Shown here one piece after another: positions 1 to 64,000 of a stretch of DNA of 64,000 nucleotides. The stretch is taken from assembly GCA_020161135.1 (NCBI GenBank), contig JAIUOB010000004.1, positions 310,001 through 374,000 of the forward strand, written 5' to 3'. How positions within the stretch are numbered: the first letter of the stretch is position 1; each line of letters opens with the position of its first letter. The translations under genes were made by a program, and so were the position numbers. The DNA is from Gemmatimonadota bacterium. GTDB lineage: Bacteria; Gemmatimonadota; Gemmatimonadetes; Gemmatimonadales; Gemmatimonadaceae. The notes below the pieces were generated by a model, which did not search any database, was not told the origin of the DNA, and worked only from the letters and a program-made list of their open reading frames with translations.

Positions 1-1114
1 GGCGTCCCCCGCCGAGGTTGTGCAGCAGCGAGTTGGCATGCCCATGGTCACCGCTCAGCCACGCCCCGCGCATGATGAACAGGTCGGGACGTCCATCGTT
101 GTCGTAGTCGGCGTGCGACACATTGAGCCCACCGGTGATCCCCTCGAGCCCCGCGAGTGGCGCGCGGTCGACATAGCCGCCGCGCCCGTCGGCGAGGTAA
201 AGGCGCGGCGCATCGTGTAGCCCCCACGACGTCACGAACAGGTCGAGGTGGCCATCGCCGTCGAAGTCGTCCACCGCCACACCACCCGCGTTGGACATGG
301 CGTCGACTCCCAGCGCGCCGGCAATGTTGCGGTGCACCGGTACGCCGGCGCGTTCGCGTCGGTCGAGCCCCGGAATGCGCGCCGCCGCCGGCACACTGTC
401 GGGATATCCGCCGAGCGCCATCCACGCGATGTTCAGCAGCCAGCGCGAACCCAAGTCGCTCGGGAAGGTGCGCGCGAGGGCCGTGTACAGCGCGATGGCC
501 TTGCGTGCCCCCTCGGGCTTGCTGTGTCGCGCGCCGCCCTCGAGCGGCAGGATGCACGCGTTGGCGGCGGTCCCCATCGCGCAGTTCTCCTGCTCCCCCA
601 GCCGCAGGTTGGCGATGGCGAGCAGGTCGAGCAGCGGTTTCGTGGACGCCGAAACCGTGTGGACCGAGAGGCGCATCTCCATCGCGAGCGCCTCGAGCAG
701 TGCGATCCCCTCACGCGTCTGCCCGGCGAGAATCCGCTCCTGCGCCAGCAGGTACCGCCCCTCGGCGTCGCCGCTCGCATTGCCCACGCGCACGAGCTGC
801 GCGGCGATGGAGTCGGCGCGGAGTCGATTGCTGAACGGGTTGGACTGCGGCCGGGCCGCGGCATCGGCGGCCACCTGGGCGAGCGTGCGCGCCATCTCCT
901 CGGTGGCACGACGCTCGTCCGTCGTGCGGCGCGCGGCCGCCGCATTCGCACCGCCCTCGCCATCGGCTTCGGCACACCCTGCCAGCGACCCGCCGATGCC
1001 GACACCGAGCGCCGCCACCAACGCGCCGATGCGCCCCCGACGGCTCCAGCGACTGGACGTTCCCTCCCGCCCGCGACGCGTCGACGACCGGCTCTGCCCT
1101 GTCCCCTGCTCCAT
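1..1114 (-). CDS. CRTAC1-like FG-GAP/VCBS repeat lipoprotein, 3' part outside the window
   Basis: The frame is open from an ATG at 1112-1114 and runs off the left edge, so only about 371 N-terminal residues are visible. The start is followed by an Arg-rich stretch, a hydrophobic segment and a lipobox (GSLAGC), so this should be an exported lipoprotein. The next roughly 200 residues are alpha-helical with TPR-like character (for example LLDLLAIANLRLGEQ). Near the left edge calcium-binding FG-GAP/VCBS motifs appear (DDFDGDGHLDLFVTS and HADYDNDGRPDLF). In this family a C-terminal ASPIC/UnbV domain usually follows; it would lie outside the window. Role unknown; probably extracellular binding. The architecture is clear, the function is not. 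Confidence 0.82.
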   Translation of the reverse strand, partial: MEQGTGQSRSSTRRGREGTSSRWSRRGRIGALVAALGVGIGGSLAGCAEADGEGGANAAAARRTTDERRATEEMARTLAQVAADAAARPQSNPFSNRLRADSIAAQLVRVGNASGDAEGRYLLAQERILAGQTREGIALLEALAMEMRLSVHTVSASTKPLLDLLAIANLRLGEQENCAMGTAANACILPLEGGARHSKPEGARKAIALYTALARTFPSDLGSRWLLNIAWMALGGYPDSVPAAARIPGLDRRERAGVPVHRNIAGALGVDAMSNAGGVAVDDFDGDGHLDLFVTSWGLHDAPRLYLADGRGGYVDRAPLAGLEGITGGLNVSHADYDNDGRPDLFIMRGAWLSGDHGHANSLLHNLGGGR

Positions 1115-1281
1115 CGCTCGCCTCGGCCGTCGGAGTCCGCCCGCAGGACACGGGTGGTCCCACGCGCCAAGGTGCGCTCCAGACGGCTATTCCGACAGGG
1201 CCAGACGCGATTCGGCGCCACGAACCGTGCTCCGACACGCATCGCGGGGCTGGAGGTTGACGGACGGCGAATATTGGGCGC

Positions 1282-1716
1282 ATGGCACTCCCCGTTCGCC
1301 GACTGTACGCGCACGCTGCGTGGCTGCTCGTCCTCCTCGCCGCCTGCCGCGCCGACACACCACCGACCCTCACCGAGGCCGAGATGACGGGCACGTGGCG
1401 CGGCACCATTCGGCTGCTCGATCGCGACTCGGTCTTCGGCCGCTTCGTCGATGTGTGCGGGGCGGGCGTCTGCCGCGGCCTCATGGACGGCGCGCGCGAC
1501 ACGGTGCGCTTCGACTACCAATTGGCCGGCGACAGCGCGACCGCCGTATCGAGCGCATTCCCGGCCCGTTCACGCCCCGGTGTGCTGTTGCGCGATCGGT
1601 GGGTGGTGCATCGCACGGCGCCGGGGCGCCTCGAAGGCATCGGCGCCACGCATCTCGCGCAGCACGACGACTCGGTGGTGTTTCGCTATCGCCTCGAGGT
1701 GGTGCAGCAGCGCTGA
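1282..1716 (+). CDS. small lipoprotein, paralogue of the gene at 4371-4874
   Basis: This 144-residue protein begins with a short signal peptide ending in a lipobox (LVLLAAC), so it should be a lipid-anchored envelope protein. No named domain is recognised. The mature part starts with TEAEMTGTWRG and contains a VCGAGVCR motif with two cysteines, then GDSATAVSSAF, RDRWVVHR and DDSVVFRYRLE. The same order of motifs occurs in the product of 4371-4874, so the two are paralogues. The GTW opening and beta-rich pattern suggest a small beta-barrel or lipocalin-like fold, which is inference. It lies divergent to the CRTAC1-like gene, with 167 bases between the starts. Confidence 0.72.
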   Translation: MALPVRRLYAHAAWLLVLLAACRADTPPTLTEAEMTGTWRGTIRLLDRDSVFGRFVDVCGAGVCRGLMDGARDTVRFDYQLAGDSATAVSSAFPARSRPGVLLRDRWVVHRTAPGRLEGIGATHLAQHDDSVVFRYRLEVVQQR

Positions 1717-1747
1717 CCCGTGCGGCACGCGCGGCGCGCGCAGCAGG

Positions 1748-2710
1748 CTACGCGGGCGGTGTGCCGCGCAACCGCTGCTGCGACGCGGTGAAGGCCCTGG
1801 CCGTGATCCCCGCCCGATAGCGCGCGAGCTGCCGGCCGATTTCGATCGTGCGGCTGATGGGCGCGAGGTTCACCCCGTGCAGCGTGAACTGCCCCGCCTT
1901 CACCCGCTGCGCCATGCGAATGAGCGCCGGATCCTGCACCGCGATCTGCGCCTCGTAGTAGATGTCGTCGTGGATGCCGTTGCGATAATCGGCGGCCCGG
2001 TCGCGTGCCTGCCCCGCCGGCGGCGTCGAATCGATCTGCACCACGCCGATCGACTTGAGGAAATTCCAGCTCCACTGGTCTTCGCTGTAGTACTCCGGCA
2101 GGAAGTGCACACGCGCCTTCTCGCCCGCCGCCGCCCACTTCGCGTTCAACGCGTCGGCCACGTTCTTCATGCCGCGCTGGTTGCCGCCGCTGTCACCCAG
2201 CAGGATGAGATCGAGGAAACCGTGTGCCTTGTAGCTGCGGCAGATGTCGGTGAGCAGCGCCTCGAACGTCGCCGCCTCGAGGCTGATGGTGCCCGCGAAC
2301 GCCATGTGCCCCGTGGCGCGCGGCTCGATGTTCCCCTCCGGCACGAACTTCACGATGGGCGCGATGAGCGCGTGGCCGATCTCGCGGGCGATCTCCGGCA
2401 GCACCGTCTGCAGCACGAAGTTGTGCTTGCCCCCCGCGACGTAGGGGCCGTTCTGCTCCACGCCGCCCGTGCCGATGATGATCGTCGTGGTGCCCGCCTT
2501 CACGGCATCGCGCACCTCCATGAAGGTGAGTTCCTCCGCCCACAGGCTGGTGCCCGCCTCGATCGGGCGCGGCGTGTCGGGGGCCACGCGCCCCTGCGCC
2601 TGCACGCGCGAGCCCCACGCCGTGGCGACGAGGAACAGTGCGGGGAGCAGCGCCAGGTTCAGGGCGCGAGCGGACGACTGGCCACCGGGGCAGCGACGGG
2701 GGCGAGGCAT
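1748..2710 (-). CDS. exported creatininase-family protein with altered metal ligands
   Basis: The 320-residue protein has a signal peptide (hydrophobic stretch LALLPALFLVATAW, cut after VQA). The remainder follows the creatininase/creatinine amidohydrolase fold, which in characterised members binds two metals and hydrolyses cyclic amides. The motif usually written E-x-H-G-P-H is here GGVEQNGPYVAGGKHN, and the later N-G-H-G-G-N motif reads LGDSGGNQ. Several canonical metal-binding positions are therefore changed, and ordinary amidohydrolase activity should not be assumed. It is divergent to the glutamate-synthase-like gene, with under 90 bases between them if that gene uses its GTG start. Confidence 0.8.
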   Translation of the reverse strand: MPRPRRCPGGQSSARALNLALLPALFLVATAWGSRVQAQGRVAPDTPRPIEAGTSLWAEELTFMEVRDAVKAGTTTIIIGTGGVEQNGPYVAGGKHNFVLQTVLPEIAREIGHALIAPIVKFVPEGNIEPRATGHMAFAGTISLEAATFEALLTDICRSYKAHGFLDLILLGDSGGNQRGMKNVADALNAKWAAAGEKARVHFLPEYYSEDQWSWNFLKSIGVVQIDSTPPAGQARDRAADYRNGIHDDIYYEAQIAVQDPALIRMAQRVKAGQFTLHGVNLAPISRTIEIGRQLARYRAGITARAFTASQQRLRGTPPA

Positions 2711-2796
2711 GGGCGATGGTCCGGAGGGAGGGCGCGAGCGGGCGGGAACCTCGCGTCAACTTCCGCCGACCGTGCGGACGTCGCAAGTTCCCTGCC

Positions 2797-4371
2797 GTGA
2801 GACTCTTCTTCCTTGGCATCTCGGCGGTGGCATTCGCACTCGTGGCGGGGGTCGCCACGCTGTGGCCACCCGTCCTCTGGACGCTGGCCGTGCTGCTGCC
2901 GCTGTTCCTCGTCGGCATGCAGGACATGCTGCAGGTGCGGCACGCGATCCGCCGCAACTACCCCGTGGTGGGGCGCGCGCGCTACCTGCTGGAAATGATC
3001 CGCCCCGAGATCAACCAGTACTTCATCGAGTCGAACGTCGACGGCAAGCCGTTCAGCCGCAACGACCGCTCACTCATCTACCAGCGCGCCAAGGGCGAAC
3101 TCGACACGCTCCCCTTCGGCACCCAGCGCGACGTGTATGCGGTGGGGTATGAGTGGATCAACCACTCGCTCGTGCCGGTGAAGGCGGACGAGAGCCAGCA
3201 ACGCGTGCTGGTGGGCGGTCCCGACTGCACGCAGCCCTACTCGGCCTCGATGCTCAACGTGTCGGGGATGAGCTACGGCTCGCTCAGCAAGAATGCGGTG
3301 CTCGCACTCAACACCGGCGCGAAGCTGGGCAACTTCGCACACAGCACGGGTGAGGGCGGGCTCAGTCCGTACCATCTCGAGCCGGGCGGAGACCTCGTCT
3401 GGCAGATCGGCACCGGCTACTTCAGTGCGCGCGACCGCGCCGGCAACTTCAGCGAGACGGAATTCGCGAAGCGCGCCGCGCTCCCCAACGTGAAGATGAT
3501 CGAGGTGAAGCTCTCGCAGGGCGCGAAGCCCGGGCACGGCGGTATCCTGCCGGCCTCGAAGCTCACCCCGGAGATCGTCGAGATCCGCGGCGTCGAGCCG
3601 GGCAAGGACGTCATCTCGCCGCCCGCGCACACCGCCTTCCGCACGCCGCTCGAGTTCGTGCACTTCCTCAAGCGCCTCCGTGACGCGTCCGGCGGCAAGC
3701 CGGTGGGCTTCAAGCTGTGCGTCGGCAAGCGCCACGAGTTCCTCGGCATCGTGAAGGCGATGCTGCAGACCGGCATCACCCCCGACTTCATCACCGTCGA
3801 CGGCGGCGAGGGAGGCACCGGCGCCGCGCCCCTCGAGTTCTCCGACTTCGTGGGCACGCCGCTCAACGAGGGGCTGTCGTTCGTGCACAACGCGCTCGTC
3901 GCCACCGACCTGCGCGACCGCATCAAGCTCATCGCCTCCGGCAAGGTGTCGAGCGGCTTCACCATGGCCACCAAGGTCGCGCTGGGCGCCGACATGTGCA
4001 GCGCCGCGCGCGCCATGATGTTCGCCATCGGCTGCATCCAGGCGCTCCGCTGCAACAGCAACCACTGCCCCACCGGGGTGGCCACGCAGAACCCGCAGCT
4101 CGTGCACGGCCTGCACGTCGGTGACAAGTCGGTGCGCGTCGCCCGCTATCATCGCGAGACGGTGCACAGCTTCTTCGACGTACTCGGCGCCACCGGCCTG
4201 CAGCGGCCGCGCGACCTCAAGCCCTGGTTCATCATGAAGCGCATCAGCCCCTCGGAGATCCGCAGCTACGCGGACATCTATCCGCAGCTCGCCCCAGGGC
4301 AGCTCTTCACCTCCGTCGCCACCTCGGGCATGTCGCGCGCCTGGCAGCAGGCCAGCGCCGATCACTTCTGA
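2797..4371 (+). CDS. FMN-binding glutamate synthase family protein
   Basis: The product (524 residues from GTG 2797) matches the stand-alone FMN/iron-sulfur synthase domain of glutamate synthase and lacks the glutaminase domain of full-length GltB. Two N-terminal membrane segments (LFFLGISAVAFALVAG and LWTLAVLLPLFLVG) precede the barrel. Visible signatures are STGEGGLSPYH, EVKLSQGAKPGHGG, TVDGGEGGTGAAP and the cluster motif CNSNHCPTGVATQNP. Family members are thought to use FMN and a 3Fe-4S cluster; the in vivo reaction of this membrane-anchored subgroup is unsettled. GTG 2797 gives the usual length and a clean hydrophobic start; ATG 2713 in the same frame is possible but would add a basic, non-conserved extension. 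Confidence 0.85.
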   Translation: MRLFFLGISAVAFALVAGVATLWPPVLWTLAVLLPLFLVGMQDMLQVRHAIRRNYPVVGRARYLLEMIRPEINQYFIESNVDGKPFSRNDRSLIYQRAKGELDTLPFGTQRDVYAVGYEWINHSLVPVKADESQQRVLVGGPDCTQPYSASMLNVSGMSYGSLSKNAVLALNTGAKLGNFAHSTGEGGLSPYHLEPGGDLVWQIGTGYFSARDRAGNFSETEFAKRAALPNVKMIEVKLSQGAKPGHGGILPASKLTPEIVEIRGVEPGKDVISPPAHTAFRTPLEFVHFLKRLRDASGGKPVGFKLCVGKRHEFLGIVKAMLQTGITPDFITVDGGEGGTGAAPLEFSDFVGTPLNEGLSFVHNALVATDLRDRIKLIASGKVSSGFTMATKVALGADMCSAARAMMFAIGCIQALRCNSNHCPTGVATQNPQLVHGLHVGDKSVRVARYHRETVHSFFDVLGATGLQRPRDLKPWFIMKRISPSEIRSYADIYPQLAPGQLFTSVATSGMSRAWQQASADHF

Positions 4372-4874
4372 TGCTCAGGCTTCTCCCCCCTCGCATGCGT
4401 CTCACCGCTCGCCTTGCCTGCGCCACCGTCGCGCTGTGCACCGCCTGCCGCCCCGGCACGGGCACCGTCACCGACTCCGCAGCCGCCTACTCGGCGCTCG
4501 CCGAGCCGCGCGTGGCGCCACGCGCGCCGCTCACCGAGGCCACGCTCGCGGGCACCTGGAACGGGCGTGCGATGGGCATGACCTCGGACGCCGCGCTCAA
4601 CGCGTGGACGCAGGTGTGCGGTGCGGGCACCTGCCGCTCCATCATCGCGGGTAGCCCGGACACGCTCGTGCAGACGTACGTGCTGTCCGGCGACAGCGCG
4701 GTCGGCACGTCGGCCGTGTACGAGGATCCGTCCATGCGCGGCGTGCCGCTGCAGGACACCTGGGTCGTGCGTGTCGTCGACGGCACGCTCACCGGCACGG
4801 GGCGCGCGCACATTGCGACGCACCCCGATTCGGTGCTGGTGCGCTATCGCGTCGAGGGGACGCGCGCGCCCTGA
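4371..4874 (+). CDS. small lipoprotein, paralogue of the gene at 1282-1716
   Basis: The start codon shares one base with the stop of the preceding synthase gene, so the two are probably co-translated. A second ATG at 4395 would give a more compact signal peptide. The lipobox is ALCTAC, indicating a lipid-anchored envelope protein of about 167 residues. No named domain is recognised. The motifs TEATLAGTWNGR, VCGAGTCRS, LSGDSAVGTSAVY, LQDTWVVR and PDSVLVRYRVE line up with those of the protein from 1282-1716. The 3' end overlaps the convergent cytochrome gene by 31 bases. Confidence 0.75.
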   Translation: MLRLLPPRMRLTARLACATVALCTACRPGTGTVTDSAAAYSALAEPRVAPRAPLTEATLAGTWNGRAMGMTSDAALNAWTQVCGAGTCRSIIAGSPDTLVQTYVLSGDSAVGTSAVYEDPSMRGVPLQDTWVVRVVDGTLTGTGRAHIATHPDSVLVRYRVEGTRAP

Positions 4875-5389
4875 GCGGCGCGGGTGCGCGCACCCGGGCG
4901 CGTGGCCACGAAGCGAATGCCCAGCAACGCGCCGTTCTCGTGGGTGAGCTCCTGCGCGCCGGCGGGGAAGCCGTTGGCGCGGAGCAGGTGCGCGACCACA
5001 TCGGTCACGAGCTGCTTGCTGTAGACACCCGGCGTATCGGTGGGCATGGCAGTGTGGATGCGCGCATGCAGCTCCTCGAGGATCTGGCCGTTCCACGCCC
5101 CCTGAAAGGCGCTGCCGGCCAGCGCCGGGGCTGCGTCGGCGCCCTCGAGCCCCGCCGCATGGCAGCGCGCGCACTCCTTGGCGTACGCCGCCTGCCCACG
5201 CTCCGCCTGCACCAGCGTGAAGACGCTGTCCCACGTCGTGCGCTCATTCGCGCGGGCGTTCATGGCACGCGTCTCGGCGGCGCGCACCGGACGCATCGCC
5301 GCCACGGCCGGCAGCAGCAGCACGGCACCCGCCAGCGCAGCGCGCAGGCGCGCACGCCCGTGCCATCGCCGCGACGTCGTGCCGCTCAC
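4844..5389 (-). CDS. exported monoheme c-type cytochrome
   Basis: This 181-residue protein has an N-terminal signal (hydrophobic core LAGAVLLLPAVAAM) and one heme-c site, CARCH, around residue 73. The spacing of the heme site, a later Met-containing segment (IHTAMPTDTPGVYS) and a helix ending VVAHLLRANGFPAG are typical of class I cytochromes c. Its ATG overlaps the stop of the PQQ dehydrogenase gene by four bases (ATGA), so it is the last gene of a coupled cluster. It is very likely the electron acceptor of that dehydrogenase, passing electrons to a terminal oxidase. This partnership is inferred from position. Confidence 0.88.
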   Translation of the reverse strand: MSGTTSRRWHGRARLRAALAGAVLLLPAVAAMRPVRAAETRAMNARANERTTWDSVFTLVQAERGQAAYAKECARCHAAGLEGADAAPALAGSAFQGAWNGQILEELHARIHTAMPTDTPGVYSKQLVTDVVAHLLRANGFPAGAQELTHENGALLGIRFVATRPGARTRAAQGARVPSTR

Positions 5390-7368
5390 CGACGCTCCAC
5401 CGGCAGGCGGTAGGCGATGTACTCCCCGGAGTACGGGCCACCGCTCACCGCCACGACGAGATACTGTCGTCCGTTCAGCAGATAGGTCATCGGCGACCCA
5501 CTCTGCGGTGCGGGCATGAGCACGGCGCCCACTTCCTTGCCCGTGGCCTTGTCGTAGGCGCGCAGCATGGCGCCGCGGCCGCGTGGCGCGAGGGTCGTCA
5601 CCTCGGGATCACCCGCGATCACCAGCGTCTTGGTCACCAGCGTGCCCACGCTGCCGGGTTGCCCCGTGCGCGGCAGCGAGAGTCCCTTCAGCGCCTCGTG
5701 GTTGCGCACGGCATCGGGTGTCTCGCCGTGCGGCACTTGCCACGCGATCGCGCCGCGCTTGAGATCGATCGCGGTGATCGTGCCGTACGGCGGCTTGAGC
5801 AGCGGCAGCCCCTGCACCGACAGCCCACGTGGTGCGCCGGCCGCGAAGCCACGCACCCACCGCATGTCCGACTGCCCGGCCTGTGGCGGCACGAGTCCCA
5901 GGGGGCTCGGCGATGCGTTCGTGGCCGAGAGATAGACCATCCCCGTCTCGGGATCGTACGAGCCGCCCGGCCAGTTGCTGCCACCGTTGGTCGGTCCGTT
6001 CGTCAGCGTGGCGAGCGGCCCCTCCGCCTTGCTCACGACCGGCGGTGTGAAGATCGGGCCAAGCTTGAAGCGCGACGCGAGCTGTCGCCCGGCGTCCTTG
6101 AGTGCGGGTGTGAAGTCGATGAGATCGTCGAGCGTCACGCCGTTGCGGGCGTACGCGGCCGGCTTGGTCGGCATGGGCTGGGTGGGCGCGTACCACTCGC
6201 CCGGCACATCACCCTTCTCGACCGGCATCTCGGTGAAGGGCCACACCGGTTCGCCGGTGAGCCGATCGAACACGTAGAGGATGCCCTGCTTGGTGGGCAA
6301 CGCGACGACCTTCCGCGCCGCGCCATCGATCGTCACGTCGGCAAGGATCGGCGCCGACGCGAGGTCGAAGTCCCAGATGGGGTGGCGCACGATCTGGTAG
6401 TGCCAGCGCTTCTTGCCGGTCCGCAGGTCGAGACACACGAGGCTTTCGCCGTACAGGTTGTTCCCCGGACGATGGCCGCCATAGTAGTCCCCCGTCGGCG
6501 ACTCGACGGGGAGGTACACGAGGCCGAGCTCCTCGTCGGCGGTGACCTGCGTCCACACGCCCGTGTTGCCGGCGGCTTCGGCCGACTGTTCGAGCCAACT
6601 GTCGTAGCCGGGTTCGCCCTTGCGCGGAATCGTGTGGAAGCTCCACAGCTTCTTGCCAGTGCGCACATCGAAGCCGCGAATGTCGCCCTTGTTGTTGCGG
6701 AACGACTTCGGCGAGCCACCTTCCCGGAACGCCGCACCGATGATGACCACATCGCGCGCCACCACCGGTGCGCCCTGGTAGCCGATCTCGCCGGTCACCA
6801 GGTCGGGGAGGATGGGGTCGTCCATCGTCGCCTTGAGATCGACCACGCCGTTCACGCCGAACGACTTCACCGGAGCCCCCGTCTTCGCGTCGAGCGCCAC
6901 GAGTCGGTAGCCCGGCGTGGTGTACAGGATGCGCGCGTCCTTCCCATCGCTCCAGTACGCGAGCCCCCGCCCCGACAGCGGGCGTGGCGCCGCGGCACCG
7001 CGCTCGCCTTCGTGCTCGCTGTGCATCCACAACAGCTCGCCCGTGGCCGCATCGAGCGCGACCACCGCGCGGCGACTCCCCGCCGTCGTGTACAGCACGC
7101 CGCCCACCATGAGCGGCGTCCCCTCCAACTTGAACTCGGGGCGCGGCCCCAACGCGTCGGTCTTGAAGCGCCACGCCACCTCGAGCGTGCCGAAGTTGGC
7201 CGCGGTGATCTGCTCGAGCGGCGCGTAGCGCGACCCTTTCGTGTCGCCGGTATGACTGGGCCACTCCCCCGTCGCCGTGGTCATCGGCGCACGCTGCGCC
7301 GGCAGTGCCCCGACCAGCATCACCATGCCGCACAGCGACATGGCACAGCTCGTCCGGACACGCCTCAC
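5386..7368 (-). CDS. PQQ-dependent dehydrogenase (quinoprotein)
   Basis: The 660-residue protein starts with a signal peptide and continues as an eight-bladed quinoprotein propeller. Repeated blade motifs such as ALDAATGELLW, ALDAKTGAPV, FDVRTGKKLW and LDLRTGKKRWHYQ are visible, as is the opening EWPSHTGDTKGSRYAPLEQI typical of soluble quinoprotein glucose/alcohol dehydrogenases. The motif WDFDLASAPIL is also conserved in the family. It should oxidise a sugar or alcohol in the periplasm using pyrroloquinoline quinone; the substrate cannot be read from sequence. Start and stop overlap the neighbouring cytochrome genes by four bases each. No PQQ biosynthesis genes are present in the window. Confidence 0.92.
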   Translation of the reverse strand: MRRVRTSCAMSLCGMVMLVGALPAQRAPMTTATGEWPSHTGDTKGSRYAPLEQITAANFGTLEVAWRFKTDALGPRPEFKLEGTPLMVGGVLYTTAGSRRAVVALDAATGELLWMHSEHEGERGAAAPRPLSGRGLAYWSDGKDARILYTTPGYRLVALDAKTGAPVKSFGVNGVVDLKATMDDPILPDLVTGEIGYQGAPVVARDVVIIGAAFREGGSPKSFRNNKGDIRGFDVRTGKKLWSFHTIPRKGEPGYDSWLEQSAEAAGNTGVWTQVTADEELGLVYLPVESPTGDYYGGHRPGNNLYGESLVCLDLRTGKKRWHYQIVRHPIWDFDLASAPILADVTIDGAARKVVALPTKQGILYVFDRLTGEPVWPFTEMPVEKGDVPGEWYAPTQPMPTKPAAYARNGVTLDDLIDFTPALKDAGRQLASRFKLGPIFTPPVVSKAEGPLATLTNGPTNGGSNWPGGSYDPETGMVYLSATNASPSPLGLVPPQAGQSDMRWVRGFAAGAPRGLSVQGLPLLKPPYGTITAIDLKRGAIAWQVPHGETPDAVRNHEALKGLSLPRTGQPGSVGTLVTKTLVIAGDPEVTTLAPRGRGAMLRAYDKATGKEVGAVLMPAPQSGSPMTYLLNGRQYLVVAVSGGPYSGEYIAYRLPVERR

Positions 7369-8741
7369 GGCGTCACCTTCTTTGCGGCCTTCGCCTTGCG
7401 CTCGGCCACCAGCTTGTCGAACTCTGCCTGCTCGAGGTAGGTCACGTCGATCCAGTTGTGCGCCATCTCATCGACGGTGCGGTCGCCCCATCCGACCCAC
7501 TGCGCCGGATCGGGGTTGTTGGGGTTGGCGGCAGTGTTGTCGTGCCACGCGGTGAAGATGAGCGTCGTGCCCTTGGGCAGCAGCGGCGCCGCGTCGGTCG
7601 TGTAGACGTAGTTGATGTGCCAGTTCCACTGGAAGTTGCTCACCTGGCTGATCACCTCACTGCGCCCATCGGGATACACCACCTCGAGCGCCATCGCCTT
7701 GCCCCGCATGTGCATGTGCGGCTGGAAGTTCTCGAGGCGGCCGGGCGCCGGCATCACGTAGTAGTTCTGGGTGATGGTCTTCTCCCCCGGCGGGATGTCG
7801 AGGTCGCGGCCACGCGACAGGTCGAACATGCGCAGCACCGTGCGATGCTGCGGCACCACACCCTTGGGATAGAAGTAGATGGCCATCTCCACCTGGCTGT
7901 TGGCCACCTCCTCGCCGATGGCGTGGTAGTGCACTTCCCACCGAATGCGCGAGCCCGGGAGCATCAGCTTGCCGGCGTCTTCGGGGAACAACTGCCCCGT
8001 CTTCCCCACCGCCCACTCCATGAACAGCCCCGCATTCATCTGGTGGTCGTGCGCCGTGCTGGCGAGTCCCGTCACGCCCTGCTCCGGCTGCAGCAGGTAC
8101 GCCAGCACATGATGCACCACGCGCCGGTCGCTGCCGCGCACCGGCTTGATCTCGATCGCGCGCACCCAGCGCGGCTCGGTGAGCCCCGTCTCCACTTCGG
8201 GGCGGAACCACTTGTCCTGCGTGCGCGCCGCCAGCGTGTACGGCTTCGACTTGATGATCAGGTCGGGTTGCTGCTTGAGTGTCTCCGCCAACTGCCAGCG
8301 ATTCGGATCGGGGAACTGGCGCGCGCCCGGCAGGTCGGCGGGGTTCCCCAGCGGTGCGCCGCCATCCACCCACCGCACGATCGTCGACACCTGCGCGTCG
8401 GTGAGGCTGCGGTCGTTGGCGAACTGCTGGACGCCCACCGTGCGGTCGATGTGCCACGGCGGCATCAACCGCTGCTCGACCTTCGCCTTGATGCGTCGCG
8501 CGTACTTGCGCGCATCGTCGTAGGTGAGGAGCGACATGGGCGCGATCGAGCCGGGCTGATGACACTCCTGGCAGCGACTCTGGAAGATCGGCGCGACGTC
8601 GCGCGCATACGTGGGCGTCTGCGCATGCAGCGCCGGCACGGCGACGAGCGATGCAACCAGCGCGGCGACGCGCGGCGCGAGCGGGGAGACGGTGCCGCTC
8701 AACGCCCGCGCAGCACGACGGAGAACACGGAACTGGCTCAT
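7365..8741 (-). CDS. c-type cytochrome fused to a copper monooxygenase-like domain
   Basis: The product has a signal peptide, one heme-c site (CQECH, residues 57-61) followed by SIAPMSLLTYDDARK, and a long C-terminal part resembling the ascorbate-dependent copper type II monooxygenase fold. Candidate copper ligands are the HH in VVHHVLAYLL, the His residues in HYHAIGEE, and the motif QPHMHMRGK (HxHxM-like). The ATG at 8739-8741 is chosen because it overlaps the upstream stop (ATGA) and directly precedes the signal peptide; the frame remains open upstream but that part is low-quality sequence. In metazoa this copper fold hydroxylates peptides or catecholamines. Here the joined cytochrome suggests electrons are delivered through heme instead. 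Confidence 0.83.
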   Translation of the reverse strand: MSQFRVLRRAARALSGTVSPLAPRVAALVASLVAVPALHAQTPTYARDVAPIFQSRCQECHQPGSIAPMSLLTYDDARKYARRIKAKVEQRLMPPWHIDRTVGVQQFANDRSLTDAQVSTIVRWVDGGAPLGNPADLPGARQFPDPNRWQLAETLKQQPDLIIKSKPYTLAARTQDKWFRPEVETGLTEPRWVRAIEIKPVRGSDRRVVHHVLAYLLQPEQGVTGLASTAHDHQMNAGLFMEWAVGKTGQLFPEDAGKLMLPGSRIRWEVHYHAIGEEVANSQVEMAIYFYPKGVVPQHRTVLRMFDLSRGRDLDIPPGEKTITQNYYVMPAPGRLENFQPHMHMRGKAMALEVVYPDGRSEVISQVSNFQWNWHINYVYTTDAAPLLPKGTTLIFTAWHDNTAANPNNPDPAQWVGWGDRTVDEMAHNWIDVTYLEQAEFDKLVAERKAKAAKKVTP

Positions 8742-9595
8742 GGGGCGACCCTCACGGTGAGAAATCCGTTGCTCCAGCAGCACTGCGCATGCCCGGCCGT
8801 CGAGGCGGCCGAATCGCCGGCGCGCACACGCACCACGTAGGTGCCGGGCGCCGTGAACGTTGCCATCGTCGTGCCCGTGCCGCCCGTCGGCGCGAGACGA
8901 TGCGTGGCCGTGCTGAACGTGACCGCTCCCGGTCCCTGATGCTTCATCCACGTCAGATCGACAGGTGTCGCGTTGCGGCGTCCGTCGCTGCCGGTGCTCC
9001 CGGTCTTGGCATCGTCGGTCACGTACACGGTGAGTGCCACCGGCACACCCGCCTTGGCCTCCACGGGACCGCCACGCGCGCCGCCGGGGCCACGCGCATC
9101 GGCGCCGGCCGTGGTGAAGCGCAGCCCGGGCGGCGTGTTGTCCGCGCTCGCCTCACCCTGGATGGCGTCGATCTCCCAGTCGGGGTGCAGGTGCCCGGGA
9201 ATGGCGAACGTCTCGCCGCGCACGCGCAGCGTCCACGTCACCTTCTTCTGGCCGAAATCCGCCGGCACCACCACCGCGAAGACGCCCCACTGCCGACGCG
9301 GCGCGAAGTACGTGGGTTGCCCCTGATCGCGCGGACCGGGGGAGACGAAGTTGCTGTCGCCGAGCGCGATCTCGACGCGCTCCTCGCTGTTGCGATTGAA
9401 GTAGCCGAACGACAGCGAATACGTGCCGTCGGCGTTGCGGTACCACCCCTCGAACACCGGCGTCACCGTCTGCCCGCGTGGCGAGAGCGGTGCCAGTGAT
9501 CGCTGCGCGGCCACGGGACGCACGAGCGGGAGCAGCAGGATGGCGACGGCGGCGGCGAGTGACACCGACCGGCGCGGGGCGAGACGCGACGACAC
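8738..9595 (-). CDS. secreted protein of unknown function, first gene of the PQQ-cytochrome cluster
   Basis: A signal peptide (AAAVAILLLPLVRPVAAQ) is followed by about 255 residues that appear all-beta. Visible features are an N-terminal segment VFEGWYRNADGTYSLSFGYFN, a second beta region, and a C-terminal Ig/PKD-like stretch (TFTAPGTYVVRVRAGD) ending with an adjacent cysteine pair in AQCCWSNGF. No enzyme motif is seen. The start of the next gene overlaps its stop (ATGA). Its fixed place ahead of the cytochrome and dehydrogenase genes suggests a structural or binding role in the same periplasmic oxidation system; this is inference from position only. Confidence 0.72.
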   Translation of the reverse strand: MSSRLAPRRSVSLAAAVAILLLPLVRPVAAQRSLAPLSPRGQTVTPVFEGWYRNADGTYSLSFGYFNRNSEERVEIALGDSNFVSPGPRDQGQPTYFAPRRQWGVFAVVVPADFGQKKVTWTLRVRGETFAIPGHLHPDWEIDAIQGEASADNTPPGLRFTTAGADARGPGGARGGPVEAKAGVPVALTVYVTDDAKTGSTGSDGRRNATPVDLTWMKHQGPGAVTFSTATHRLAPTGGTGTTMATFTAPGTYVVRVRAGDSAASTAGHAQCCWSNGFLTVRVAP

Positions 9596-9678
9596 GCAGC
9601 CTCCGAGGGTGGGATGCCCCCCAACTTCCGGTCCGCCGGGACGAACCGCAAGCCGGGGCGCCTCCCCCTCTCACACCG

Positions 9679-12600
9679 CTACTTGAGCGCCGCCTCCAAC
9701 GCCGCCAGCGCCTTCTTCGCGTCGGCCAGCGCGGCGCGATGCGTCGTCGTGGGACCCTTGAGACTCGCCTGTCGCACACCGCTGCCGGTGTACGCGCCCA
9801 CGACACCACCGAGCGACGCGCCGGGGCCACCGCGACCACCGCGTCCGCCACGCCCCGCTGCGGCCGCCATGCCGAGCGACTGGGCCACCGCCTGCAACCG
9901 CGCCGCCTCGTCACCGCTCGCCGCCTGCAGCTTTGCGCGGAACTCGGTCGTGCGCGCCGCAATGCGCGACTGCACATCCATCACCTCGAGCAGGAACGCC
10001 TCGCGGTCGCGCTGCTCCTTGTCGGTGATGCCGCTCGTCGGATCGCCACGCACGGTGAAGGTCCGCCGCACGGTGTCCGCGCCCGCGACCATCGTCACGG
10101 TGTAGCTCCCCGGCGACACGTGAATGCCGCGCGCACCGATGTCGTGCGCCGGCAGCGGCAGCGCGGGACGTCGCGAGGCGCCAGGCGCCGGGCGCGTCAT
10201 GCCACCAGCCCCGGCCGGCGGCGGCGGCGCGCCACCACCTTCCTCGCCACCGCCGAAGCCGCCGAAGCCACCACTCGCCGGGGGCCAGCGCAGATCCCAG
10301 TTCACCCGCTGCACGACGCCAGCGGTGCCGGCCGCGGTCATGGTGCGCACGACACGTCCCGCCGCGTTCGTGACGGTGAAGCGCACGGCATCGGCCGCGC
10401 GCGCCAGGTGGTACGTGAACGTCGCGCCCTCGGCCGGGTTCTCCGACGCGAAGAACGCGTGGGCCGCGGTCGAGACATCGGCACGATAGAGCGTGAGCGT
10501 CGCCGTGCGCACCGGGAAGAGTGTCGCGCCCCGCTGCGCGGCGGCGTCATCCCACGCCGCCAACGGCGAGGCGTCATCGAGCACCCAGATGCTGCGCCCA
10601 TGCGTCGCCAGCACGATGTCCTTCGTGCGCGGGTGGATCACGATGTCATCGTACCGCGTCGGGGGCAGGTTGGCCGTGAGCCGCGTCCAGCGCGCGCCCG
10701 CATCGAGTGAGTAGTAGAGGAACCGCTCCGTGCCGGCCACGAGGAGCCCCGGCTTGCCCGGATACTCCGCGATCGACCGCACCGGATGGCCGCCCGCCAG
10801 CCCGGTGGTCACGCGCGACCACGTCGCGCCGAAGTCGGTCGTGCGGAACACGTATGGCGCGAAGTCGCCCATGCGGTGATTCTCGACGGTCACGTACGCG
10901 GTCGACGCACCGGCGGCACTCGCCACCACGCGGTCGATGAACGACAGCGGCGGCACGCCGGGGAGGTTGCGCCCCACCTCGGTCCACGTCGCGCCACCGT
11001 CGCGCGAGAGCTGCACGTTGCCGTCGTCGGTGCCCACCCACAGCACGCGCGCGTCGACGGGGCTCTCGGCCATCGTCGTGATCTCGCTGAAATTGCCCTC
11101 GCCGTCGTTGCGCGACAGGCGGATGTCGGTGTTGAGCACCCCGCCAATGCGCAGCGTATCGCGATTGACCTGCTTGGTGAGGTCCTTCGTGGCGGTCCAA
11201 CTGCTGCCGAAGTCGCGTGAGATGAGCAGCTTGTTGGCGCCGAGGTACACGGTGCCCGGCTTGTGCTGCGACGCCACGATGGGCGCCGTCCAGTCGAAAC
11301 GATAGCTCTCGCCCGCGGGCGCCTGCGGCTGGATGTCGTAGCGGTCGCCGGTCACGACATCGACCCGCGTGAGGTTGCCGCCGCTCGATGTCGAGTAGAC
11401 GAAGCGCTCGCCCTTGAGGTCGACCGCATGCCCCGTGCCGTCGCTGAAGCCGATCTGCAGCCAGTCGCTGTTGAGGATCCCCATCCAGTGACTGGTCGCG
11501 CTCGGTCCCATCCACGAGTGCGCGTCCTGCATGCCGCCGTACACCCAGTACGGATCACGGTTGTCCACCGCCACGCGATAGAACTGCCCGATGGGGAAGT
11601 TGTTGAGACGTGCGTAGGTGTAGCCCAGGTCCCAGCTCTCGTGCAGTCCGCCGTCGCCGCCCAGCAGCAGGTGGCGCGGATCCTTCGGATCGATCCACAG
11701 CGCATGATGGTCGTCCTTGAGCCCGAGGTCGTACGTCGGCGAGTTGGGCATCGGCTCGAACGTCGTACCGCCATTCTCACTCTTGCTCGGCTGCACCCCC
11801 ATCATCCACACGCGCTGGTCGGTGGTGGGGTCGATGTACGGATGCGAGTAGTACATGGGCCGTGGATTCGTGCCACTCACGCGCCGCCACGTGGCACCCG
11901 CGTCCTCGCTGCGATACGTGCCGCCCTGCGACGCATGCTCGATGGTGGCGACGAGCACGTCAGGCTTGGACAGCGCGAGCGACAGGCCGATGCGCCCCTT
12001 GTCGCCGGTGGGGATGCCGTTCTCGAGGCGGTTCCACGTCGTGCCGCCGTCGGTGCTCTTCCACAGCGCGCTGCCGGGGCCACCGCCGTTGAAGCCGAAC
12101 GCCGTGCGGAGCCGCTGGTACGTGGCCGCGTACAGCACCTGCGCGTTGCGCGGGTCCATGACCAGCTCCACCGCGCCGGTCAGCGTGTCCACCGTGAGCA
12201 CGCGCGTCCACGTCGCGCCGGCGTCGGTGGTGCGGTACACGCCGCGCTCGGCGCTCGGGCGCCAGAGGTTCCCGGTGGCCGCCACGTATGCGACGTTCGC
12301 ATCGGTGGGGTGCAGCACCACGCGCGCGATGCTCCCCGTGCCGGTGAGGCCGATGCGCGACCACGTGGCGCCACCGTCGGTGCTGCGGAACATCCCCGCG
12401 CCCCACGTGCTGCTCTGGCGGTTGTTCTGCTCCCCGGTGCCGGCCCAGATGATCTGCGAGTTCCCCGCGAAGATCGCGAGGTCGCCGAACGAGTTCTCGC
12501 CCGTCGCATCGAAGATCGGCGTCCAGAGGATGCCATGGTTGGTGGTCTTCCAGACGCCACCGCCCGCCGCCGCGATGTAGATGGTCGACGGGTCGCGCGG

Positions 12601-12741
12601 ATCGACCTCGACATCGTGAATGCGGCCGCCCATCACGGCGGGGCCGATGGAGCGGAAGCGGAGCCCGTCGAACGGCGACTGGGCCACCAGCGGAGCAGCG
12701 GCCGCACAGAGCAGGCCGAGGAGATACGGAACGCGACGCAT
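9679..12741 (-). CDS. large secreted Asp-box (BNR/VPS10-like) beta-propeller protein
   Basis: The ATG at 12739-12741 opens a signal peptide (LLGLLCAAAAPLVAQ); the frame is open further upstream, but that region belongs to another gene. The 1020-residue product contains at least eight Asp-box repeats of type S/T-x-D-x-G-x-x-W (for example STDGGATW, TTDAGATW, SRDFGSSW, TTDFGATW), which mark sialidase/sortilin-type propellers. A glycine-rich linker with GGFGGFGGGEEGGG and a helical C-terminus with [13 protein letters not shown] follow. Such proteins are abundant in Gemmatimonadota and usually annotated as glycosyl hydrolase or VPS10-domain proteins; no catalytic glycosidase residues can be assigned. 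A role in extracellular binding or peptide or glycan processing is possible. Confidence 0.82.
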   Translation of the reverse strand: MRRVPYLLGLLCAAAAPLVAQSPFDGLRFRSIGPAVMGGRIHDVEVDPRDPSTIYIAAAGGGVWKTTNHGILWTPIFDATGENSFGDLAIFAGNSQIIWAGTGEQNNRQSSTWGAGMFRSTDGGATWSRIGLTGTGSIARVVLHPTDANVAYVAATGNLWRPSAERGVYRTTDAGATWTRVLTVDTLTGAVELVMDPRNAQVLYAATYQRLRTAFGFNGGGPGSALWKSTDGGTTWNRLENGIPTGDKGRIGLSLALSKPDVLVATIEHASQGGTYRSEDAGATWRRVSGTNPRPMYYSHPYIDPTTDQRVWMMGVQPSKSENGGTTFEPMPNSPTYDLGLKDDHHALWIDPKDPRHLLLGGDGGLHESWDLGYTYARLNNFPIGQFYRVAVDNRDPYWVYGGMQDAHSWMGPSATSHWMGILNSDWLQIGFSDGTGHAVDLKGERFVYSTSSGGNLTRVDVVTGDRYDIQPQAPAGESYRFDWTAPIVASQHKPGTVYLGANKLLISRDFGSSWTATKDLTKQVNRDTLRIGGVLNTDIRLSRNDGEGNFSEITTMAESPVDARVLWVGTDDGNVQLSRDGGATWTEVGRNLPGVPPLSFIDRVVASAAGASTAYVTVENHRMGDFAPYVFRTTDFGATWSRVTTGLAGGHPVRSIAEYPGKPGLLVAGTERFLYYSLDAGARWTRLTANLPPTRYDDIVIHPRTKDIVLATHGRSIWVLDDASPLAAWDDAAAQRGATLFPVRTATLTLYRADVSTAAHAFFASENPAEGATFTYHLARAADAVRFTVTNAAGRVVRTMTAAGTAGVVQRVNWDLRWPPASGGFGGFGGGEEGGGAPPPPAGAGGMTRPAPGASRRPALPLPAHDIGARGIHVSPGSYTVTMVAGADTVRRTFTVRGDPTSGITDKEQRDREAFLLEVMDVQSRIAARTTEFRAKLQAASGDEAARLQAVAQSLGMAAAAGRGGRGGRGGPGASLGGVVGAYTGSGVRQASLKGPTTTHRAALADAKKALAALEAALK

Positions 12742-12794
12742 GGGCAGGAGCGTGGAGGGTGTCCCCCGAATGTGCGCCGCGCGCGCCCTGCTCG

Positions 12795-13907
12795 CTACGG
12801 CGGCGGCGCGCCGGCCATGCGGTACGGCGCACACAGCGGATCGCCCACGATGACGTCCTTCCACAGCACCATCGGCGAGGCCGCGTAGAATGCCTCGGCC
12901 AGCGTCGCGCCGCGCAGGTAGCGGTCGAGCAGCAGTTCGGGACGCGCGAGGGCGACGGTGTACGGCTCGCTCACGTACCCCTTCACGCCGGTCACGCCCT
13001 GGGCAACGAGATCGAGGATGCGGCTCTGTCCCCCGACGACGGGCCCGAACGTGCGCGCACTCGTCGAGACGAACGTCTCGGCGATCGCCCCCGGGAGAAA
13101 GCGCACCGCGTGGTACGCCGTGCTGTCGTAGCGCGGATCGTTGCTCCCCCAACTCACGTACCCCATGACGGCGCCGGTCGGAGCGACGAAGCGCGGGGAC
13201 GTGTCGAGCTGCACCACGGCGCCCATGCGCTGCAGCCGATCGGCGGCGCGATAGAGCTGTGCATTGAGCTCGGCGTATCCGTCGTTCCCTGCGCGCGGCG
13301 GCTGGGCATCGAGGAAGAACGGCCCACGCGCCGCGCGCGCTGCGGTTGCGCGGTCCACCAACGCGAGACAATCGGCCAGTACCCCGCAGGCGAGCCGCGT
13401 GACGAGGTACATGCCGTAGCGCTCGCTGTCGAAGGGGCCCGGCGCGTTGAAGTACGGATTGCGGTGCTGACGCATCCACGTCGTGTCGTAGCCCACCATG
13501 GGTGCGAACGCGAGGCGCATGCCGGCCAGCAGCGCGTCGGCGCTGTAGCCGCGATCGCCACCCACGCGGAGCGGCACGCCCGGCGTGAGCACCACGAAGT
13601 CGATGCGCACCGGCAGCGCGTCGATGGCCGCGCGCACCGGCGACTCGATGCCCGTGCGATAGGCCAGCGTGCCGATATCGTCGGTCGTGTCGGTGTCGAT
13701 GACCACGATGTGGTCGCGCGCGAGCCCGCGCTGCGCGGCGTAGTAGCGCCCCACGCTGTCGCTCGCCACGCTGCGGCGGTTGATGACCACCAGCGTGCGC
13801 TCGGCCCCGGTGACAGGGGGGCGCTTCGGCGTGCGTGGCGCCGGTTGGCAGCCGAGCGTCGTCAACGCGAGCAGCGACGCGGCAGCGGTGTGCCACGCGC
13901 CGCGCAT
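12795..13907 (-). CDS. TIGR03790-like lipoprotein
   Basis: From the ATG at 13905-13907 the protein has a lipoprotein signal ending in TTLGC and continues for 370 residues. The order ERTLVVINRRSVASDSVGRYYAAQRGL, then a segment giving IDFVVLTPGVPLRVGG, and the C-terminal GDPLCAPY are characteristic of the TIGR03790 family, which has no known activity. An upstream start at 14003 is open in frame but encodes an arginine-rich stretch that only reflects DNA repeats in the neighbouring gene, so it is rejected. No Shine-Dalgarno sequence is obvious. It lies 16 bases downstream of the small repeat-containing gene and probably shares its transcript. Confidence 0.78.
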   Translation of the reverse strand: MRGAWHTAAASLLALTTLGCQPAPRTPKRPPVTGAERTLVVINRRSVASDSVGRYYAAQRGLARDHIVVIDTDTTDDIGTLAYRTGIESPVRAAIDALPVRIDFVVLTPGVPLRVGGDRGYSADALLAGMRLAFAPMVGYDTTWMRQHRNPYFNAPGPFDSERYGMYLVTRLACGVLADCLALVDRATAARAARGPFFLDAQPPRAGNDGYAELNAQLYRAADRLQRMGAVVQLDTSPRFVAPTGAVMGYVSWGSNDPRYDSTAYHAVRFLPGAIAETFVSTSARTFGPVVGGQSRILDLVAQGVTGVKGYVSEPYTVALARPELLLDRYLRGATLAEAFYAASPMVLWKDVIVGDPLCAPYRMAGAPPP

Positions 13908-13923
13908 CGCGCACGCGATGGTG

Positions 13924-14343
13924 TCACGCACGCTGCGACTCGGCACCGTGCGAATCAGCACCGCGCGGCGGCGCACCGTGCGACTCCGCACCGTGTGGCG
14001 CACGCCAGTAGTACCACTCGCGCTGCGCGGTCCACTGTTCCGCCTCGGCCCGCGCGGCGCCGTGCACGCACGTCGTCACCGCGGTCGTGGCGGCCCGATA
14101 CGCCGCGTCGAGCTCGGCGAGCATCTCGCGTGTCTCGAGCGTGGTTGGACGCGCCCGCAGGCGCAGCGCGAGTTCGTGCCGCACGTCGGCGTCGGCGCGA
14201 GGGTCGTGGGCCGGGTCGTCACGACGCGCGCCCGGTGTGAGCCCGGCTGCGCGCTCGGCGTCGTCGACGATGCGGGCCCACTGCGCCACCAGCGCGGGCA
14301 CCGAGAGATTGGCGAGCGCCGACGGGCGCGAGGCAGCAGACAT
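13924..14343 (-). CDS. hypothetical protein with a C-terminal pentapeptide repeat
   Basis: This 139-residue protein has no signal peptide and no recognised domain. It appears helical, with a segment RPTTLETREMLAELDAAYRAATTAV and the tryptophan-rich AEQWTAQREWYYWRAP. The last 25 residues are a repeat of five-residue units (HGAES, HGAPP, RGADS, HGAES) encoded by a 15-base tandem repeat. The gene starts 9 bases after the stop of the NADH dehydrogenase gene, so it is probably in the same operon. Coding status is supported by position and by a complete frame between two genes, not by homology. Confidence 0.5.
   Translation of the reverse strand: MSAASRPSALANLSVPALVAQWARIVDDAERAAGLTPGARRDDPAHDPRADADVRHELALRLRARPTTLETREMLAELDAAYRAATTAVTTCVHGAARAEAEQWTAQREWYYWRAPHGAESHGAPPRGADSHGAESQRA
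13934..13993. repeat. 15-bp tandem repeat, four units
   Basis: Four consecutive 15-base units are present at 13934-13948, 13949-13963, 13964-13978 and 13979-13993. Units 1 and 4 differ at a single base (TGCGACTCGGCACCG against TGCGACTCCGCACCG), unit 2 differs from unit 1 at two bases, and unit 3 is the most diverged. The repeat lies inside the 3' end of the small gene at 13924-14343 and keeps its frame, adding five residues per unit. Confidence 0.85.
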
Positions 14344-14352
14344 GGCGGCAAG

Positions 14353-15783
14353 TTACGCCGCGCGCTGCCCTCGCGCGTCGGGCGACCCGGGAGTGCCCCG
14401 TCCCCGTAGCAGACGGTGCGCCGTGTCACCGGTGATGAGGCGCGCCCCACGCTGGAAGGTGAGGTACTGCCAGGCCCACTGCACGATGACGCTCACCCGG
14501 TTGCGTCCGCCGGCGAGATAGAGCAGGTGCACGAACAGCCAGGTGAGCCACGCGAACGCGCCCGCAAGCGGACGTCCCGCCAGCACCGCCACTGCCCGAT
14601 GCCGCCCGATCGTGGCGAGGTCGCCCTTGTTGCGGTAGCGGAACGGCTCGCTGGGCTCGCCGGTGAGCGCGCGGGCGATGTTGCGCCCCGCTCGCGTGCC
14701 CATCTGCACCGCCGCCGGCGCCACGCCGGGCACCGGTGCGCCGTCGGTGGTGAATGTCGCGGCCATGTCGCCCACGACGAACACGTTCGCGTGCCCCGGC
14801 ACCGTCAGGTCGGGCTGCACCTGCACGCGCCCCGCGCGATCGACCGGCGCGCCGAGCTGACGTCCCAGCGGCGACGCCTGATTCCCCGCGCCCCAGAACA
14901 CCGTGTGCGCCGCGATGCGCTCGCCGTTCGCGATCACCCCATCGGCGTCCACCGCGGTGACCACGCAGTTGGTGCGCACCTCGACACCGAGCGACGCGAG
15001 ATCGCGCTGGGCGCGTGCCGAGAGCGCTTCGGGGAAGGCGGGCAGGACGCGCGGACCACCCTCCAGCAGCAGCACGCGCGCCTGCGCGGGATCGAAGCGG
15101 CGGAACTCCCCCGACAGCGCATGCTTCGTGACTTCGGGGATCATGCCGGCGAGTTCGACGCCGGTGGGGCCGCCACCCACGATCACGAACGTCAGCAACG
15201 CGTCGCGCTCGGCCGCCGCACTCGCGCGTTCCGCCGCCTCGAACGACAGCAGGAAGCGCTGGCGCATGTCGATCGCATCGTCGAGGCTCTTGAGCCCCGG
15301 CGCGAAGTGCTCCCACTCCGGATGACCGAAGTAGGCATGACGCGCACCGGTGGCCAGCACCAGCCAGTCGTAGGCCAGCGTGGTCGTACCGCCGTCGAGG
15401 GCGATGGTGTTGTGGTCGGCGTCGATGGTGTCGACGCTGGCCATGATGACCGTGACGTTGGCCTGCTTGCGCAGCAGCCAGCGAATGGGCACCGAGATGT
15501 CGGCCGGATGCAGCACCGCAGTGGCCACCTGATACAGCAGCGGCTGGAACAGGTGATGGTTGGTGCGATCGATGAGCGTGATGCGCACCGGCGCCTTGGC
15601 GAGTGCGCGCGCCGCCGCGACACCACCGAAGCCGCCACCGACGATGACCACGTGCGGTCGGCCGTCGATGGGGACGGCCGCTGACGTGACCGCAGCCGGC
15701 GCGGGCGCCATGGATGGCGTCGCAGAAGCGCCAGGGGCTGCAACGGACTGGAGGCGACTCACTGAGGGCGTGACGTCTGCCAT
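14353..15783 (-). CDS. ndh: type II NADH dehydrogenase (NDH-2), FAD-dependent
   Basis: The 476-residue product has two dinucleotide-binding motifs, IVGGGFGGVAAARAL for FAD near residue 45 and IVGGGPTGVELAGM for NAD(P)H, a late FAD-contact motif NVFVVGDMA, and a hydrophobic C-terminal segment (WLTWLFVHLLYLAGGRNRV) used by NDH-2 enzymes to attach to the membrane. It should oxidise NADH and reduce quinone without pumping protons. The ATG at 15781-15783 is preferred: an in-frame start at 15939 would run through the Rex-type operator and add a non-conserved extension. A Rex-type box about 90 bases upstream suggests induction when the NADH/NAD ratio rises. Confidence 0.88.
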   Translation of the reverse strand: MADVTPSVSRLQSVAAPGASATPSMAPAPAAVTSAAVPIDGRPHVVIVGGGFGGVAAARALAKAPVRITLIDRTNHHLFQPLLYQVATAVLHPADISVPIRWLLRKQANVTVIMASVDTIDADHNTIALDGGTTTLAYDWLVLATGARHAYFGHPEWEHFAPGLKSLDDAIDMRQRFLLSFEAAERASAAAERDALLTFVIVGGGPTGVELAGMIPEVTKHALSGEFRRFDPAQARVLLLEGGPRVLPAFPEALSARAQRDLASLGVEVRTNCVVTAVDADGVIANGERIAAHTVFWGAGNQASPLGRQLGAPVDRAGRVQVQPDLTVPGHANVFVVGDMAATFTTDGAPVPGVAPAAVQMGTRAGRNIARALTGEPSEPFRYRNKGDLATIGRHRAVAVLAGRPLAGAFAWLTWLFVHLLYLAGGRNRVSVIVQWAWQYLTFQRGARLITGDTAHRLLRGRGTPGSPDARGQRAA

Positions 15784-15855
15784 GAGGACTCCCGGACGGG
15801 CTCGGACTGCGTGGGTGCAGGGCGCGTCGGGCAGGCCGGCGCGCAGGGCTACCGG

Positions 15856-15861
15856 GTAATA
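15856..15861 (-). promoter_or_regulatory. candidate -10 element of the ndh promoter
   Basis: On the minus strand this reads TATTAC, four of six matches to the sigma-70 -10 consensus. It lies just downstream of the Rex-type operator, so the operator would cover the -35 region. No good -35 hexamer is visible at the right distance, which would fit an activator-dependent or weak promoter. The assignment rests on position and a partial match only. Confidence 0.35.
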
Positions 15862-15871
15862 CGCTCGACGC

Positions 15872-15889
15872 TTGTGAAAAGTTTCACAA
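15872..15889. promoter_or_regulatory. Rex-type operator upstream of ndh
   Basis: The sequence is TTGTGAA-AAGT-TTCACAA, a perfect inverted repeat that matches the published Rex consensus TTGTGAA-N4-TTCACAA at every fixed position. Rex is a repressor released from DNA by high NADH, and ndh is a classical Rex target in Bacillus and Streptomyces. The same site also fits the CRP pattern TGTGA-N6-TCACA, so a CRP/FNR-family regulator is the alternative. It lies 89-106 bases before the ndh start and overlaps the last codons of the esterase gene at 15884. No rex gene is in the window. Confidence 0.7.
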
Positions 15890-16645
15890 GCCCTCCCGCA
15901 CTGGTAGACCCGCCAGAACTCGCCCCAGCGTGTCGGCATCGAGCAGGTGCGCCCCGGCGAACCGCACCACCTCGGTGGCGGGCTGGGCGCCCTGCAGCCG
16001 GGTCAGGGCGGCCGTGTGCGCCTCGGGCGGGAAGAACGGGTCGGCATCGCCGCACACGAAGGTCACGGCACGCCGGCCCAGCGCCCGCGCCAACGTCGCG
16101 TCGTCGATGTCGGCGGCCACGGTCCCGGCCCACGCCACGAACGCGTCCACCGTCACCAGGTCGCGCGCCAGCCAGCGGCTGGCCATGGCCACCCCCTGCG
16201 AGAACGCCAGCACGCCGATGCGCTGCCTGCGCCCCAGCAGGGGCTCACCGCCCGCCACCGCGCGATGCACCGTGTCCAGCCAGTCCAGGCTGTCCCGGAT
16301 GTCATGCTCTCGCCCGTCCCGGGTCATCCAGTTCGCGCCCACATGCTGCAGGTGACTCCCGTCGGCCTGCGGCATGCCGCGATAGAAGCGGTTGAGCCCC
16401 TCGATGGCCACCACCGTCGTGTCCTCGGGCACCACGTCGATGAACGGGCGCAGGAAGCGCTCGGCCAGTTGCCCGTACCCGTGCAGCACGAACCAGAGGC
16501 GCTTGGCCATGACCGGATTGGCGCCCACCCAGGCGTAGCGGCCCGTGCGCGAGGTCTCCCGCCAAGCGGTGTGCACCTCGCGCGGGTCGTGCGGCGGCAT
16601 CTCGGTGACGCGTGGCGGGAACGGCGGTGGCGTGGGTGAGGACAT
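15884..16645 (-). CDS. serine esterase / carboxylesterase, phospholipase-carboxylesterase type
   Basis: The 253-residue protein has no signal peptide and follows the cytosolic alpha/beta-hydrolase pattern of the phospholipase/carboxylesterase family. The oxyanion region is LWFVLHGYGQLAERFL, the nucleophile elbow is VLAFSQGVAMASRW (Ser in FSQG), the likely acid is in VCGDADPFFPP and the His in RFAGAHLLD. Family members hydrolyse short acyl esters or remove acyl groups. Substrate unknown. It is divergent to the HExxH protein gene at 16743 and lies upstream of ndh in the same direction, with the ndh operator at its 3' end. Confidence 0.85.
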   Translation of the reverse strand: MSSPTPPPFPPRVTEMPPHDPREVHTAWRETSRTGRYAWVGANPVMAKRLWFVLHGYGQLAERFLRPFIDVVPEDTTVVAIEGLNRFYRGMPQADGSHLQHVGANWMTRDGREHDIRDSLDWLDTVHRAVAGGEPLLGRRQRIGVLAFSQGVAMASRWLARDLVTVDAFVAWAGTVAADIDDATLARALGRRAVTFVCGDADPFFPPEAHTAALTRLQGAQPATEVVRFAGAHLLDADTLGRVLAGLPVREGL

Positions 16646-16742
16646 GTGTCAGCGTACCGTCGGGGTTCGCCGTTCGCCACGGGCTGCGATCGCCTCGCCC
16701 CACGCCGCCCAACCGCCTCCGCCGCATGGGTGTCAGAGTCGC

Positions 16743-18107
16743 ATGCCACCCTCCCCGATTCGACGCGCCACGCCGCGCCCCGTGCGTGCGCCTTGGTTGC
16801 TCGTCGCAACCCTGCTGCTCGCGGCGCCGCTGCGGGCACAGTCCGCCCCGGCGGCAGCCACGCCGCCGCACCCCGACACCAGCGGCCTCGCCGACGCCGT
16901 GCGCGAGGCGCGGCGCACGCTGCAGGCGCTGCCCCAGCTCTGGGCCATCGATCCGCGTGATCTCACGTGGCTCTTCACCGACGGCCGAGCGCACGTCGTG
17001 ACCGTACGCCGCGACGACGGCGATCGACTCGACCCCATCGCGCTCCCGGCCGGGACGGTCATTGCGAACCACGCGACCGACTGGAACGGGCGCCGCGTCG
17101 CCATGGTGCGCGTGCCGCTTCCCCGCGATGCGCAGCAGCGCACGACGCTGCTCGTGCACGAGGCGATGCACACGCTGCAGCCCACGCAGTTGCCGGGCGC
17201 GACGCGCACCGAGGCCGGCACGGGCGGCGACTTCCTCGACGGCGAGGACGGGCGTTCGTGGCTCTTCCTCGAGCTGCGCGCGTTGGCCGCTGCGCTGCGC
17301 GCCACCGGTGACGCGCAGCGCAGCGCTGTTCGCGATGCCCTCGCCTTCCGCGCCCGTCGCGACGCCCTCGCCCACGCAGAGGAGCGTACCCGCCTTGACG
17401 CGCTCGACCTGTCCGAGGGGCTGCCCGAGTACACGGGCATGCGCCTCGCGGGCGTCACCGCCACGCAACTCGCCGACAAGATCGGCAACGCCGCGGCGGC
17501 GCGCGTGAGCTGGGTGCGCGCGAGCGGCTACTGGACGGGCCCTGCGTGGGGCTACGCGCTCGACGCGCTGGGCGTGCGGGACTGGCGTTCGTCGGCGAAG
17601 CGCGGCGCGCGGCTCCCCGACCTCGCCGCGGACGCGCTGCGCGTGCCGCGCGCGGCGGTCGAGGACACGACGGTCACGGTGCGTCGCCAGGCAACGTACG
17701 ACGGCACCGCACTCCGGGCCGCCGAGCACGCGCGCGCCGTGGCGAATGCGCGCGTGCTCGATTCGCTGCGCATGCGGTTCGCGGAGGGCGCCATGCTCCG
17801 CCTGTACCCGACGTCGATGCAGGTCGCCTTCGACCCGAACGGACAGACACCGCTCGCGGGCCGTGGCACCGTCATGCGCGGCTTTCGCTGGAGCGCCAAG
17901 GACGGCAGTGAGCTGGTGGCCGACGCGGGCGCGCTCGTGAGCAGCGCGTGGGACTGGGTGCAGGTGCCCCTCGATACGAACACCCTCGGCGACGCCGTGC
18001 TCGACACGCCACGCACGCTCAGCGGAGGCGGCTGGACCGTGACGCTGGCGAAGGGATGGCGCATCACGCGCCGCGGCGACCTGCTCGAGGCGCGCCCCCC
18101 GCAGTAG
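16743..18107 (+). CDS. secreted HExxH protein, putative zinc metallopeptidase
   Basis: From the ATG at 16743 the protein has a signal peptide (WLLVATLLLAAPLRAQ) and 454 residues. It carries an HExxH zinc motif in LLVHEAMHTLQ (His139, Glu140, His143), and a later SEGLPEYTG segment (Glu225, Glu229) that could give the third ligand as in gluzincins. The N-terminal part (LWAIDPRDLTWLFTDG) is a family-specific lead domain. No named peptidase family is recognised with confidence, and activity is inferred from the motif. The C-terminus is beta-rich. The frame extends upstream of the chosen ATG, but only this ATG directly precedes a signal peptide. Confidence 0.68.
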   Translation: MPPSPIRRATPRPVRAPWLLVATLLLAAPLRAQSAPAAATPPHPDTSGLADAVREARRTLQALPQLWAIDPRDLTWLFTDGRAHVVTVRRDDGDRLDPIALPAGTVIANHATDWNGRRVAMVRVPLPRDAQQRTTLLVHEAMHTLQPTQLPGATRTEAGTGGDFLDGEDGRSWLFLELRALAAALRATGDAQRSAVRDALAFRARRDALAHAEERTRLDALDLSEGLPEYTGMRLAGVTATQLADKIGNAAAARVSWVRASGYWTGPAWGYALDALGVRDWRSSAKRGARLPDLAADALRVPRAAVEDTTVTVRRQATYDGTALRAAEHARAVANARVLDSLRMRFAEGAMLRLYPTSMQVAFDPNGQTPLAGRGTVMRGFRWSAKDGSELVADAGALVSSAWDWVQVPLDTNTLGDAVLDTPRTLSGGGWTVTLAKGWRITRRGDLLEARPPQ

Positions 18108-18134
18108 GGGTGGCGCGCCAACCGACAGGGCACG

Positions 18135-19079
18135 TCAGCGCAGCGGCGACCCCGCGCGCTCCTTCGCGTAGCGCGCTTGATACGCGGCGCGGGCGCGCCC
18201 GGCGTAGCGTGCACACCCGGTCACGTCGAGCAGCGAGTCCGCGCCAGCGCGCGTGCCCTGCGCGACGCGCTCCCAGAAACGGGACGCGCCCGGGTGTGGC
18301 GTGATGAGCAGGCGACACGGCAACGTCTCGAGCGTGCGATGCCCACGCTCGACCGCCTCGGCCAGCCCGCGCTGCGCAGTGAACCGAAAGCCGTCGGCGC
18401 TGATGGGGGTCTGGCTGTCGGCGTACACAACATCGACGCAGCGCCCACCCTCACAGCTCTGCCACGTCCACGTCGTGCTGCCAGGGGTGTGTCCCGGCGT
18501 GGCATGCGCGCGCAGCACGAGCCCGCCCACGCGTAGCGTGTCGCCATCCTGCAGCACGCGCACCGCACGCACGCGCGGGTTGTCGAACGCCATGCCGAAC
18601 TGGGGATCGTCGGCGGGCATGACGCCCGCCTCGAGCGCCCGCGCGCTCCACGGCAGCGCCGCCACGCGCGCGCCGCTCGCGGCCACCACGGCGGCCGTGC
18701 CCTGCGCGTGATCGTAGTGCACGTGGCTGTTCAGCACCCAGCGGATGTCCCGCACGTTCGCGCCCACGGCCTTGATGTTGGCGAGGAGCTGCGGCACGGT
18801 GGCCTCGAGCCCGGCGTCGATGAGCACATGCCCCGCCGGCGTCATGATGAGGATGCTGGCGAGGTCGCGTGTGCCCACGTACCACGATGTGCCGTGCACT
18901 CGCACGGGCGCATGTGGCACACTCCATTCGGCGCACGACTCGCATCCTCCCGGCGCCGGCCGGCCACCGATGGTGTACACGACCGGCGCGGGGGCGGGCG
19001 GCGTCTGTGCGCGCTGCGCGTGGACGCGTCCCGCGCCTGTCAGGCCGGAGAGCGACAGCGCCAGCGCCGCGAGGCGCAT
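18135..19079 (-). CDS. bla: subclass B3 metallo-beta-lactamase
   Basis: The 314-residue product has a signal peptide (ALALSLSGLTGAGRVHA) and the metallo-beta-lactamase fold with the B3 pattern of zinc ligands. The motif NSHVHYDHAQG gives HxHxDH, ATPGHTPGST gives the third His, and TPHPGASRFWERV gives the fourth His in the position characteristic of B3 enzymes such as L1. The lead segment SILIMTPAGHVLIDAGL and the ANIKAVG helix also follow B3 enzymes. It would hydrolyse penicillins, cephalosporins and carbapenems in the periplasm if active; some environmental B3-like proteins are weak. The ATG at 19077-19079 was chosen over the longer open frame because it begins the signal peptide. Confidence 0.87.
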   Translation of the reverse strand: MRLAALALSLSGLTGAGRVHAQRAQTPPAPAPVVYTIGGRPAPGGCESCAEWSVPHAPVRVHGTSWYVGTRDLASILIMTPAGHVLIDAGLEATVPQLLANIKAVGANVRDIRWVLNSHVHYDHAQGTAAVVAASGARVAALPWSARALEAGVMPADDPQFGMAFDNPRVRAVRVLQDGDTLRVGGLVLRAHATPGHTPGSTTWTWQSCEGGRCVDVVYADSQTPISADGFRFTAQRGLAEAVERGHRTLETLPCRLLITPHPGASRFWERVAQGTRAGADSLLDVTGCARYAGRARAAYQARYAKERAGSPLR

Positions 19080-19089
19080 CAGGCGTCGC

Positions 19090-19299
19090 TCACTCCGCAC
19101 GCAGTTCCTCTCCCACGCCGTCGACGAACAGTTCCACCTTGCCGCAGCGCGGGCACATGTACACGTCGAAGTGCTCGCGGTTCTCGAACAGCTCGGCCAG
19201 GTCGCCGAAGACACTCCAGCGGGTGCCCTCGTGGAACTTCTTGGTGCCCATGTACTGCAGTGGCGTACGGCAGCGCAGGCAATCGAGCAGCTTCGGCAT
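19090..19299 (-). CDS. small zinc-ribbon protein
   Basis: A 69-residue protein starting MPKLLDCLRC with two CxxC pairs, CLRC near residue 7 and CPRC near residue 50, which together can hold one zinc ion. The centre is acidic and aromatic (FGDLAELFENREHFDVYMCP). Similar short zinc-ribbon proteins are widespread and usually unassigned. An ATG at 19386 in the same frame would add 29 residues without conserved features. It ends 10 bases before the beta-lactamase start, so the two may be co-transcribed. The function is unknown. Confidence 0.68.
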   Translation of the reverse strand: MPKLLDCLRCRTPLQYMGTKKFHEGTRWSVFGDLAELFENREHFDVYMCPRCGKVELFVDGVGEELRAE

Positions 19300-19395
19300 G
19301 TGCGGGGGCCGGTTGGGGAGGCGGTGGCGCGCCGGGTGAAATGCCGACGCGCCGAGGATTCTACCGAACGGCGTGCGTGCCCCCAAGTTTCAGGC

Positions 19396-20547
19396 ATGCA
19401 CACGGCCTTGCACCTGCGCGGAACACTCGGAGCGGCCCTGCGTCCGGTCGTGATGGCGGTCACGGGGCTCGGTACGCTGTTGGGCGTCGTCGGCTGCAGC
19501 CTGCTGCGCGGGCCCGACGCGGCGCCGTTTGCGCCGCTCCCGCGTGGCCGACTCGAGCGCGTCGACCTGTGTCAGGGCGCGTGCACCGACTCGGTCGACC
19601 TCGTGGCGCTCGGCGTCGGGGGCTGGCTCGTGGTGCCATGGCGTGACACGACGCACCTCGTCATGACGCCGCCCGCGTTCACCAATCCCGGCTTCGTGCG
19701 CCTCTTCTTCGACTGGGCGCGCCTGCGCTTCGCGCCGTCCGACCGGCGCTTCGTGGCCGAGCGGCTGCAGACGCTGGCCGCGCAGGGGGCGACCGCCGCG
19801 CGCCTGGCGCGCGTCGAAGCCGTGCTCGTGGGGCACGGGCACTACGACCATCTCATGGACCTGCCGAGCATGGCACCGTCGCTGCCGGCGGCGCATGTGT
19901 ACGGCAGTCGCACGGTGCAGCACCTGCTGGCTCCTCTCGCGGCGACGCTGCCCGCGCAGGCGGTGGACGGCTTCCTGGCGGACACGACGCGTGCTGCGGG
20001 CGATCGCATCGCCGTGGGGCCGACGGTCACCGTGCAGCCGCTCGCGTGGGAGCATGCGCCCAACCTGTGGAAAGGCCCGTTGCGCTACACCATCGCGCGC
20101 GGCGATGAGACGACGCCACGCGCGGCGCTGCATCGTCGCGCGCTGTCGTGGAAGATGGGGGCGCCGCTGGCGTGGGTCATCGACGTCGCCGGCGCGCGGG
20201 GCATCACCCGCGTGCTCGTTGCCGATGCGGCCGCGTCACGCACCGTCGTGCTGCGGGCCGTCGAGGCGCTCGGCACCCTGCCGGCCGCGCGCACCACCGT
20301 CGCGCTGATCACACCGGCCAGCCACGACAACGCCGCGGGGTACCCCGAGGTGCTGCTGGCGACGCTGCAGCCGCAGCATGTGGTGCTCAGTCACTGGGAG
20401 GACTTCTTCGAGCGCGTGGATGACGACGATGCCGCGCGCATCGTACCCGCCATCGCGCCGCAGCCGTTCGTCGAGCGGCTCACGCGCTTCATGGGAACGC
20501 GCTGGAGCACCCTCGAGCCCGGCGCGACGCTGCGACTGCGGTATTGA
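19396..20547 (+). CDS. MBL-fold metallo-hydrolase lipoprotein
   Basis: From the ATG at 19396 the 383-residue product has a long hydrophobic lead and a lipobox (GVVGCS). The metallo-hydrolase core shows VLVGHGHYDHLMDLP (HxHxDH), later metal candidates in WEHAPNLW and LVADAAASR, and a C-terminal LSHWEDFFERVDDD. This corresponds to the UlaG/NAPE-PLD-like branch of the fold and not the beta-lactamases. Substrate unknown; location should be the periplasmic side of a membrane. It is divergent to the zinc-ribbon gene with under 100 bases between the starts. Confidence 0.8.
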   Translation: MHTALHLRGTLGAALRPVVMAVTGLGTLLGVVGCSLLRGPDAAPFAPLPRGRLERVDLCQGACTDSVDLVALGVGGWLVVPWRDTTHLVMTPPAFTNPGFVRLFFDWARLRFAPSDRRFVAERLQTLAAQGATAARLARVEAVLVGHGHYDHLMDLPSMAPSLPAAHVYGSRTVQHLLAPLAATLPAQAVDGFLADTTRAAGDRIAVGPTVTVQPLAWEHAPNLWKGPLRYTIARGDETTPRAALHRRALSWKMGAPLAWVIDVAGARGITRVLVADAAASRTVVLRAVEALGTLPAARTTVALITPASHDNAAGYPEVLLATLQPQHVVLSHWEDFFERVDDDDAARIVPAIAPQPFVERLTRFMGTRWSTLEPGATLRLRY

Positions 20548-20637
20548 GGGGCGGCGGGGTCGCGCGCGGCACCACTGCGCGGCGCGTTCCGCCCCGCGTT
20601 CGGTTGACGGACGCCGCCTGCGAGGCAGCTTCCGGGC

Positions 20638-21921
20638 ATGCCGACCTCCCCTGCCCCATTACGCCCGCCTCGCCGCCTCGCGACCCGCGTCGCACTCGGC
20701 GGTCTCATTGTCGCTCTTGCCACGGCCGGTATGCCGTCGGCCACTCGAGCGCAGGCCGGCATCACGCGCGCCTTCACCGGCATGACGCTGCTCGATGGCA
20801 CCGGCGCCGCGCCCGTGCCCAACGCCACGCTGCTGGTGCGCGACGGCAAGGTGGTGGCGGCGGGGCCGGCCGCGCGCGTGTCCATCCCTGCCGGTGTTGA
20901 ACGGGTGTCGCTGGCCGGCAAGGTGGTCATGCCGGGGCTCATCAATGCGCACGGCCATGCGTCGAGCGTGGAGAACCTGGCCACGTACGCGGCCTACGGC
21001 GTGACCACCGTGTACTCGCTGGGCGACGAGACGCCCGCCGTGTTCGCGGCGCGTGCGGCGCAGCGCACGGCGCCCCCGCGTCATGCGCGTGTGTATGTCG
21101 CGGGGCCCGTGCTCAATCCCGCCGACGCGGCGGACGCCGCCGTGCAGGTTGCGCGCGTGGCCGCGCAGGGCGTCGACATCGTGAAGATTCGCGTCGACGA
21201 CAACCTCGGCACGGCGCGCAAGATGTCGCCCGACGTGTATCGCGCGGTGATCGCTGCGGCACATGCGCGTGGGCTGCGCGTCGCGGCGCACCTCTACTAT
21301 CTGGAGGACGGGAAGGCACTGCTCGCGGCCGGCGCCGACTACCTCGCCCACAGCGTGCGCGACCTGCCGGTGGACGACGCGTTCGTGCGGGCCCTCGTCG
21401 CCAGCCGCGTGTGTTACTCGCCGACCCTCATGCGCGAGGTGTCGACGTACGTGTACGAGACCACGCCGCCATTCTTTGCCGACTCACTGTTCCTCGCGCA
21501 CGCCAACCGCGAGTGGATGGCCACGGTGCAGCAGCCGGCGCGCATGGAAGCGACGCGCACCAGCGCGAGCGCACAGCGCTACAAGGCGCAGTTGCCGGTC
21601 GCGATGCGCAACCTCGCCACGCTGCATCGGGCGGGCGTACCCATCGCGATGGGCACGGACACCGGCCCGCTCGGCCGCTTCCAGGGCTACTTCGAGCTCA
21701 TGGAGCTCGAGATGATGGTCGACGCCGGACTGACGCCCGCGCAGGCGCTCCACAGCGCGACGCTTGGCGCGGCGCGTTGCCTGCAGCTCGACCGGGAGCT
21801 CGGATCGCTCGAGGCCGGCAAGTGGGCCGACTTCGTGGTGCTCGATGCGTCGCCGCTCGAGCGCATCGCGAACGTGCGGCGCCAGGCGGGGGTGTACGTG
21901 GGGGGCGAGCGGGTGCGCTGA
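20638..21921 (+). CDS. exported amidohydrolase-family protein
   Basis: The 427-residue protein has a signal peptide (LIVALATAGMPSATRAQ) and a complete amidohydrolase site: the HxH pair in LINAHGHASS, a candidate carbamylated Lys in DIVKIRVDD, His in RVAAHLYY and LAHSVRD, and Asp in AMGTDTGP. The N-terminal segment GMTLLDGTGAAPVPNATLLVRDGKVV and the C-terminal GSLEAGKWADFVVLDASP are the usual flanking barrel. Relatives include imidazolonepropionase-like and prolidase-like hydrolases acting on cyclic amides or dipeptides in the periplasm. The substrate is not predictable. Confidence 0.87.
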   Translation: MPTSPAPLRPPRRLATRVALGGLIVALATAGMPSATRAQAGITRAFTGMTLLDGTGAAPVPNATLLVRDGKVVAAGPAARVSIPAGVERVSLAGKVVMPGLINAHGHASSVENLATYAAYGVTTVYSLGDETPAVFAARAAQRTAPPRHARVYVAGPVLNPADAADAAVQVARVAAQGVDIVKIRVDDNLGTARKMSPDVYRAVIAAAHARGLRVAAHLYYLEDGKALLAAGADYLAHSVRDLPVDDAFVRALVASRVCYSPTLMREVSTYVYETTPPFFADSLFLAHANREWMATVQQPARMEATRTSASAQRYKAQLPVAMRNLATLHRAGVPIAMGTDTGPLGRFQGYFELMELEMMVDAGLTPAQALHSATLGAARCLQLDRELGSLEAGKWADFVVLDASPLERIANVRRQAGVYVGGERVR

Positions 21922-21933
21922 CGCGGGTTCGCT

Positions 21934-21969
21934 GACGCGGGTGCGCCAGCCCGTGCCTACACCCGCGTC
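21934..21969. terminator. hairpin between convergent amidohydrolase and uppS genes
   Basis: The arms GACGCGGGT (21934-21942) and ACCCGCGTC (21961-21969) pair perfectly over nine bases. A second copy of the left arm lies at 21920-21928. There is no T-run on either side, so this may be a factor-assisted or bidirectional terminator. The right arm is inside the last codons of uppS. Confidence 0.4.
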
Positions 21970-22667
21970 GCCGGTGCCGCGGACGCCGGCGTCGCCGCTG
22001 CCCCGACATCGCCGAAACGCCGCTCGCGCGACGCGTAGTCGGCGATGACCTCGTTCAGCATGGACGGCGTGAGGTCGGGAAAGAACGCTTCGACGAACGC
22101 CAGCTCGGCGTACGCGCTCTCCCAGAGCAGGAAGTCGGAGAGACGCCGCTCACCACCGGTGCGCAGCAGCAGGTCGACCGGCGGCAGCAGCGCCGTGGAC
22201 GCATCGGGCAAGTCCGGGGCTTCGGCGAACGCCTGCGCGATGGCCGCGCGCCCCGAGTAGTCGATGGCCACATGCAGGTGCATGCGTGTGCCCGCCGCGG
22301 TGCGCGCCTCGGCGTGCACGATGGCATCGACCAGCGCCGAGGGCAGCCGGTCGCGCCGCCCGAAGATGGAGAGGCGGATGCCGTGCGTGATGAGGTCGGC
22401 GAGCTGGGACTCGAGGTGCGACGAGAAGAGTTCGAGCAGGAACCCCACCTCCTCGCGCGGCCGCTTCCAGTTGTCGCTGGAGAAGGCGTAGAGCGAGAGG
22501 TCCTTGACGCCGAGTCGCGCGCAGTGGGCCACGATCTCACGGGCCGTGCGGGCGCCGCGGGCGTGTCCCATCCAGCGGGGACGGCCGCGACGGGAGGCCC
22601 AGCGGCCGTTGCCGTCCATGATGATGGCGAGGTGCTGCGGAACGCGAGTGGCGGGGGTCTTGGACAT
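21957..22667 (-). CDS. uppS: polyprenyl diphosphate synthase (undecaprenyl pyrophosphate synthase)
   Basis: The 236-residue product is a cis-prenyltransferase that extends farnesyl diphosphate with isopentenyl units to make the lipid carrier for peptidoglycan and other envelope glycans. Signatures are IIMDGNGRWASRRG (catalytic Asp and phosphate binding), SSDNWKRPREEV, and RTGGERRLSDFLLWESAYAEL. Length is normal for the family. The ATG at 22665-22667 starts just before the first conserved motif; the frame is open to 22799, but that part crosses a hairpin and an inverted repeat and has no family similarity. The gene is not next to cdsA or dxr as it often is elsewhere. Confidence 0.93.
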   Translation of the reverse strand: MSKTPATRVPQHLAIIMDGNGRWASRRGRPRWMGHARGARTAREIVAHCARLGVKDLSLYAFSSDNWKRPREEVGFLLELFSSHLESQLADLITHGIRLSIFGRRDRLPSALVDAIVHAEARTAAGTRMHLHVAIDYSGRAAIAQAFAEAPDLPDASTALLPPVDLLLRTGGERRLSDFLLWESAYAELAFVEAFFPDLTPSMLNEVIADYASRERRFGDVGAAATPASAAPATRV

Positions 22668-22691
22668 ATCGGAGGGACGGCGGCCGGGGGG

Positions 22692-22712
22692 CGGGGGCAA
22701 CAACCGCCCCCG
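22692..22712 (-). promoter_or_regulatory. GC-rich hairpin in the uppS leader
   Basis: The arms CGGGGGC (22692-22698) and GCCCCCG (22706-22712) form a perfect seven-base-pair stem with a seven-base loop. It ends 25 bases before the uppS start codon, so in the mRNA it would sit near the ribosome entry site. It may act as an attenuator or simply be structure; no T-run follows. Confidence 0.4.
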
Positions 22713-22716
22713 AAAG

Positions 22717-22735
22717 CACTTTGCAGTGTAAAGTG
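22717..22735. promoter_or_regulatory. inverted repeat between uppS and the dienelactone hydrolase gene
   Basis: The sequence CACTTT-GCAGTGT-AAAGTG is a perfect inverted repeat with six-base arms in the intergenic region between the two divergent genes. It is AT-richer than its surroundings and has the size of a dimeric repressor operator. The regulator is unknown. It is about 50 bases from the uppS start and about 120 bases from the dienelactone hydrolase start. Confidence 0.42.
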
Positions 22736-22857
22736 ACGAGCACCCCTGCGCAACCGATACCGGCGGGGCGACTCGGGGCAGCGCCCCGCCGCAGCGCACC
22801 GGCCCGTGCGGGGGCTACTTTCCCGCCCGTCTCCCTACCCTATCTCCCGACCGTCCC

Positions 22858-23754
22858 ATGACCGCGCCCAGCAAGACCGCCCACGACTTCGACCAGGACC
22901 TGCTCATCCTGTTCGACGCCTACGTGCACGGTGGCATCGACCGCCGCACGTTCCTCGACAAGGCCGCCAAGTACGCCGTGGGTGGCGTCACGGCGGCCAT
23001 GCTGCTCGAGCAGCTCACACCCAAGTTCCTCGAGGCGCAGGTCATCGCACACGAGGATGCGCGCATCGAGCAGCAGTACGTCGAGTACCCGTCGCCGAAC
23101 GGCTACGGCACCATGCGTGGCTACCTCGCGAAGCCGGCGAACGCGAGCGGCAAGGCGCCGGGCGTGCTCGTCATCCACGAGAATCGCGGCCTCAACCCGC
23201 ACATCGAGGACATCGCGCGGCGCCTGGCGGTGGACGGCTTCGTGGCCTTTGCCCCGGACGCCCTCTTCCCGTTGGGCGGCTATCCCGGCGACGAGGAGAA
23301 GGCGCGTGAGCTGTTCCCCAAGCTCGAGCAGCCCAAGACGCGCGAGGACTTCATCGCGGCCGCGCGCTTCCTCAAGGCGCGCCCCGAGTGCACCGGCAAG
23401 ATCGGGGCGGTCGGCTTCTGCTACGGTGGCGGCATGGTGAACTTCCTGGCCACCAAGCTGGGCAGCGACCTGTCGGCGGGCGTCGCGTTCTACGGCTCGT
23501 CCCCCGACCTGGCCGAAGTGCCGAAGATCAAGGCGCCGCTCATCATCCAGAGCGCCGAGAACGACCAGCGCATCAACGACAGCTGGCCGGCGTACGAGGC
23601 GGCGCTCAAGGCGGCGGGCGTGAAGTACGAGCGGTTCCTGTATCCGGGCACGCAGCACGGCTTCAACAACAACACGACGCCGCGCTTCGATGCCGCCGCC
23701 GCCAAGCTCGCCTGGGAGCGCACGGTGGGCTTCTTCCGGGCGAACGTGAAGTAG
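22858..23754 (+). CDS. dienelactone hydrolase-family protein with a Tat-like signal
   Basis: The 298-residue protein is an alpha/beta hydrolase of the dienelactone hydrolase type. Motifs are GVLVIHENRGLNPHIED, the nucleophile elbow GAVGFCYGGGMVN with a Cys nucleophile, an acid in SAENDQRIND, and the His in GTQHGFNNNT. A twin-arginine-like segment, RRTFLDKAAKYAVGG, lies at residues about 27-41, suggesting export in a folded state. Characterised relatives open lactone rings in aromatic degradation, but many are general ester hydrolases. A strong hairpin follows the stop. Confidence 0.88.
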   Translation: MTAPSKTAHDFDQDLLILFDAYVHGGIDRRTFLDKAAKYAVGGVTAAMLLEQLTPKFLEAQVIAHEDARIEQQYVEYPSPNGYGTMRGYLAKPANASGKAPGVLVIHENRGLNPHIEDIARRLAVDGFVAFAPDALFPLGGYPGDEEKARELFPKLEQPKTREDFIAAARFLKARPECTGKIGAVGFCYGGGMVNFLATKLGSDLSAGVAFYGSSPDLAEVPKIKAPLIIQSAENDQRINDSWPAYEAALKAAGVKYERFLYPGTQHGFNNNTTPRFDAAAAKLAWERTVGFFRANVK

Positions 23755-23764
23755 ACGTGCAACA

Positions 23765-23800
23765 CGGCCCGGCGGCGCGTCGTGGCGCACCGCCGGGCCG
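23765..23800. terminator. bidirectional terminator-like hairpin
   Basis: The arms CGGCCCGGCGG (23765-23775) and CCGCCGGGCCG (23790-23800) pair perfectly over eleven bases around a 14-base loop. It lies between the convergent dienelactone hydrolase and DinB-like genes. No T-run is present. Confidence 0.6.
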
Positions 23801-23817
23801 CAGGTCGCGCGCGACGC

Positions 23818-24321
23818 TCAGCCCTTGGCCGGCGCGTCCATCCCGCGCCACAGGTTCGACGTGGTGAGCTCGGTGCGGCCGCACAGCTTGAGGTAGCAGA
23901 AGAGCTGCGTGCGGTACGCCGCGTAGTTCGCGAGCACCAGGCTCACGAGGTGCGCCCCACGCGTGGCCGGCGGACCGAAGAGCTGGATGACACCGCGCAG
24001 CTCATCGTCGGTCATCGCGCCGATCTGGTCGGCGAACCACGCCGGGTGCATCTCGAGCATGGCATCGAGGCCCGCGAGATCCTTGGCGTCGACATCGGCC
24101 TGCGCCGCGCCCCACGCCGCGCCATCGAACTGGCCGGCCTTGATGGCCTGCACCAGCACCGGCCCCTGCAGCACGAGGTAACGCACGAGTTCGATCGCGC
24201 TGCGCTGCGTCTCCGTGGGACGGTAGTTGACCGACGACGCGTCGAGCTTGGTGATGAGGTGACGCAGCACGTTGACTTCGTGCGCGAGCATACCGACGAG
24301 TTCGTCCTTGGTGAGCACCAT
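23818..24321 (-). CDS. DinB-like four-helix protein
   Basis: This 167-residue protein (start ATG 24319-24321) is all-helical with the layout of the DinB/YfiT fold: an opening helix LAHEVNVLRHLITKLDAS, a second helix RSAIELVRYLVLQGPVLVQAI, and a late helix HLVSLVLANYAAYRTQLFCYLK. Candidate metal-site residues are His in AHEVNVLRH and in RGAHLVS, which match the triad positions of DinB members. Family proteins include metal-dependent thiol transferases and damage-induced proteins of unknown role. Specific function unknown. Confidence 0.72.
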   Translation of the reverse strand: MVLTKDELVGMLAHEVNVLRHLITKLDASSVNYRPTETQRSAIELVRYLVLQGPVLVQAIKAGQFDGAAWGAAQADVDAKDLAGLDAMLEMHPAWFADQIGAMTDDELRGVIQLFGPPATRGAHLVSLVLANYAAYRTQLFCYLKLCGRTELTTSNLWRGMDAPAKG

Positions 24322-24451
24322 GGTGGGCGGCGTGGCAGAGGTGGAGTGGCAGGAGAAGCGCGCGGAAGCTCGCCGATTCCCCGGCATTTCGCCACCGGTG
24401 GCGTGTGTCACCAGCACGCCGCCAGCGCGCCGCGACGCCCCTCGAGCGAGA

Positions 24452-24928
24452 CTACGCGCCGGGCCGGACGCCCAGGAGCCAGAGAATGCCCACGATGACC
24501 AGTGAACCGAGCGACATGTACAAGCGCAGCGTCAGCTCGGCGGGTGTCCGTCGGCGCACGAAGGGCGTGTACCACGGCACGCGCGGCTGCCGCGCGAGCG
24601 TGGCGGCGTCGGCGAAGCCGTGACGCGCCAGCGCGACCAGCGCGCCGACGAATGCGCCCGCGACGACGCACGCGACGGGAACCAGCCCCATCAGGATGAT
24701 GAGTTCCCCCATGCGCCCCCACGCGCCCGCCTCGCCACCAGCGTGCTCGCGGAGGTCGCGCACCATGGGCAGCGCCAGCACGGTCGCGACGGCGAGCAAC
24801 ACGCCCGGCACGACCACATGCCAGCGCCGCAGCAGCCGGCGTCGCGACCACGAAAACGCCGCGCCGCCGGCGAAGAGCAGCAGCGATATCAATGCGACTT
24901 CGAGGAACCCGCGGGCTTCGGCGGTCAT
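24452..24928 (-). CDS. integral membrane protein, four predicted segments
   Basis: The 158-residue product (ATG 24926-24928; a GTG at 24961 would add 11 residues) has four hydrophobic stretches: ALISLLLFAGGAAFSW, VVVPGVLLAVATVLALP, IILMGLVPVACVVAGAFVGALV and LGSLVIVGILWLLG. Basic residues SRRRLLRRW and RRRTPAELT lie between them. No known family is recognised. It lies between the subtilase and the DinB-like gene on the same strand. Confidence 0.62.
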   Translation of the reverse strand: MTAEARGFLEVALISLLLFAGGAAFSWSRRRLLRRWHVVVPGVLLAVATVLALPMVRDLREHAGGEAGAWGRMGELIILMGLVPVACVVAGAFVGALVALARHGFADAATLARQPRVPWYTPFVRRRTPAELTLRLYMSLGSLVIVGILWLLGVRPGA

Positions 24929-24989
24929 GCCTACGGACGACGCCGAGGCGCCGGCGGTCACCGCGGGGGCGACCGCCGGGCCGTCAGGC

Positions 24990-27900
24990 CTACTGCCGCC
25001 GCACGCTCACGACGTAGCGCCCCTGCGACTTGCGATTGTTCGCCACGGCGGCGCCTTCGATGCGCACTGAGTACAGCCCGGGCGTGAGCTGGCGCGTGAT
25101 GCGCGCGCAGTAGTCGCGGTTGTTGCCGTCGTTGTCGTCCAGGCTGGTGATGAGCGTGTTGTTCCCATCCAGCAGGGTGAGCACCGGATCCAGCTCCACA
25201 CCGAACCCGCAGGCGCCGTTCTGCCCGGTCACTTCGAGCGTATAGGTGCCGGCCTGCGTCACGGGAATCACCGAGAAGTCGAGGTCGCTCTGGCTGCTGA
25301 TCTCACCGGTGATGTAGCCGTCCACCCACAGCACGTCGGCGTCGGTGGGGGTGTTGTTCGCCTCGAGCTCTGCGGCGCCAAGGAGGGCGAAGCTGGCGTT
25401 GTACTCACCCGCGCCGTTCACGGTGATGACGGTGGGATTCACCACGCGGCCGAAGGCACCGAACGCGCGCATCGGTGCGCCGTACCGGCCGTCGAGGTCC
25501 TCATCGGTCGCGCCCATCACGAGGTACGTACCGTCCGACAGCCCCGTGAAGCGGAACGACCCGTCGCTGCCCCCCTGGATGGTCGTCATCACGCCGGTGA
25601 CACGGTTCCAGAGCCGCACCTGCAACCGCCGCGGCGGCGCCGACGTGGCCGTGAGGGCATTGCGGCCGCTCAGCAGACCGCGCCCGAAGAAGAACAGGTT
25701 GTTGTTCGGATCGGCCTGGTCGCGGATGGGGATCGCGTAGTCGACCAGCCGCGAACGCAGTTCGGAGGCCGACAGCCCCGGCTCCCGCGCCAGCAGCAGC
25801 GCCGCGACGCCCGCCACGTGCGGCGTCGCCATCGACGTACCCTGCCAGAAGTCACTGCTGGCCTGCTGCGTCTGGAAGTTCCACGTCGCCGAGAGCACAC
25901 CACCCGGCAACCCGAACGCGCTGCCGACATCACCGCCCGGCGCGGCGATGGTGATCGTCGAGCCGTAGTTCGAGTAGTTGGGGCTGCGGTACGTCGGCCC
26001 CACGGATGCCACCGAGATGACACCCGGGTAGCCGGCCGGGTAGCCGGAGGTGGGCTGGCCATCGTTGCCTGCCGCCGCGATGATGAGCGCCCCTGCGAGC
26101 TGCGCCGACTGCACGGCCGCCTGTCCCACGGTGGACGGGAAGTTGCCGCCAAGGCTCATGTTGATGATGCGCGACGGCGTGGTCGAGATGAATCCGCCCT
26201 GCCCGTTCGACGCCTGCAGGCCCGCCGCATAGAGCACGGCCTGCGCCACATCGAAGGTGGTGCCACCGCCCAGTCCCAGCGCGCGAATCGGGCGGATGCG
26301 CAACTGCCAGTTCACGCCGACCAGCCCACCCGGTGCGCCGCGCGCCGCACCGATCGTCGCCGCCACGTGCAGGCCGTGGTTGCCACTCGTCTTGAACGCG
26401 CCGTAGCAGTCGAGCGCCTCGTTGTAGTCCCGATCGGCCGGATTGGTCGGGTCGGGATCGTACCCGTTGCCGTCGGAGCCGGCGTCGATGTTGCCGCCGC
26501 TGCACAGGCGCACCGAGTTGGCGCTGACGAAGTCGTAGCCGTCGTTGGTGAGCACGCCGATCATCGACGGATGATCGAAGCGGATGCCGTCATCGATGAC
26601 CGACACGAGCACGTTCGAGGAGCCGGTCGTCATCTGCCACGCCCGCGGCAGCGACATCATGTTGTAGTGCCACGACTGCTCCACGTAGCGCGACGTGCCG
26701 GGGAAATTGCCGCTGCCCGGGAAGCTGGAGAGCGCTGCCATAGCCGACGCCGGTGTCGCGTACGGCTTGCCGAACGGGTCGGGCACGAGCGCGCGCAGGT
26801 CGCCCACGCGGTGCATCGCCACACTCCACGCTCGACCGATGCCGCCACGCTCGATGCGCGACAGCCGGATGATGCCGTTGCGCTCGACCGAGCGCACGCG
26901 CGGATCACGGCGCAGCGCTGCCATCGCCTCGGCTTCGGTGACGCCCGGGGCCACCTTCACTCGCGCCGTGAGCAGCGCCGGCGAGATGTCCGCCACCGAG
27001 ACCAGGCGCGCGTTCTCGAGCGGGGCGATGGCGTTGGCGATGGTCGTGCGTAGCGCCGCCATCGCACCCACCTGCCGATACGCACTCACCGACGCCGGCG
27101 CGTTGACGCCATCAGCCGCGTACGTCACGAGGAGTTCGCCCGGCACGTGATCGGGGGCGGCCGGCGCCGACGCGCTGCTGCGCGCCGCCGACGCGGCACG
27201 CACAGCGGACTTGCCGACCACACGGCCGCCCACGTCCGGCACCACCACCGGCGCACTGCGCGTGCGGTGCGTGGGCCCCTTCGCCGCAGCGGCGGCGGCG
27301 GCCGCCGACGTGCGCACCGTCGGGAACAGCGCCCCCAGCGATACGACACCGCTGATGCGTCCGTTCGGCGCGCCGATGATCGTGAACTGCACGCTCCCCG
27401 GGTTGAGTCCCGGCGACGACGCCGTGACCGTGGCCGTGCCGGCAAAGCGCGAGGTCGTGAATGTCGTCGCCGCGTTGCCGTTGTTGTCGGTCACCACGAG
27501 GGTGTTGCCCAGCGTGCCGGCGTTGGTGGGCACGCTGAACTGCACCGCCACACTGTGCACGCCGTTGCCGAAGGCATCGCGCACACCGGCGGCCAGTGGC
27601 TGTGCGAGCTGGTCGCCCGCGAGCACCGTCTGCGGATTCTGCGACGCGACCACGAGCTGCGTGGGGTTGCCTGCGGAGAGCGCGAGCGGCTGGCTGGTGG
27701 CCGCCGTGAGCCCCGGTGCACTCGCGGTGATGGTCTTCTGCCCCACCGTGCCGCCGATCGTGAGGCCGGTGAAGTTGACCACGCCACCCAGCGCATTCGC
27801 CGTGGCGCCCGACACGACCGTGCCCGCGCCCGTGCCCAGCGTCGCCGTGACGATGGTGGTGTTGTCGGTCGTCACGCGATTGCCGCGCGCATCCTGGATC

Positions 27901-28613
27901 TCCACCTGCGGCTGGTTGGGAAGCGTCACGCCCGCGCGACCATCGCCCGGCTGCCGCAGGAACACCAACTGCGCACCGCGCTGCCGCACCACCACGCTGC
28001 GTTCCCCCTGCGCCGCATCACTCGATGCGCGAATCGCCGCCGAGCCCTCGGCCACCGCGGTCACCACGCCGGCGCCATTCACGGTCGCGACGGCCGGGTT
28101 GAGCGACGACCAGGTCACGGTGCGCCCGGCCACCGCGTTGCCGCGCGCGTCGCGCGGTGTGGCTGTGGCGCGCACCGTATCGGTCAGCGCGCGAATCGTA
28201 TCGGACGCAAATGTCACCGCCACCTGCGTCACCGTCTGCTGCACGGTGACCTGGAACGAGCCGACCGCCGTACCCGACGTCGCGCTGATGCTCGCGGTGC
28301 CGTTGCCGACCGCGGTGACCACACCGCCGGCGACGGTGGCCACCGAGGGATTCGCGCTCGACCAGGCCATCTCGGCACCCGAGATGGTCGCGCCCTTGGA
28401 CGTCTTGGCCGTCGCGGTGAGCGTGACCGTCTCACCAATCGACGTGAGCGGCGCCGAGGGGCCGCTCACCGTCACGGTGGCCGCCACCGGCGGGCCCGCC
28501 GGATCGCCGCCGCAGGCCGACAGGCCGAGGAGGAACACGATACCGAGCGACAGCGTCGGCCGACGGCGCTGGCTGGACCGCGCGAACGCGCGCGCAACGA
28601 GGGACACGGACAC
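24990..28613 (-). CDS. S8 (subtilisin-like) serine peptidase with N-terminal Ig-like domains
   Basis: The GTG at 28611-28613 is chosen because GGAGG (28621-28625) lies seven bases upstream and a lipoprotein signal (FLLGLSACGG) follows. The 1207-residue product has two or three BIG2-type Ig-like domains (for example MAWSSANPSVATVAGGVVTA), two further beta domains, a poly-Ala linker, an inhibitor-like region (VPGELLVTYAADG) and a subtilase domain. The triad is Asp in VSVIDDGIRFDHPS, His in GNHGLHVAATIGA, and Ser in QGTSMATPHVAGVAALL. A C-terminal bacterial pre-peptidase (PPC) domain ends the protein. It should be a lipid-anchored surface protease. The catalytic His motif has Leu where HGTH is usual. 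Confidence 0.88.
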   Translation of the reverse strand: MSVSLVARAFARSSQRRRPTLSLGIVFLLGLSACGGDPAGPPVAATVTVSGPSAPLTSIGETVTLTATAKTSKGATISGAEMAWSSANPSVATVAGGVVTAVGNGTASISATSGTAVGSFQVTVQQTVTQVAVTFASDTIRALTDTVRATATPRDARGNAVAGRTVTWSSLNPAVATVNGAGVVTAVAEGSAAIRASSDAAQGERSVVVRQRGAQLVFLRQPGDGRAGVTLPNQPQVEIQDARGNRVTTDNTTIVTATLGTGAGTVVSGATANALGGVVNFTGLTIGGTVGQKTITASAPGLTAATSQPLALSAGNPTQLVVASQNPQTVLAGDQLAQPLAAGVRDAFGNGVHSVAVQFSVPTNAGTLGNTLVVTDNNGNAATTFTTSRFAGTATVTASSPGLNPGSVQFTIIGAPNGRISGVVSLGALFPTVRTSAAAAAAAAKGPTHRTRSAPVVVPDVGGRVVGKSAVRAASAARSSASAPAAPDHVPGELLVTYAADGVNAPASVSAYRQVGAMAALRTTIANAIAPLENARLVSVADISPALLTARVKVAPGVTEAEAMAALRRDPRVRSVERNGIIRLSRIERGGIGRAWSVAMHRVGDLRALVPDPFGKPYATPASAMAALSSFPGSGNFPGTSRYVEQSWHYNMMSLPRAWQMTTGSSNVLVSVIDDGIRFDHPSMIGVLTNDGYDFVSANSVRLCSGGNIDAGSDGNGYDPDPTNPADRDYNEALDCYGAFKTSGNHGLHVAATIGAARGAPGGLVGVNWQLRIRPIRALGLGGGTTFDVAQAVLYAAGLQASNGQGGFISTTPSRIINMSLGGNFPSTVGQAAVQSAQLAGALIIAAAGNDGQPTSGYPAGYPGVISVASVGPTYRSPNYSNYGSTITIAAPGGDVGSAFGLPGGVLSATWNFQTQQASSDFWQGTSMATPHVAGVAALLLAREPGLSASELRSRLVDYAIPIRDQADPNNNLFFFGRGLLSGRNALTATSAPPRRLQVRLWNRVTGVMTTIQGGSDGSFRFTGLSDGTYLVMGATDEDLDGRYGAPMRAFGAFGRVVNPTVITVNGAGEYNASFALLGAAELEANNTPTDADVLWVDGYITGEISSQSDLDFSVIPVTQAGTYTLEVTGQNGACGFGVELDPVLTLLDGNNTLITSLDDNDGNNRDYCARITRQLTPGLYSVRIEGAAVANNRKSQGRYVVSVRRQ

Positions 28614-28620
28614 GACACTA

Positions 28621-28625
28621 CCTCC
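28621..28625 (-). promoter_or_regulatory. Shine-Dalgarno sequence deciding the subtilase start
   Basis: The minus strand reads GGAGG followed by seven bases and GTG at 28613. It is one of the few clear ribosome binding sites in the window and fixes the GTG start of the subtilase rather than starts further upstream in the same open frame. Confidence 0.65.
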
Positions 28626-28899
28626 ACGGAGGGGACGGACATCGGGCACACATCGGGTGCGGCCGCTTCCCTGTACCACGCGGCACAATTGGGACCGGCG
28701 GCTCATCACCCATGATCTACAGTGCGAACGGCCAGATGAGGAGGGATGGGTCGAGTGACCCGGGAATGGGCGTAGTCGCCTTCCGCCCAACGCCAACGTT
28801 CCCCGGGTCTCGCGGGTAGTCCCTGAGATCCGGTCGCGCACTCCTCGCGGACGGGTGGCGTACCGAGAGAGACGCCCTGTCAACTGTTTCGCCCTACCC

Positions 28900-31563
28900 G
28901 TGCGCCTTCGATCGATCCCCGCTCTTGTCCTGCTCGCCAGCGCGTCGCCCGTCGGCGCGCGCCGGGCGACCGCCCAGCCGTCACCCAAGATCGCATCGGC
29001 CACGCGGACATCCCGCGCTCCGCGCATCGACGGCCGGCTGTCCGAGGCGGAATGGCAGCGCGCCGAGGTCATCAGCGACCTCACGCAGCAGCGGCCGCTC
29101 CCGGGCGGCGCCCCCACCGAACGCACCCTCGTCTACCTGCTCTACGACGACGAGGCGGTGTACGTGGGTGCCCGCCTGCTCCGCCGTGACCCGCGCGCCA
29201 TCGTCCGCAACCTGTCTCGCCGGGACGGTGGCGGCAGCGCCGAGCGCTTCACCATTACGCTCGATCCGCAGCGTGACCGGCGAACGGGTGTAGGCTTCGG
29301 CGTGACCGCAGCGGGGGTGCGCTCCGACTTCCGGCACACGCAGGACGACGACATGCGCGGCCGCGAGAGCCAGTTCGATCCCGTCTGGACGGCCAGCGCG
29401 CAGGTCGACTCGGCCGGCTGGACGGCGGAGATGCGCATCCCGCTCTCGCAACTGCGCTTCCCGGCGGCCGCGCGACAGCAGTGGGGCGTGCAGTTCGATC
29501 GCTGGCTCCCCGACAAGAACGAGGAGTTGCAGTGGGTCATGATCCCGCCGACCGAGACCGGCTACATCTCCCGGTTCGGCACCCTCGTCGGCATCGACAG
29601 CGTGCGCAACGTGCGCCCGGTGGAGGTGCTCCCCTACCTCGCCGGCGACGCCACGCGCCGCGCGACCACCGGCGTCGTGCGCAATCCGCTCAATCGCCCC
29701 CTCGCCGGTCGGGTCGGTGGTGACATCAAGTTCGGGCTCGGTTCGAACCTGACCGTCGACGCAACCATCAATCCGGACTTCGGACAGGTGGAGGCCGATC
29801 CGGCCGAGGTGAATCTCAGCGCCTTCGAGACGTTCTTCGACGAACGGCGTCCGTTCTTCGTCGAGGGCGGCGAGATGCTCCGCGGCAGCGGCGCGCAGTA
29901 CTTCTATGCGCGACGCATCGGGGCACCACCGCATGCCGGCGCGAGCGGCGACTTCGTCGACATCCCGCGCGCCAGCACCATTCTCGGCGCCGCCAAGATC
30001 ACGGGTCGTCTGCCGAGTCGCCTGTCGGTGGGCGGGCTCGCGGCCGTCACGGCGCAGGAAGTGGCGCGCACGTATCACATCGACTCCGCCTTCACGGGCC
30101 GTGTGCGCGTGGAGCCCCGCACCGCGTACAGCGTGGGGCGCCTGCAGCAGGAGATCGGCCAACAGGCATCGACCGTGGCACTGTCGTGGTCCACCACGAA
30201 CCGGCAGTTCGGCGGGGACTCCCAACTCGCCGCATTGCTGCCACGCGACGCGTACTACGCCGGCGTCGACTGGCGCCTCCGCTTCCAGCAGGGCAAGTAC
30301 GCGATCAGCGGGTTCGCGGCCGGCACGCGCGTGGACGGCGACACCGCGGCCATCCGGCGGCTGCAGACGGCCAGCACGCGATTCTTCCAGCGTCCGGACA
30401 TGACCCACGCGCCGCTCGACCCGCTGCGCACGTCCCTGTCGGGCTACTCGCTCATGCTGCGCGCCGACAAGGATGCGGGGCGACGCATCCTGTGGGGCGC
30501 CGAGCTCAAGGCCGAGTCGCCGGGCTTCGAGCTCAACGATCTCGGCCGCATGCAGTCGACCGACGACATCGAGTACAACGCCGACCTGCAAGTGCGTGAG
30601 ACGCGACCGGGGCGGTGGTTCCAGAGCTGGCAGCTCGGATTCGAAACGCGCGGCGCCCGCACGTACGGGGGCGTGCACCAGGGGAACAGTTGGACGCAGA
30701 ACACCCGCTTCACGCTCAAGAACTTCTGGAACATCAACCTGCGCAGCTCCATCGACCTGGCCACCCTCGACGACGCACTCACGCGCGGCGGCCCCCTCAT
30801 GGGGCGGCCGCGCGAGTTCAAGCAGGAGCTCCGGCTCAACAACGCGTTCGGCGCGCCCACCTTTTGGCGCGTCAACGCCGGCTACGGCGTCGACGAGTTC
30901 GACACCTACCGGGTGAACGCCGGCGGTCAGGTCACGCTGCGGCCGTCGTCGCGCGTGTCGCTGTCCGTCGAACCGACGTGGCAGCAGGGCACCGACCCGC
31001 GCCAGTACGTCACGCGCGTGGCGGGCGGCACGCGGACGTACGGCAACCGGTACGTGTTCGGTGTCATCGACCGCAGCACGCTGTCCACCAAGCTGCGTCT
31101 CAACTACACCTTCTCGCCCAACCTCACGATCGAAGGGTATGCGGAGCCGTTCGCGGCGACCGGTCACTACACCGACATGGGCGAACTCGTGGCACCACGC
31201 AGTCGGGCGCTGCGCATGTACGGCACGGACGGCACGACCGTGTCCATCGACTCGGCCGGTACGCGCACCATCACCGATGGCGCCGGACAGTTCACGCTCA
31301 GCAACCGTGACTTTCACGTGCTGTCGTTCCGCTCGAACGTGGTGATGCGCTGGGAGTGGACACCGGGGAGCACGCTGTTCGTCGTGTGGCAGCAGAACCG
31401 CCGCACCAGCGACGCGTACCGGCAGGCGCTCAGCCCGCGCGAGCTGTTCCAGACGACCCGCGCGGCCGGCGACAACCTGGTGTCCGTGAAGGTCAGCTAC
31501 TGGCTCCCCGTGCTGTTCGGCGGCCAGCGTTACGGCAGCGCGTCACGCACGACGGGCGAGTAA
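28900..31563 (+). CDS. DUF5916 protein with N-terminal CBM9-like domain
   Basis: From the GTG at 28900 the product has a signal peptide (LRSIPALVLLASASPVGA) and 887 residues; a GTG at 28855 in the same frame would add 15 residues. The N-terminal part resembles family 9 carbohydrate-binding domains (RIDGRLSEAEWQRAEVI, AVYVGARLLRRDPRA). The rest shows DUF5916 signatures NPDFGQVEADPAEVNL and FETFFDERRPFFVEG, then many alternating beta strands to the C-terminus, as in outer-membrane barrels. Members are common in Gemmatimonadota, Bacteroidota and Acidobacteriota and have no established activity. It is divergent to the subtilase. Confidence 0.85.
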   Translation: MRLRSIPALVLLASASPVGARRATAQPSPKIASATRTSRAPRIDGRLSEAEWQRAEVISDLTQQRPLPGGAPTERTLVYLLYDDEAVYVGARLLRRDPRAIVRNLSRRDGGGSAERFTITLDPQRDRRTGVGFGVTAAGVRSDFRHTQDDDMRGRESQFDPVWTASAQVDSAGWTAEMRIPLSQLRFPAAARQQWGVQFDRWLPDKNEELQWVMIPPTETGYISRFGTLVGIDSVRNVRPVEVLPYLAGDATRRATTGVVRNPLNRPLAGRVGGDIKFGLGSNLTVDATINPDFGQVEADPAEVNLSAFETFFDERRPFFVEGGEMLRGSGAQYFYARRIGAPPHAGASGDFVDIPRASTILGAAKITGRLPSRLSVGGLAAVTAQEVARTYHIDSAFTGRVRVEPRTAYSVGRLQQEIGQQASTVALSWSTTNRQFGGDSQLAALLPRDAYYAGVDWRLRFQQGKYAISGFAAGTRVDGDTAAIRRLQTASTRFFQRPDMTHAPLDPLRTSLSGYSLMLRADKDAGRRILWGAELKAESPGFELNDLGRMQSTDDIEYNADLQVRETRPGRWFQSWQLGFETRGARTYGGVHQGNSWTQNTRFTLKNFWNINLRSSIDLATLDDALTRGGPLMGRPREFKQELRLNNAFGAPTFWRVNAGYGVDEFDTYRVNAGGQVTLRPSSRVSLSVEPTWQQGTDPRQYVTRVAGGTRTYGNRYVFGVIDRSTLSTKLRLNYTFSPNLTIEGYAEPFAATGHYTDMGELVAPRSRALRMYGTDGTTVSIDSAGTRTITDGAGQFTLSNRDFHVLSFRSNVVMRWEWTPGSTLFVVWQQNRRTSDAYRQALSPRELFQTTRAAGDNLVSVKVSYWLPVLFGGQRYGSASRTTGE

Positions 31564-31571
31564 CGCGCAGC

Positions 31572-31592
31572 GCGCCGCAGGCAGCGCGGCGC
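31572..31592. terminator. hairpin after the DUF5916 gene
   Basis: The arms GCGCCGC (31572-31578) and GCGGCGC (31586-31592) pair over seven bases with a seven-base loop, eight bases after the DUF5916 stop and before the convergent peptidase gene. GC-rich context makes chance pairing likely, and no T-run follows. Confidence 0.35.
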
Positions 31593-31644
31593 AAGTAGCG
31601 CATGGCGCGTCGCGAAACGTGCGATGCGTCCCGACCAAGGGCGC

Positions 31645-33907
31645 TCAGCGGCGCGCGCTCGGCCCCGGCTGAAAGCGTGGATCACCCGCCTGCCACAGCA
31701 CGAACGCCAACACCGTGGCGCCCCACGCCGGCGACACGTAGAACAGTTCGCCGTGACCGCCTGGGGTGCGCACCCACACGACCGGCCGCCGGCCGCGATT
31801 GGCCGCCTGCAGTCGCGCCACGTATTTCCCGATGAGCATCTCGGTGCCGAAGTTGTAGTCGCCCGACGCACTGTGCAGCAGCATGGCCGGCAACGCGATC
31901 TCGCGCGGCACCTGGTGATAGGCCGACGCCGCCAGCAACTGCCGCACGCCGCCCTCGGTGTCGAGATCACCGATCTCCGCGATGTTGCGCGCGGCGGTGG
32001 GATCGAGTCGCGCACCGCGAATCTCGTCGGGCTGCCCCACCTCGTACAACGCCGCCGCCAGCAACGCCGGGCGCTGCATGGCCACCAGCGCCGGCACCAT
32101 GGCGCCGAACGACGTCCCCGTCACCACCACGCGTCCCGCACTCGTCAAGCGCTGCGCGATGAGCGCCTCGATGGCCGCGATCATGTCGTCGATGGTGCGC
32201 TGCTTCTCGCCCTTGGTCGCCGCGCGATGCCACGCATCGCCCAACTCGCCACCGCCGCGCACATGCGCCCAGGCATACACGCCGCCCTGCGCCACCCAGG
32301 CGAGTACCCGCGGCTCGAAGTGCGGGTCGGTGGTGGTGCCGAACGCCCCGTACGTCTCGATCAGCAGCGGCGCCGTCCCATCGGGGGCATGCCCCATGGC
32401 GGCCGTGTCGTACACGAACGACACGGGCACGCGCGCACCACCATGCGAGGGCGCCTCGAGCTGTCCCGAGACGAGCGTCGGACGCGATCCGGTCGCGCCA
32501 TCGTCGATTCCCAGCGGGCTCGCGAAGCCATCACGCACCCGCAACCACTGCGGCGTCGTGGCCCAGGTCTCGACACTCACCACGGCGCCCTGCTCCGTGG
32601 GTGCACGCCGCACGAGACGCACCGTGCCCTGCACGGGCAGCGCGATCGGCCGCGCTGTCGCCGCGCGCGGCGCGAGATGGCGCAGTGACACGGCGCCCGC
32701 CGCACGCTCCGTGAAGTACACGCCGTCCGCCTGCACGCTGAAGGCCGTGATCACCCCGGCGCGTTCGGCCACCACCGTCTCCCACGGCGGCAGGACATCC
32801 GGCGCGGCGCGGAGCACACGCCGCACGATGGCGCCGCGATCCGCTCCGCGCCGCATGAGCGCGTACACCGTGTCCCCGCGGAGCTGCGGGGCAGCGAGCA
32901 GGTCGGCCGTGTCCGCGAGCAGGGTCCAGCGTGGCGCCGTCCACGCCGCCGCGGGCGACGCAAGACGTGTCAGGTCAGGCAGGGGCGCCACGTACCAGTC
33001 GGTTCCGTTGCGCCGCGCGCGGAACACGGACCCGACCAGCCAACGCGAGTCCGGGCCTGTGAGCACGCGCGTCGGCAGGTCGTCCTTGTCGAACGCCACC
33101 GAGGGCGAGACCTCGAAGCCGAACACGGGCACGTCAGCCGACTGCGGCGTGCCCAGCCGATGCAGGAACTGACGGCCCCGCGCGAGCCGGTCGGCCGAGG
33201 CGCCCGACGCGCTCCCGGGCCACTGTCGTGGATAGAAGAAGCCGCTGTTGTCGGGCAGCCACGTCACTTCGTAGCGCGTGCCGCTCGTCGTGGTGAGCAG
33301 GTCGGGGATCCGGTCGGCACGGAGGGCGCCGCTCGCCGCGTCGACAACGCTGAGCGCGGCGTTGCGGTCACCCTTCTCGGTGGTCCCGATGGCCACCACG
33401 GCGCCATCCCACGATGGCGTGTAGGCGCGCAACGACGCCCCGCCTCGCGCGGCTGCCAGCGCGGAGTCGGAGAGGATCGCGCGCTCGACACGCGCACCGC
33501 GGTCGAGGGCGAACAGCGACGGGCTCGGGCCGAGCCAGCGCGTGAGCACCAGTCCGGCCGGCGTCTCGCGCACCTGATCGAGCGTCGGCAGATCCCGCAT
33601 GACCTGCTCGACGAGCGCGGCCAGCGAATCCTGCCCCACCAACTGCGCGCGAACCTGCTCCGTGTACGTGGCCTGCGCGCCAAGCCAGGCCCGGACGTCT
33701 GCGCGTGGTGTCCTCGAGCCAGCGATACGGATCGGGCACCGGCACGCCGTGCACGGTGTCGACATGTGGCTGCGCAGCCAACGCAGCAGGCGCCGGCACA
33801 CGCGACGGTGACACCGCGGGCGGCGGGCTCGCCGACACGAGGTCGCCTGTCGTCTCCCGCCCGCACGCCGTCAGCAGCAGCGCGAGACCGATCGCGCCAG
33901 AGCGCAT
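31645..33907 (-). pseudogene. prolyl oligopeptidase (S9) gene interrupted by a one-base frameshift
   Basis: The gene begins at the ATG 33905-33907 with a lipoprotein signal (LALLLTACG) and reads into the family motif VPDPYRWLEDT. At that point the frame changes: from about 33705 the S9 sequence (ADVRAWLGAQATYTEQ) continues in another frame to the stop at 31645. Removing one T at 33706 (plus strand) restores a continuous reading WLEDTRADVRAW, which matches the family. The catalytic part shows VVVTGTSFGAM (Ser), SASGDYNFGTEM (acid region) and RTPGGHGELFY (His). It lies 11 bases after the diheme cytochrome gene. This could be a recent pseudogene or a sequencing error. Confidence 0.82.
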
Positions 33908-33918
33908 GCGCGGCCCGC

Positions 33919-34887
33919 TCACTTCGCCGGTGCGCTCTCCACCGCCGGCACCGTGCTGATGTACGCCCACAGCGCCTGCATCTCGACGTCGGTCATGTTC
34001 TTGGCAAACTTCGGCATCACCGACATCGGCTCGCGCAGCGGCGTGCCGTCCTTGCGCACGCCCTCGCGCATCGCGCGCACGAAGTCGTCGTAGCTCCACC
34101 CGGTCAGCCCCGCCGGCGTGAGGTTCGCGGCGGGCGGCCAGTTCGGCGGGCCGGCCACGATGGGGCCCCCCGCGAGATTCGCGCGGTGACAGCCGGTGCA
34201 CCCCTGCACGAGATGCTTGCCGAAGGTCGCATCGGCCACTTCGGCCGGCGGCAGCGCCGCGTGCGCGCCCTCGTGCTTGGTCGGGTGCATGTCGGCCGAG
34301 AACGTCCACTTGCCGGTCGCGACGAGCGCCTTGGCGACCGGGCCCAGCGTGGAGACGGGCACCGTCTTGTCGACCGGCGGCAGCGAACGGATGTACATGA
34401 CGACGTCCGACAGTTCGCGATCGGACATCGCGAAGAAGTCCTCGGACGGCATGAGTGCGCGCGTGCCATCGGGCTTCACCCCGTGCCGCACGATGCGATC
34501 CCAGTCCTCGGCCGTGTACGACGCCGTGCGCGACCCTGCGCCGGTCGTGAGGTTGGGCCCGAGGATCTGCCCCATCGCGGGGTCGTCGACCATGGTGCCG
34601 CCGCCGAAGTCGGCGCCATGGCACTCCGCGCACGGGTAGCGCGCCTCGATGAGGTGCTTGCCGCGCGCGATCGCCGCCGTCGTCGCCATCGCGGTGCTGT
34701 CGGTGCCCCCGGCCGAGTCGGCGCCGGCCGGCCACGGCATCGGGAAACCCGTGGTGGGCACCGTCACCGTGCGCGCCAACTGGGTGGCGCTGGCGTTGCC
34801 GGCCCAGACGTAGCCCCCGACCCCGGCGACGACCAGCACGCCCACCAGCCCGCCCACGCCAATCGCCACCTTCTTGATGATGCCCAT
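33919..34887 (-). CDS. membrane-anchored diheme c-type cytochrome
   Basis: The 322-residue protein starts at the ATG 34885-34887 after a GAGGGG stretch that can serve as ribosome binding site. An N-terminal anchor (VAIGVGGLVGVLVVAGVGGYVW) is followed by two heme-c sites, CAECH at residues 86-90 and CTGCH in the second half. Each is followed by Met-containing segments (RALMPSEDFFAMSD and PMSVMPKFAKNMT) that could supply axial ligands. This is the layout of diheme cytochromes that serve alcohol or sugar dehydrogenases. No dehydrogenase is adjacent here; the PQQ enzyme at 5386 is a possible partner. Confidence 0.87.
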   Translation of the reverse strand: MGIIKKVAIGVGGLVGVLVVAGVGGYVWAGNASATQLARTVTVPTTGFPMPWPAGADSAGGTDSTAMATTAAIARGKHLIEARYPCAECHGADFGGGTMVDDPAMGQILGPNLTTGAGSRTASYTAEDWDRIVRHGVKPDGTRALMPSEDFFAMSDRELSDVVMYIRSLPPVDKTVPVSTLGPVAKALVATGKWTFSADMHPTKHEGAHAALPPAEVADATFGKHLVQGCTGCHRANLAGGPIVAGPPNWPPAANLTPAGLTGWSYDDFVRAMREGVRKDGTPLREPMSVMPKFAKNMTDVEMQALWAYISTVPAVESAPAK

Positions 34888-35064
34888 GGGCCCCCTCGAG
34901 GTCCGGAAGTGAATAGGCGGGTAAAGTGCCCCACCTCTCGGGAGCCGTCCAGTCAGCGCGCGACGCGCTTCGTCCCGCAGTGCGGCGCGTCGGGATCGCG
35001 AGGGTAGCCGCTTCGCGTCATTTGCCCCCCGCCCGCTCACAGGCCAACATATGAGCGTCGGCCC

Positions 35065-35082
35065 CCGTTGCACTCGCAACGG
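35065..35082 (+). promoter_or_regulatory. hairpin in the leader of the two-lobed amidohydrolase gene
   Basis: The arms CCGTTGC (35065-35071) and GCAACGG (35076-35082) pair perfectly around a four-base loop. If the coding start is GTG 35156 the hairpin is about 70 bases upstream, within the probable mRNA leader. Function unknown. Confidence 0.3.
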
Positions 35083-35155
35083 CCGGTGCGCCGTCAGTCG
35101 CCCCCTCCATTTCGTCACCGACGGCCGCGCGTTCGGCCGTCCCCGGGAGCCCTTC

Positions 35156-38100
35156 GTGAGAGTGTCTCGTTTCCTCCTCGGCCTCGCGGCGATCGGAACG
35201 GCCCATGCCGCCGGATCGCTCGGAGCCCAGCAGTCCTCCCGTACCGAGCCCGTCACGGGGCTGCGCGGCAATCCGGCGGGGTATCATGCCCTCGTCGGCG
35301 CGCGCGTCGTGACGGCCCCCGGACAGGTCCTCACCAACGCCACCATCGTCGTCCGGAACGGCATGGTGGCAGCGGTCGGAGCCGGCATGGCGCCCCCAGC
35401 CGGTGCGCGGGTGTGGGACCTCAAGGGGCTCACCGTGTACCCCGGCTTCATCGACGCGTCCGCCGACCTGGGCGGCGACACCCCGCCGCAGGGGGGCGAC
35501 GTCGGCCCGACGCACTGGAACCCCCAGGTGCGCGCCTGGTTCAGCACCACGGCCAACGCCAAGGACGACACCACGCGCCGCGTCTCGCTGCGGTCGCTCG
35601 GCTTCGGCACCGCGCTGGCCGTGCCGCAGCAGGGCATCTTCCGCGGCACTGCGAGCGTCGTGAACCTCGGCGACGAAGGCATTCGCGAGCGCGTGCTGCG
35701 CCCCGACCTCGTGCAGACCGTCGGCTTCCAGCGCTCGTTCCAGTTGGGCGGCATGTATCCCAACTCGGCCATGGGCACGGTCGCCCTCATGAAGCAGACC
35801 TTCATGGATGCGGAGTGGTACATCCGCGCCTGGGGCGCCTATGAGACGAGCGGTCGCTCGCTGCTCCCGCCCGAGACCAGCGAAGCCCTCGCCGCGCTCG
35901 GCAAGGCCGTGAAGGGCACGCAGCCCGTGCTCTTCGAGACGACGAGCGAAGAGGAATACCTGCGCGCCTACAAGCTCGCGCAGGACTACAAGCTCACGCC
36001 CTGGTTCCGCGGCAGCGGCCAGGAGTATCGCCTCATCGACGTGCTCAAGGGCCGCACGCAGCCACTCGTCGTGCCGCTCGCCTTCCCCGACGCGCCCAAC
36101 GTGTCGAGCCCGGAAGCGGCTGCCGGGGCGTCGCTCGCCGACCTGCGGCACTGGTATCTCGCACCCACCAATCCGGCGCAGCTCGCCGCGGCCGGCGTGC
36201 CGTTCGCCATCACCGCCGACGGCCTGCAGTCGCTGCAGCAGTTCCTCCCCAACCTCCGCACTGCCGTCGCGCGCGGCCTCGCGCCCGACAAGGCGCTCGC
36301 TGCGCTCACCACGACGCCGGCCACGATGCTCGGCATCGACAAGACGCACGGCACGATCGCGGTGGGCAAGGTCGCCAACCTCGTCGTCAGCGAGGGCGAT
36401 CTCTTCACCGAAGAGGCCGCCGTGCGCGACGTGTGGGTGCAGGGCAAGCAGTACGGCGTGACGCGCCCGGCGCAGATCGATCCGCGCGGCACGTGGACCA
36501 TCACGTCGGACGACCAGGGCACGTTCAAGACGGCCACGCTGCGTCTCGACGGGCCGCTCGCCCGCATTCGCGGCACCATCGAGATGGCGGGACGCCGCCC
36601 GGTGAACCTCACCAACGTGCGTGTCACGACCGAGACCGGCCGCCTCGAGGCGAGCTTCCCCGGTGAGCCGCTCGGCCAGGAAGGCGCGCTGCTGCTCTCG
36701 GGCTCGGTGCGCGACACGTCGTTCTTCGGCTGGCTCTCGCTCCCCAACGGCACCGACGCGCGCTATCGCGGCTCGCGCACGGAAGCGTACGAAGGCCCCG
36801 CGCGTGGCACCGTCGCGGTGCGCGTGCCCAAGCTCGACCTGCCGTTCGTCCGCCCGAGCATGGAGTTCGGCCGCACCGCGCCGCCGGTGCAGCCGGCCGC
36901 CGTGCTGGTGAAGAACGCCACCGTGTGGACGCAGGGCCCGCAGGGGCGCCTCGAGGGCGCCGATCTCCTCGTGCAGGCCGGCAAGGTCGTGCGCGTGGGC
37001 AAGGGGCTCACCGCGCCGGCCGGTGCGGTCGTCGTCGATGCCACCGGCAAGCACGTCACGCCGGGGCTCATCGATCCGCACACGCACAGCGGCGTGAGCG
37101 CGGTGAACGAGAGCGGCTTCGCCATCGTCCCCGAAGTGCAGATGGGCGACGTGGTCACGCACAACAACATCTGGTTCTACCGCCAGCTCGCCGGTGGCCT
37201 CACCACCACGATGATCAAGCACGGCTCCGCCAACCCGATCGGTGGCGAGAACGTGTACGTGAAGACGCGGTGGGGCTCGCTGCCGGACGAGTACAAGATC
37301 CAGGGCGCGCCGCGCACCGTGAAGTTCGCGCTGGGCGAGAACCCGAAGCGCAGCCCGACGCGCTATCCGAACACGCGCATGGGCGTGCAGGAAATCATTC
37401 GCGACCACTTCCTGGCTGCGCGTGACTACGAGAAGGAGTGGAAGGCGTGGGAGAAGACGAAGACCGGCATCCCGCCGCGCAAGGACCTGCGCATGGAGGC
37501 CGTCCTCGACATCCTCAACCAGAAGCTGCTCGTCTCGTCGCACGGCTACCGCGCCGACGAGTTCCTCGCGCTGGTGCGCCTCGCCGAGGAGTTCGGCTTC
37601 CGCATCCAGACGCTGCAGCACGGCGTGGAAGCGTACAAGATCGCGACGGAGCTGAAGAACAGTGGCGTGGCGGCCGTGGTGTGGAGCGACTGGGGCGCGT
37701 TCAAGCTCGAGGCGTACGATGCCACGTCGTTCAACGCGCGCCTGCTGATGGAGGCCGGCGTGGTCACCTCGCTGCACTCCGACGACGCCGAGATCTCGAC
37801 GCGCATGAACTGGGAGGCGGGCAAGCTGCTGCGTTCCGGTGTGAGCGAGATCGACGCGCTCTCGACCGTCACGAACCAGTCGGCCAAGGCCATCGCGATC
37901 GACAGCAAGGTCGGCTCGCTCGAAGCCGGCAAGGACGCCGACTTCGTCATCTGGAACGGCAACCCGCTCTCGCAGTTCACGAAGGCCGAGCAGACGTGGG
38001 TGGACGGCCGCAAGTACTTCTCGCTCGACGAGGACAAGGTGCTGCGTGAAGAGATCGCGAAGCAGCGCGCCCAGCTCATCCAGGCGGTGATCGCCGCGGG

Positions 38101-38179
38101 TGGCGACGCACCGGCCGCGCCGGCCGGTGGGCGTGGCGGTCGCGGTGGTGGTGCCGGCACGACGGGGGCCCGCAAGTGA
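35156..38179 (+). CDS. two-lobed amidohydrolase-family protein
   Basis: The GTG at 35156 has GGGAG about six bases upstream and starts a signal peptide ([20 protein letters not shown]); an ATG at 35051 adds 35 residues lacking family features. The 1007-residue product contains two amidohydrolase units. The first has the usual lead ([22 protein letters not shown]) but reads [15 protein letters not shown] where a DxHxH motif is expected. The second has the intact HxH in [14 protein letters not shown], later His in [10 protein letters not shown] and SLHSDDAEI, and ends [18 protein letters not shown]. The C-terminus is a Gly/Arg-rich tail. The next gene starts within its stop codon. Confidence 0.85.
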
Positions 38180-39594
38180 CCTACTCCTTCCATTCGACCC
38201 TCGACACCATGCGCACCTTGCACACCAACGCACGACGCACGGCCGGCCTGCTCGCGGCGGTCGCCTTGGGCGCACTCGCGCCAGCCGTCGCGTCGGCGCA
38301 GGTCATGATGCCGGTGGCACCGCAGTCGCAGCCGGTGGTGCTGCGTGGCGCCACCATCCACACCGTCACCAAGGGCACGATCACGAACGGCACCATCGTG
38401 CTCGATCGCGGCAAGATCGCCGCGATCGGTGGGGCCGACGTGGCGGTGCCTAGAGGCGCCAAGGTCGTCGATGTCACGGGCAAGCACATCTACCCGGGAC
38501 TCATCGACGCCTACAGCACGGTGGGCATCACCGAGATCGGCTCGGTCGATGTCTCCAACGACATCACCGAACTGGGTGACTTCAACCCCAACGTCCGCGC
38601 TGACATCGCGGTGAACGCCGAGAGCCGGCACATCGGCACGACGCGCTCGGCGGGTGTGCTCGTCGCCTTCAGCACGCCCGAAGGCGGCGTCATCTCCGGC
38701 CTCTCGAGCGCGATGTCGCTCGAGGGGTGGACGTGGGAGGAGATGTCGATGAAGGGCGCGGCGGCCCTCAACGTGACGTGGCCCAACCCCAACGCGCGCG
38801 GCGGTCGCTTCGGCGGTGGTGGTGGTCCGCCGGGTGGCCCCGGAGGCCGTGGTGGTGCGGCCGGCCCGCCGCCCAAGACCTACGCCGAGCAGGTGCAGCA
38901 GATCAAGGATTGGTTCGCCGAGGCGCGTGCGTACCGGGATGCAGTGAAGAGCGGGCAGCAGGTGCGCACCGACGCGCGCTACGCCGCCATGATCCCGGCG
39001 CTCGACGGTGCGATTCCGGTGGTCGTCGCGGCCGAGGGCGCCGCGCAGATCAACGATGCCATCACCTGGGCCAAGGCCGAGAAGGTGAAGCTCGTGATTC
39101 GCGGCGGGCGTGACGCGCTGTTCGTCGCCGACCGGCTCAAGGCGGAGAACGTGCCGGTGATCCTCACCAGCACCATGAGCGCGCCCGACCGGCAGTACGA
39201 GAGCTACGACAACGCCTACGCGACGCCCGCCAAGCTGCATGCGGCGGGCGTGAAGTTCGCGATCGCCGGCGGCAGCGGTGGCCTCTACAGCTATCGCCTG
39301 CCCTGGGAGGCCGGTGTGGCCGTGGCGTTCGGGCTCCCCGAGGAGGAGGCGCTCAAGGCGGTGACCATCAACGCGGCCGAGTTCATGGGCATCGCCGACA
39401 AAGTCGGCTCCCTCGAGGTGGGCAAGGAAGGGACGCTGCTCATCACGAGTGGCACGCCGCTGGACATGACGAGCAACATCATCCAGTCGTACATCCAGGG
39501 GCGCGAAATCAACATGATGGACATCCACAAGTTCTTCTTCGAGAAGTACATGGAGAAGATCAAGCAGCAGGCGCCGAAGAAGATCACGCCGTAG
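38176..39594 (+). CDS. amidohydrolase-fold protein lacking the HxH metal site
   Basis: The GTG at 38176 overlaps the previous stop (GTGA), so translation is probably coupled; ATG 38209 is the alternative. The 472-residue product has a signal peptide ([18 protein letters not shown]) and the amidohydrolase frame ([27 protein letters not shown] is the usual lead, in part). At the metal site it reads [17 protein letters not shown], with neither His of HxH, and the later Asp region reads [13 protein letters not shown] glycine-rich insert (residues about 210-235) interrupts the barrel. It resembles the N-terminal lobe of the preceding protein and may be a non-catalytic partner. Confidence 0.82.
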
Positions 39595-39616
39595 GCCGCT
39601 GCGTGTTGATGTGTCG

Positions 39617-39650
39617 ACGGGCCGCGCTTCCGAAGAGAAGCGCGGCCCGT
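39617..39650. terminator. strong bidirectional terminator-like hairpin
   Basis: The arms ACGGGCCGCGCTT (39617-39629) and AAGCGCGGCCCGT (39638-39650) pair perfectly over thirteen bases with an eight-base loop. It sits between the amidohydrolase gene and the convergent esterase gene. No T-run follows on either strand. Confidence 0.75.
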
Positions 39651-39656
39651 TGGCGC

Positions 39657-40829
39657 TCATGGCGTGCGCGCCGCCAACTGCTTCCGCATGTCCGCCTGAA
39701 AGCGGGCCTTCTGCGTCTCGTCGTGCCACGCGATGCGCCCGCTCATGTCGAGCGCGCTCTGGATGGCCTTGCGTGCGCCGATCGCGTCACCGGCCAGCTC
39801 ACAGGCATCGGCCAGCAGCGTGTGACTCAGGATCTCCTCCGGATAGCGCGCCAGCATGTCCCGCGCACTGGCCAGCGCCCGCTCGCGATCGCCGCGCGAC
39901 AGCCATGTGCGCACCACCGCGCTCAGGAGCCGCGCCGATGCCGGCACCGCAAACCCCAGGCGCGCGGACAGCACCTCGAGGCCCGCGGCAAGCACCCGGT
40001 CGGGATCGCCCTGCCCGCGCGCGAGGCTGTCCTTGAACGGCTGCGGCAGGTCCCATGCGCCGGGGTCGAACACGAAGCGCAATCCCAGCGGAATGCCGAT
40101 CAGCGGCGCCCCGGTGTGCTCGAGGCCTGATCCCTCCACCTGCTGCACACGCCACCGCGGCAACGGGCGCTCCCGCAGGCGTGCCGTCAGTCGTGCCGTC
40201 GCCGCCAGCGCGCGTGGCTCGAGTGCACCCGCCGACAGGAACAAGTGCCGCTGTCCCTGCGCGGCGCTGTCGGCCAGCAGGCACCGCACCACGTCCGCCT
40301 CGAGCGAGTCAGTCAGCGACGCGCTGATGGCGACGATGGCAGGAAAGGCGTCACTCGCCCGACATGCGGCACGCAGCGCAAAGGCGCCGCCGCGCGAATG
40401 GCCAATCAAGGTGCGGAACGGCAGCGTGCGATACTCCCGGTCGATGCGCGGCAGCAGTTCGCTGGTGAGAAAGCGCAGGAATGCTTCGGCATTCGATCCG
40501 AGATCCACCCCGCGGTCGGCGTGCTCGACGGCCACCACGATCTGGCGCGGCATGCCCACCGGAAACTGCTCGCTCGTGAGATCGTAGTCGGCCGCCGCGA
40601 CGGCCAGATCGACGAACGCCCGCACCTGCCCGTCCAGCACCACCACCACCGGATAGCGCTGCTTCGCGAGCGCATAGTCGCGCGGCAGGTGCACGTGCAC
40701 CACGCGGGTCTCGCCGAGCACCTGGGAGGAGAGCTTGAGGAGGCGCGGCTGGGCGTGGAGCGTCGGCGCCGCCGTGAGCAGCGCGACAGCAAACCGCGCC
40801 AGCCATCGTGTAGTGGGTCGCATGAGCAT
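39657..40829 (-). CDS. secreted esterase (IroE/Fes-like alpha/beta hydrolase) with C-terminal TPR-like helices
   Basis: From the ATG 40827-40829 (ATG 40823 is equally possible) the 390-residue protein has a signal peptide (FAVALLTAAPTLHAQ). The esterase part shows RYPVVVVLDGQVRAFVDLA, IVVAVEHADRGVDL and the nucleophile elbow LIGHSRGGAFALRAA. A candidate His is in GSGLEHTGAP. The C-terminal third is helical and TPR-like (SRGDRERALASARDMLARYPEE). Relatives hydrolyse siderophore or polysaccharide acetyl esters. The substrate is unknown. Confidence 0.8.
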   Translation of the reverse strand: MLMRPTTRWLARFAVALLTAAPTLHAQPRLLKLSSQVLGETRVVHVHLPRDYALAKQRYPVVVVLDGQVRAFVDLAVAAADYDLTSEQFPVGMPRQIVVAVEHADRGVDLGSNAEAFLRFLTSELLPRIDREYRTLPFRTLIGHSRGGAFALRAACRASDAFPAIVAISASLTDSLEADVVRCLLADSAAQGQRHLFLSAGALEPRALAATARLTARLRERPLPRWRVQQVEGSGLEHTGAPLIGIPLGLRFVFDPGAWDLPQPFKDSLARGQGDPDRVLAAGLEVLSARLGFAVPASARLLSAVVRTWLSRGDRERALASARDMLARYPEEILSHTLLADACELAGDAIGARKAIQSALDMSGRIAWHDETQKARFQADMRKQLAARTP

Positions 40830-40851
40830 GGTCGGAAGTTGCGCCATGCGG

Positions 40852-40865
40852 GCTGGCGCGCCAGC
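40852..40865. promoter_or_regulatory. perfect 14-bp palindrome between divergent genes
   Basis: GCTGGCGCGCCAGC lies between the start of the esterase gene (40829, minus) and that of the FG-GAP gene (40892, plus), in a 62-base space that must hold both promoters. It could be a shared operator; in GC-rich DNA it may also be chance. Confidence 0.35.
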
Positions 40866-40891
40866 GTGGCGCGTCCCATCCTTTCCCCCTG

Positions 40892-42025
40892 ATGATGCCT
40901 TTGACACCGCGCGCGGCCGCGCTCGCCTTGCTCGCCGCCCTCCCCACGCTCCTGGCCGCGCAGCCCGCCGCCGGCGCCCGCCGCTTCGACCGCGCCCTCG
41001 CCCTCGAGGACTCCAGCTACACCTCGGCCAACGCCTCGGTGGGCGACGTGAATCGCGACGGCCACCTCGACATCGTGCTCGTGAAGGGGCGCCACTGGCC
41101 GCTGCGCAACCTCGTGCGGCTCGGCAACGGCGACGGCACCTTCCGCGCCGCGACCCCGGTCGACACCGTCGCCGACAAGTCGTATTCCGGCGTGCTGGTC
41201 GACGTCGACGGCGACGGGGCCCTCGACATGGTGGTCAGCAACGACACCCCCGACCCCAAGAAGGTCTACCGCAACGACGGCACCGGGCGGTTCACGCTGG
41301 TCACGACGTTCGGCGCACCGCAGTGGAGCACGCGACACGTCGCGGTGGGGGACGTGAACGGCGACCGCATCGCCGATGTCGTGCTCGCCAACCGCAACCC
41401 GCGGCAGCCCACCGCCAGCTACCTCTGCCTCGGTGCGGGGGGCGGACGTCTCGTGGACCCGTGCACCGCCGTCTCCACCGGGTCGAGCACCACGATCTCG
41501 CTGGCCGATGTCAATCGCGACGGCGCGCTCGACCTCGTCGTGCCGCATCGCGATGGAGGGCAGAGCTACGTGCTTCTCAATGACGGCAAGGGCGTATTTC
41601 CCACCCGCCGTGCGTTCGGCCCCGCCACGGCCACCTTTCGCGCCGCGTACGCCGCCGATCTCGATGGCGACGGCACACTGGACCTTGCGGCCATCGACGA
41701 GAACGGCACCGCCACCACGATGCGCGGCCGCACCGATGGGTCGTACGACGCACCCGTCGCGCTGGGACCGGCGGCCACGCCCTACGCGCTCCTCGTGCAC
41801 GATGTCGATCGCAATGGCCGCCCCGACCTCATCGTCGGCTATGGCGAGGGACGTCCCATCGTCTTCTTCAACGACGGTCCCGGCCGCTTCACGCCCGTGC
41901 CGTTCGGCGACGACAAGGGGCAGGCCTATGGCTTCGCGGTCGGTGACCTGAACGAGGACGGCCTGCTCGACATCGTCATGGCCCGCTCGGGCGCGGTGAA
42001 CACCGTCTACTTCGGCGGCCGTTGA
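40892..42025 (+). CDS. secreted FG-GAP/VCBS beta-propeller protein
   Basis: The 377-residue product has a signal peptide (ALALLAALPTLLAAQPAAG) and six or seven FG-GAP/VCBS blades with calcium-loop motifs such as GDVNRDGHLDIVLV, VDVDGDGALDMVVS, GDVNGDRIADVVLA, ADVNRDGALDLVVP and GDLNEDGLLDIVMA. It forms a complete propeller without additional domains. Propellers of this kind bind ligands or partners outside the cell. It ends 11 bases before the ABC ATPase gene, so it probably belongs to the sugar-uptake operon and might capture or sense the substrate. That role is inferred from position. Confidence 0.85.
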   Translation: MMPLTPRAAALALLAALPTLLAAQPAAGARRFDRALALEDSSYTSANASVGDVNRDGHLDIVLVKGRHWPLRNLVRLGNGDGTFRAATPVDTVADKSYSGVLVDVDGDGALDMVVSNDTPDPKKVYRNDGTGRFTLVTTFGAPQWSTRHVAVGDVNGDRIADVVLANRNPRQPTASYLCLGAGGGRLVDPCTAVSTGSSTTISLADVNRDGALDLVVPHRDGGQSYVLLNDGKGVFPTRRAFGPATATFRAAYAADLDGDGTLDLAAIDENGTATTMRGRTDGSYDAPVALGPAATPYALLVHDVDRNGRPDLIVGYGEGRPIVFFNDGPGRFTPVPFGDDKGQAYGFAVGDLNEDGLLDIVMARSGAVNTVYFGGR

Positions 42026-42036
42026 GCGACGGGGCC

Positions 42037-43580
<1,544 letters not shown>

Positions 43581-43584
<4 letters not shown>

Positions 43585-44531
43585 GTCGCCGCCTGCTGCA
43601 CCGCCGTGACCTGGGCACGCTGGCGGGCCTCGTGCTGCTCTCGCTGGCGCTGTGGGCCGCCACCCCGCACTTCGCGACCGTCGACAACCTGCTCAACGTG
43701 GCCGAGCAGAGCGCGGTGGTGGGCGTGCTGGCGGTGGGCATGACGTTCGTGATCCTGACCGGCGGCATCGACCTGTCGGTCGGGTCGCTGGTGGCGCTCT
43801 GTGGCATCGTCGCGGCGCTCGTGCTGCGTAGCAGTGCCTCGGTATCCCTGGCCGTGCTCTGCGGCGTGGGCACCGGTGTGATGGCGGGTGCGCTGAACGG
43901 CGTGCTTGTCACCGCCGGGCGACTGCCGCCGTTCATCGCGACGCTGGGCATGATGAGTGCGGCCCGCGGTGTTGCGCTCATGCTGGCCGACGGCCGCCCC
44001 ATTTCGGGCTTTCCCGACGCGCTGCGCGCGCTCGCATCGGCGCGCTGGGTGGGTGTGCCGCTCCCCATCATCGTGCTGCTCGCACTGTACGGCATCGCGC
44101 ACCTCGTGCTCACACGCACGGTGTTCGGCCGGCACGTGTACGCGATCGGCGGCAACGAGGAGGCCGCTACGCTCGCCGGTATCTCGGTGGGGCGACACAA
44201 GGTGGTGGTGTACGCCATGGCCGGTGCCAGTGCCGCGACCTGTGCCCTGCTGCTCATGGCGCGCCTCAATTCGGCGCAGCCCATCGCCGGCATCGGCTAC
44301 GAGCTCGATGCCATTGCCGCGGTGGTCATCGGCGGCACAAGCCTCCTCGGCGGCGCAGGTTCGGTGGGCGGCACGCTGGCCGGCGCGCTCATCATGAGTG
44401 TGCTCCGCAACGGACTCACGCTGCTCGGCGTGTCGTCGTACGTTCAGCAGGTTGCCATTGGCGTCGTCATCGTCGCCGCCGTGCTGGTCGACATGACGCT
44501 CCGTCGTCGTGCCGAGCGCCGCACGGCCTGA
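43581..44531 (+). CDS. sugar ABC transporter permease (RbsC type)
   Basis: The 316-residue protein is highly hydrophobic, with 8-10 membrane segments, and follows the RbsC/AraH permease pattern: opening LAGLVLLSLALWAATPHFATVDNLLN, the conserved VILTGGIDLSVGSLVAL, PPFIATLGMMSAARGVALM, YAIGGNEEAATLAGISV and IGGTSLLGGAGSVGGTLAGALI. The start overlaps the ATPase stop by four bases. It forms the membrane channel of the importer with the products of the flanking genes. Confidence 0.94.
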
Positions 44532-44559
44532 TCGCCTTCCTCTGCCTCACCGCATCGCC

Positions 44560-45537
44560 ATGTCGTCCTCGCGTCCCCTGCCCTCCCGCGCCGCCGCGGT
44601 GCGTTGCCTGCGCCAGTTCACGCTCCGCATCGCGCTGCTGTTGTCACCGCTGGCCGTCGGTAGTGCCTGCAACCGCGGCGCCGATGCCGCGGCCAAGCCC
44701 ACGGTGGCGCTGGTGCTCAAGACGCTCAACAACCAGTTCTTCATCGACATGGAGGCCGGCGCGCGCGCGGTGGCCGACAGCCTGGGCTTCGAGCTCATCG
44801 TGCAGGCTCCGGAGCGCGAGATCGACGTCGAGAGGCAGATGCAGCTCGTCGAGACGCTGCTGCAGCGCAAGGTGCAGGTCCTGGCGCTGGTGCCGAGTGG
44901 TTCGAAGGAGATCGTGCCGGCGGTGGTGAAGGCGAACGGCGCCAAGGTGCCCGTGGTGATTGTCGACACGCGCGTGGACAGCGCCGCGCTGGCCGCGGCC
45001 GGCGGCACCATCGCAACGTTCATCGGCTCCGACAACATCGACGGCGGACGGATGGCCGGCCGGTTCCTGGTCGAGCAGACGCGGGGCACCGGCAAGGTGG
45101 TTGTGCTCGAGGGAATTCCCGGACACGAGACCGGCGACGCGCGTCTCGCGGGATTCCGCGAGGCACTGGCCGGCACACCCGGGCTGTCCATCGTCGCGTC
45201 GCAGACGGCCAACTGGGAGCGCGATCAGGCGTTCACCGTCATGCAGAACATCCTGCAGGCGCACCCCGACATCACCGCCGTCTTCGCCTGCAACGATGTC
45301 ATGGCCCTCGGTGCCGTCGAGGCCATTGCGGCGGCGCGCAAGACGGGCGCCATTGCCGTCGTCGGCTTCGATGCGCAGGACGAGGCCCGCAAGGCCATCG
45401 CCGCCCACACCATGGCGGCCACCATCGCGCAGAACCCGCGTGAGATGGGACGGCTGGCCATGCTCACCGCCGCGCGTCTCCTCAAGGGGGAGTCCGTGCC
45501 GGCCCAGCAGCCCGTGCCCATCGCGCTGGTGAAGTAG
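44560..45537 (+). CDS. sugar ABC transporter substrate-binding lipoprotein (RbsB type)
   Basis: The ATG at 44560 starts a lipoprotein signal ending in VGSACN; the frame is open from 44509, but that part would overlap the permease gene. The 325-residue product follows the periplasmic binding protein 1 fold: ALVLKTLNNQFFIDMEAGA, QMQLVETLLQRKVQVLALVP, TFIGSDNIDGGRMAGRFLV, NWERDQAFTVMQNILQAHPDI, FACNDVMALGAVEAI and AVVGFDAQDEARKAI. The sugar is not certain; the adjacent Gfo/Idh-type dehydrogenase points to a cyclitol or sugar. Confidence 0.93.
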   Translation: MSSSRPLPSRAAAVRCLRQFTLRIALLLSPLAVGSACNRGADAAAKPTVALVLKTLNNQFFIDMEAGARAVADSLGFELIVQAPEREIDVERQMQLVETLLQRKVQVLALVPSGSKEIVPAVVKANGAKVPVVIVDTRVDSAALAAAGGTIATFIGSDNIDGGRMAGRFLVEQTRGTGKVVVLEGIPGHETGDARLAGFREALAGTPGLSIVASQTANWERDQAFTVMQNILQAHPDITAVFACNDVMALGAVEAIAAARKTGAIAVVGFDAQDEARKAIAAHTMAATIAQNPREMGRLAMLTAARLLKGESVPAQQPVPIALVK

Positions 45538-45558
45538 CGGCGCGCGACCGCGGCCGCG

Positions 45559-46578
45559 TTACCCCGCCGCGATCTCGGCGATCGTCACCGGACGGCGCTC
45601 CGCGCGTGAGCGATCGCACGCCAGCGCCACCAGCAGCGACTGCTCCGCATCGGCCACCGAGCACGGGTTCTCGGCGCGACCGGTCACCACCTCCACGAAC
45701 GCGTGCAATTCGGCCCGATACGCATCGGCAAAGCGGTCGAGGAAGAACGCGTAGGCGTTGTGCGGTGCGGGGGGCATGCCGGGCTCCAGCGAGTGCATCG
45801 GCGTGCGGGCGTCCCATCCCACCGTGACACTGTCGCGACTGCCGAACAGCTCCAGCCGGATGTCGTACCCCAGCGGGTTGTGGCGCCCGCCGGTCATCAC
45901 GCCCAGCGTGCCATCGCGGAAGCGCAGGGTACCGGCGGTCGTGTCGACATCGTCGTGCCGCGCGAACATCGGGTCCACCAGCACCGCGCCGTCAGCGTAC
46001 ACCTCGGTCACGTCCTGCCCCAGCACCCAGCGCACGATGTCGAAGTCGTGGATGTGCAGGTCGCGGAAGATGCCTCCAGAGCCTGGCAGGTAGCTCTCGG
46101 CCGGCGGCGCGGGGTCGTGCCCGGCCACTCGCACGCTGTACACGCGCCCCATCGCGCCCGCCCGCACCGCGGCGCGTGCGGCGCGGTAGCCGGCATCGAA
46201 GCGGCGCTGGAATCCGATCTGCACCACCGCGTCGTACTCCGCCACCAGTTGCACCACGTGGCGTGTCGATGCGAGGTCGAGCGCCACCGGCTTCTCGCAG
46301 AACACGGGGATGCGCGCCCGCACCGCCTGCTCGATGAGCGCGGCGTGCGTGTCGGTGGGCGTGGCGATGACGACACCGTCGACCTGCGCGAGGAGTGACG
46401 CCGCGCTGTCCGCAACGGTCGCCGATGCCGCGCGCGCCCCGTTCAGCTCGTGCGCCAGCGCGTTTGCCCGCGCGGTGTCCACATCGGACAGCACGACGGC
46501 GCGCACATCCGGGTGTGCGTGCACGACGCGTGCGTGCGCGTGACCGATGCGACCAACGCCGAGGATGCCAAGACGCAT
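45559..46578 (-). CDS. Gfo/Idh/MocA-family NAD(P)-dependent oxidoreductase, inositol dehydrogenase-like
   Basis: The 339-residue cytosolic protein has an N-terminal NAD(P) motif (GILGVGRIGHAHARVV), the conserved VFCEKPVALDLAS with the catalytic-site Lys, and SGGIFRDLHIHDFDIVRWVLG, whose Asp and His match the catalytic residues of IolG-type inositol 2-dehydrogenases. Length is normal. It should oxidise a cyclitol or sugar using NAD or NADP. It is convergent with the ABC importer operon, 21 bases from its end, which suggests it acts on the imported compound. Confidence 0.88.
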   Translation of the reverse strand: MRLGILGVGRIGHAHARVVHAHPDVRAVVLSDVDTARANALAHELNGARAASATVADSAASLLAQVDGVVIATPTDTHAALIEQAVRARIPVFCEKPVALDLASTRHVVQLVAEYDAVVQIGFQRRFDAGYRAARAAVRAGAMGRVYSVRVAGHDPAPPAESYLPGSGGIFRDLHIHDFDIVRWVLGQDVTEVYADGAVLVDPMFARHDDVDTTAGTLRFRDGTLGVMTGGRHNPLGYDIRLELFGSRDSVTVGWDARTPMHSLEPGMPPAPHNAYAFFLDRFADAYRAELHAFVEVVTGRAENPCSVADAEQSLLVALACDRSRAERRPVTIAEIAAG

Positions 46579-46626
46579 GACGGAAAGACTGATGTGTAGA
46601 GAAGGAGAAGACGGCGCCGCGACAAG

Positions 46627-47718
46627 CTAGCGGAGCCGCAACCGCCACGTGGCCGGGTCTTCGAGCCCCAGCAGCCACACCGAGTAGCCACGCAGCCCGT
46701 ACTGCCGCACGAGGGCCAGCTTCGCGTCGAAGGCGCGCGCATCTTCGATCCACGCATGCTCGAAGACGCCGTGACGCTCCCACATGGCATACCAGGCCTT
46801 CTGCGTGGCGTCCCACCGCGGTGTGGCGCCCGCGGCGCGCACGATGCCCATCAGGCGCGTGTAACCGATATCCTCGCCGCGCGGGCGCGCATCGCCGGTG
46901 CGCGGCGTGTACCCCGGATACCAGTAGTCCGAGTAGCCGGCGAGACCGAGCGAGAGCTTCGCCGGCGGCACGCCCTGCGCCAGCACGTACTGCAGCCCCG
47001 CCAGCATCCACGGATAGCCCGCCACCGGCCCCGGCGTCGAACCACCCGTGTGCTGCGCATACGTCATGTACGACAGGAAGTCGAGCACCTCGGCCAGCGC
47101 CTTGTAGTCGTACCCGGCGCGCCAGTAGTCGTGCATCCACTGGTGGTACGGCAGCACGCCGCGGTCGTCGCTCGTGCGCGGCACCACGGCTGCCGACAGC
47201 GTGCAGCCGGCCGCGTGCACCGAGTCGGCCGCCTCCTTCGCGAAGGCGGTGAAGGCGTCGCGGTCGCTCACATGCAGGTTCTCCATGTCGAGCTGGATGC
47301 CCCACACCTGCGCGTCGCGGCAGAGCGCGGCCATGTTGCGGGCCGACGCCGTGCGCGCGGTCCGGTCGGTGACGATGCGGTGCAACGTCGCGAGGTCGAA
47401 GCCGGGGTTCATGACCAGCGGCATGATCTTCACGCCGTGCTCCCTCGCCACGCGGACGAGCCGTGGTGGCAGCGCACCGCGAATGGCCCCCATGCTGTCG
47501 ATCGAGAACGTTTGCGGCGCGATGACGGAGATCTGCCTCGCGTGCGCCGCGAAGTCGTCGAGCGCGAGCGAGTCGTTGCGGATGTACCAGATGGACTCGA
47601 GTGCGGCCGCAGCGCGCGCGGCGGGGCGCGTGGTGGTCGGGCGTTGCGCCATGGCCCCGGCAGGCCAGCCGCACAGGGCCAGCACAAGGGCGCAAACCAA
47701 CGATGTGCGAATCGGCAT
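46627..47718 (-). CDS. secreted GH18-like (YaaH-type) glycoside hydrolase
   Basis: From the ATG 47716-47718 the 363-residue protein has a signal peptide (LVCALVLALCGWPAGAMAQ) and a GH18-like barrel: the strand ESIWYIRNDSLALDDFAAHA, the active-site strand WGIQLDMENLHVSD ending in the DxE pair, the YDYKALAEVLDFLSYMTYAQH strand, and a C-terminal YSVWLLGLEDPATWRL. The layout is closest to spore-germination YaaH-type members that act on peptidoglycan-like chains; catalytic activity is plausible because the acid Glu is present. It lies 48 bases upstream of the dehydrogenase gene on the same strand and may share its transcript. Confidence 0.8.
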   Translation of the reverse strand: MPIRTSLVCALVLALCGWPAGAMAQRPTTTRPAARAAAALESIWYIRNDSLALDDFAAHARQISVIAPQTFSIDSMGAIRGALPPRLVRVAREHGVKIMPLVMNPGFDLATLHRIVTDRTARTASARNMAALCRDAQVWGIQLDMENLHVSDRDAFTAFAKEAADSVHAAGCTLSAAVVPRTSDDRGVLPYHQWMHDYWRAGYDYKALAEVLDFLSYMTYAQHTGGSTPGPVAGYPWMLAGLQYVLAQGVPPAKLSLGLAGYSDYWYPGYTPRTGDARPRGEDIGYTRLMGIVRAAGATPRWDATQKAWYAMWERHGVFEHAWIEDARAFDAKLALVRQYGLRGYSVWLLGLEDPATWRLRLR

Positions 47719-47808
47719 GCCTGCAATTTGACAGCCCCCGCCGCAAATCCGAGCTTTGCGCAGCCGCCGGCCCACCCGGGCCGGCCGTCCCACCCGCCCG
47801 GAGCTCCC

Positions 47809-50800
47809 GTGCCGAAGTCCGTTGCCGCCGCCCTGCTCGGCGTCGCCCTGCAGGGTCTCGCCTGCGTCGCCCTGCCCTCCATCGTTCACGCGCAGGCGCA
47901 GGCGCCAGCGCGCCCCGCCGCCGCGCGCCCGCTCCCCCTCGAGGCCACGCGCCGCTACGCGCTCGACACGCGTGAAGCCACGTGGATGTCGGTCGACGTG
48001 AGCCCCGATGGCAAGTCGATCGTCTTCGACATGCTCGGTGACCTGTACCTCATGCCGTTCACCGGCGGCGACGCCACGCGCCTCACGACCGGGTTGCCGT
48101 TCGATGCCCAGCCGCGCTTCAGCCCCGATGGCAAGACGGTCGTGTTCATCAGCGACCGGCAGGGCGCCGACAACGTCCACACCCTCGACCTCGCAACGCG
48201 CGAGGTGAAGGAGGTCACGCGCGGCCGCGCGAACGTGTACCTCTCCCCCGACTGGTCGCCCGATGGCAAGTACATCGTGGCCAGCAAGGGCGGCTTCCGC
48301 GGCGGCCTCCCCACGCTGTGGATGTACCACGTGGATGGTGGCAACGGCGTGCCCCTCTACACCGCGCCGCCCGCCACGGCCGGCGCACCGGCCGTGCAGC
48401 AGGCCGGCGCCGCGTTCACGCACGACGGCCGCTTCGTGTACTTCACGCAGCGCAACGGCGCGTGGAACTACAACGCACAGTTCCCGCAGTACCAGATCTG
48501 GAGCTACGACCGCGAGACCGGCGAACGCGAGGCGCTGTCGTCGCGCTACGGATCGGCCGTGCGCCCCACGCTCAGCCCCGACGGCAAGTGGCTCGTCTAC
48601 GGCTCGCGCTACGAGAACAAGACCGGGCTGCGTGTGCGTGACCTCGCCACCGGCGATGAGCGCTGGCTCGCCTACCCCACGCAGCGCGATGAGATGGAGT
48701 CGCGCGCGCCCATGGACGCGCTCCCCGGCATGAGCTTCACGCCCGACTCGAAGGAGCTCGTCGCGAGCTACGGCAACAAGCTCTGGCGCGTCGCCATCGA
48801 TGGCAGCGGCCAGGCCGAGATTCCCTTCCGCGTGCAGGCGCAGATCGAGGTCGCACCCGAACTGCGCTTCGCCTACCCCATCGCCGACAGCGCCCAGTTC
48901 AACGCGCGCCAGATCCGCGATGCGGTGCCCAGCCCCGACGGCTCGCAGGTGGCGTTCGTCGCGATGGACAAGCTGTACCTCATGGCATGGCCCGGCGGCA
49001 CGCCACAGCGCGTCTCCACGCTCGATGCCATCGAAGCCGAGCCGGCGTGGAGCCCCGACGGCAAGTCACTCGCGTGGGCCACGTGGACCGAGCGTGGCGG
49101 CCGTCTCTATCGCGCCACCATCACCGCCGGACGCGCGTCGCGCATCGTGCCGGTGAGTCGCGGCACGGCCACCATCCGCCAGCCGGTGTTCTCCCCCAAC
49201 GGCGCGCGCATCGTCGCGCTCAGCACGCCCGCGCAGGGGCGGCAGGACCAGACCGGGGTGACCGGCACCACGCAGCTCGTGTGGTTCGCCGCCACGCCCG
49301 CGGCCGCCGACGGGGGCGCCGCGACGGTCATCGCACGCGCAGCCGGGCGCAGCAAGCCGCACTTCGCCCGCGACACGACGCGCATCTACCTCTCGTCGAG
49401 CAACGGTCTCGTCTCCATCCGCTGGGATGGCACCGACCCGCAGCAGCATCTGCGCGTCGTCGGTGCGGGCACCGGTGGTGACATCGACGACGACCACGGC
49501 CACACCGAACGCACGCTCTCCGACCTCGAGCTGGCATCGAAGCACGACCCCGAAGAGCCCGGCTCACCGGGGCCGCCGGCGCAGCTCATCATGATGTCGC
49601 CCACGGGCGACCTCGCGCTCGCGCAGATCAGCGCGGACTTCTACACCGTCGTCATTCCGCCGCGCGGTGTGCAGGCCACGGTGAACGTCGCCGACCCGAA
49701 TACGGCCGCCTTCCCGGTCCGTCGCCTCACCGACATCGGCGGCCAGTTCCCCGCGTGGGCTGCCAACGGCCGGGCGGTGCACTGGTCCATCGGCAACGCC
49801 TACGTCGTCTACGACCTCGACTCGGCCGCGGTGCGCGACGCCGCCATCGCCGCGGCGCGGCGTGATTCGAGCATCGCCGAGAGCGCCCGCCCGCGCCCCT
49901 ACACGCCACGCGAGACGCGCGTGCTGGTGCCCGTCGCGCGCGACCTGCCCACGGGCACCGTGGTGCTGCGCAACGCGAAGGTCGTGACCATGAAGGGCGA
50001 CGAGATCATTGCGCGCGGAGACATCGTGGTGCGCAACAACCGCATCGCCGCGGTGGGTGCGGCCGGCAGCGTGACCGTGCCGGCCGGTGCGCAGGAGATG
50101 GACCTCGCCGGCGCGACCGTGGTGCCCGGCTTCGTGGACACGCATGCACACCTGCGGGCCGAGCGTGGCACCATCCACGAGACGCAACCGTGGGCGTACC
50201 TCGCCAATCTCGCGTACGGCGTGACCACCACGCGTGATCCGCAGACCGCCACCACCGACGTGCTCACCTATCAGGACATGGTGGACGCCGGGCAGATCAT
50301 CGGGCCGCGCATCTACTCCACCGGCCCCGGCGTGTTCTCGCAGGACAACATCCGCGACCAGGAGCATGCGCGGAACATGCTCAAGCGGTACAGCAGCTAC
50401 TACGACACCAAGACGCTCAAGATGTACGTGAGCGGCGTGCGGCAGGTGCGGCAGTGGATCATCACCGCCGCGCGCGAGCAGCAGCTCATGCCCACCACCG
50501 AGGGCTCGCTCGACGTGAAGCTCAACCTCACCGAGACGCTCGACGGCTACCCGGGGCTCGAGCACTCGATGGGCATCACCCCGCTCGGCAGCGACGTGGT
50601 GGGCTTCATGGCGTGGTCGCAGCGCGCGTACACGCCCACGCTGCTCGTCAACTACGGTGGACCGTGGGGAGAGAACTGGTTCTACACCAAGGAGAACCCG
50701 TGGGCCGACCCCAAGCTGCAGCGCTTCACCGCATATGAGGAGCTCGCCACCAAGACGCGACGGCGCATGGCCAGCATGCCCAACGGGGGTACGGCGGGCG

Positions 50801-51240
50801 GCTGGTTCCGCGACGAGGAGTACGTCTTCCCGCAGCTCGCCGCCGACGCCACGAAGATCCTGCGCGCGGGCGGCCGACTCGGCATCGGCAGTCACGGGCA
50901 GCTCCAGGGGCTCGGCTACCACTGGGAGCTGTGGGCCATGGCGAGCGGTGGCATGACCAACCACGAGGCGCTCAAGGTGGCCACGATCGTGGGTGCGTCC
51001 GACATCGGCCTGCAGAACGACGTCGGCAGCATCGAGGCCGGCAAGCTGGCCGACCTCGTCATCCTCGACAAGGATCCGCTCGCCGACCTGCGCAACACCA
51101 ACAGTGTGCGCTACGTGATGAAGAACGGCCGCCTGTACGATGGCAACACGTTGGCCGAGTTGTATCCGACGAAGAAGGCGGGCCCCGTGGTGCCCAACCG
51201 TCCGGTCGCGCCGGAGGTGAAGGCGGGGACGGGGCGGTAA
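47809..51240 (+). CDS. TolB-like beta-propeller fused to an amidohydrolase
   Basis: The GTG at 47809 follows GGAG with five bases between and starts a signal peptide (ALLGVALQGLACVALPSIVHAQ). The 1143-residue product has an N-terminal propeller of PD40/TolB repeats (SPDGKSIVFDMLGDLYLM, FSPDGKTVVFISDR, SPDGKWLVYGSRYEN) over about 650 residues, followed by an amidohydrolase barrel with HxH in VDTHAHLRAE, His in GLEHSMGITPLG and IGSHGQLQGLGYHWE, and ending GSIEAGKLADLVILDKDPL. Fusions of this kind are frequent in Gemmatimonadota and relatives and are thought to act on exported peptides or cyclic amides. The substrate is unknown. Confidence 0.88.
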   Translation: MPKSVAAALLGVALQGLACVALPSIVHAQAQAPARPAAARPLPLEATRRYALDTREATWMSVDVSPDGKSIVFDMLGDLYLMPFTGGDATRLTTGLPFDAQPRFSPDGKTVVFISDRQGADNVHTLDLATREVKEVTRGRANVYLSPDWSPDGKYIVASKGGFRGGLPTLWMYHVDGGNGVPLYTAPPATAGAPAVQQAGAAFTHDGRFVYFTQRNGAWNYNAQFPQYQIWSYDRETGEREALSSRYGSAVRPTLSPDGKWLVYGSRYENKTGLRVRDLATGDERWLAYPTQRDEMESRAPMDALPGMSFTPDSKELVASYGNKLWRVAIDGSGQAEIPFRVQAQIEVAPELRFAYPIADSAQFNARQIRDAVPSPDGSQVAFVAMDKLYLMAWPGGTPQRVSTLDAIEAEPAWSPDGKSLAWATWTERGGRLYRATITAGRASRIVPVSRGTATIRQPVFSPNGARIVALSTPAQGRQDQTGVTGTTQLVWFAATPAAADGGAATVIARAAGRSKPHFARDTTRIYLSSSNGLVSIRWDGTDPQQHLRVVGAGTGGDIDDDHGHTERTLSDLELASKHDPEEPGSPGPPAQLIMMSPTGDLALAQISADFYTVVIPPRGVQATVNVADPNTAAFPVRRLTDIGGQFPAWAANGRAVHWSIGNAYVVYDLDSAAVRDAAIAAARRDSSIAESARPRPYTPRETRVLVPVARDLPTGTVVLRNAKVVTMKGDEIIARGDIVVRNNRIAAVGAAGSVTVPAGAQEMDLAGATVVPGFVDTHAHLRAERGTIHETQPWAYLANLAYGVTTTRDPQTATTDVLTYQDMVDAGQIIGPRIYSTGPGVFSQDNIRDQEHARNMLKRYSSYYDTKTLKMYVSGVRQVRQWIITAAREQQLMPTTEGSLDVKLNLTETLDGYPGLEHSMGITPLGSDVVGFMAWSQRAYTPTLLVNYGGPWGENWFYTKENPWADPKLQRFTAYEELATKTRRRMASMPNGGTAGGWFRDEEYVFPQLAADATKILRAGGRLGIGSHGQLQGLGYHWELWAMASGGMTNHEALKVATIVGASDIGLQNDVGSIEAGKLADLVILDKDPLADLRNTNSVRYVMKNGRLYDGNTLAELYPTKKAGPVVPNRPVAPEVKAGTGR

Positions 51241-51268
51241 CGCGTCGTGCGGTGGTGCGCGCGGAGTC

Positions 51269-53065
51269 CTACCGCCGCACCACCAGCACCACCGCCTCGA
51301 GCAGTGAGGTGAGCGTGTGCACCAGCCCCTGCACCTCGCCTCCCTGCGGCTGCGCCAGCACCTGGATGGTCTCGCCGGGCGCATAGGCAAAGCAGCTCAC
51401 GAGACGCCCGTCGGCGTCGGAGCGCGACCGCGGCGCGCGCGGCGTGGTGAGCGGCGGCGCACCGGCCAGCGTCACCGCGTCGAACACCGGCACGCCCGAC
51501 AGCGGCCTCCCGGTCCGATCGACGACGCGCATGAGCACCACGGCGGTAGTCCCCGGCTCGATCGTCACCTCGGCGAGCGAATCGGCCTGCGCATCGTAGC
51601 GGCGGAGGCGCTGCACCGCGGTGTCCACGCCGCACACGTTCTTCACGAAGCTCGCCCGCGTCGGCGCGACGACGGTGTGCGTCACCTCAGGGCCACGCGC
51701 CACGTCCACCCGCAGCGGCGTGGGTAGCGTGATGTCCACACGATGCAAGACCGAGTCGAGCACCACCACGCGGTAGCGGCCGGGAAGCACGTCCTCCAGC
51801 ACCGCGACGCCGGCACTGTCGGTGCGTGCCGCGTAACTGGTGCCGGCCAGCCCCAGCATGATGCCGCGCTGTGGCGCGCCGCTGTCGGTGCGCGCCACGA
51901 GACGCAGCGACGGCAGCGAGCCGCGCCACGAGGAGCCATCCGCCCACTGCACGGCGGCCACCTCGCCCCCGGTATCGAGCGGGCGGGCGCGCGACACGGC
52001 CGAGCCGCGAAACACCGACAGCGCTGCGCGCAGCCCCACTGGCTGGGCCACACGCAGCGTCCACCGCTCCACGAACACCGCGCCGTTGGGCATCGTGCGG
52101 AACTCGATACGCCCACCCGGCGCCACACTCTTCTCCGCGTCGGAGAGATTGAGATATGTGTACTCGATGCGCTGCAGCGTGCGCGTGGCCGTGTCCACCC
52201 ACAGCCGTCCGTCGATGTCCACGATCGCGGGGCGCCGCGTGGCCGGCGTGAAGCGGATCCCCACGAGCGTCGGCGCGTCCTTGTCACGCTCCGCCAGGTC
52301 GAGGCACCAGGTCTGGCGGAACAGATCGTGGCTCAGCAGCTCGGTGTCGGGCCCCAGGAACGCGCGCTCGCCGGCGCCATCGCCCGTCGGCTCGGTCGCG
52401 AAGCCGCGCTGCACGAACAGTGCGGGCGTGCGCGCAGCCCGGAACGTGCCGGCTTCGTCGTGCAGCGAGTCCACGACCACCTCCTGCGTCACCATCGGGC
52501 GCGCAGGGTCGTCGATGGGGCGACGATAGCGCACGAGACGCGACCGCGCCGACCGCGTCTCGCGCGTCACGATCTCGGCCAGCAGCGCCTCGCGCACCTG
52601 CTCGTACACGGCGTGTGCGACCGCCACCCGTTCTCCCGTGGTGCAGCGCGCATTCGCGCGCACCGCCACCGGCTGCAGCAACGTCACGAGTGGCGTGAGG
52701 CGAATCGTGACCTCACCCACTGGTGGCGTGAGTGCGGCGTCGGCCGGTCGGTACCCGATGCGGCGCACGCGCACTGCGCTTACCGGCGCGACGCTGATCA
52801 GGAAGCGCCCCCGCTCGTCGCTCAGCGTACGCGCGACCATCGTGTCGCTGTGCAGGGCCTGCACCACCGCGCCGGCAACCGGGCGACCGGTGACCGCGTC
52901 GACCACGGTGCCGCGCACGCCGGCGGTCGCCGCGGGTTGCTGCGCCTGCAGCGGCGCCACGCGTGTCACAACGCACGCCGGGAGCGCGAGGAGGGCCCAG
53001 CGCAGGAGTCGCGACGCCAGCATGCGTGTCAGCACGTGATGCCGTTGATGCATGTCGCCGCTCAT
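51269..53065 (-). CDS. carboxypeptidase-regulatory-like domain protein
   Basis: The ATG 53063-53065 overlaps the stop of the upstream gene (ATGA). A second ATG at 53053 is possible. The 598-residue product has a signal peptide (LALPACVVTRVAPLQAQ), then a CarboxypepD_reg-like domain (GVRGTVVDAVTGRPVAGAVVQA, SDERGRFLISVAPVSAVRVRRIGY), a longer beta region, and two further Ig-like repeats near the C-terminus (AGVAVLEDVLPGRYRVVVLD, SGVPVFDAVTLAG). In other proteins such domains precede TonB-dependent barrels, but no plug or barrel is present here. Possibly an envelope scaffold. It ends convergent with the propeller/amidohydrolase gene, 28 bases away. Confidence 0.8.
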   Translation of the reverse strand: MSGDMHQRHHVLTRMLASRLLRWALLALPACVVTRVAPLQAQQPAATAGVRGTVVDAVTGRPVAGAVVQALHSDTMVARTLSDERGRFLISVAPVSAVRVRRIGYRPADAALTPPVGEVTIRLTPLVTLLQPVAVRANARCTTGERVAVAHAVYEQVREALLAEIVTRETRSARSRLVRYRRPIDDPARPMVTQEVVVDSLHDEAGTFRAARTPALFVQRGFATEPTGDGAGERAFLGPDTELLSHDLFRQTWCLDLAERDKDAPTLVGIRFTPATRRPAIVDIDGRLWVDTATRTLQRIEYTYLNLSDAEKSVAPGGRIEFRTMPNGAVFVERWTLRVAQPVGLRAALSVFRGSAVSRARPLDTGGEVAAVQWADGSSWRGSLPSLRLVARTDSGAPQRGIMLGLAGTSYAARTDSAGVAVLEDVLPGRYRVVVLDSVLHRVDITLPTPLRVDVARGPEVTHTVVAPTRASFVKNVCGVDTAVQRLRRYDAQADSLAEVTIEPGTTAVVLMRVVDRTGRPLSGVPVFDAVTLAGAPPLTTPRAPRSRSDADGRLVSCFAYAPGETIQVLAQPQGGEVQGLVHTLTSLLEAVVLVVRR

Positions 53066-53676
53066 CGCCCGAATCGCACACCCACCTGCATCGTCACCAG
53101 CGGCGACCAGCTTGTGCTGCGTGCCAACTGCGCGTCGGTGTCGGCGTGCCGCGTGAGTCGCGTCCACCCGCCGTCGAGCGAGAGCACGACATGATGCGCC
53201 ACCACCAGCGCGCCGCGCGCGGCCATGTGCGGCGCCGTGACGCGCGTGTCGTCGCTGGACACGTTCACGTAGCCGCGACGTCCGGTGATGACCCCTGCCG
53301 TGACCGCGCCCTCGAGCTGCAGCGCCCCGCGCCCCACGCGCACGCCACCGCCCACACCAGCGCGCGTGGCGTTCTCGAGGCGCAGCCCCCCCACGGTCTT
53401 GAGGTCGCGCGTGAAGCGGATGCACAACACGTCACCGCCCCCCGAGCCGGTGAAGTGCGAGGCCGAGAGCTGCGGAAACAGCCGCCCGCGCCCCTGCACA
53501 TCGGCGCCGAGCGCGATGCTCGAATGTCCACAGTTCGACTGGTAGGCGTCGGCAGGATTCGCGATGCCCGTGTGCACCGTAACAAGCGCGGGCAGGCGCT
53601 GGGCGTAGGCGGGACACGCCGCAGCGACGCCAAGGAACGCCACAAGCCTCGCAAGCCGGCCGACACGTACTGTCAT
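53062..53676 (-). CDS. hypothetical exported beta-rich protein, possible small outer-membrane barrel
   Basis: The 204-residue product has a signal peptide (LVAFLGVAAACPAYAQ). The mature part consists of short alternating strands with glycine (AGVGGGVRVGRGALQLEGAVTAGV, GGWTRLTR) and ends in an aromatic-terminated strand VTMQVGVRFGR, as barrel proteins often do. Two cysteines (SNCGHSS, DVLCIRF) may form a disulfide. No known family. It is the first gene of a two-gene unit, its stop overlapping the start of the next gene. Confidence 0.6.
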   Translation of the reverse strand: MTVRVGRLARLVAFLGVAAACPAYAQRLPALVTVHTGIANPADAYQSNCGHSSIALGADVQGRGRLFPQLSASHFTGSGGGDVLCIRFTRDLKTVGGLRLENATRAGVGGGVRVGRGALQLEGAVTAGVITGRRGYVNVSSDDTRVTAPHMAARGALVVAHHVVLSLDGGWTRLTRHADTDAQLARSTSWSPLVTMQVGVRFGR

Positions 53677-53700
53677 GGAGGGATTCCTGTCCCCAGGTCT

Positions 53701-54078
53701 TCACACGGTGAGGAGCGCCACGCCATACGCCACCAGCATGGCATCGCGAGTGGCCAGGGTGAGCCCGCGCGATTGTGCCTGTGCAACCAGCAGGCGATCG
53801 AACGGGTCACTGTGGTGCCAGGGGAGCGTCGCACTCATCCGCGCGTCCTGCGCGGAGATCGCGACCTCGTCGAAGCCGGCCTGCTCGGCCGCGACAAGCC
53901 AGTCGGCGGGAAGCGTCAGCTTGCCACGCGCCGCCTTGAGCGCGAGCTCCCACGCCGAGGCCGCGCTGAAATAGACGAGGTTGCGCGGGTCGCTGATCGC
54001 ATCGCGCGCGGCGGGCGCCAGCCGCTCCGGATCGTGCAGCGCCCACAGCAGGGCGTGGGAGTCGAGCAGCAGGTTCAC
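53701..54078 (-). CDS. PIN-domain toxin (VapC-like)
   Basis: The 125-residue protein is a PIN ribonuclease of the type II toxin class. Conserved acidic residues are Asp6 (LLLDSHALLWAL), Glu44 (AWELALKAARGKL), Asp91/Asp94 (SDPFDRLLVAQA) and Asp112 (TRDAML), forming the metal site used to cleave RNA. The start is the GTG at 54076-54078, which overlaps the antitoxin stop (GTGA), as is common for such pairs. Toxic activity is held in check by the Phd-type partner encoded just upstream. Confidence 0.88.
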   Translation of the reverse strand: MNLLLDSHALLWALHDPERLAPAARDAISDPRNLVYFSAASAWELALKAARGKLTLPADWLVAAEQAGFDEVAISAQDARMSATLPWHHSDPFDRLLVAQAQSRGLTLATRDAMLVAYGVALLTV

Positions 54079-54380
54079 GGCTTCTTGCGCCGAGTGCGCG
54101 CCTTCGGGCGTGGCTCGGCCGCGCGCCGCGCGGGCGTCGGCTCCACGCTGCCCCCGTAGAACAGCGCCTCGACCTCGCTGTCCGGCTCCCAGCAATCGGC
54201 CGACTCCACCACTGCCCCCGCCAACGTGCCAAGACGGCGCGGACCGTCGCCGGCCGTGACCGGCACGAGTCGCACGAGGGGAGTGCCCGCCTTGGCAATG
54301 ACGACCTCCTCGCCGGCGACCACGTCGGCGATGAGGCGGGACAGCTGGGTCTTGGCGGCGTGGATGTTGACGATCTTCAT
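54075..54380 (-). CDS. Phd/YefM-family antitoxin
   Basis: The 101-residue product begins MKIVNIHAAKTQLSRLI and continues GEEVVIAKAGTPLVRLVPV, the classical Phd/YefM DNA-binding fold. The following SADCWEPDSEVEALFYG should wrap the toxin, and a basic tail (PRPKARTRRKKP) ends it. Antitoxins of this family repress their own promoter with the toxin. The start ATG (54378-54380) is three bases from a perfect palindrome that is the likely operator. Toxin and antitoxin genes overlap by four bases. Confidence 0.9.
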   Translation of the reverse strand: MKIVNIHAAKTQLSRLIADVVAGEEVVIAKAGTPLVRLVPVTAGDGPRRLGTLAGAVVESADCWEPDSEVEALFYGGSVEPTPARRAAEPRPKARTRRKKP

Positions 54381-54383
54381 TGA

Positions 54384-54395
54384 ACTAAGCTTAGT
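54384..54395. promoter_or_regulatory. palindromic operator of the toxin-antitoxin pair
   Basis: ACTAAGCTTAGT is a perfect 12-bp palindrome, AT-rich against its surroundings, three bases upstream of the antitoxin ATG. On the minus strand a TTGTGC hexamer (54410-54415) lies 16 bases before TAAGCT, so the palindrome would cover the -10 region, as expected for autoregulation. Confidence 0.62.
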
Positions 54396-54531
54396 CGAGT
54401 CCGGTAAGTGCACAAGACGGCGTCCTTCCGCCTCCGAACGCCGCATTGACTACGGACGCCACGCCGACGCTCCGCCACGCCGTGCAGCACACAACGTCCT
54501 TGGCCGGGTGTCCGTCGCGAGGTACACAGAG

Positions 54532-54560
54532 TTGCGACCGGGACCACGCGATGCTACAAC
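54532..54560 (+). promoter_or_regulatory. candidate sigma-70 promoter of the caspase/peptidase pair
   Basis: TTGCGA (54532-54537) and TACAAC (54555-54560) are separated by exactly 17 bases, each matching four of six consensus positions. The coding start lies 60 bases further on and is preceded by GGAGG (54612-54616), four bases before the ATG. No other promoter-like pair was noticed in this space. Confidence 0.45.
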
Positions 54561-54620
54561 ATGGGCGAGGGTCCGGCCCACTCAGTGCCGTATTGAATCT
54601 GACAGGTCCCTGGAGGACTC

Positions 54621-57500
54621 ATGCCCAGTTCCATCGAAGTGCTCAGTCTGTCCGAATTCGAAGCGAGGCTCGAGGCGTGGACGCCGGCGCGTCGCATCAC
54701 CGAAGTGCATGTGCACTGCACCGATCATCCGCGCCATGCGGAGTTCCGCGGTCGTGCAAGCATCGAGGCCATGCGGTCGTATCACCGCAGCATCGGCATG
54801 GCCGACATTGCACAGCACCTGACGATCGATCCGCAGGGGCTCATCTGGACCGGACGCCCGTTCGATGCCGTGCCCGCCAGCGTGCGCGGACACAACGGCA
54901 GCAGCGCGGCAGGTCCGTTCATGATCGAGATGGTCGGCCTGTTCCAGAATCGCGCGAACGGCACGATCATCGATCCGTTCGACGGCGCACAGAAGCAGTG
55001 CGCGTACGCGGTCGTGCGTGCGGTGCTGGCGAAGTTCGGGTTGCGCGAGCAGGCCGTGAAGTTCCACCGCGAGTTCCCCAACACCGGCAAGACCTGTCCG
55101 GGGCTCAATCTCGACCCCACGGCCTTTCGCGCGGACATCGCGGCCTTGCTGCAGCGCAACACGCTGCGCGCCTTCGACGTGGCGGTCCCGGACGGCGTGG
55201 AACGCGCCGCTGTACGCGACATCACCCCCGCCGACCTGCGGGCCGAGCCCGACGATCTCGAGGTGCCGGAGCACGAGGAGGCCGCAGCCGAAATCGGCGT
55301 GCGCGCGCGACTCATCGATGAGGGGCGTCTCGACCCGGACGATGATGAGGCCGGCGCCCGCGGCGCCGACGGCGAGTACCGCGATCTCATCGGGCATGTG
55401 GTGAACACGTCGCAGGGCGTGCTCTCGGGCAAGGGCGCCATGCGCAACACCACGGCCGACCTCGATACACTCATCCGCGACTACCTCACGCCGCAGTTCG
55501 CCTCGGGGGCATTCAAGCACCTGCTGTTCTACGCGCACGGCGGCCTGGTGAGCGAGAAGTCGGCACTGCGCTACGCGCGCGCCATGCTCCCCTGGTGGAA
55601 GTCGCACGGCGTCTATCCGATCTTCTTCGTCTGGGAGTCGAGCCTGCTGCAGACGATCTGGCGCCGCCCACGCGGGCAGCGCGGCGTCACCGACTTCCTC
55701 GACAAGAGCGTCGAGCTGGCCACGCAGTTGCTTGCCCGCCCCATCTGGGCGGAGATGAAGGACAACGCGCGGCGGTGCTCGAGCCCCATGACCAAGTTCG
55801 GCCGCCCGGGAGGTCTCTACGAGCTCGCCGCCCGCCTGGCTCCGTGGCTCGACGCGCATCCGAAGGTGTCGCTGCACGCCGTGGGCCACAGCACCGGCCC
55901 GATCGTGCTGTCGACCTTCATGCCCCTCATCATCGACGCCGCAGGCAAGAAGCGCCGGTTCAGCACGCTCAGCTATCTCGCGCCCGCCATCCGCATCGAC
56001 GACTACCTGCGCGACGTCGATCCGCTCATCGGGCCGTGGGTGGACCGCCTCCGCATGTTCACGATGTGCGACAAGGCCGAACGCGACGACAATGTCGCCC
56101 AGGTCTACCGCAAGTCACTGCTGTACTACGTGCGCGACGCCTGTGAGGATCGTGACGACGGACAGGTCCTCGGCCTGCAGCGCGACCAGTTCGACCACCC
56201 GGACATTCGGCAGCGCTTCTCGCTGGGAGGCACGTCCGATCTCTCGGCCCAGGGCGCCTACACGCTCGCCACTGCGCGCGCCATCGAGTATGCGCAGCGC
56301 CGCAAGGATCACCCGAGCAACCCGCGTACCGCCGCGACCGCGCACGGTGGCTTCGACAACGATGAAGCCACCATGCGCAGCGTGGTCGCGAATGTGCTGG
56401 GCGTGGACGCCGACCAGCTCGGCTACGAGGGCGCCCGCTTTCCCTCGAAGGCCGTGTTCGACGGGGCGCTCGATGCCGACGACGCGCCGCGTGCGCTCGC
56501 CCCCGACGAGCTCCTGGTCGACGACACGCCTGATGGCGGGTGTGGCGAGTGCTGCTGCTGCCGCTGCTGTCAGGGCAGCGCGGGCACGGCGGCGAAGACC
56601 GTGTCGGAGTTCGACCGGGAGGATGACGACGAGCCCGCCGACGACCGCGACGAAGACGACAGCGCCACGCCTGCGCCCGGGCCACGCACCGGCGGACGTC
56701 GCCGGGCTGTGTGCATCGGCATCGACAGCTATCCCACCATGCCGCTCGACGGCTGCGTGAACGACAGCCGCAACTGGGCCGCACGCCTCGCCGCGGCAGG
56801 CTTCGAGGTGACGTCCCTGCACAACGCCAAGGCCACCCGCAAGGCGATGCTCGAGGCGCTCACCACGCTCATCGCCGACAGCAAGCGCGGCGATCATCTC
56901 GTGTACCAGTACGCCGGCCACGGCACGCAGGTGGACGACCTGGATGGCGACGAGGTCGACCGCCTCGACGAGGCGCTTGTTCCCTACGACTATCAGCGCG
57001 GCGCACTCCTCATCGACGACGACATCTACCGTGCGTGTGCGAAGCTGGCCGAACGGCCGGGCGTGACCCTCACGTTCTTCATGGACTGCTGTCACTCCGG
57101 CAGCAACACGCGGGCGGCGCCACTGCCCAGGACCGGCAAGAAGGAGAAGGTGCGCTACCTCACACTCAGCGCCGACGACGTGCGCGCATACAAGGCGAAG
57201 CGTGCGCGGACACGCGGTGAGGCCGCGCTGCCGCGTGTGAGCGAACGCGATCCGCAACCCGGTGTCGTGTCGTTTGCCGCCTGCCTCGACCATGAGTTTG
57301 CCTACGAGAGCAACGGGCACGGCGACTTCACCACGAAGGCGTTGGCACTGTTCGACGAGGCGATCGCCCATGGGCAGTCCAATCAGCAGTTCATTACCGC
57401 GGTCGTGAAGGCGTTTGGGAGCGCACGCCGACAGACGCCCCTCATGCAGCTTCCAGCCGACGGGCTCAAGACGCGCCGATTCCTCGGGGGACGCGCATGA
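54621..57500 (+). CDS. amidase / alpha-beta hydrolase / caspase three-domain protein
   Basis: This 959-residue protein has no signal peptide. Residues about 20-180 resemble N-acetylmuramoyl-L-alanine amidases, with candidate zinc ligands His32 (EVHVHCTDHP), His149 (KFHREF) and Cys159 (KTCPGLNLD). Residues about 290-480 look like an alpha/beta hydrolase (HLLFYAHGGL, nucleophile Ser424 in HAVGHSTGPIVL). After a cysteine cluster (Cys641-650) and an acidic linker, residues about 690-959 form a peptidase C14 caspase domain (VCIGIDSYPTMPLDGCVND) with His767 in YAGHGTQ and Cys824 in FMDCCHSGS. GGAGG precedes the ATG. The gene overlaps the downstream metallopeptidase gene (ATGA). Bacterial caspases often trigger cell death or defence; that role is inferred here. 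Confidence 0.85.
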   Translation: MPSSIEVLSLSEFEARLEAWTPARRITEVHVHCTDHPRHAEFRGRASIEAMRSYHRSIGMADIAQHLTIDPQGLIWTGRPFDAVPASVRGHNGSSAAGPFMIEMVGLFQNRANGTIIDPFDGAQKQCAYAVVRAVLAKFGLREQAVKFHREFPNTGKTCPGLNLDPTAFRADIAALLQRNTLRAFDVAVPDGVERAAVRDITPADLRAEPDDLEVPEHEEAAAEIGVRARLIDEGRLDPDDDEAGARGADGEYRDLIGHVVNTSQGVLSGKGAMRNTTADLDTLIRDYLTPQFASGAFKHLLFYAHGGLVSEKSALRYARAMLPWWKSHGVYPIFFVWESSLLQTIWRRPRGQRGVTDFLDKSVELATQLLARPIWAEMKDNARRCSSPMTKFGRPGGLYELAARLAPWLDAHPKVSLHAVGHSTGPIVLSTFMPLIIDAAGKKRRFSTLSYLAPAIRIDDYLRDVDPLIGPWVDRLRMFTMCDKAERDDNVAQVYRKSLLYYVRDACEDRDDGQVLGLQRDQFDHPDIRQRFSLGGTSDLSAQGAYTLATARAIEYAQRRKDHPSNPRTAATAHGGFDNDEATMRSVVANVLGVDADQLGYEGARFPSKAVFDGALDADDAPRALAPDELLVDDTPDGGCGECCCCRCCQGSAGTAAKTVSEFDREDDDEPADDRDEDDSATPAPGPRTGGRRRAVCIGIDSYPTMPLDGCVNDSRNWAARLAAAGFEVTSLHNAKATRKAMLEALTTLIADSKRGDHLVYQYAGHGTQVDDLDGDEVDRLDEALVPYDYQRGALLIDDDIYRACAKLAERPGVTLTFFMDCCHSGSNTRAAPLPRTGKKEKVRYLTLSADDVRAYKAKRARTRGEAALPRVSERDPQPGVVSFAACLDHEFAYESNGHGDFTTKALALFDEAIAHGQSNQQFITAVVKAFGSARRQTPLMQLPADGLKTRRFLGGRA

Positions 57501-59290
57501 CCTCCTCGCCGGGAGGGCGTGCCGGGCGTGCCGCCGCACGCGACGCGTGGACCTTCGAGCTGCATCCATCGGTGCGTCACCGCGCACTGCGGCGCCCCAC
57601 GCCCCCGGCCGACATGCCGTCGCACCGGCGTTTGCGCGTCTACACGCAGGACCCCAGCATCGGCCGGCTCGACGGGCAGGTGTGCACGCTGGCCGTGCCG
57701 TACGAAACGCTCACGCCGGGCCCCGCCGGTGGTTGGTTTGTGGTAGACGATCGCGGCTCCCCCGAGGCGCCGCTCGATCTCGACCGCCCTGCCCTGCTCA
57801 TGAGCGACGGGCTCACGCCCAGCACCACCGAGCGTGCGTTTGCCTGTCAGATGGTCTACGCGGTGGCCATGGAGACGTACGCGCGCTTCCGCGACGCGCT
57901 TGGCCGCGACCCCGGCTTCGGCCCCATCCCGCACGCCGACCGGCGGCTGCGCATCATTCCCCGCGCCTTCGAGGAGGGGAACGCGTACTACGATCGCGAC
58001 GCCGGCACCGTGGAGTTCGGGTGGGGGAAGGCCGAGGCGTTCGCGCAGGGGCGCAGTCAACCCGGTGGGCTCGTGTACCTCGCGCTGTCGCGCGACATCA
58101 TCGCGCACGAGGTGAGTCACGCGCTGCTCGACGGGCTGCGCCCCAACTTCCTGCGCCCCACGCACCGCGACGTACCCGCGCTGCACGAAGGGTTCGCCGA
58201 TCTCGTCGCCATCTTCCTGCACTTCTCGCAACGCGACATCGTGGCGGCGGCCATCGACCGCACGCAGGGGCGCGTGGACACCGACCAGCTCGCGGCCATC
58301 GGCCGGCAGTTCGGCTTCGACCTCAACAGCGGAACCGGCCCGTTGCGCACAGCCGTGCACAGCACGTCGTGGGACACGCCCATTCCCGAGGCGCACACGT
58401 ACGGCGCCAACGCCGAGGAGCACGACCTGGGCGCCGTGCTCGTGTCGGCCGTGTTCGAGGCGTTCCGCCGCGTGTTCGAGGCCAAGACGCATCGGCTGCG
58501 GCATGCACTGGCGCCGTACCAGGGGCGCCTCCCCAGCGAGGGTGTCGAGCTGCTCGCCGGCGAGGCGTGTACGCTCGCGCGGCAGTTCCTCAACATCGTC
58601 ATTCGTGCGGTGGACTACTGCCCCAGCTTCCACTGCACGTTTGGCGAGTATCTGCGGGCCATGATCACCGCCGACGCCGATCTCGTGGGCGACGATCCGT
58701 GGGCGTATCGCGAGAGTCTCGTGAGTGCGTTCCGGCACTACGGCATCACCGTGCCCGATGTACCCGACTTGAGCGAGCCCGCGCTCACGTGGAAGCGTCC
58801 CGAGACGCCGCTCACCATCGAGGCGTTGCGCTTCAGCCAGTTGCGCCTCGAGTGCCGCGATGGCCTCATCGACTGGAGCGACGACAGCCGCCAGGTGGCC
58901 GCCGCCGAGGCACTCGGCAAGGCCGTGTGCAATGCGACGCATGGGCGCGAGTTCGGCCTGCTGCCGCCCAGCAGCACCGTGCGTCCGCCGCGCGTGCTGT
59001 CGCTGCGCACCCTGCGTCGCGTGTCCCCCGACGGCACCGTGAACTTCGACACCGTGGCCGAGATCACGCAGAAGCGGAAAGTGCGCGAGGGGTTCTTCTT
59101 TGGTGGTTCGACGCTGGTGATCGACGCGGATGGGCGCGTGCGCTACGCGGTGCGGAAAGACGTCGACTCGGAGCGACGTCTCAAGGCACAGCGGGCGTGG
59201 CTCAAGAGGCAGCCCGCGGAGGTGCGTGAGGCGGCGTGGGCGGAGCATTCGAGTGTGTCGGCGGGGTTGTTGCGGAGGATGCATGAGTGA
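57497..59290 (+). CDS. gluzincin-type metallopeptidase coupled to the caspase gene
   Basis: The 597-residue protein lacks a signal peptide and contains a complete gluzincin zinc site: HEVSH at residues 204-208 within DIIAHEVSHALLDGL, and the third ligand Glu231 in ALHEGFADLVAIF, 23 residues later, as in M4-type peptidases. Another helix (AEEHDLGAVLVSAVFEAF) follows where M4 enzymes carry a substrate-binding His. The C-terminal 200 residues are not recognised and end in a basic segment. The ATG overlaps the stop of the caspase gene, so equal production is likely. The absence of a signal peptide means action in the cytosol, unusual for such peptidases, perhaps after activation by the caspase. 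Confidence 0.8.
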   Translation: MTSSPGGRAGRAAARDAWTFELHPSVRHRALRRPTPPADMPSHRRLRVYTQDPSIGRLDGQVCTLAVPYETLTPGPAGGWFVVDDRGSPEAPLDLDRPALLMSDGLTPSTTERAFACQMVYAVAMETYARFRDALGRDPGFGPIPHADRRLRIIPRAFEEGNAYYDRDAGTVEFGWGKAEAFAQGRSQPGGLVYLALSRDIIAHEVSHALLDGLRPNFLRPTHRDVPALHEGFADLVAIFLHFSQRDIVAAAIDRTQGRVDTDQLAAIGRQFGFDLNSGTGPLRTAVHSTSWDTPIPEAHTYGANAEEHDLGAVLVSAVFEAFRRVFEAKTHRLRHALAPYQGRLPSEGVELLAGEACTLARQFLNIVIRAVDYCPSFHCTFGEYLRAMITADADLVGDDPWAYRESLVSAFRHYGITVPDVPDLSEPALTWKRPETPLTIEALRFSQLRLECRDGLIDWSDDSRQVAAAEALGKAVCNATHGREFGLLPPSSTVRPPRVLSLRTLRRVSPDGTVNFDTVAEITQKRKVREGFFFGGSTLVIDADGRVRYAVRKDVDSERRLKAQRAWLKRQPAEVREAAWAEHSSVSAGLLRRMHE

Positions 59291-59349
59291 GAGGGGGCAT
59301 CAAGGACGCTTTGCCGCCGTCAACTGAGCGCGTACACACTTCGCACGAT

Positions 59350-60279
59350 ATGAGACTTCCATTCGCACTGCTTTTCGCGCTGGCGTTTGCAGGTGATCTC
59401 GGCGCTCAGTCCCGTCTGCGTGTTGCTGCGGCGGGCGGACGCCTTCGAGTTGCGCCGCATGCGGACAGCGCTGTCCAAGCGCAACTTCCGCCGCGAGCGT
59501 GGGTCGAGCCCGACACCAACGGCGTCCTGACTGGCCAGTTCATCCTCGTGCGCGCGGGCGGACGCCGCGGGTGGCTGGACTTCGCCGAGCTGTCACCTCC
59601 GGAGACTCGCGTGAATCGCTTGGATGAGAGATTCTCGTATCAGGAAGTGCAGAAGCGCGGCGATGATCCGGACGAGAGTGCGCGAGATGCCGCACTTCAT
59701 CCTGGCGTGCCCTGGACGTGCAGGATCTTTCGCAGGCGCTGCCCCAAGTGGGATTGGCAGCCCGGGCGACCGGTGTTTCACCTCCTCCGAGATCAAAGCG
59801 CGGTCATCGGCGAAGACCTCGTGTATCGTGTCGGCTCTACCAGCCACTCAATTCGGGTCTCCAAGGGCTTCATCACTGACTTTGCTTCGATCCCGCGCGC
59901 GATGTGGCCGATCCTCCCACCATGGGGGATCTACAAGTTCGCGGCGGTCGTGCACGACTACCTCTACTGGACGCAGTCCTGCTCGCGAGACCAAGCCGAC
60001 CGGCACTTCTTTATTGCCATGGTGGAAGACAGCGTACCAGCTTGGCAGCGCAATGCCGTGTATGCGGGTGTGCGAGTGGGCGGTGAGGCGGCGTGGAAGT
60101 CCAATACAGAACGCAGGACGCGAGGGGCCTCTCGTTGGTGGCCTGACCTTCCGGCGGGCTCCTACGTGAAGGGGGAAGAACTCATGGCGACACTTGAGGC
60201 ACGCAAGGCGAAGGATCCGACTCAGCTTCCGACGCCTCAAGAGGCGTGCGTACTTGGGAACTCCCTGCGAGTACCGTGA
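59350..60279 (+). CDS. exported SH3-like/DUF1353 protein
   Basis: The ATG at 59350 opens a signal peptide (LPFALLFALAFAGDLGAQ). An SH3b-like segment follows (LRVAPHADSAVQAQLPPRAWVEP, GGRRGWLDFAEL). The second half has the DUF1353 pattern (SKGFITDFASIPRAMWPILPP, then FAAVVHDYLYW and DQADRHFFIAM). DUF1353 is found mostly in phages and prophages, where its role is unknown. Hand-counted GC on a sample line (59821-59880) is 33 of 60, well below the core, suggesting transfer. It lies 59 bases after the metallopeptidase gene on the same strand, and is 309 residues long. Confidence 0.72.
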   Translation: MRLPFALLFALAFAGDLGAQSRLRVAAAGGRLRVAPHADSAVQAQLPPRAWVEPDTNGVLTGQFILVRAGGRRGWLDFAELSPPETRVNRLDERFSYQEVQKRGDDPDESARDAALHPGVPWTCRIFRRRCPKWDWQPGRPVFHLLRDQSAVIGEDLVYRVGSTSHSIRVSKGFITDFASIPRAMWPILPPWGIYKFAAVVHDYLYWTQSCSRDQADRHFFIAMVEDSVPAWQRNAVYAGVRVGGEAAWKSNTERRTRGASRWWPDLPAGSYVKGEELMATLEARKAKDPTQLPTPQEACVLGNSLRVP

Positions 60280-60349
60280 TAATCGGAGGCTCGACACCTA
60301 CCTATCACCCGGCGCCTTCCCCAACACAAGGCACTCGAGGATTCAAGAG

Positions 60350-61693
60350 TCAGGGTGAACCTTGGCGAATGGCGAGCACATGTTGGGGCCAGTACCGAAC
60401 ACTCTGCAAGTACTCCAGTGACTCCGGTTCTTCAACGAATTCGAGGAGGTTTCCGGTTCGCGCGGCTAGCTCCTCCCGGACCTCCGCAGGGGTCGCGAAG
60501 AAGAACTCCCGCCGGTCGTTAGCCCAATTCACGCGCCGATCCCGAAAATGCGCGTGCAGGTCCGCCTCGAGCGAGACGGCGTCTTCCGAGAAGAAGAGGG
60601 CGTGCACGTCGAATCGAAATGGCACCGATGCATCGCCCAGTTCAAGCACTCGCTCCATCGGCTCTAGACGCCGTGTCAAGCCGATCTTGACCACATGCTC
60701 ACCGAATGCACCCCGGTTGGAGATCACATAGATGTACCCCGCACGGATGTTGGCCGCGCGGAAGTCGTTCTGTGCGATCGCAGCATCGACATCGGCGAGC
60801 TTCTGCTCGAGCGCGGAATCGGTGGCACCGGCCTGTTGAAGCTTCTCCAGTACTGTCACAATGTGCGCCCACTCTTTGTCGAGTCTCTCACGCGCTGCCG
60901 CTAGCTCTTGCTCGACTCGGCGTTCCTCACGCAGGCGCTCGCGTTCCTCGCGTGCAGCTTCCTTCTCCTCTTCGCGCTTCATCTGATAGTCGGCCGTGAG
61001 CTCAATCTCTTCGAGCCGGAGCGCGTGGAAGCTGTCGCTGATGCGCATCTGCATCAGTCCACCAAGCCGCGCGATGGTAGCACGAGCCTTCTCGAGACGC
61101 TTGCGAGCCGCCTCTACGTTGCCTGCACGAAGCGTGCGCAGAACGTTCTCCGCCTCGGCGTTGTATGCCCGAAGCATCAGGGCGCTCAAGTCGCGAGTCA
61201 TCGCACGCCCCTTCGCGAGTGAGCCATCGAAGGTGAACAGATTAGACGTTTCGATCGCGGCGCTCGACCTCACCGATTCCGCGATTCGTCCGGTGAGTGC
61301 CTCGAGTCGCTCTCGGTAGGCCACCGCGTGCTCGAGCGGATGGTGATACCGATAGATTCCGACGTGCTGCAGCGCCTGCTCGTCGTCGAGCAGAATCGTC
61401 TCCTCGGTGACATCTCGTCTTGAGGCGAGTGTGGCGCGCAGTGCGAGCAACTCCGCTTGAAGCGCGGCGATCGTGGCCGCAGCCCCCGTGTCGGAGGCAG
61501 ACGCGCGAGCGGTTGGCGCTTCCTGCGGGGCCGCGGACGCGTCCACCTCATCGCTCGCCAGCCAAAGCACCCACCCGTCGGGGATGGGTGGCCAAGACGG
61601 ATCCGGTGTCCATCCCTTTGGGGGCGTCCACCCTTCCGGAGGCTTGGGCCAACCTGGAGGCGGATTGAAGCGCGGGCGAGCGGGTTCAGTCAT
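60350..61693 (-). CDS. DUF4041/GIY-YIG-like (T5orf172/MUG113) protein
   Basis: The 447-residue protein begins with a Pro/Trp repeat region (residues 9-45; PPPGWPKPPEGW, TPPKGWTPDPSWPP). Residues about 100-230 follow the DUF4041 pattern (SNLFTFDGSLAKGRAMTRDLS, LMLRAYNAEAENVL). Residues 225-310 are a highly charged coiled coil (REEEKEAAREERERLREERR). Residues 319-400 form a GIY-YIG-like nuclease of the T5orf172/MUG113 type: GYIYVISN, VVKIGLTRR, Glu in SLEADLHAHF, and RREFFFA. Related proteins occur in phages and defence islands. The start overlaps the stop of the upstream coiled-coil gene (ATGA). Confidence 0.85.
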   Translation of the reverse strand: MTEPARPRFNPPPGWPKPPEGWTPPKGWTPDPSWPPIPDGWVLWLASDEVDASAAPQEAPTARASASDTGAAATIAALQAELLALRATLASRRDVTEETILLDDEQALQHVGIYRYHHPLEHAVAYRERLEALTGRIAESVRSSAAIETSNLFTFDGSLAKGRAMTRDLSALMLRAYNAEAENVLRTLRAGNVEAARKRLEKARATIARLGGLMQMRISDSFHALRLEEIELTADYQMKREEEKEAAREERERLREERRVEQELAAARERLDKEWAHIVTVLEKLQQAGATDSALEQKLADVDAAIAQNDFRAANIRAGYIYVISNRGAFGEHVVKIGLTRRLEPMERVLELGDASVPFRFDVHALFFSEDAVSLEADLHAHFRDRRVNWANDRREFFFATPAEVREELAARTGNLLEFVEEPESLEYLQSVRYWPQHVLAIRQGSP

Positions 61694-62952
61694 GCGCGCC
61701 GCACTCCGGTGCGCTCCACCGGGAGTAGAAGATAGGGATTCTTCGACACGGCGCCCCCGAGGTGGGCAAGCGACTTCTCTGGAACAACGTTTGTAAGGTC
61801 AAACGTCAGGAACGAGTCGCGTTCGGCGCCGACGATGACGAGAGGGACCTCACGCCGAATGCCTGTACCTTCGTCTACCGCAGATACCACTACCTCGAGC
61901 GCAATCGTCCGAATGAGGCCGCGACGATCGGACTCGAAGATTTCGTGGATCGATCGAAGAGCGACCTGATGGACCGCGCGAGTATAGCGGTCCTTGCACT
62001 CCCTCTGTGGGAGCGGGACCGGCACAATCTCGTCAGACGCCCTTACGTACTTGAAGTGTTTCGCCGTTGGAAGTTTGGCCGGTTCGGGAACTCGAACCCG
62101 CAAGGCGAGCTCCGCACTACTCGCATCAAACGTGAAGGTGTGCTGGACTGAGAACTGTTCTGGATACACGGAGTTGCCGAGTACGATCGCGACGTACTCT
62201 TGCACGGCTTCCGGGGTGCCGTATCCGAGGTTGGCAATCAGCTCATCCAGACTCTGGTTCTGCTGGACCACCGCCTCCTCACGCGCACGACACTCCCGCG
62301 CGTAGCGCGCCTTCTCTCGCTCGAGCTCTTTGAGCCGGCGCTCTTCTGCGGCCTCATGTCTTGCCAGCGCCTCACGATCCAGCTCATCAGCGGCGGCACA
62401 TCCGGACTCCCATTCCTTTAGGGCGCGTCGATGCGACGCCTGAGCCGCCGCGACCGCCTCCTCGTGCTTGCGCTTGCCGAAGATCTGGCGAAGCCCTGTG
62501 GGCGGATCAGGGATCACCAGTACCGGCGCCGTCGGGCGCTTAGCCGGGGCAGGTGGTGTGATTGGCCATGTGAGGTCCTGTCGATCAAATGGAGGATGCT
62601 TGGCCGTTACGCGAAGCGTGTTGAGATCTACGTAGTCATCGCGTTCCAGCGTCGCTTGCAGAAGAGTGTCGATGGCCGCCAGCGCATCAGCATTCTCCTC
62701 ACTCTTCGCGTCGGCCTCATCCTCGCGCGAGGCCAGATAGGCTTCACGTTGCGCCTTTTCCAGGCGCTTTCGCTCCGCCGCCTGCGCCTTGGCCAGCTGC
62801 GAGCCGAGCCGCACAAGCGCCTTCTGGTGCTGCTCGCGTCGTCGTGCATCTGCAGACTGTTCGCGCAGCGCGAGACGCTGACGCTTTTCCTGTTCGCGTT
62901 GAGCGATCTTGAGCTGGCGATTCAGCTCGGCAAAGAAGCCGCGTCGAGCCAT
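61690..62952 (-). CDS. coiled-coil protein paired with the GIY-YIG-like gene
   Basis: The ATG 62950-62952 begins MARRGFFAELNRQLK, a conserved opening as I recall it from related actinobacterial proteins; the frame is open to 63168 but that part lacks similarity. The 420-residue product has two charged helical regions (KAQAAERKRLEKAQREAYLA; EERRLKELEREKARYARECR) and a well-conserved C-terminal domain (LIANLGYGTPEAVQEYVAIVL, KYVRASDEIVPVPLPQRECK, VHQVALRSIHEIFESD, VGAERDSFLTFDLTNVVP). No catalytic motif was found. Some relatives are labelled as restriction-system proteins without evidence I can verify. Coupling with the nuclease-like gene suggests the two proteins act together. Confidence 0.78.
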   Translation of the reverse strand: MARRGFFAELNRQLKIAQREQEKRQRLALREQSADARRREQHQKALVRLGSQLAKAQAAERKRLEKAQREAYLASREDEADAKSEENADALAAIDTLLQATLERDDYVDLNTLRVTAKHPPFDRQDLTWPITPPAPAKRPTAPVLVIPDPPTGLRQIFGKRKHEEAVAAAQASHRRALKEWESGCAAADELDREALARHEAAEERRLKELEREKARYARECRAREEAVVQQNQSLDELIANLGYGTPEAVQEYVAIVLGNSVYPEQFSVQHTFTFDASSAELALRVRVPEPAKLPTAKHFKYVRASDEIVPVPLPQRECKDRYTRAVHQVALRSIHEIFESDRRGLIRTIALEVVVSAVDEGTGIRREVPLVIVGAERDSFLTFDLTNVVPEKSLAHLGGAVSKNPYLLLPVERTGVRRA

Positions 62953-63323
62953 ATTGTCGTCCAGAGTGAAGGTCCAGGTGTAGCCAATTCCGCGTGGCCG
63001 TCTCATGAGCCTGTCGCGATCGCGAGAAGATCCGGTCGGTTTCGTCCCTCCGCAAGCGCGTGTCGAACGTTTGCAACCCTGCGACTGGCGCGACGGCAAC
63101 GAGACGCAATTGCGGTCAGAAAGTGAGTCGCGAGTGGTGCCTGGGGTCGAGAGCAGCCCATGACCCAAGGGTTGCTGTGGACTTTGTTCACGCGCGGCTA
63201 GCCATCTCGCGCTGTCAGATCATCACCCTCGCCGTCCGAGCGACATACCAACACGCCGCCGGCATCCCTCACGGGACACCGGCGGCGCTCTCACATCTCA
63301 ACCCGCTGTTCAGCTAGCGCCGC
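62953..63323. other. 371-base intergenic region between the coiled-coil gene and nrdJ
   Basis: This holds the upstream region of the coiled-coil gene (minus) and the downstream region of nrdJ (minus). The only strong structure is the hairpin at 63254-63287. No further gene, clear promoter or RNA gene was recognised. The remainder reads as non-coding. Confidence 0.6.
63254..63287 (-). terminator. hairpin downstream of nrdJ
   Basis: The arms CGCCGCCGG (63254-63262) and CCGGCGGCG (63279-63287) pair perfectly over nine bases with a 16-base loop, 37 bases after the nrdJ stop. No T-run follows, as for the other hairpins of this window. Confidence 0.55.
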
Positions 63324-64000
63324 TCACCCGCACTCACTGAACCCGCACACGTGACACTTCACGCACCCTTCCGCGAACTCCAGCTGTGAGCCGCAGTCGG
63401 GGCAGGTGCCCATGAACACCTCGCCGCCACCCTTGCCGAACTCGACCAGCGGGGCCATCCCCTCCACGGCAGGCGGACGCGTGATGGGCACACCGGCGGC
63501 CGGCGTCGGCACCGGCGGCTGGAGCGAGCTCACGGGAGACTGACCCACCACCGCAGCCGATCCGCCGTGCAGCAGGTCCTGCTGCACGCCCTGCTTCTCA
63601 CGCCACCACTGCTCGAGCGCGATGCCCACGGCGTCGGGGAGGCTGAGCACCTTGTTGGGGCCAAGACCCACGGCACGGTCGGAGCTGATGCCGCGGAGCT
63701 GACGGTGGATCTCCTGGAGCGAGATGCCGCTGCGCAGCGCCAGCGAGATGAGACGGCCAATCGCTTCGGCGTCGGCCATGGCGCTGCCGCCGGCCTTGCC
63801 GAGGTTGAGGAACACCTCGAACGGCTGCCCCTTCTCGTCCTCGGTGATGTTCACGAACATCACACCGAGCGGCGTCTCCTTGCGGATGGTCGTGCCACGC
63901 ATGACCTCGGGGCGCGACCGCTTGCCGCGACGGTTCGCGTTCTCGGCCTCGGCGCTGAACAGCGCCTTCTTGGTGCGATCGAGCTCGTTGACCATCTCGG
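63324..64000 (-). CDS. nrdJ: vitamin B12-dependent ribonucleotide reductase (class II), C-terminal part
   Basis: Only the last 225 residues or so are in the window; the gene continues beyond the right edge. The sequence RGTTIRKETPLGVMFVNITED, FEVFLNLGKAGGSAMADAEAIGRL and RSGISLQEIHRQLRGI corresponds to the C-terminal region of long NrdJ proteins, and the end has the zinc-ribbon-like cysteine set CPDCGSQLEFAEGCVKCHVC. The enzyme makes deoxyribonucleotides with adenosylcobalamin, independent of oxygen, using the C-terminal cysteines to regenerate the active site. This is a core gene and marks the end of the accessory region. Confidence 0.92.
   Translation of the reverse strand, partial: EMVNELDRTKKALFSAEAENANRRGKRSRPEVMRGTTIRKETPLGVMFVNITEDEKGQPFEVFLNLGKAGGSAMADAEAIGRLISLALRSGISLQEIHRQLRGISSDRAVGLGPNKVLSLPDAVGIALEQWWREKQGVQQDLLHGGSAAVVGQSPVSSLQPPVPTPAAGVPITRPPAVEGMAPLVEFGKGGGEVFMGTCPDCGSQLEFAEGCVKCHVCGFSECG

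Follow-up and report, generated by a model that had tools for sequence, protein, structure and literature searches.

A caspase fusion protein and a thermolysin-fold peptidase encoded as a conserved gene pair in several bacterial phyla: a candidate cell-death or defence module

Caspases have been known in bacteria for more than ten years, and clear pathways are few; a conserved partner gene, such as the one described here, gives them a concrete and testable link. Fusions of an Amidase_2 domain with a metacaspase were reported in four bacterial examples (Asplund-Samuelsson et al. 2012, PMC3501461); one of the four, which also carries a GDSL lipase domain, was described there as a "highly destructive weapon". 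In the MoxR-vWA (VMAP) ternary conflict systems, the caspase is always accompanied by an alpha/beta-hydrolase and the two are said to work jointly (Kaur et al. 2020, PMC7159879); the same study describes multi-peptidase systems (trypsin, NucA, subtilisin) with a proposed proteolytic cascade.

Here we analysed a stretch of 64,000 nucleotides (the window), part of a 4.5 Mb Gemmatimonadota genome, in which the gene of a caspase-containing protein (ORF A) precedes that of a zinc peptidase (ORF B). As in the fusions of 2012, Amidase_2 and caspase are found in one protein; the candidate middle domain of A is, however, alpha/beta-hydrolase-like and differs from the GDSL lipase, and the excerpts of that paper mention neither a neighbouring M4-fold peptidase nor a conserved gene pair. 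The pairing of caspase and alpha/beta-hydrolase is shared with the MoxR-vWA systems insofar as the middle domain of A is such a hydrolase. Those systems, however, are built on a MoxR-vWA-VMAP core, and Pfam recognised no MoxR ATPase, vWA or VMAP among the genes flanking the window pair; A, moreover, fuses caspase and hydrolase, adds an amidase and is paired with B. Amidase-metacaspase fusions (2012) and the caspase/alpha-beta-hydrolase pairing (2020) are already known, while neither the B family nor its partnerships appear to have been described: among open-licence papers no published account of B, or of its pairing with A or with MBL-fold proteins (MBL), was found, in agreement with an earlier reading of this DNA made from its letters (the sequence-only reading), which knew of no such pair.

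The gene pair and its predicted enzyme domains

The features of the pair, all on the forward strand, are as follows.

54621..57500, forward: ORF A, 959 aa, Amidase_2 + alpha/beta-hydrolase-like domain + linker + Peptidase_C14
54690..55103, forward: Amidase_2 (T7-lysozyme-like zinc amidase) domain of A, aa 24-161, by Pfam, PHROG, Foldseek and alignment
55368..56420, forward: candidate alpha/beta-hydrolase-like domain of A, aa ~250-600, by motifs, alignments and weak Pfam matches
aa ~616-690 of A: acidic, Cys-rich linker between middle domain and caspase
56697..57446, forward: caspase domain of A (Peptidase_C14), aa 693-942, by Pfam, fold and alignment
57497..57500, forward: ATGA overlap of 4 bases between the A stop and the B start
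57497..59290, forward: ORF B, 597 aa, predicted M4-fold zinc peptidase (aa 42-420) and C-terminal domain (~430-597)

The sequence-only reading had described a caspase-protein gene overlapping a zinc-peptidase gene at ATGA, and the ORF coordinates, the Peptidase_C14 match (3e-24) and an invariant HExxH bear this out. Its account of A was incomplete: the caspase stands, and to it must be added the Amidase_2 domain and the alpha/beta-hydrolase-like domain, both of which it had missed. A ribosome-binding-site-like GGAGG lies immediately upstream of the A start, and translational coupling of A and B through the overlap is likely. Inspection of the N-termini by eye revealed no apparent signal peptide on A or B, as had been claimed before, and Pfam recognised no delivery domain in either.

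The amidase domain of A exceeds the Pfam cut-off (E 8.9e-8), matches a PHROG amidase (E 1.2e-14) and, in the predicted model, resembles T7 lysozyme 1lba (Foldseek E 3.4e-4). In an alignment of six A proteins from distant bacteria H30/H32, H149, K157 and C159 are invariant; both the fold and the zinc ligands (His, His, Cys) are those of a T7-lysozyme-type amidase. At the other end of the protein, the caspase part of the model superposes on metacaspase-4 (VIA Z 18.8, 226 residues, rmsd 3.4), the His767/Cys824 dyad is invariant in the six distant homologues, and the generic caspase model is the only PADLOC match of A (6e-18). A calcium switch in this domain is not claimed: three of the four ligand positions, which we take to be equivalent to those of trypanosome MCA2, are kept (D783, D799, D800) and the fourth is Arg831.

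For the middle domain, the assignment draws on motifs and weak profile matches because the predicted structure of the whole of A is poor (pLDDT 61) and its lists of structural matches are filled by caspases. An HGG loop and a GHS[TA]G motif (GHSTG in the window) are present; S424, D460 and H575, the candidate triad, are invariant in the six A proteins, and the serine of the motif is kept in 14/14 rows of a wider alignment. Some relatives of the domain give weak Pfam matches to DUF900 (the best, 6.7e-4), Lipase_3 and Abhydrolase. We regard it as a candidate alpha/beta-hydrolase-like, lipase-like domain.

The predicted model of B (pLDDT 76, pTM 0.84) was compared over residues 42-420 with LasB (Z 17.7, 277 residues, rmsd 4.4) and with thermolysin (Z 15.8, 280 residues, rmsd 5.0), and both matches stand far above the next-ranked aminopeptidases. 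In 15 aligned homologues H204-E205-x-x-H208, E231 and D235 are invariant, as is His309, which from its sequence context may correspond to the second catalytic His found in M4 enzymes. Foldseek returned nothing below E 0.001 for this model, B matched nothing in NCBIfam, PADLOC or PHROGs, and Pfam Peptidase_M4 scored 13.2 bits against a cut-off of 22.4. According to its model, therefore, B is a zinc peptidase with the M4 (thermolysin) fold, outside every curated family searched. With thermolysin family M4 and the gluzincins it shares the M4-like fold of aa 42-420 (Z 15-18) and HExxH with a downstream Glu; unlike thermolysin, it has no recognised signal peptide or propeptide, falls below the Pfam M4 cut-off, carries an extra C-terminal domain and lies in an operon with other hydrolases. 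No signal peptide was seen by eye in B homologues, nor was a propeptide-like segment recognised as kept in the B proteins partnered with A. Considering A and B together, candidate catalytic residues are kept in the alignments of all four enzyme domains.

Conservation of the pair and other partners of the peptidase

The search for relatives of B covered a species-level genome collection, plasmids, phages and 1,342 whole genomes from five groups, genes being called with a composition-based caller and six-frame tblastn. Apart from the window, 14 loci have an A-type gene immediately in front of B (12 with full-length A, one with the amidase only, L007, and one with the caspase only, L115), which is contrary to a lack of co-occurrence beyond this genome, the outcome that the sequence-only reading had named as a refutation. 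Spacing between the two genes is -4 to +23 bases in 12/14 A-B loci measured, the 4-base overlap being present in five of these. At least five phyla have such side-by-side pairs; for most loci the host name is that of a metagenome bin and can be wrong. Pairwise divergences of A and B are closely correlated (Mantel r 0.93, permutation p 5e-5, n=11 loci). A tree built from 62 B proteins places every A-type locus in a single clade (23 rows, support 99/100) that spans several phyla. A and B thus form one operon-like unit that co-diverges in several phyla; a chance pairing is ruled out by this conservation and co-divergence.

The presence of the two genes is patchy. Any B is found in 13/249 genomes of the window's phylum, the 60 nearest genomes searched lack B, and in some loci it is carried on plasmids. 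A profile of A run over the same 249 genomes found two full-length A, in the window and in one further genome (G185), both adjoining B; among plasmids, one record with at least 80% of A (from the cyanobacterium Kovacikia) also adjoins B. These three are the full-length A proteins recovered by searches not centred on B, two of them independent of the window. Inside the A-type clade B also occurs without A (L003-L005, L009, L037, L039). A pattern-based scan of viral contigs, which detects close relatives only, revealed no relative of A or B.

Elsewhere B has other partners. When the 67 further loci were checked in six frames, complete or partial A was present in 14 and an MBL-fold gene in 31; no locus had both, and 22 had neither. 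With the window included, A and MBL therefore occur together in 0/68 loci (Fisher p 2e-5; 6e-6 if the distant B-like rows are left out), a test to be taken as descriptive because related loci are not independent. B proteins on the sister branch adjoin an MBL-fold protein plus a patatin or a Tle1-like phospholipase, or carry a subtilisin fused at the N-terminus, so that protease and lipase partners recur on both branches of B.

As for CBASS with patatin effectors, sister B loci have patatin, B and MBL near CD-NTase, SAVED or CapP-like genes. On two Rhizobium plasmids (L016, L021) patatin-B-MBL lies beside CBASS genes, a CD-NTase-like gene is found near the B locus of L108 and a CapP-like IrrE peptidase near that of L116; the sets of L016, L021 and L108 are close to CBASS cyclases, SAVED or DncV-like genes. 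The patatin-B-MBL set is possibly an undescribed defence operon in its own right. Next to the window pair, in contrast, Pfam recognised no CD-NTase cyclase.

Some related proteins were observed in the course of these searches. Fusions of a C1 (papain-like) peptidase with an A-type alpha/beta-hydrolase-like domain are encoded on Sinorhizobium and Ideonella plasmids (L017 5149-7107 and L018 4783-6981). Their hydrolase-like domain is homologous to the middle domain of A (30-36% identity) and is likewise fused to a cysteine protease, which is however papain-type and not a caspase, and no B is annotated nearby at these two loci. In L040, L099 and L124 an M43 (pappalysin-like) peptidase gene adjoins B in place of A. 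Four Burkholderiales loci (L130, L131, L133, L134) encode distant B-like proteins matching only profile positions 111-330, with a shared and conserved gene neighbourhood; they are probably another family.

Possible roles of the pair

Since homologues of both genes recur side by side in other phyla, the pairing of A and B is more than chance, and their adjacency across at least five phyla points to a probably mobile, undescribed self-destruction or defence module. In its full form, to which we assign a probability of about 0.45, this reading holds that A and B are a horizontally mobile module of cytosolic latent hydrolases serving cell death or defence by self-lysis. The exchange of hydrolase partners by B, the CD-NTase and CapP-like genes near some sister loci and the PD-Lambda-1-like and Phd/PIN genes flanking the window pair speak for it. 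We infer that both proteins act jointly in the cytosol, with a lytic output. The trigger would be infection or envelope damage, upon which the module would kill the cell. B, the M4-fold peptidase, would be a shared controller responding to the signal, perhaps via its C-terminal domain, and would process or license A, the executioner. The caspase domain of A may then cleave proteins and/or the linkers of A itself, its lipase-like domain would attack membrane lipid and its amidase would cleave peptidoglycan after membrane failure. It should be noted, however, that a cytosolic amidase cannot reach peptidoglycan until the membrane fails, which speaks against self-lysis. The view that B is the common controlling part and A its output is favoured because B persists with varied partners and full-length A was not seen without B. 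The case from counts for this order is weak, few loci being involved, and that B stands upstream of A within such a module is a tentative suggestion.

The opposite order had been proposed by the sequence-only reading, with the caspase activated first and cleaving B, thereby releasing or activating it as effector protease. Caspases in known systems do activate other proteins by cleaving them, and here two neighbouring, co-diverging proteases have intact candidate catalytic residues. At most B loci, however, there is no caspase, the partners being MBL, patatin or S8 proteins, or none, and B therefore generally needs no caspase; the B genes without A inside the A-type clade, together with the three A found by searches not centred on B, all adjoining B, also go against this order, and the A-partnered B proteins have no recognised conserved propeptide-like segment. 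We consider it improbable. Even longer odds apply to a role of the amidase as a muropeptide sensor gating the caspase in the manner of animal PGRPs, where cytosolic peptidoglycan fragments would signal a breach by phage or antibiotic. The PGRP/T7-lysozyme-type fold with intact zinc ligands, the fusion to a caspase and the lack of a visible export signal fit such a sensor, while the intact catalytic residues suggest an enzyme over a pure sensor and the caspase of L115, which has no amidase, is still paired with B.

A, perhaps with B, could instead be an antibacterial effector of the polymorphic toxin or T6SS/eCIS type, exported into rivals or released by lysis. Activities of the caspase, amidase and lipase kinds are typical of effectors (the lipases of sister loci being Tle1-like or patatin), and caspase and metallopeptidase releasing domains are listed by Zhang 2012 (PMC3482391). 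Nevertheless neither protein has a recognised delivery domain, no conserved immunity-like gene adjoins the pair, and the T6SS sheath gene TssC is missing from 7/11 A-B genomes, the window's included, while the sheath family PF04984 is above cut-off in only 2/11, with the match in the window's own genome below it. T6SS/eCIS delivery is thus ruled unlikely as a general route, and export as a whole seems unlikely. The most plausible of these alternatives, itself rather unlikely, is a developmental or stress role outside defence, that is regulated autolysis, cell-wall turnover or protein quality control. Amidases take part in autolysis, and a role in autolysis or cell death was proposed for the amidase-metacaspase fusions (Asplund-Samuelsson 2012, PMC3501461). 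It is also in line with the neighbourhood of B on chromosomes, where defence enrichment is not clear. The patchy presence (B in 13/249 genomes, full A in 2/249), plasmid carriage, partner swapping and cross-phylum spread are, on the other hand, unlike a housekeeping function, and no conserved housekeeping neighbour, another refuting outcome named beforehand, was seen.

Enrichment near defence genes, expected by the sequence-only reading, was evaluated with PADLOC at 23 B loci, comparing 132 neighbour proteins outside the cassette with 125 control proteins from the same contigs and leaving the PD-Lambda-1 and mREase genes of the window out of the set. Matches were few near B and few in the controls, with no large enrichment, so that a general association with defence islands is unsupported, though individual sister loci do adjoin CBASS genes. 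No PADLOC system model covers B or the A-B pair.

If the self-lysis reading is true, destruction of wall, membrane and protein would be combined in one protein of a mobile module, beside a cytosolic thermolysin-fold peptidase. A broader idea, possible though doubtful, is that B represents a widespread undescribed conflict-system family in which a constant cytosolic M4-fold peptidase controls self-lysis through interchangeable output hydrolases. These outputs would be A, MBL with patatin or a Tle1-like lipase, and the fused subtilisin, a list that we propose with the same reserve. That the B family goes beyond a variant of caspase/hydrolase conflict modules and is a separate undescribed kind is less likely than not, though a genuine possibility. 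The family could nevertheless be a handle on overlooked defence or cell-death systems, because it has no Pfam model and its hydrolase partners are interchangeable.

Genomic surroundings of the pair

The genes around the pair in the window are the following.

53701-54105, reverse: PIN toxin (Pfam), next to A
54075-54446, reverse: Phd/YefM antitoxin (Pfam), next to A
59287..60279, forward: ORF C, probable secreted protein with DUF1353, start perhaps at ~59350
60350-61693 and 61690-63168, reverse: overlapping gene pair, PD-Lambda-1 (T5orf172 + DUF4041; 7e-98) and type IV methyl-directed restriction enzyme model (7e-34)
63324-63995, reverse: TSCPD-domain gene truncated at the window edge; matches the last part of a longer ribonucleotide-reductase-like protein, 859 aa in G004

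An accessory region with a toxin-antitoxin pair and a nuclease-like pair had been noted from the letters of the window, and each of these observations holds. The toxin and antitoxin are real, and the nuclease-like genes are the PD-Lambda-1-like and type IV restriction-like pair, with a GC content of 0.62 vs 0.70 for the window. In G004, a genome of the same genus, homologues of the flanking gene at 53062-53676 and of the TSCPD gene at 63324 (84% identity) keep the same orientation at a distance of 7.7 kb. An S9 peptidase stands between them, and neither A nor B does. The stretch carrying A-B is variable and accessory. No gasdermin was matched among the window neighbours by Pfam or PADLOC.

ORF C matches Pfam DUF1353 (1.2e-24) and a PHROG annotated as tail assembly chaperone (5.7e-29). 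It was considered as a third gene of the module and rejected: its membership is doubtful because no homologue of C was found in the other A-B loci compared.

Other genes were observed near B in single loci. The amidase-only partner of B in L007 has a gene for an LCAT-type lipase lying divergently beside the pair. In L006 (9785-10789) and L008 (9788-10783) the end of B is overlapped by a gene whose product is probably a membrane and coiled-coil protein, with pYEATS as its C-terminal domain (8.9e-7 in L006), and in L101 a TIR-domain gene (13264-13728) lies about 2 kb from the A-B pair.
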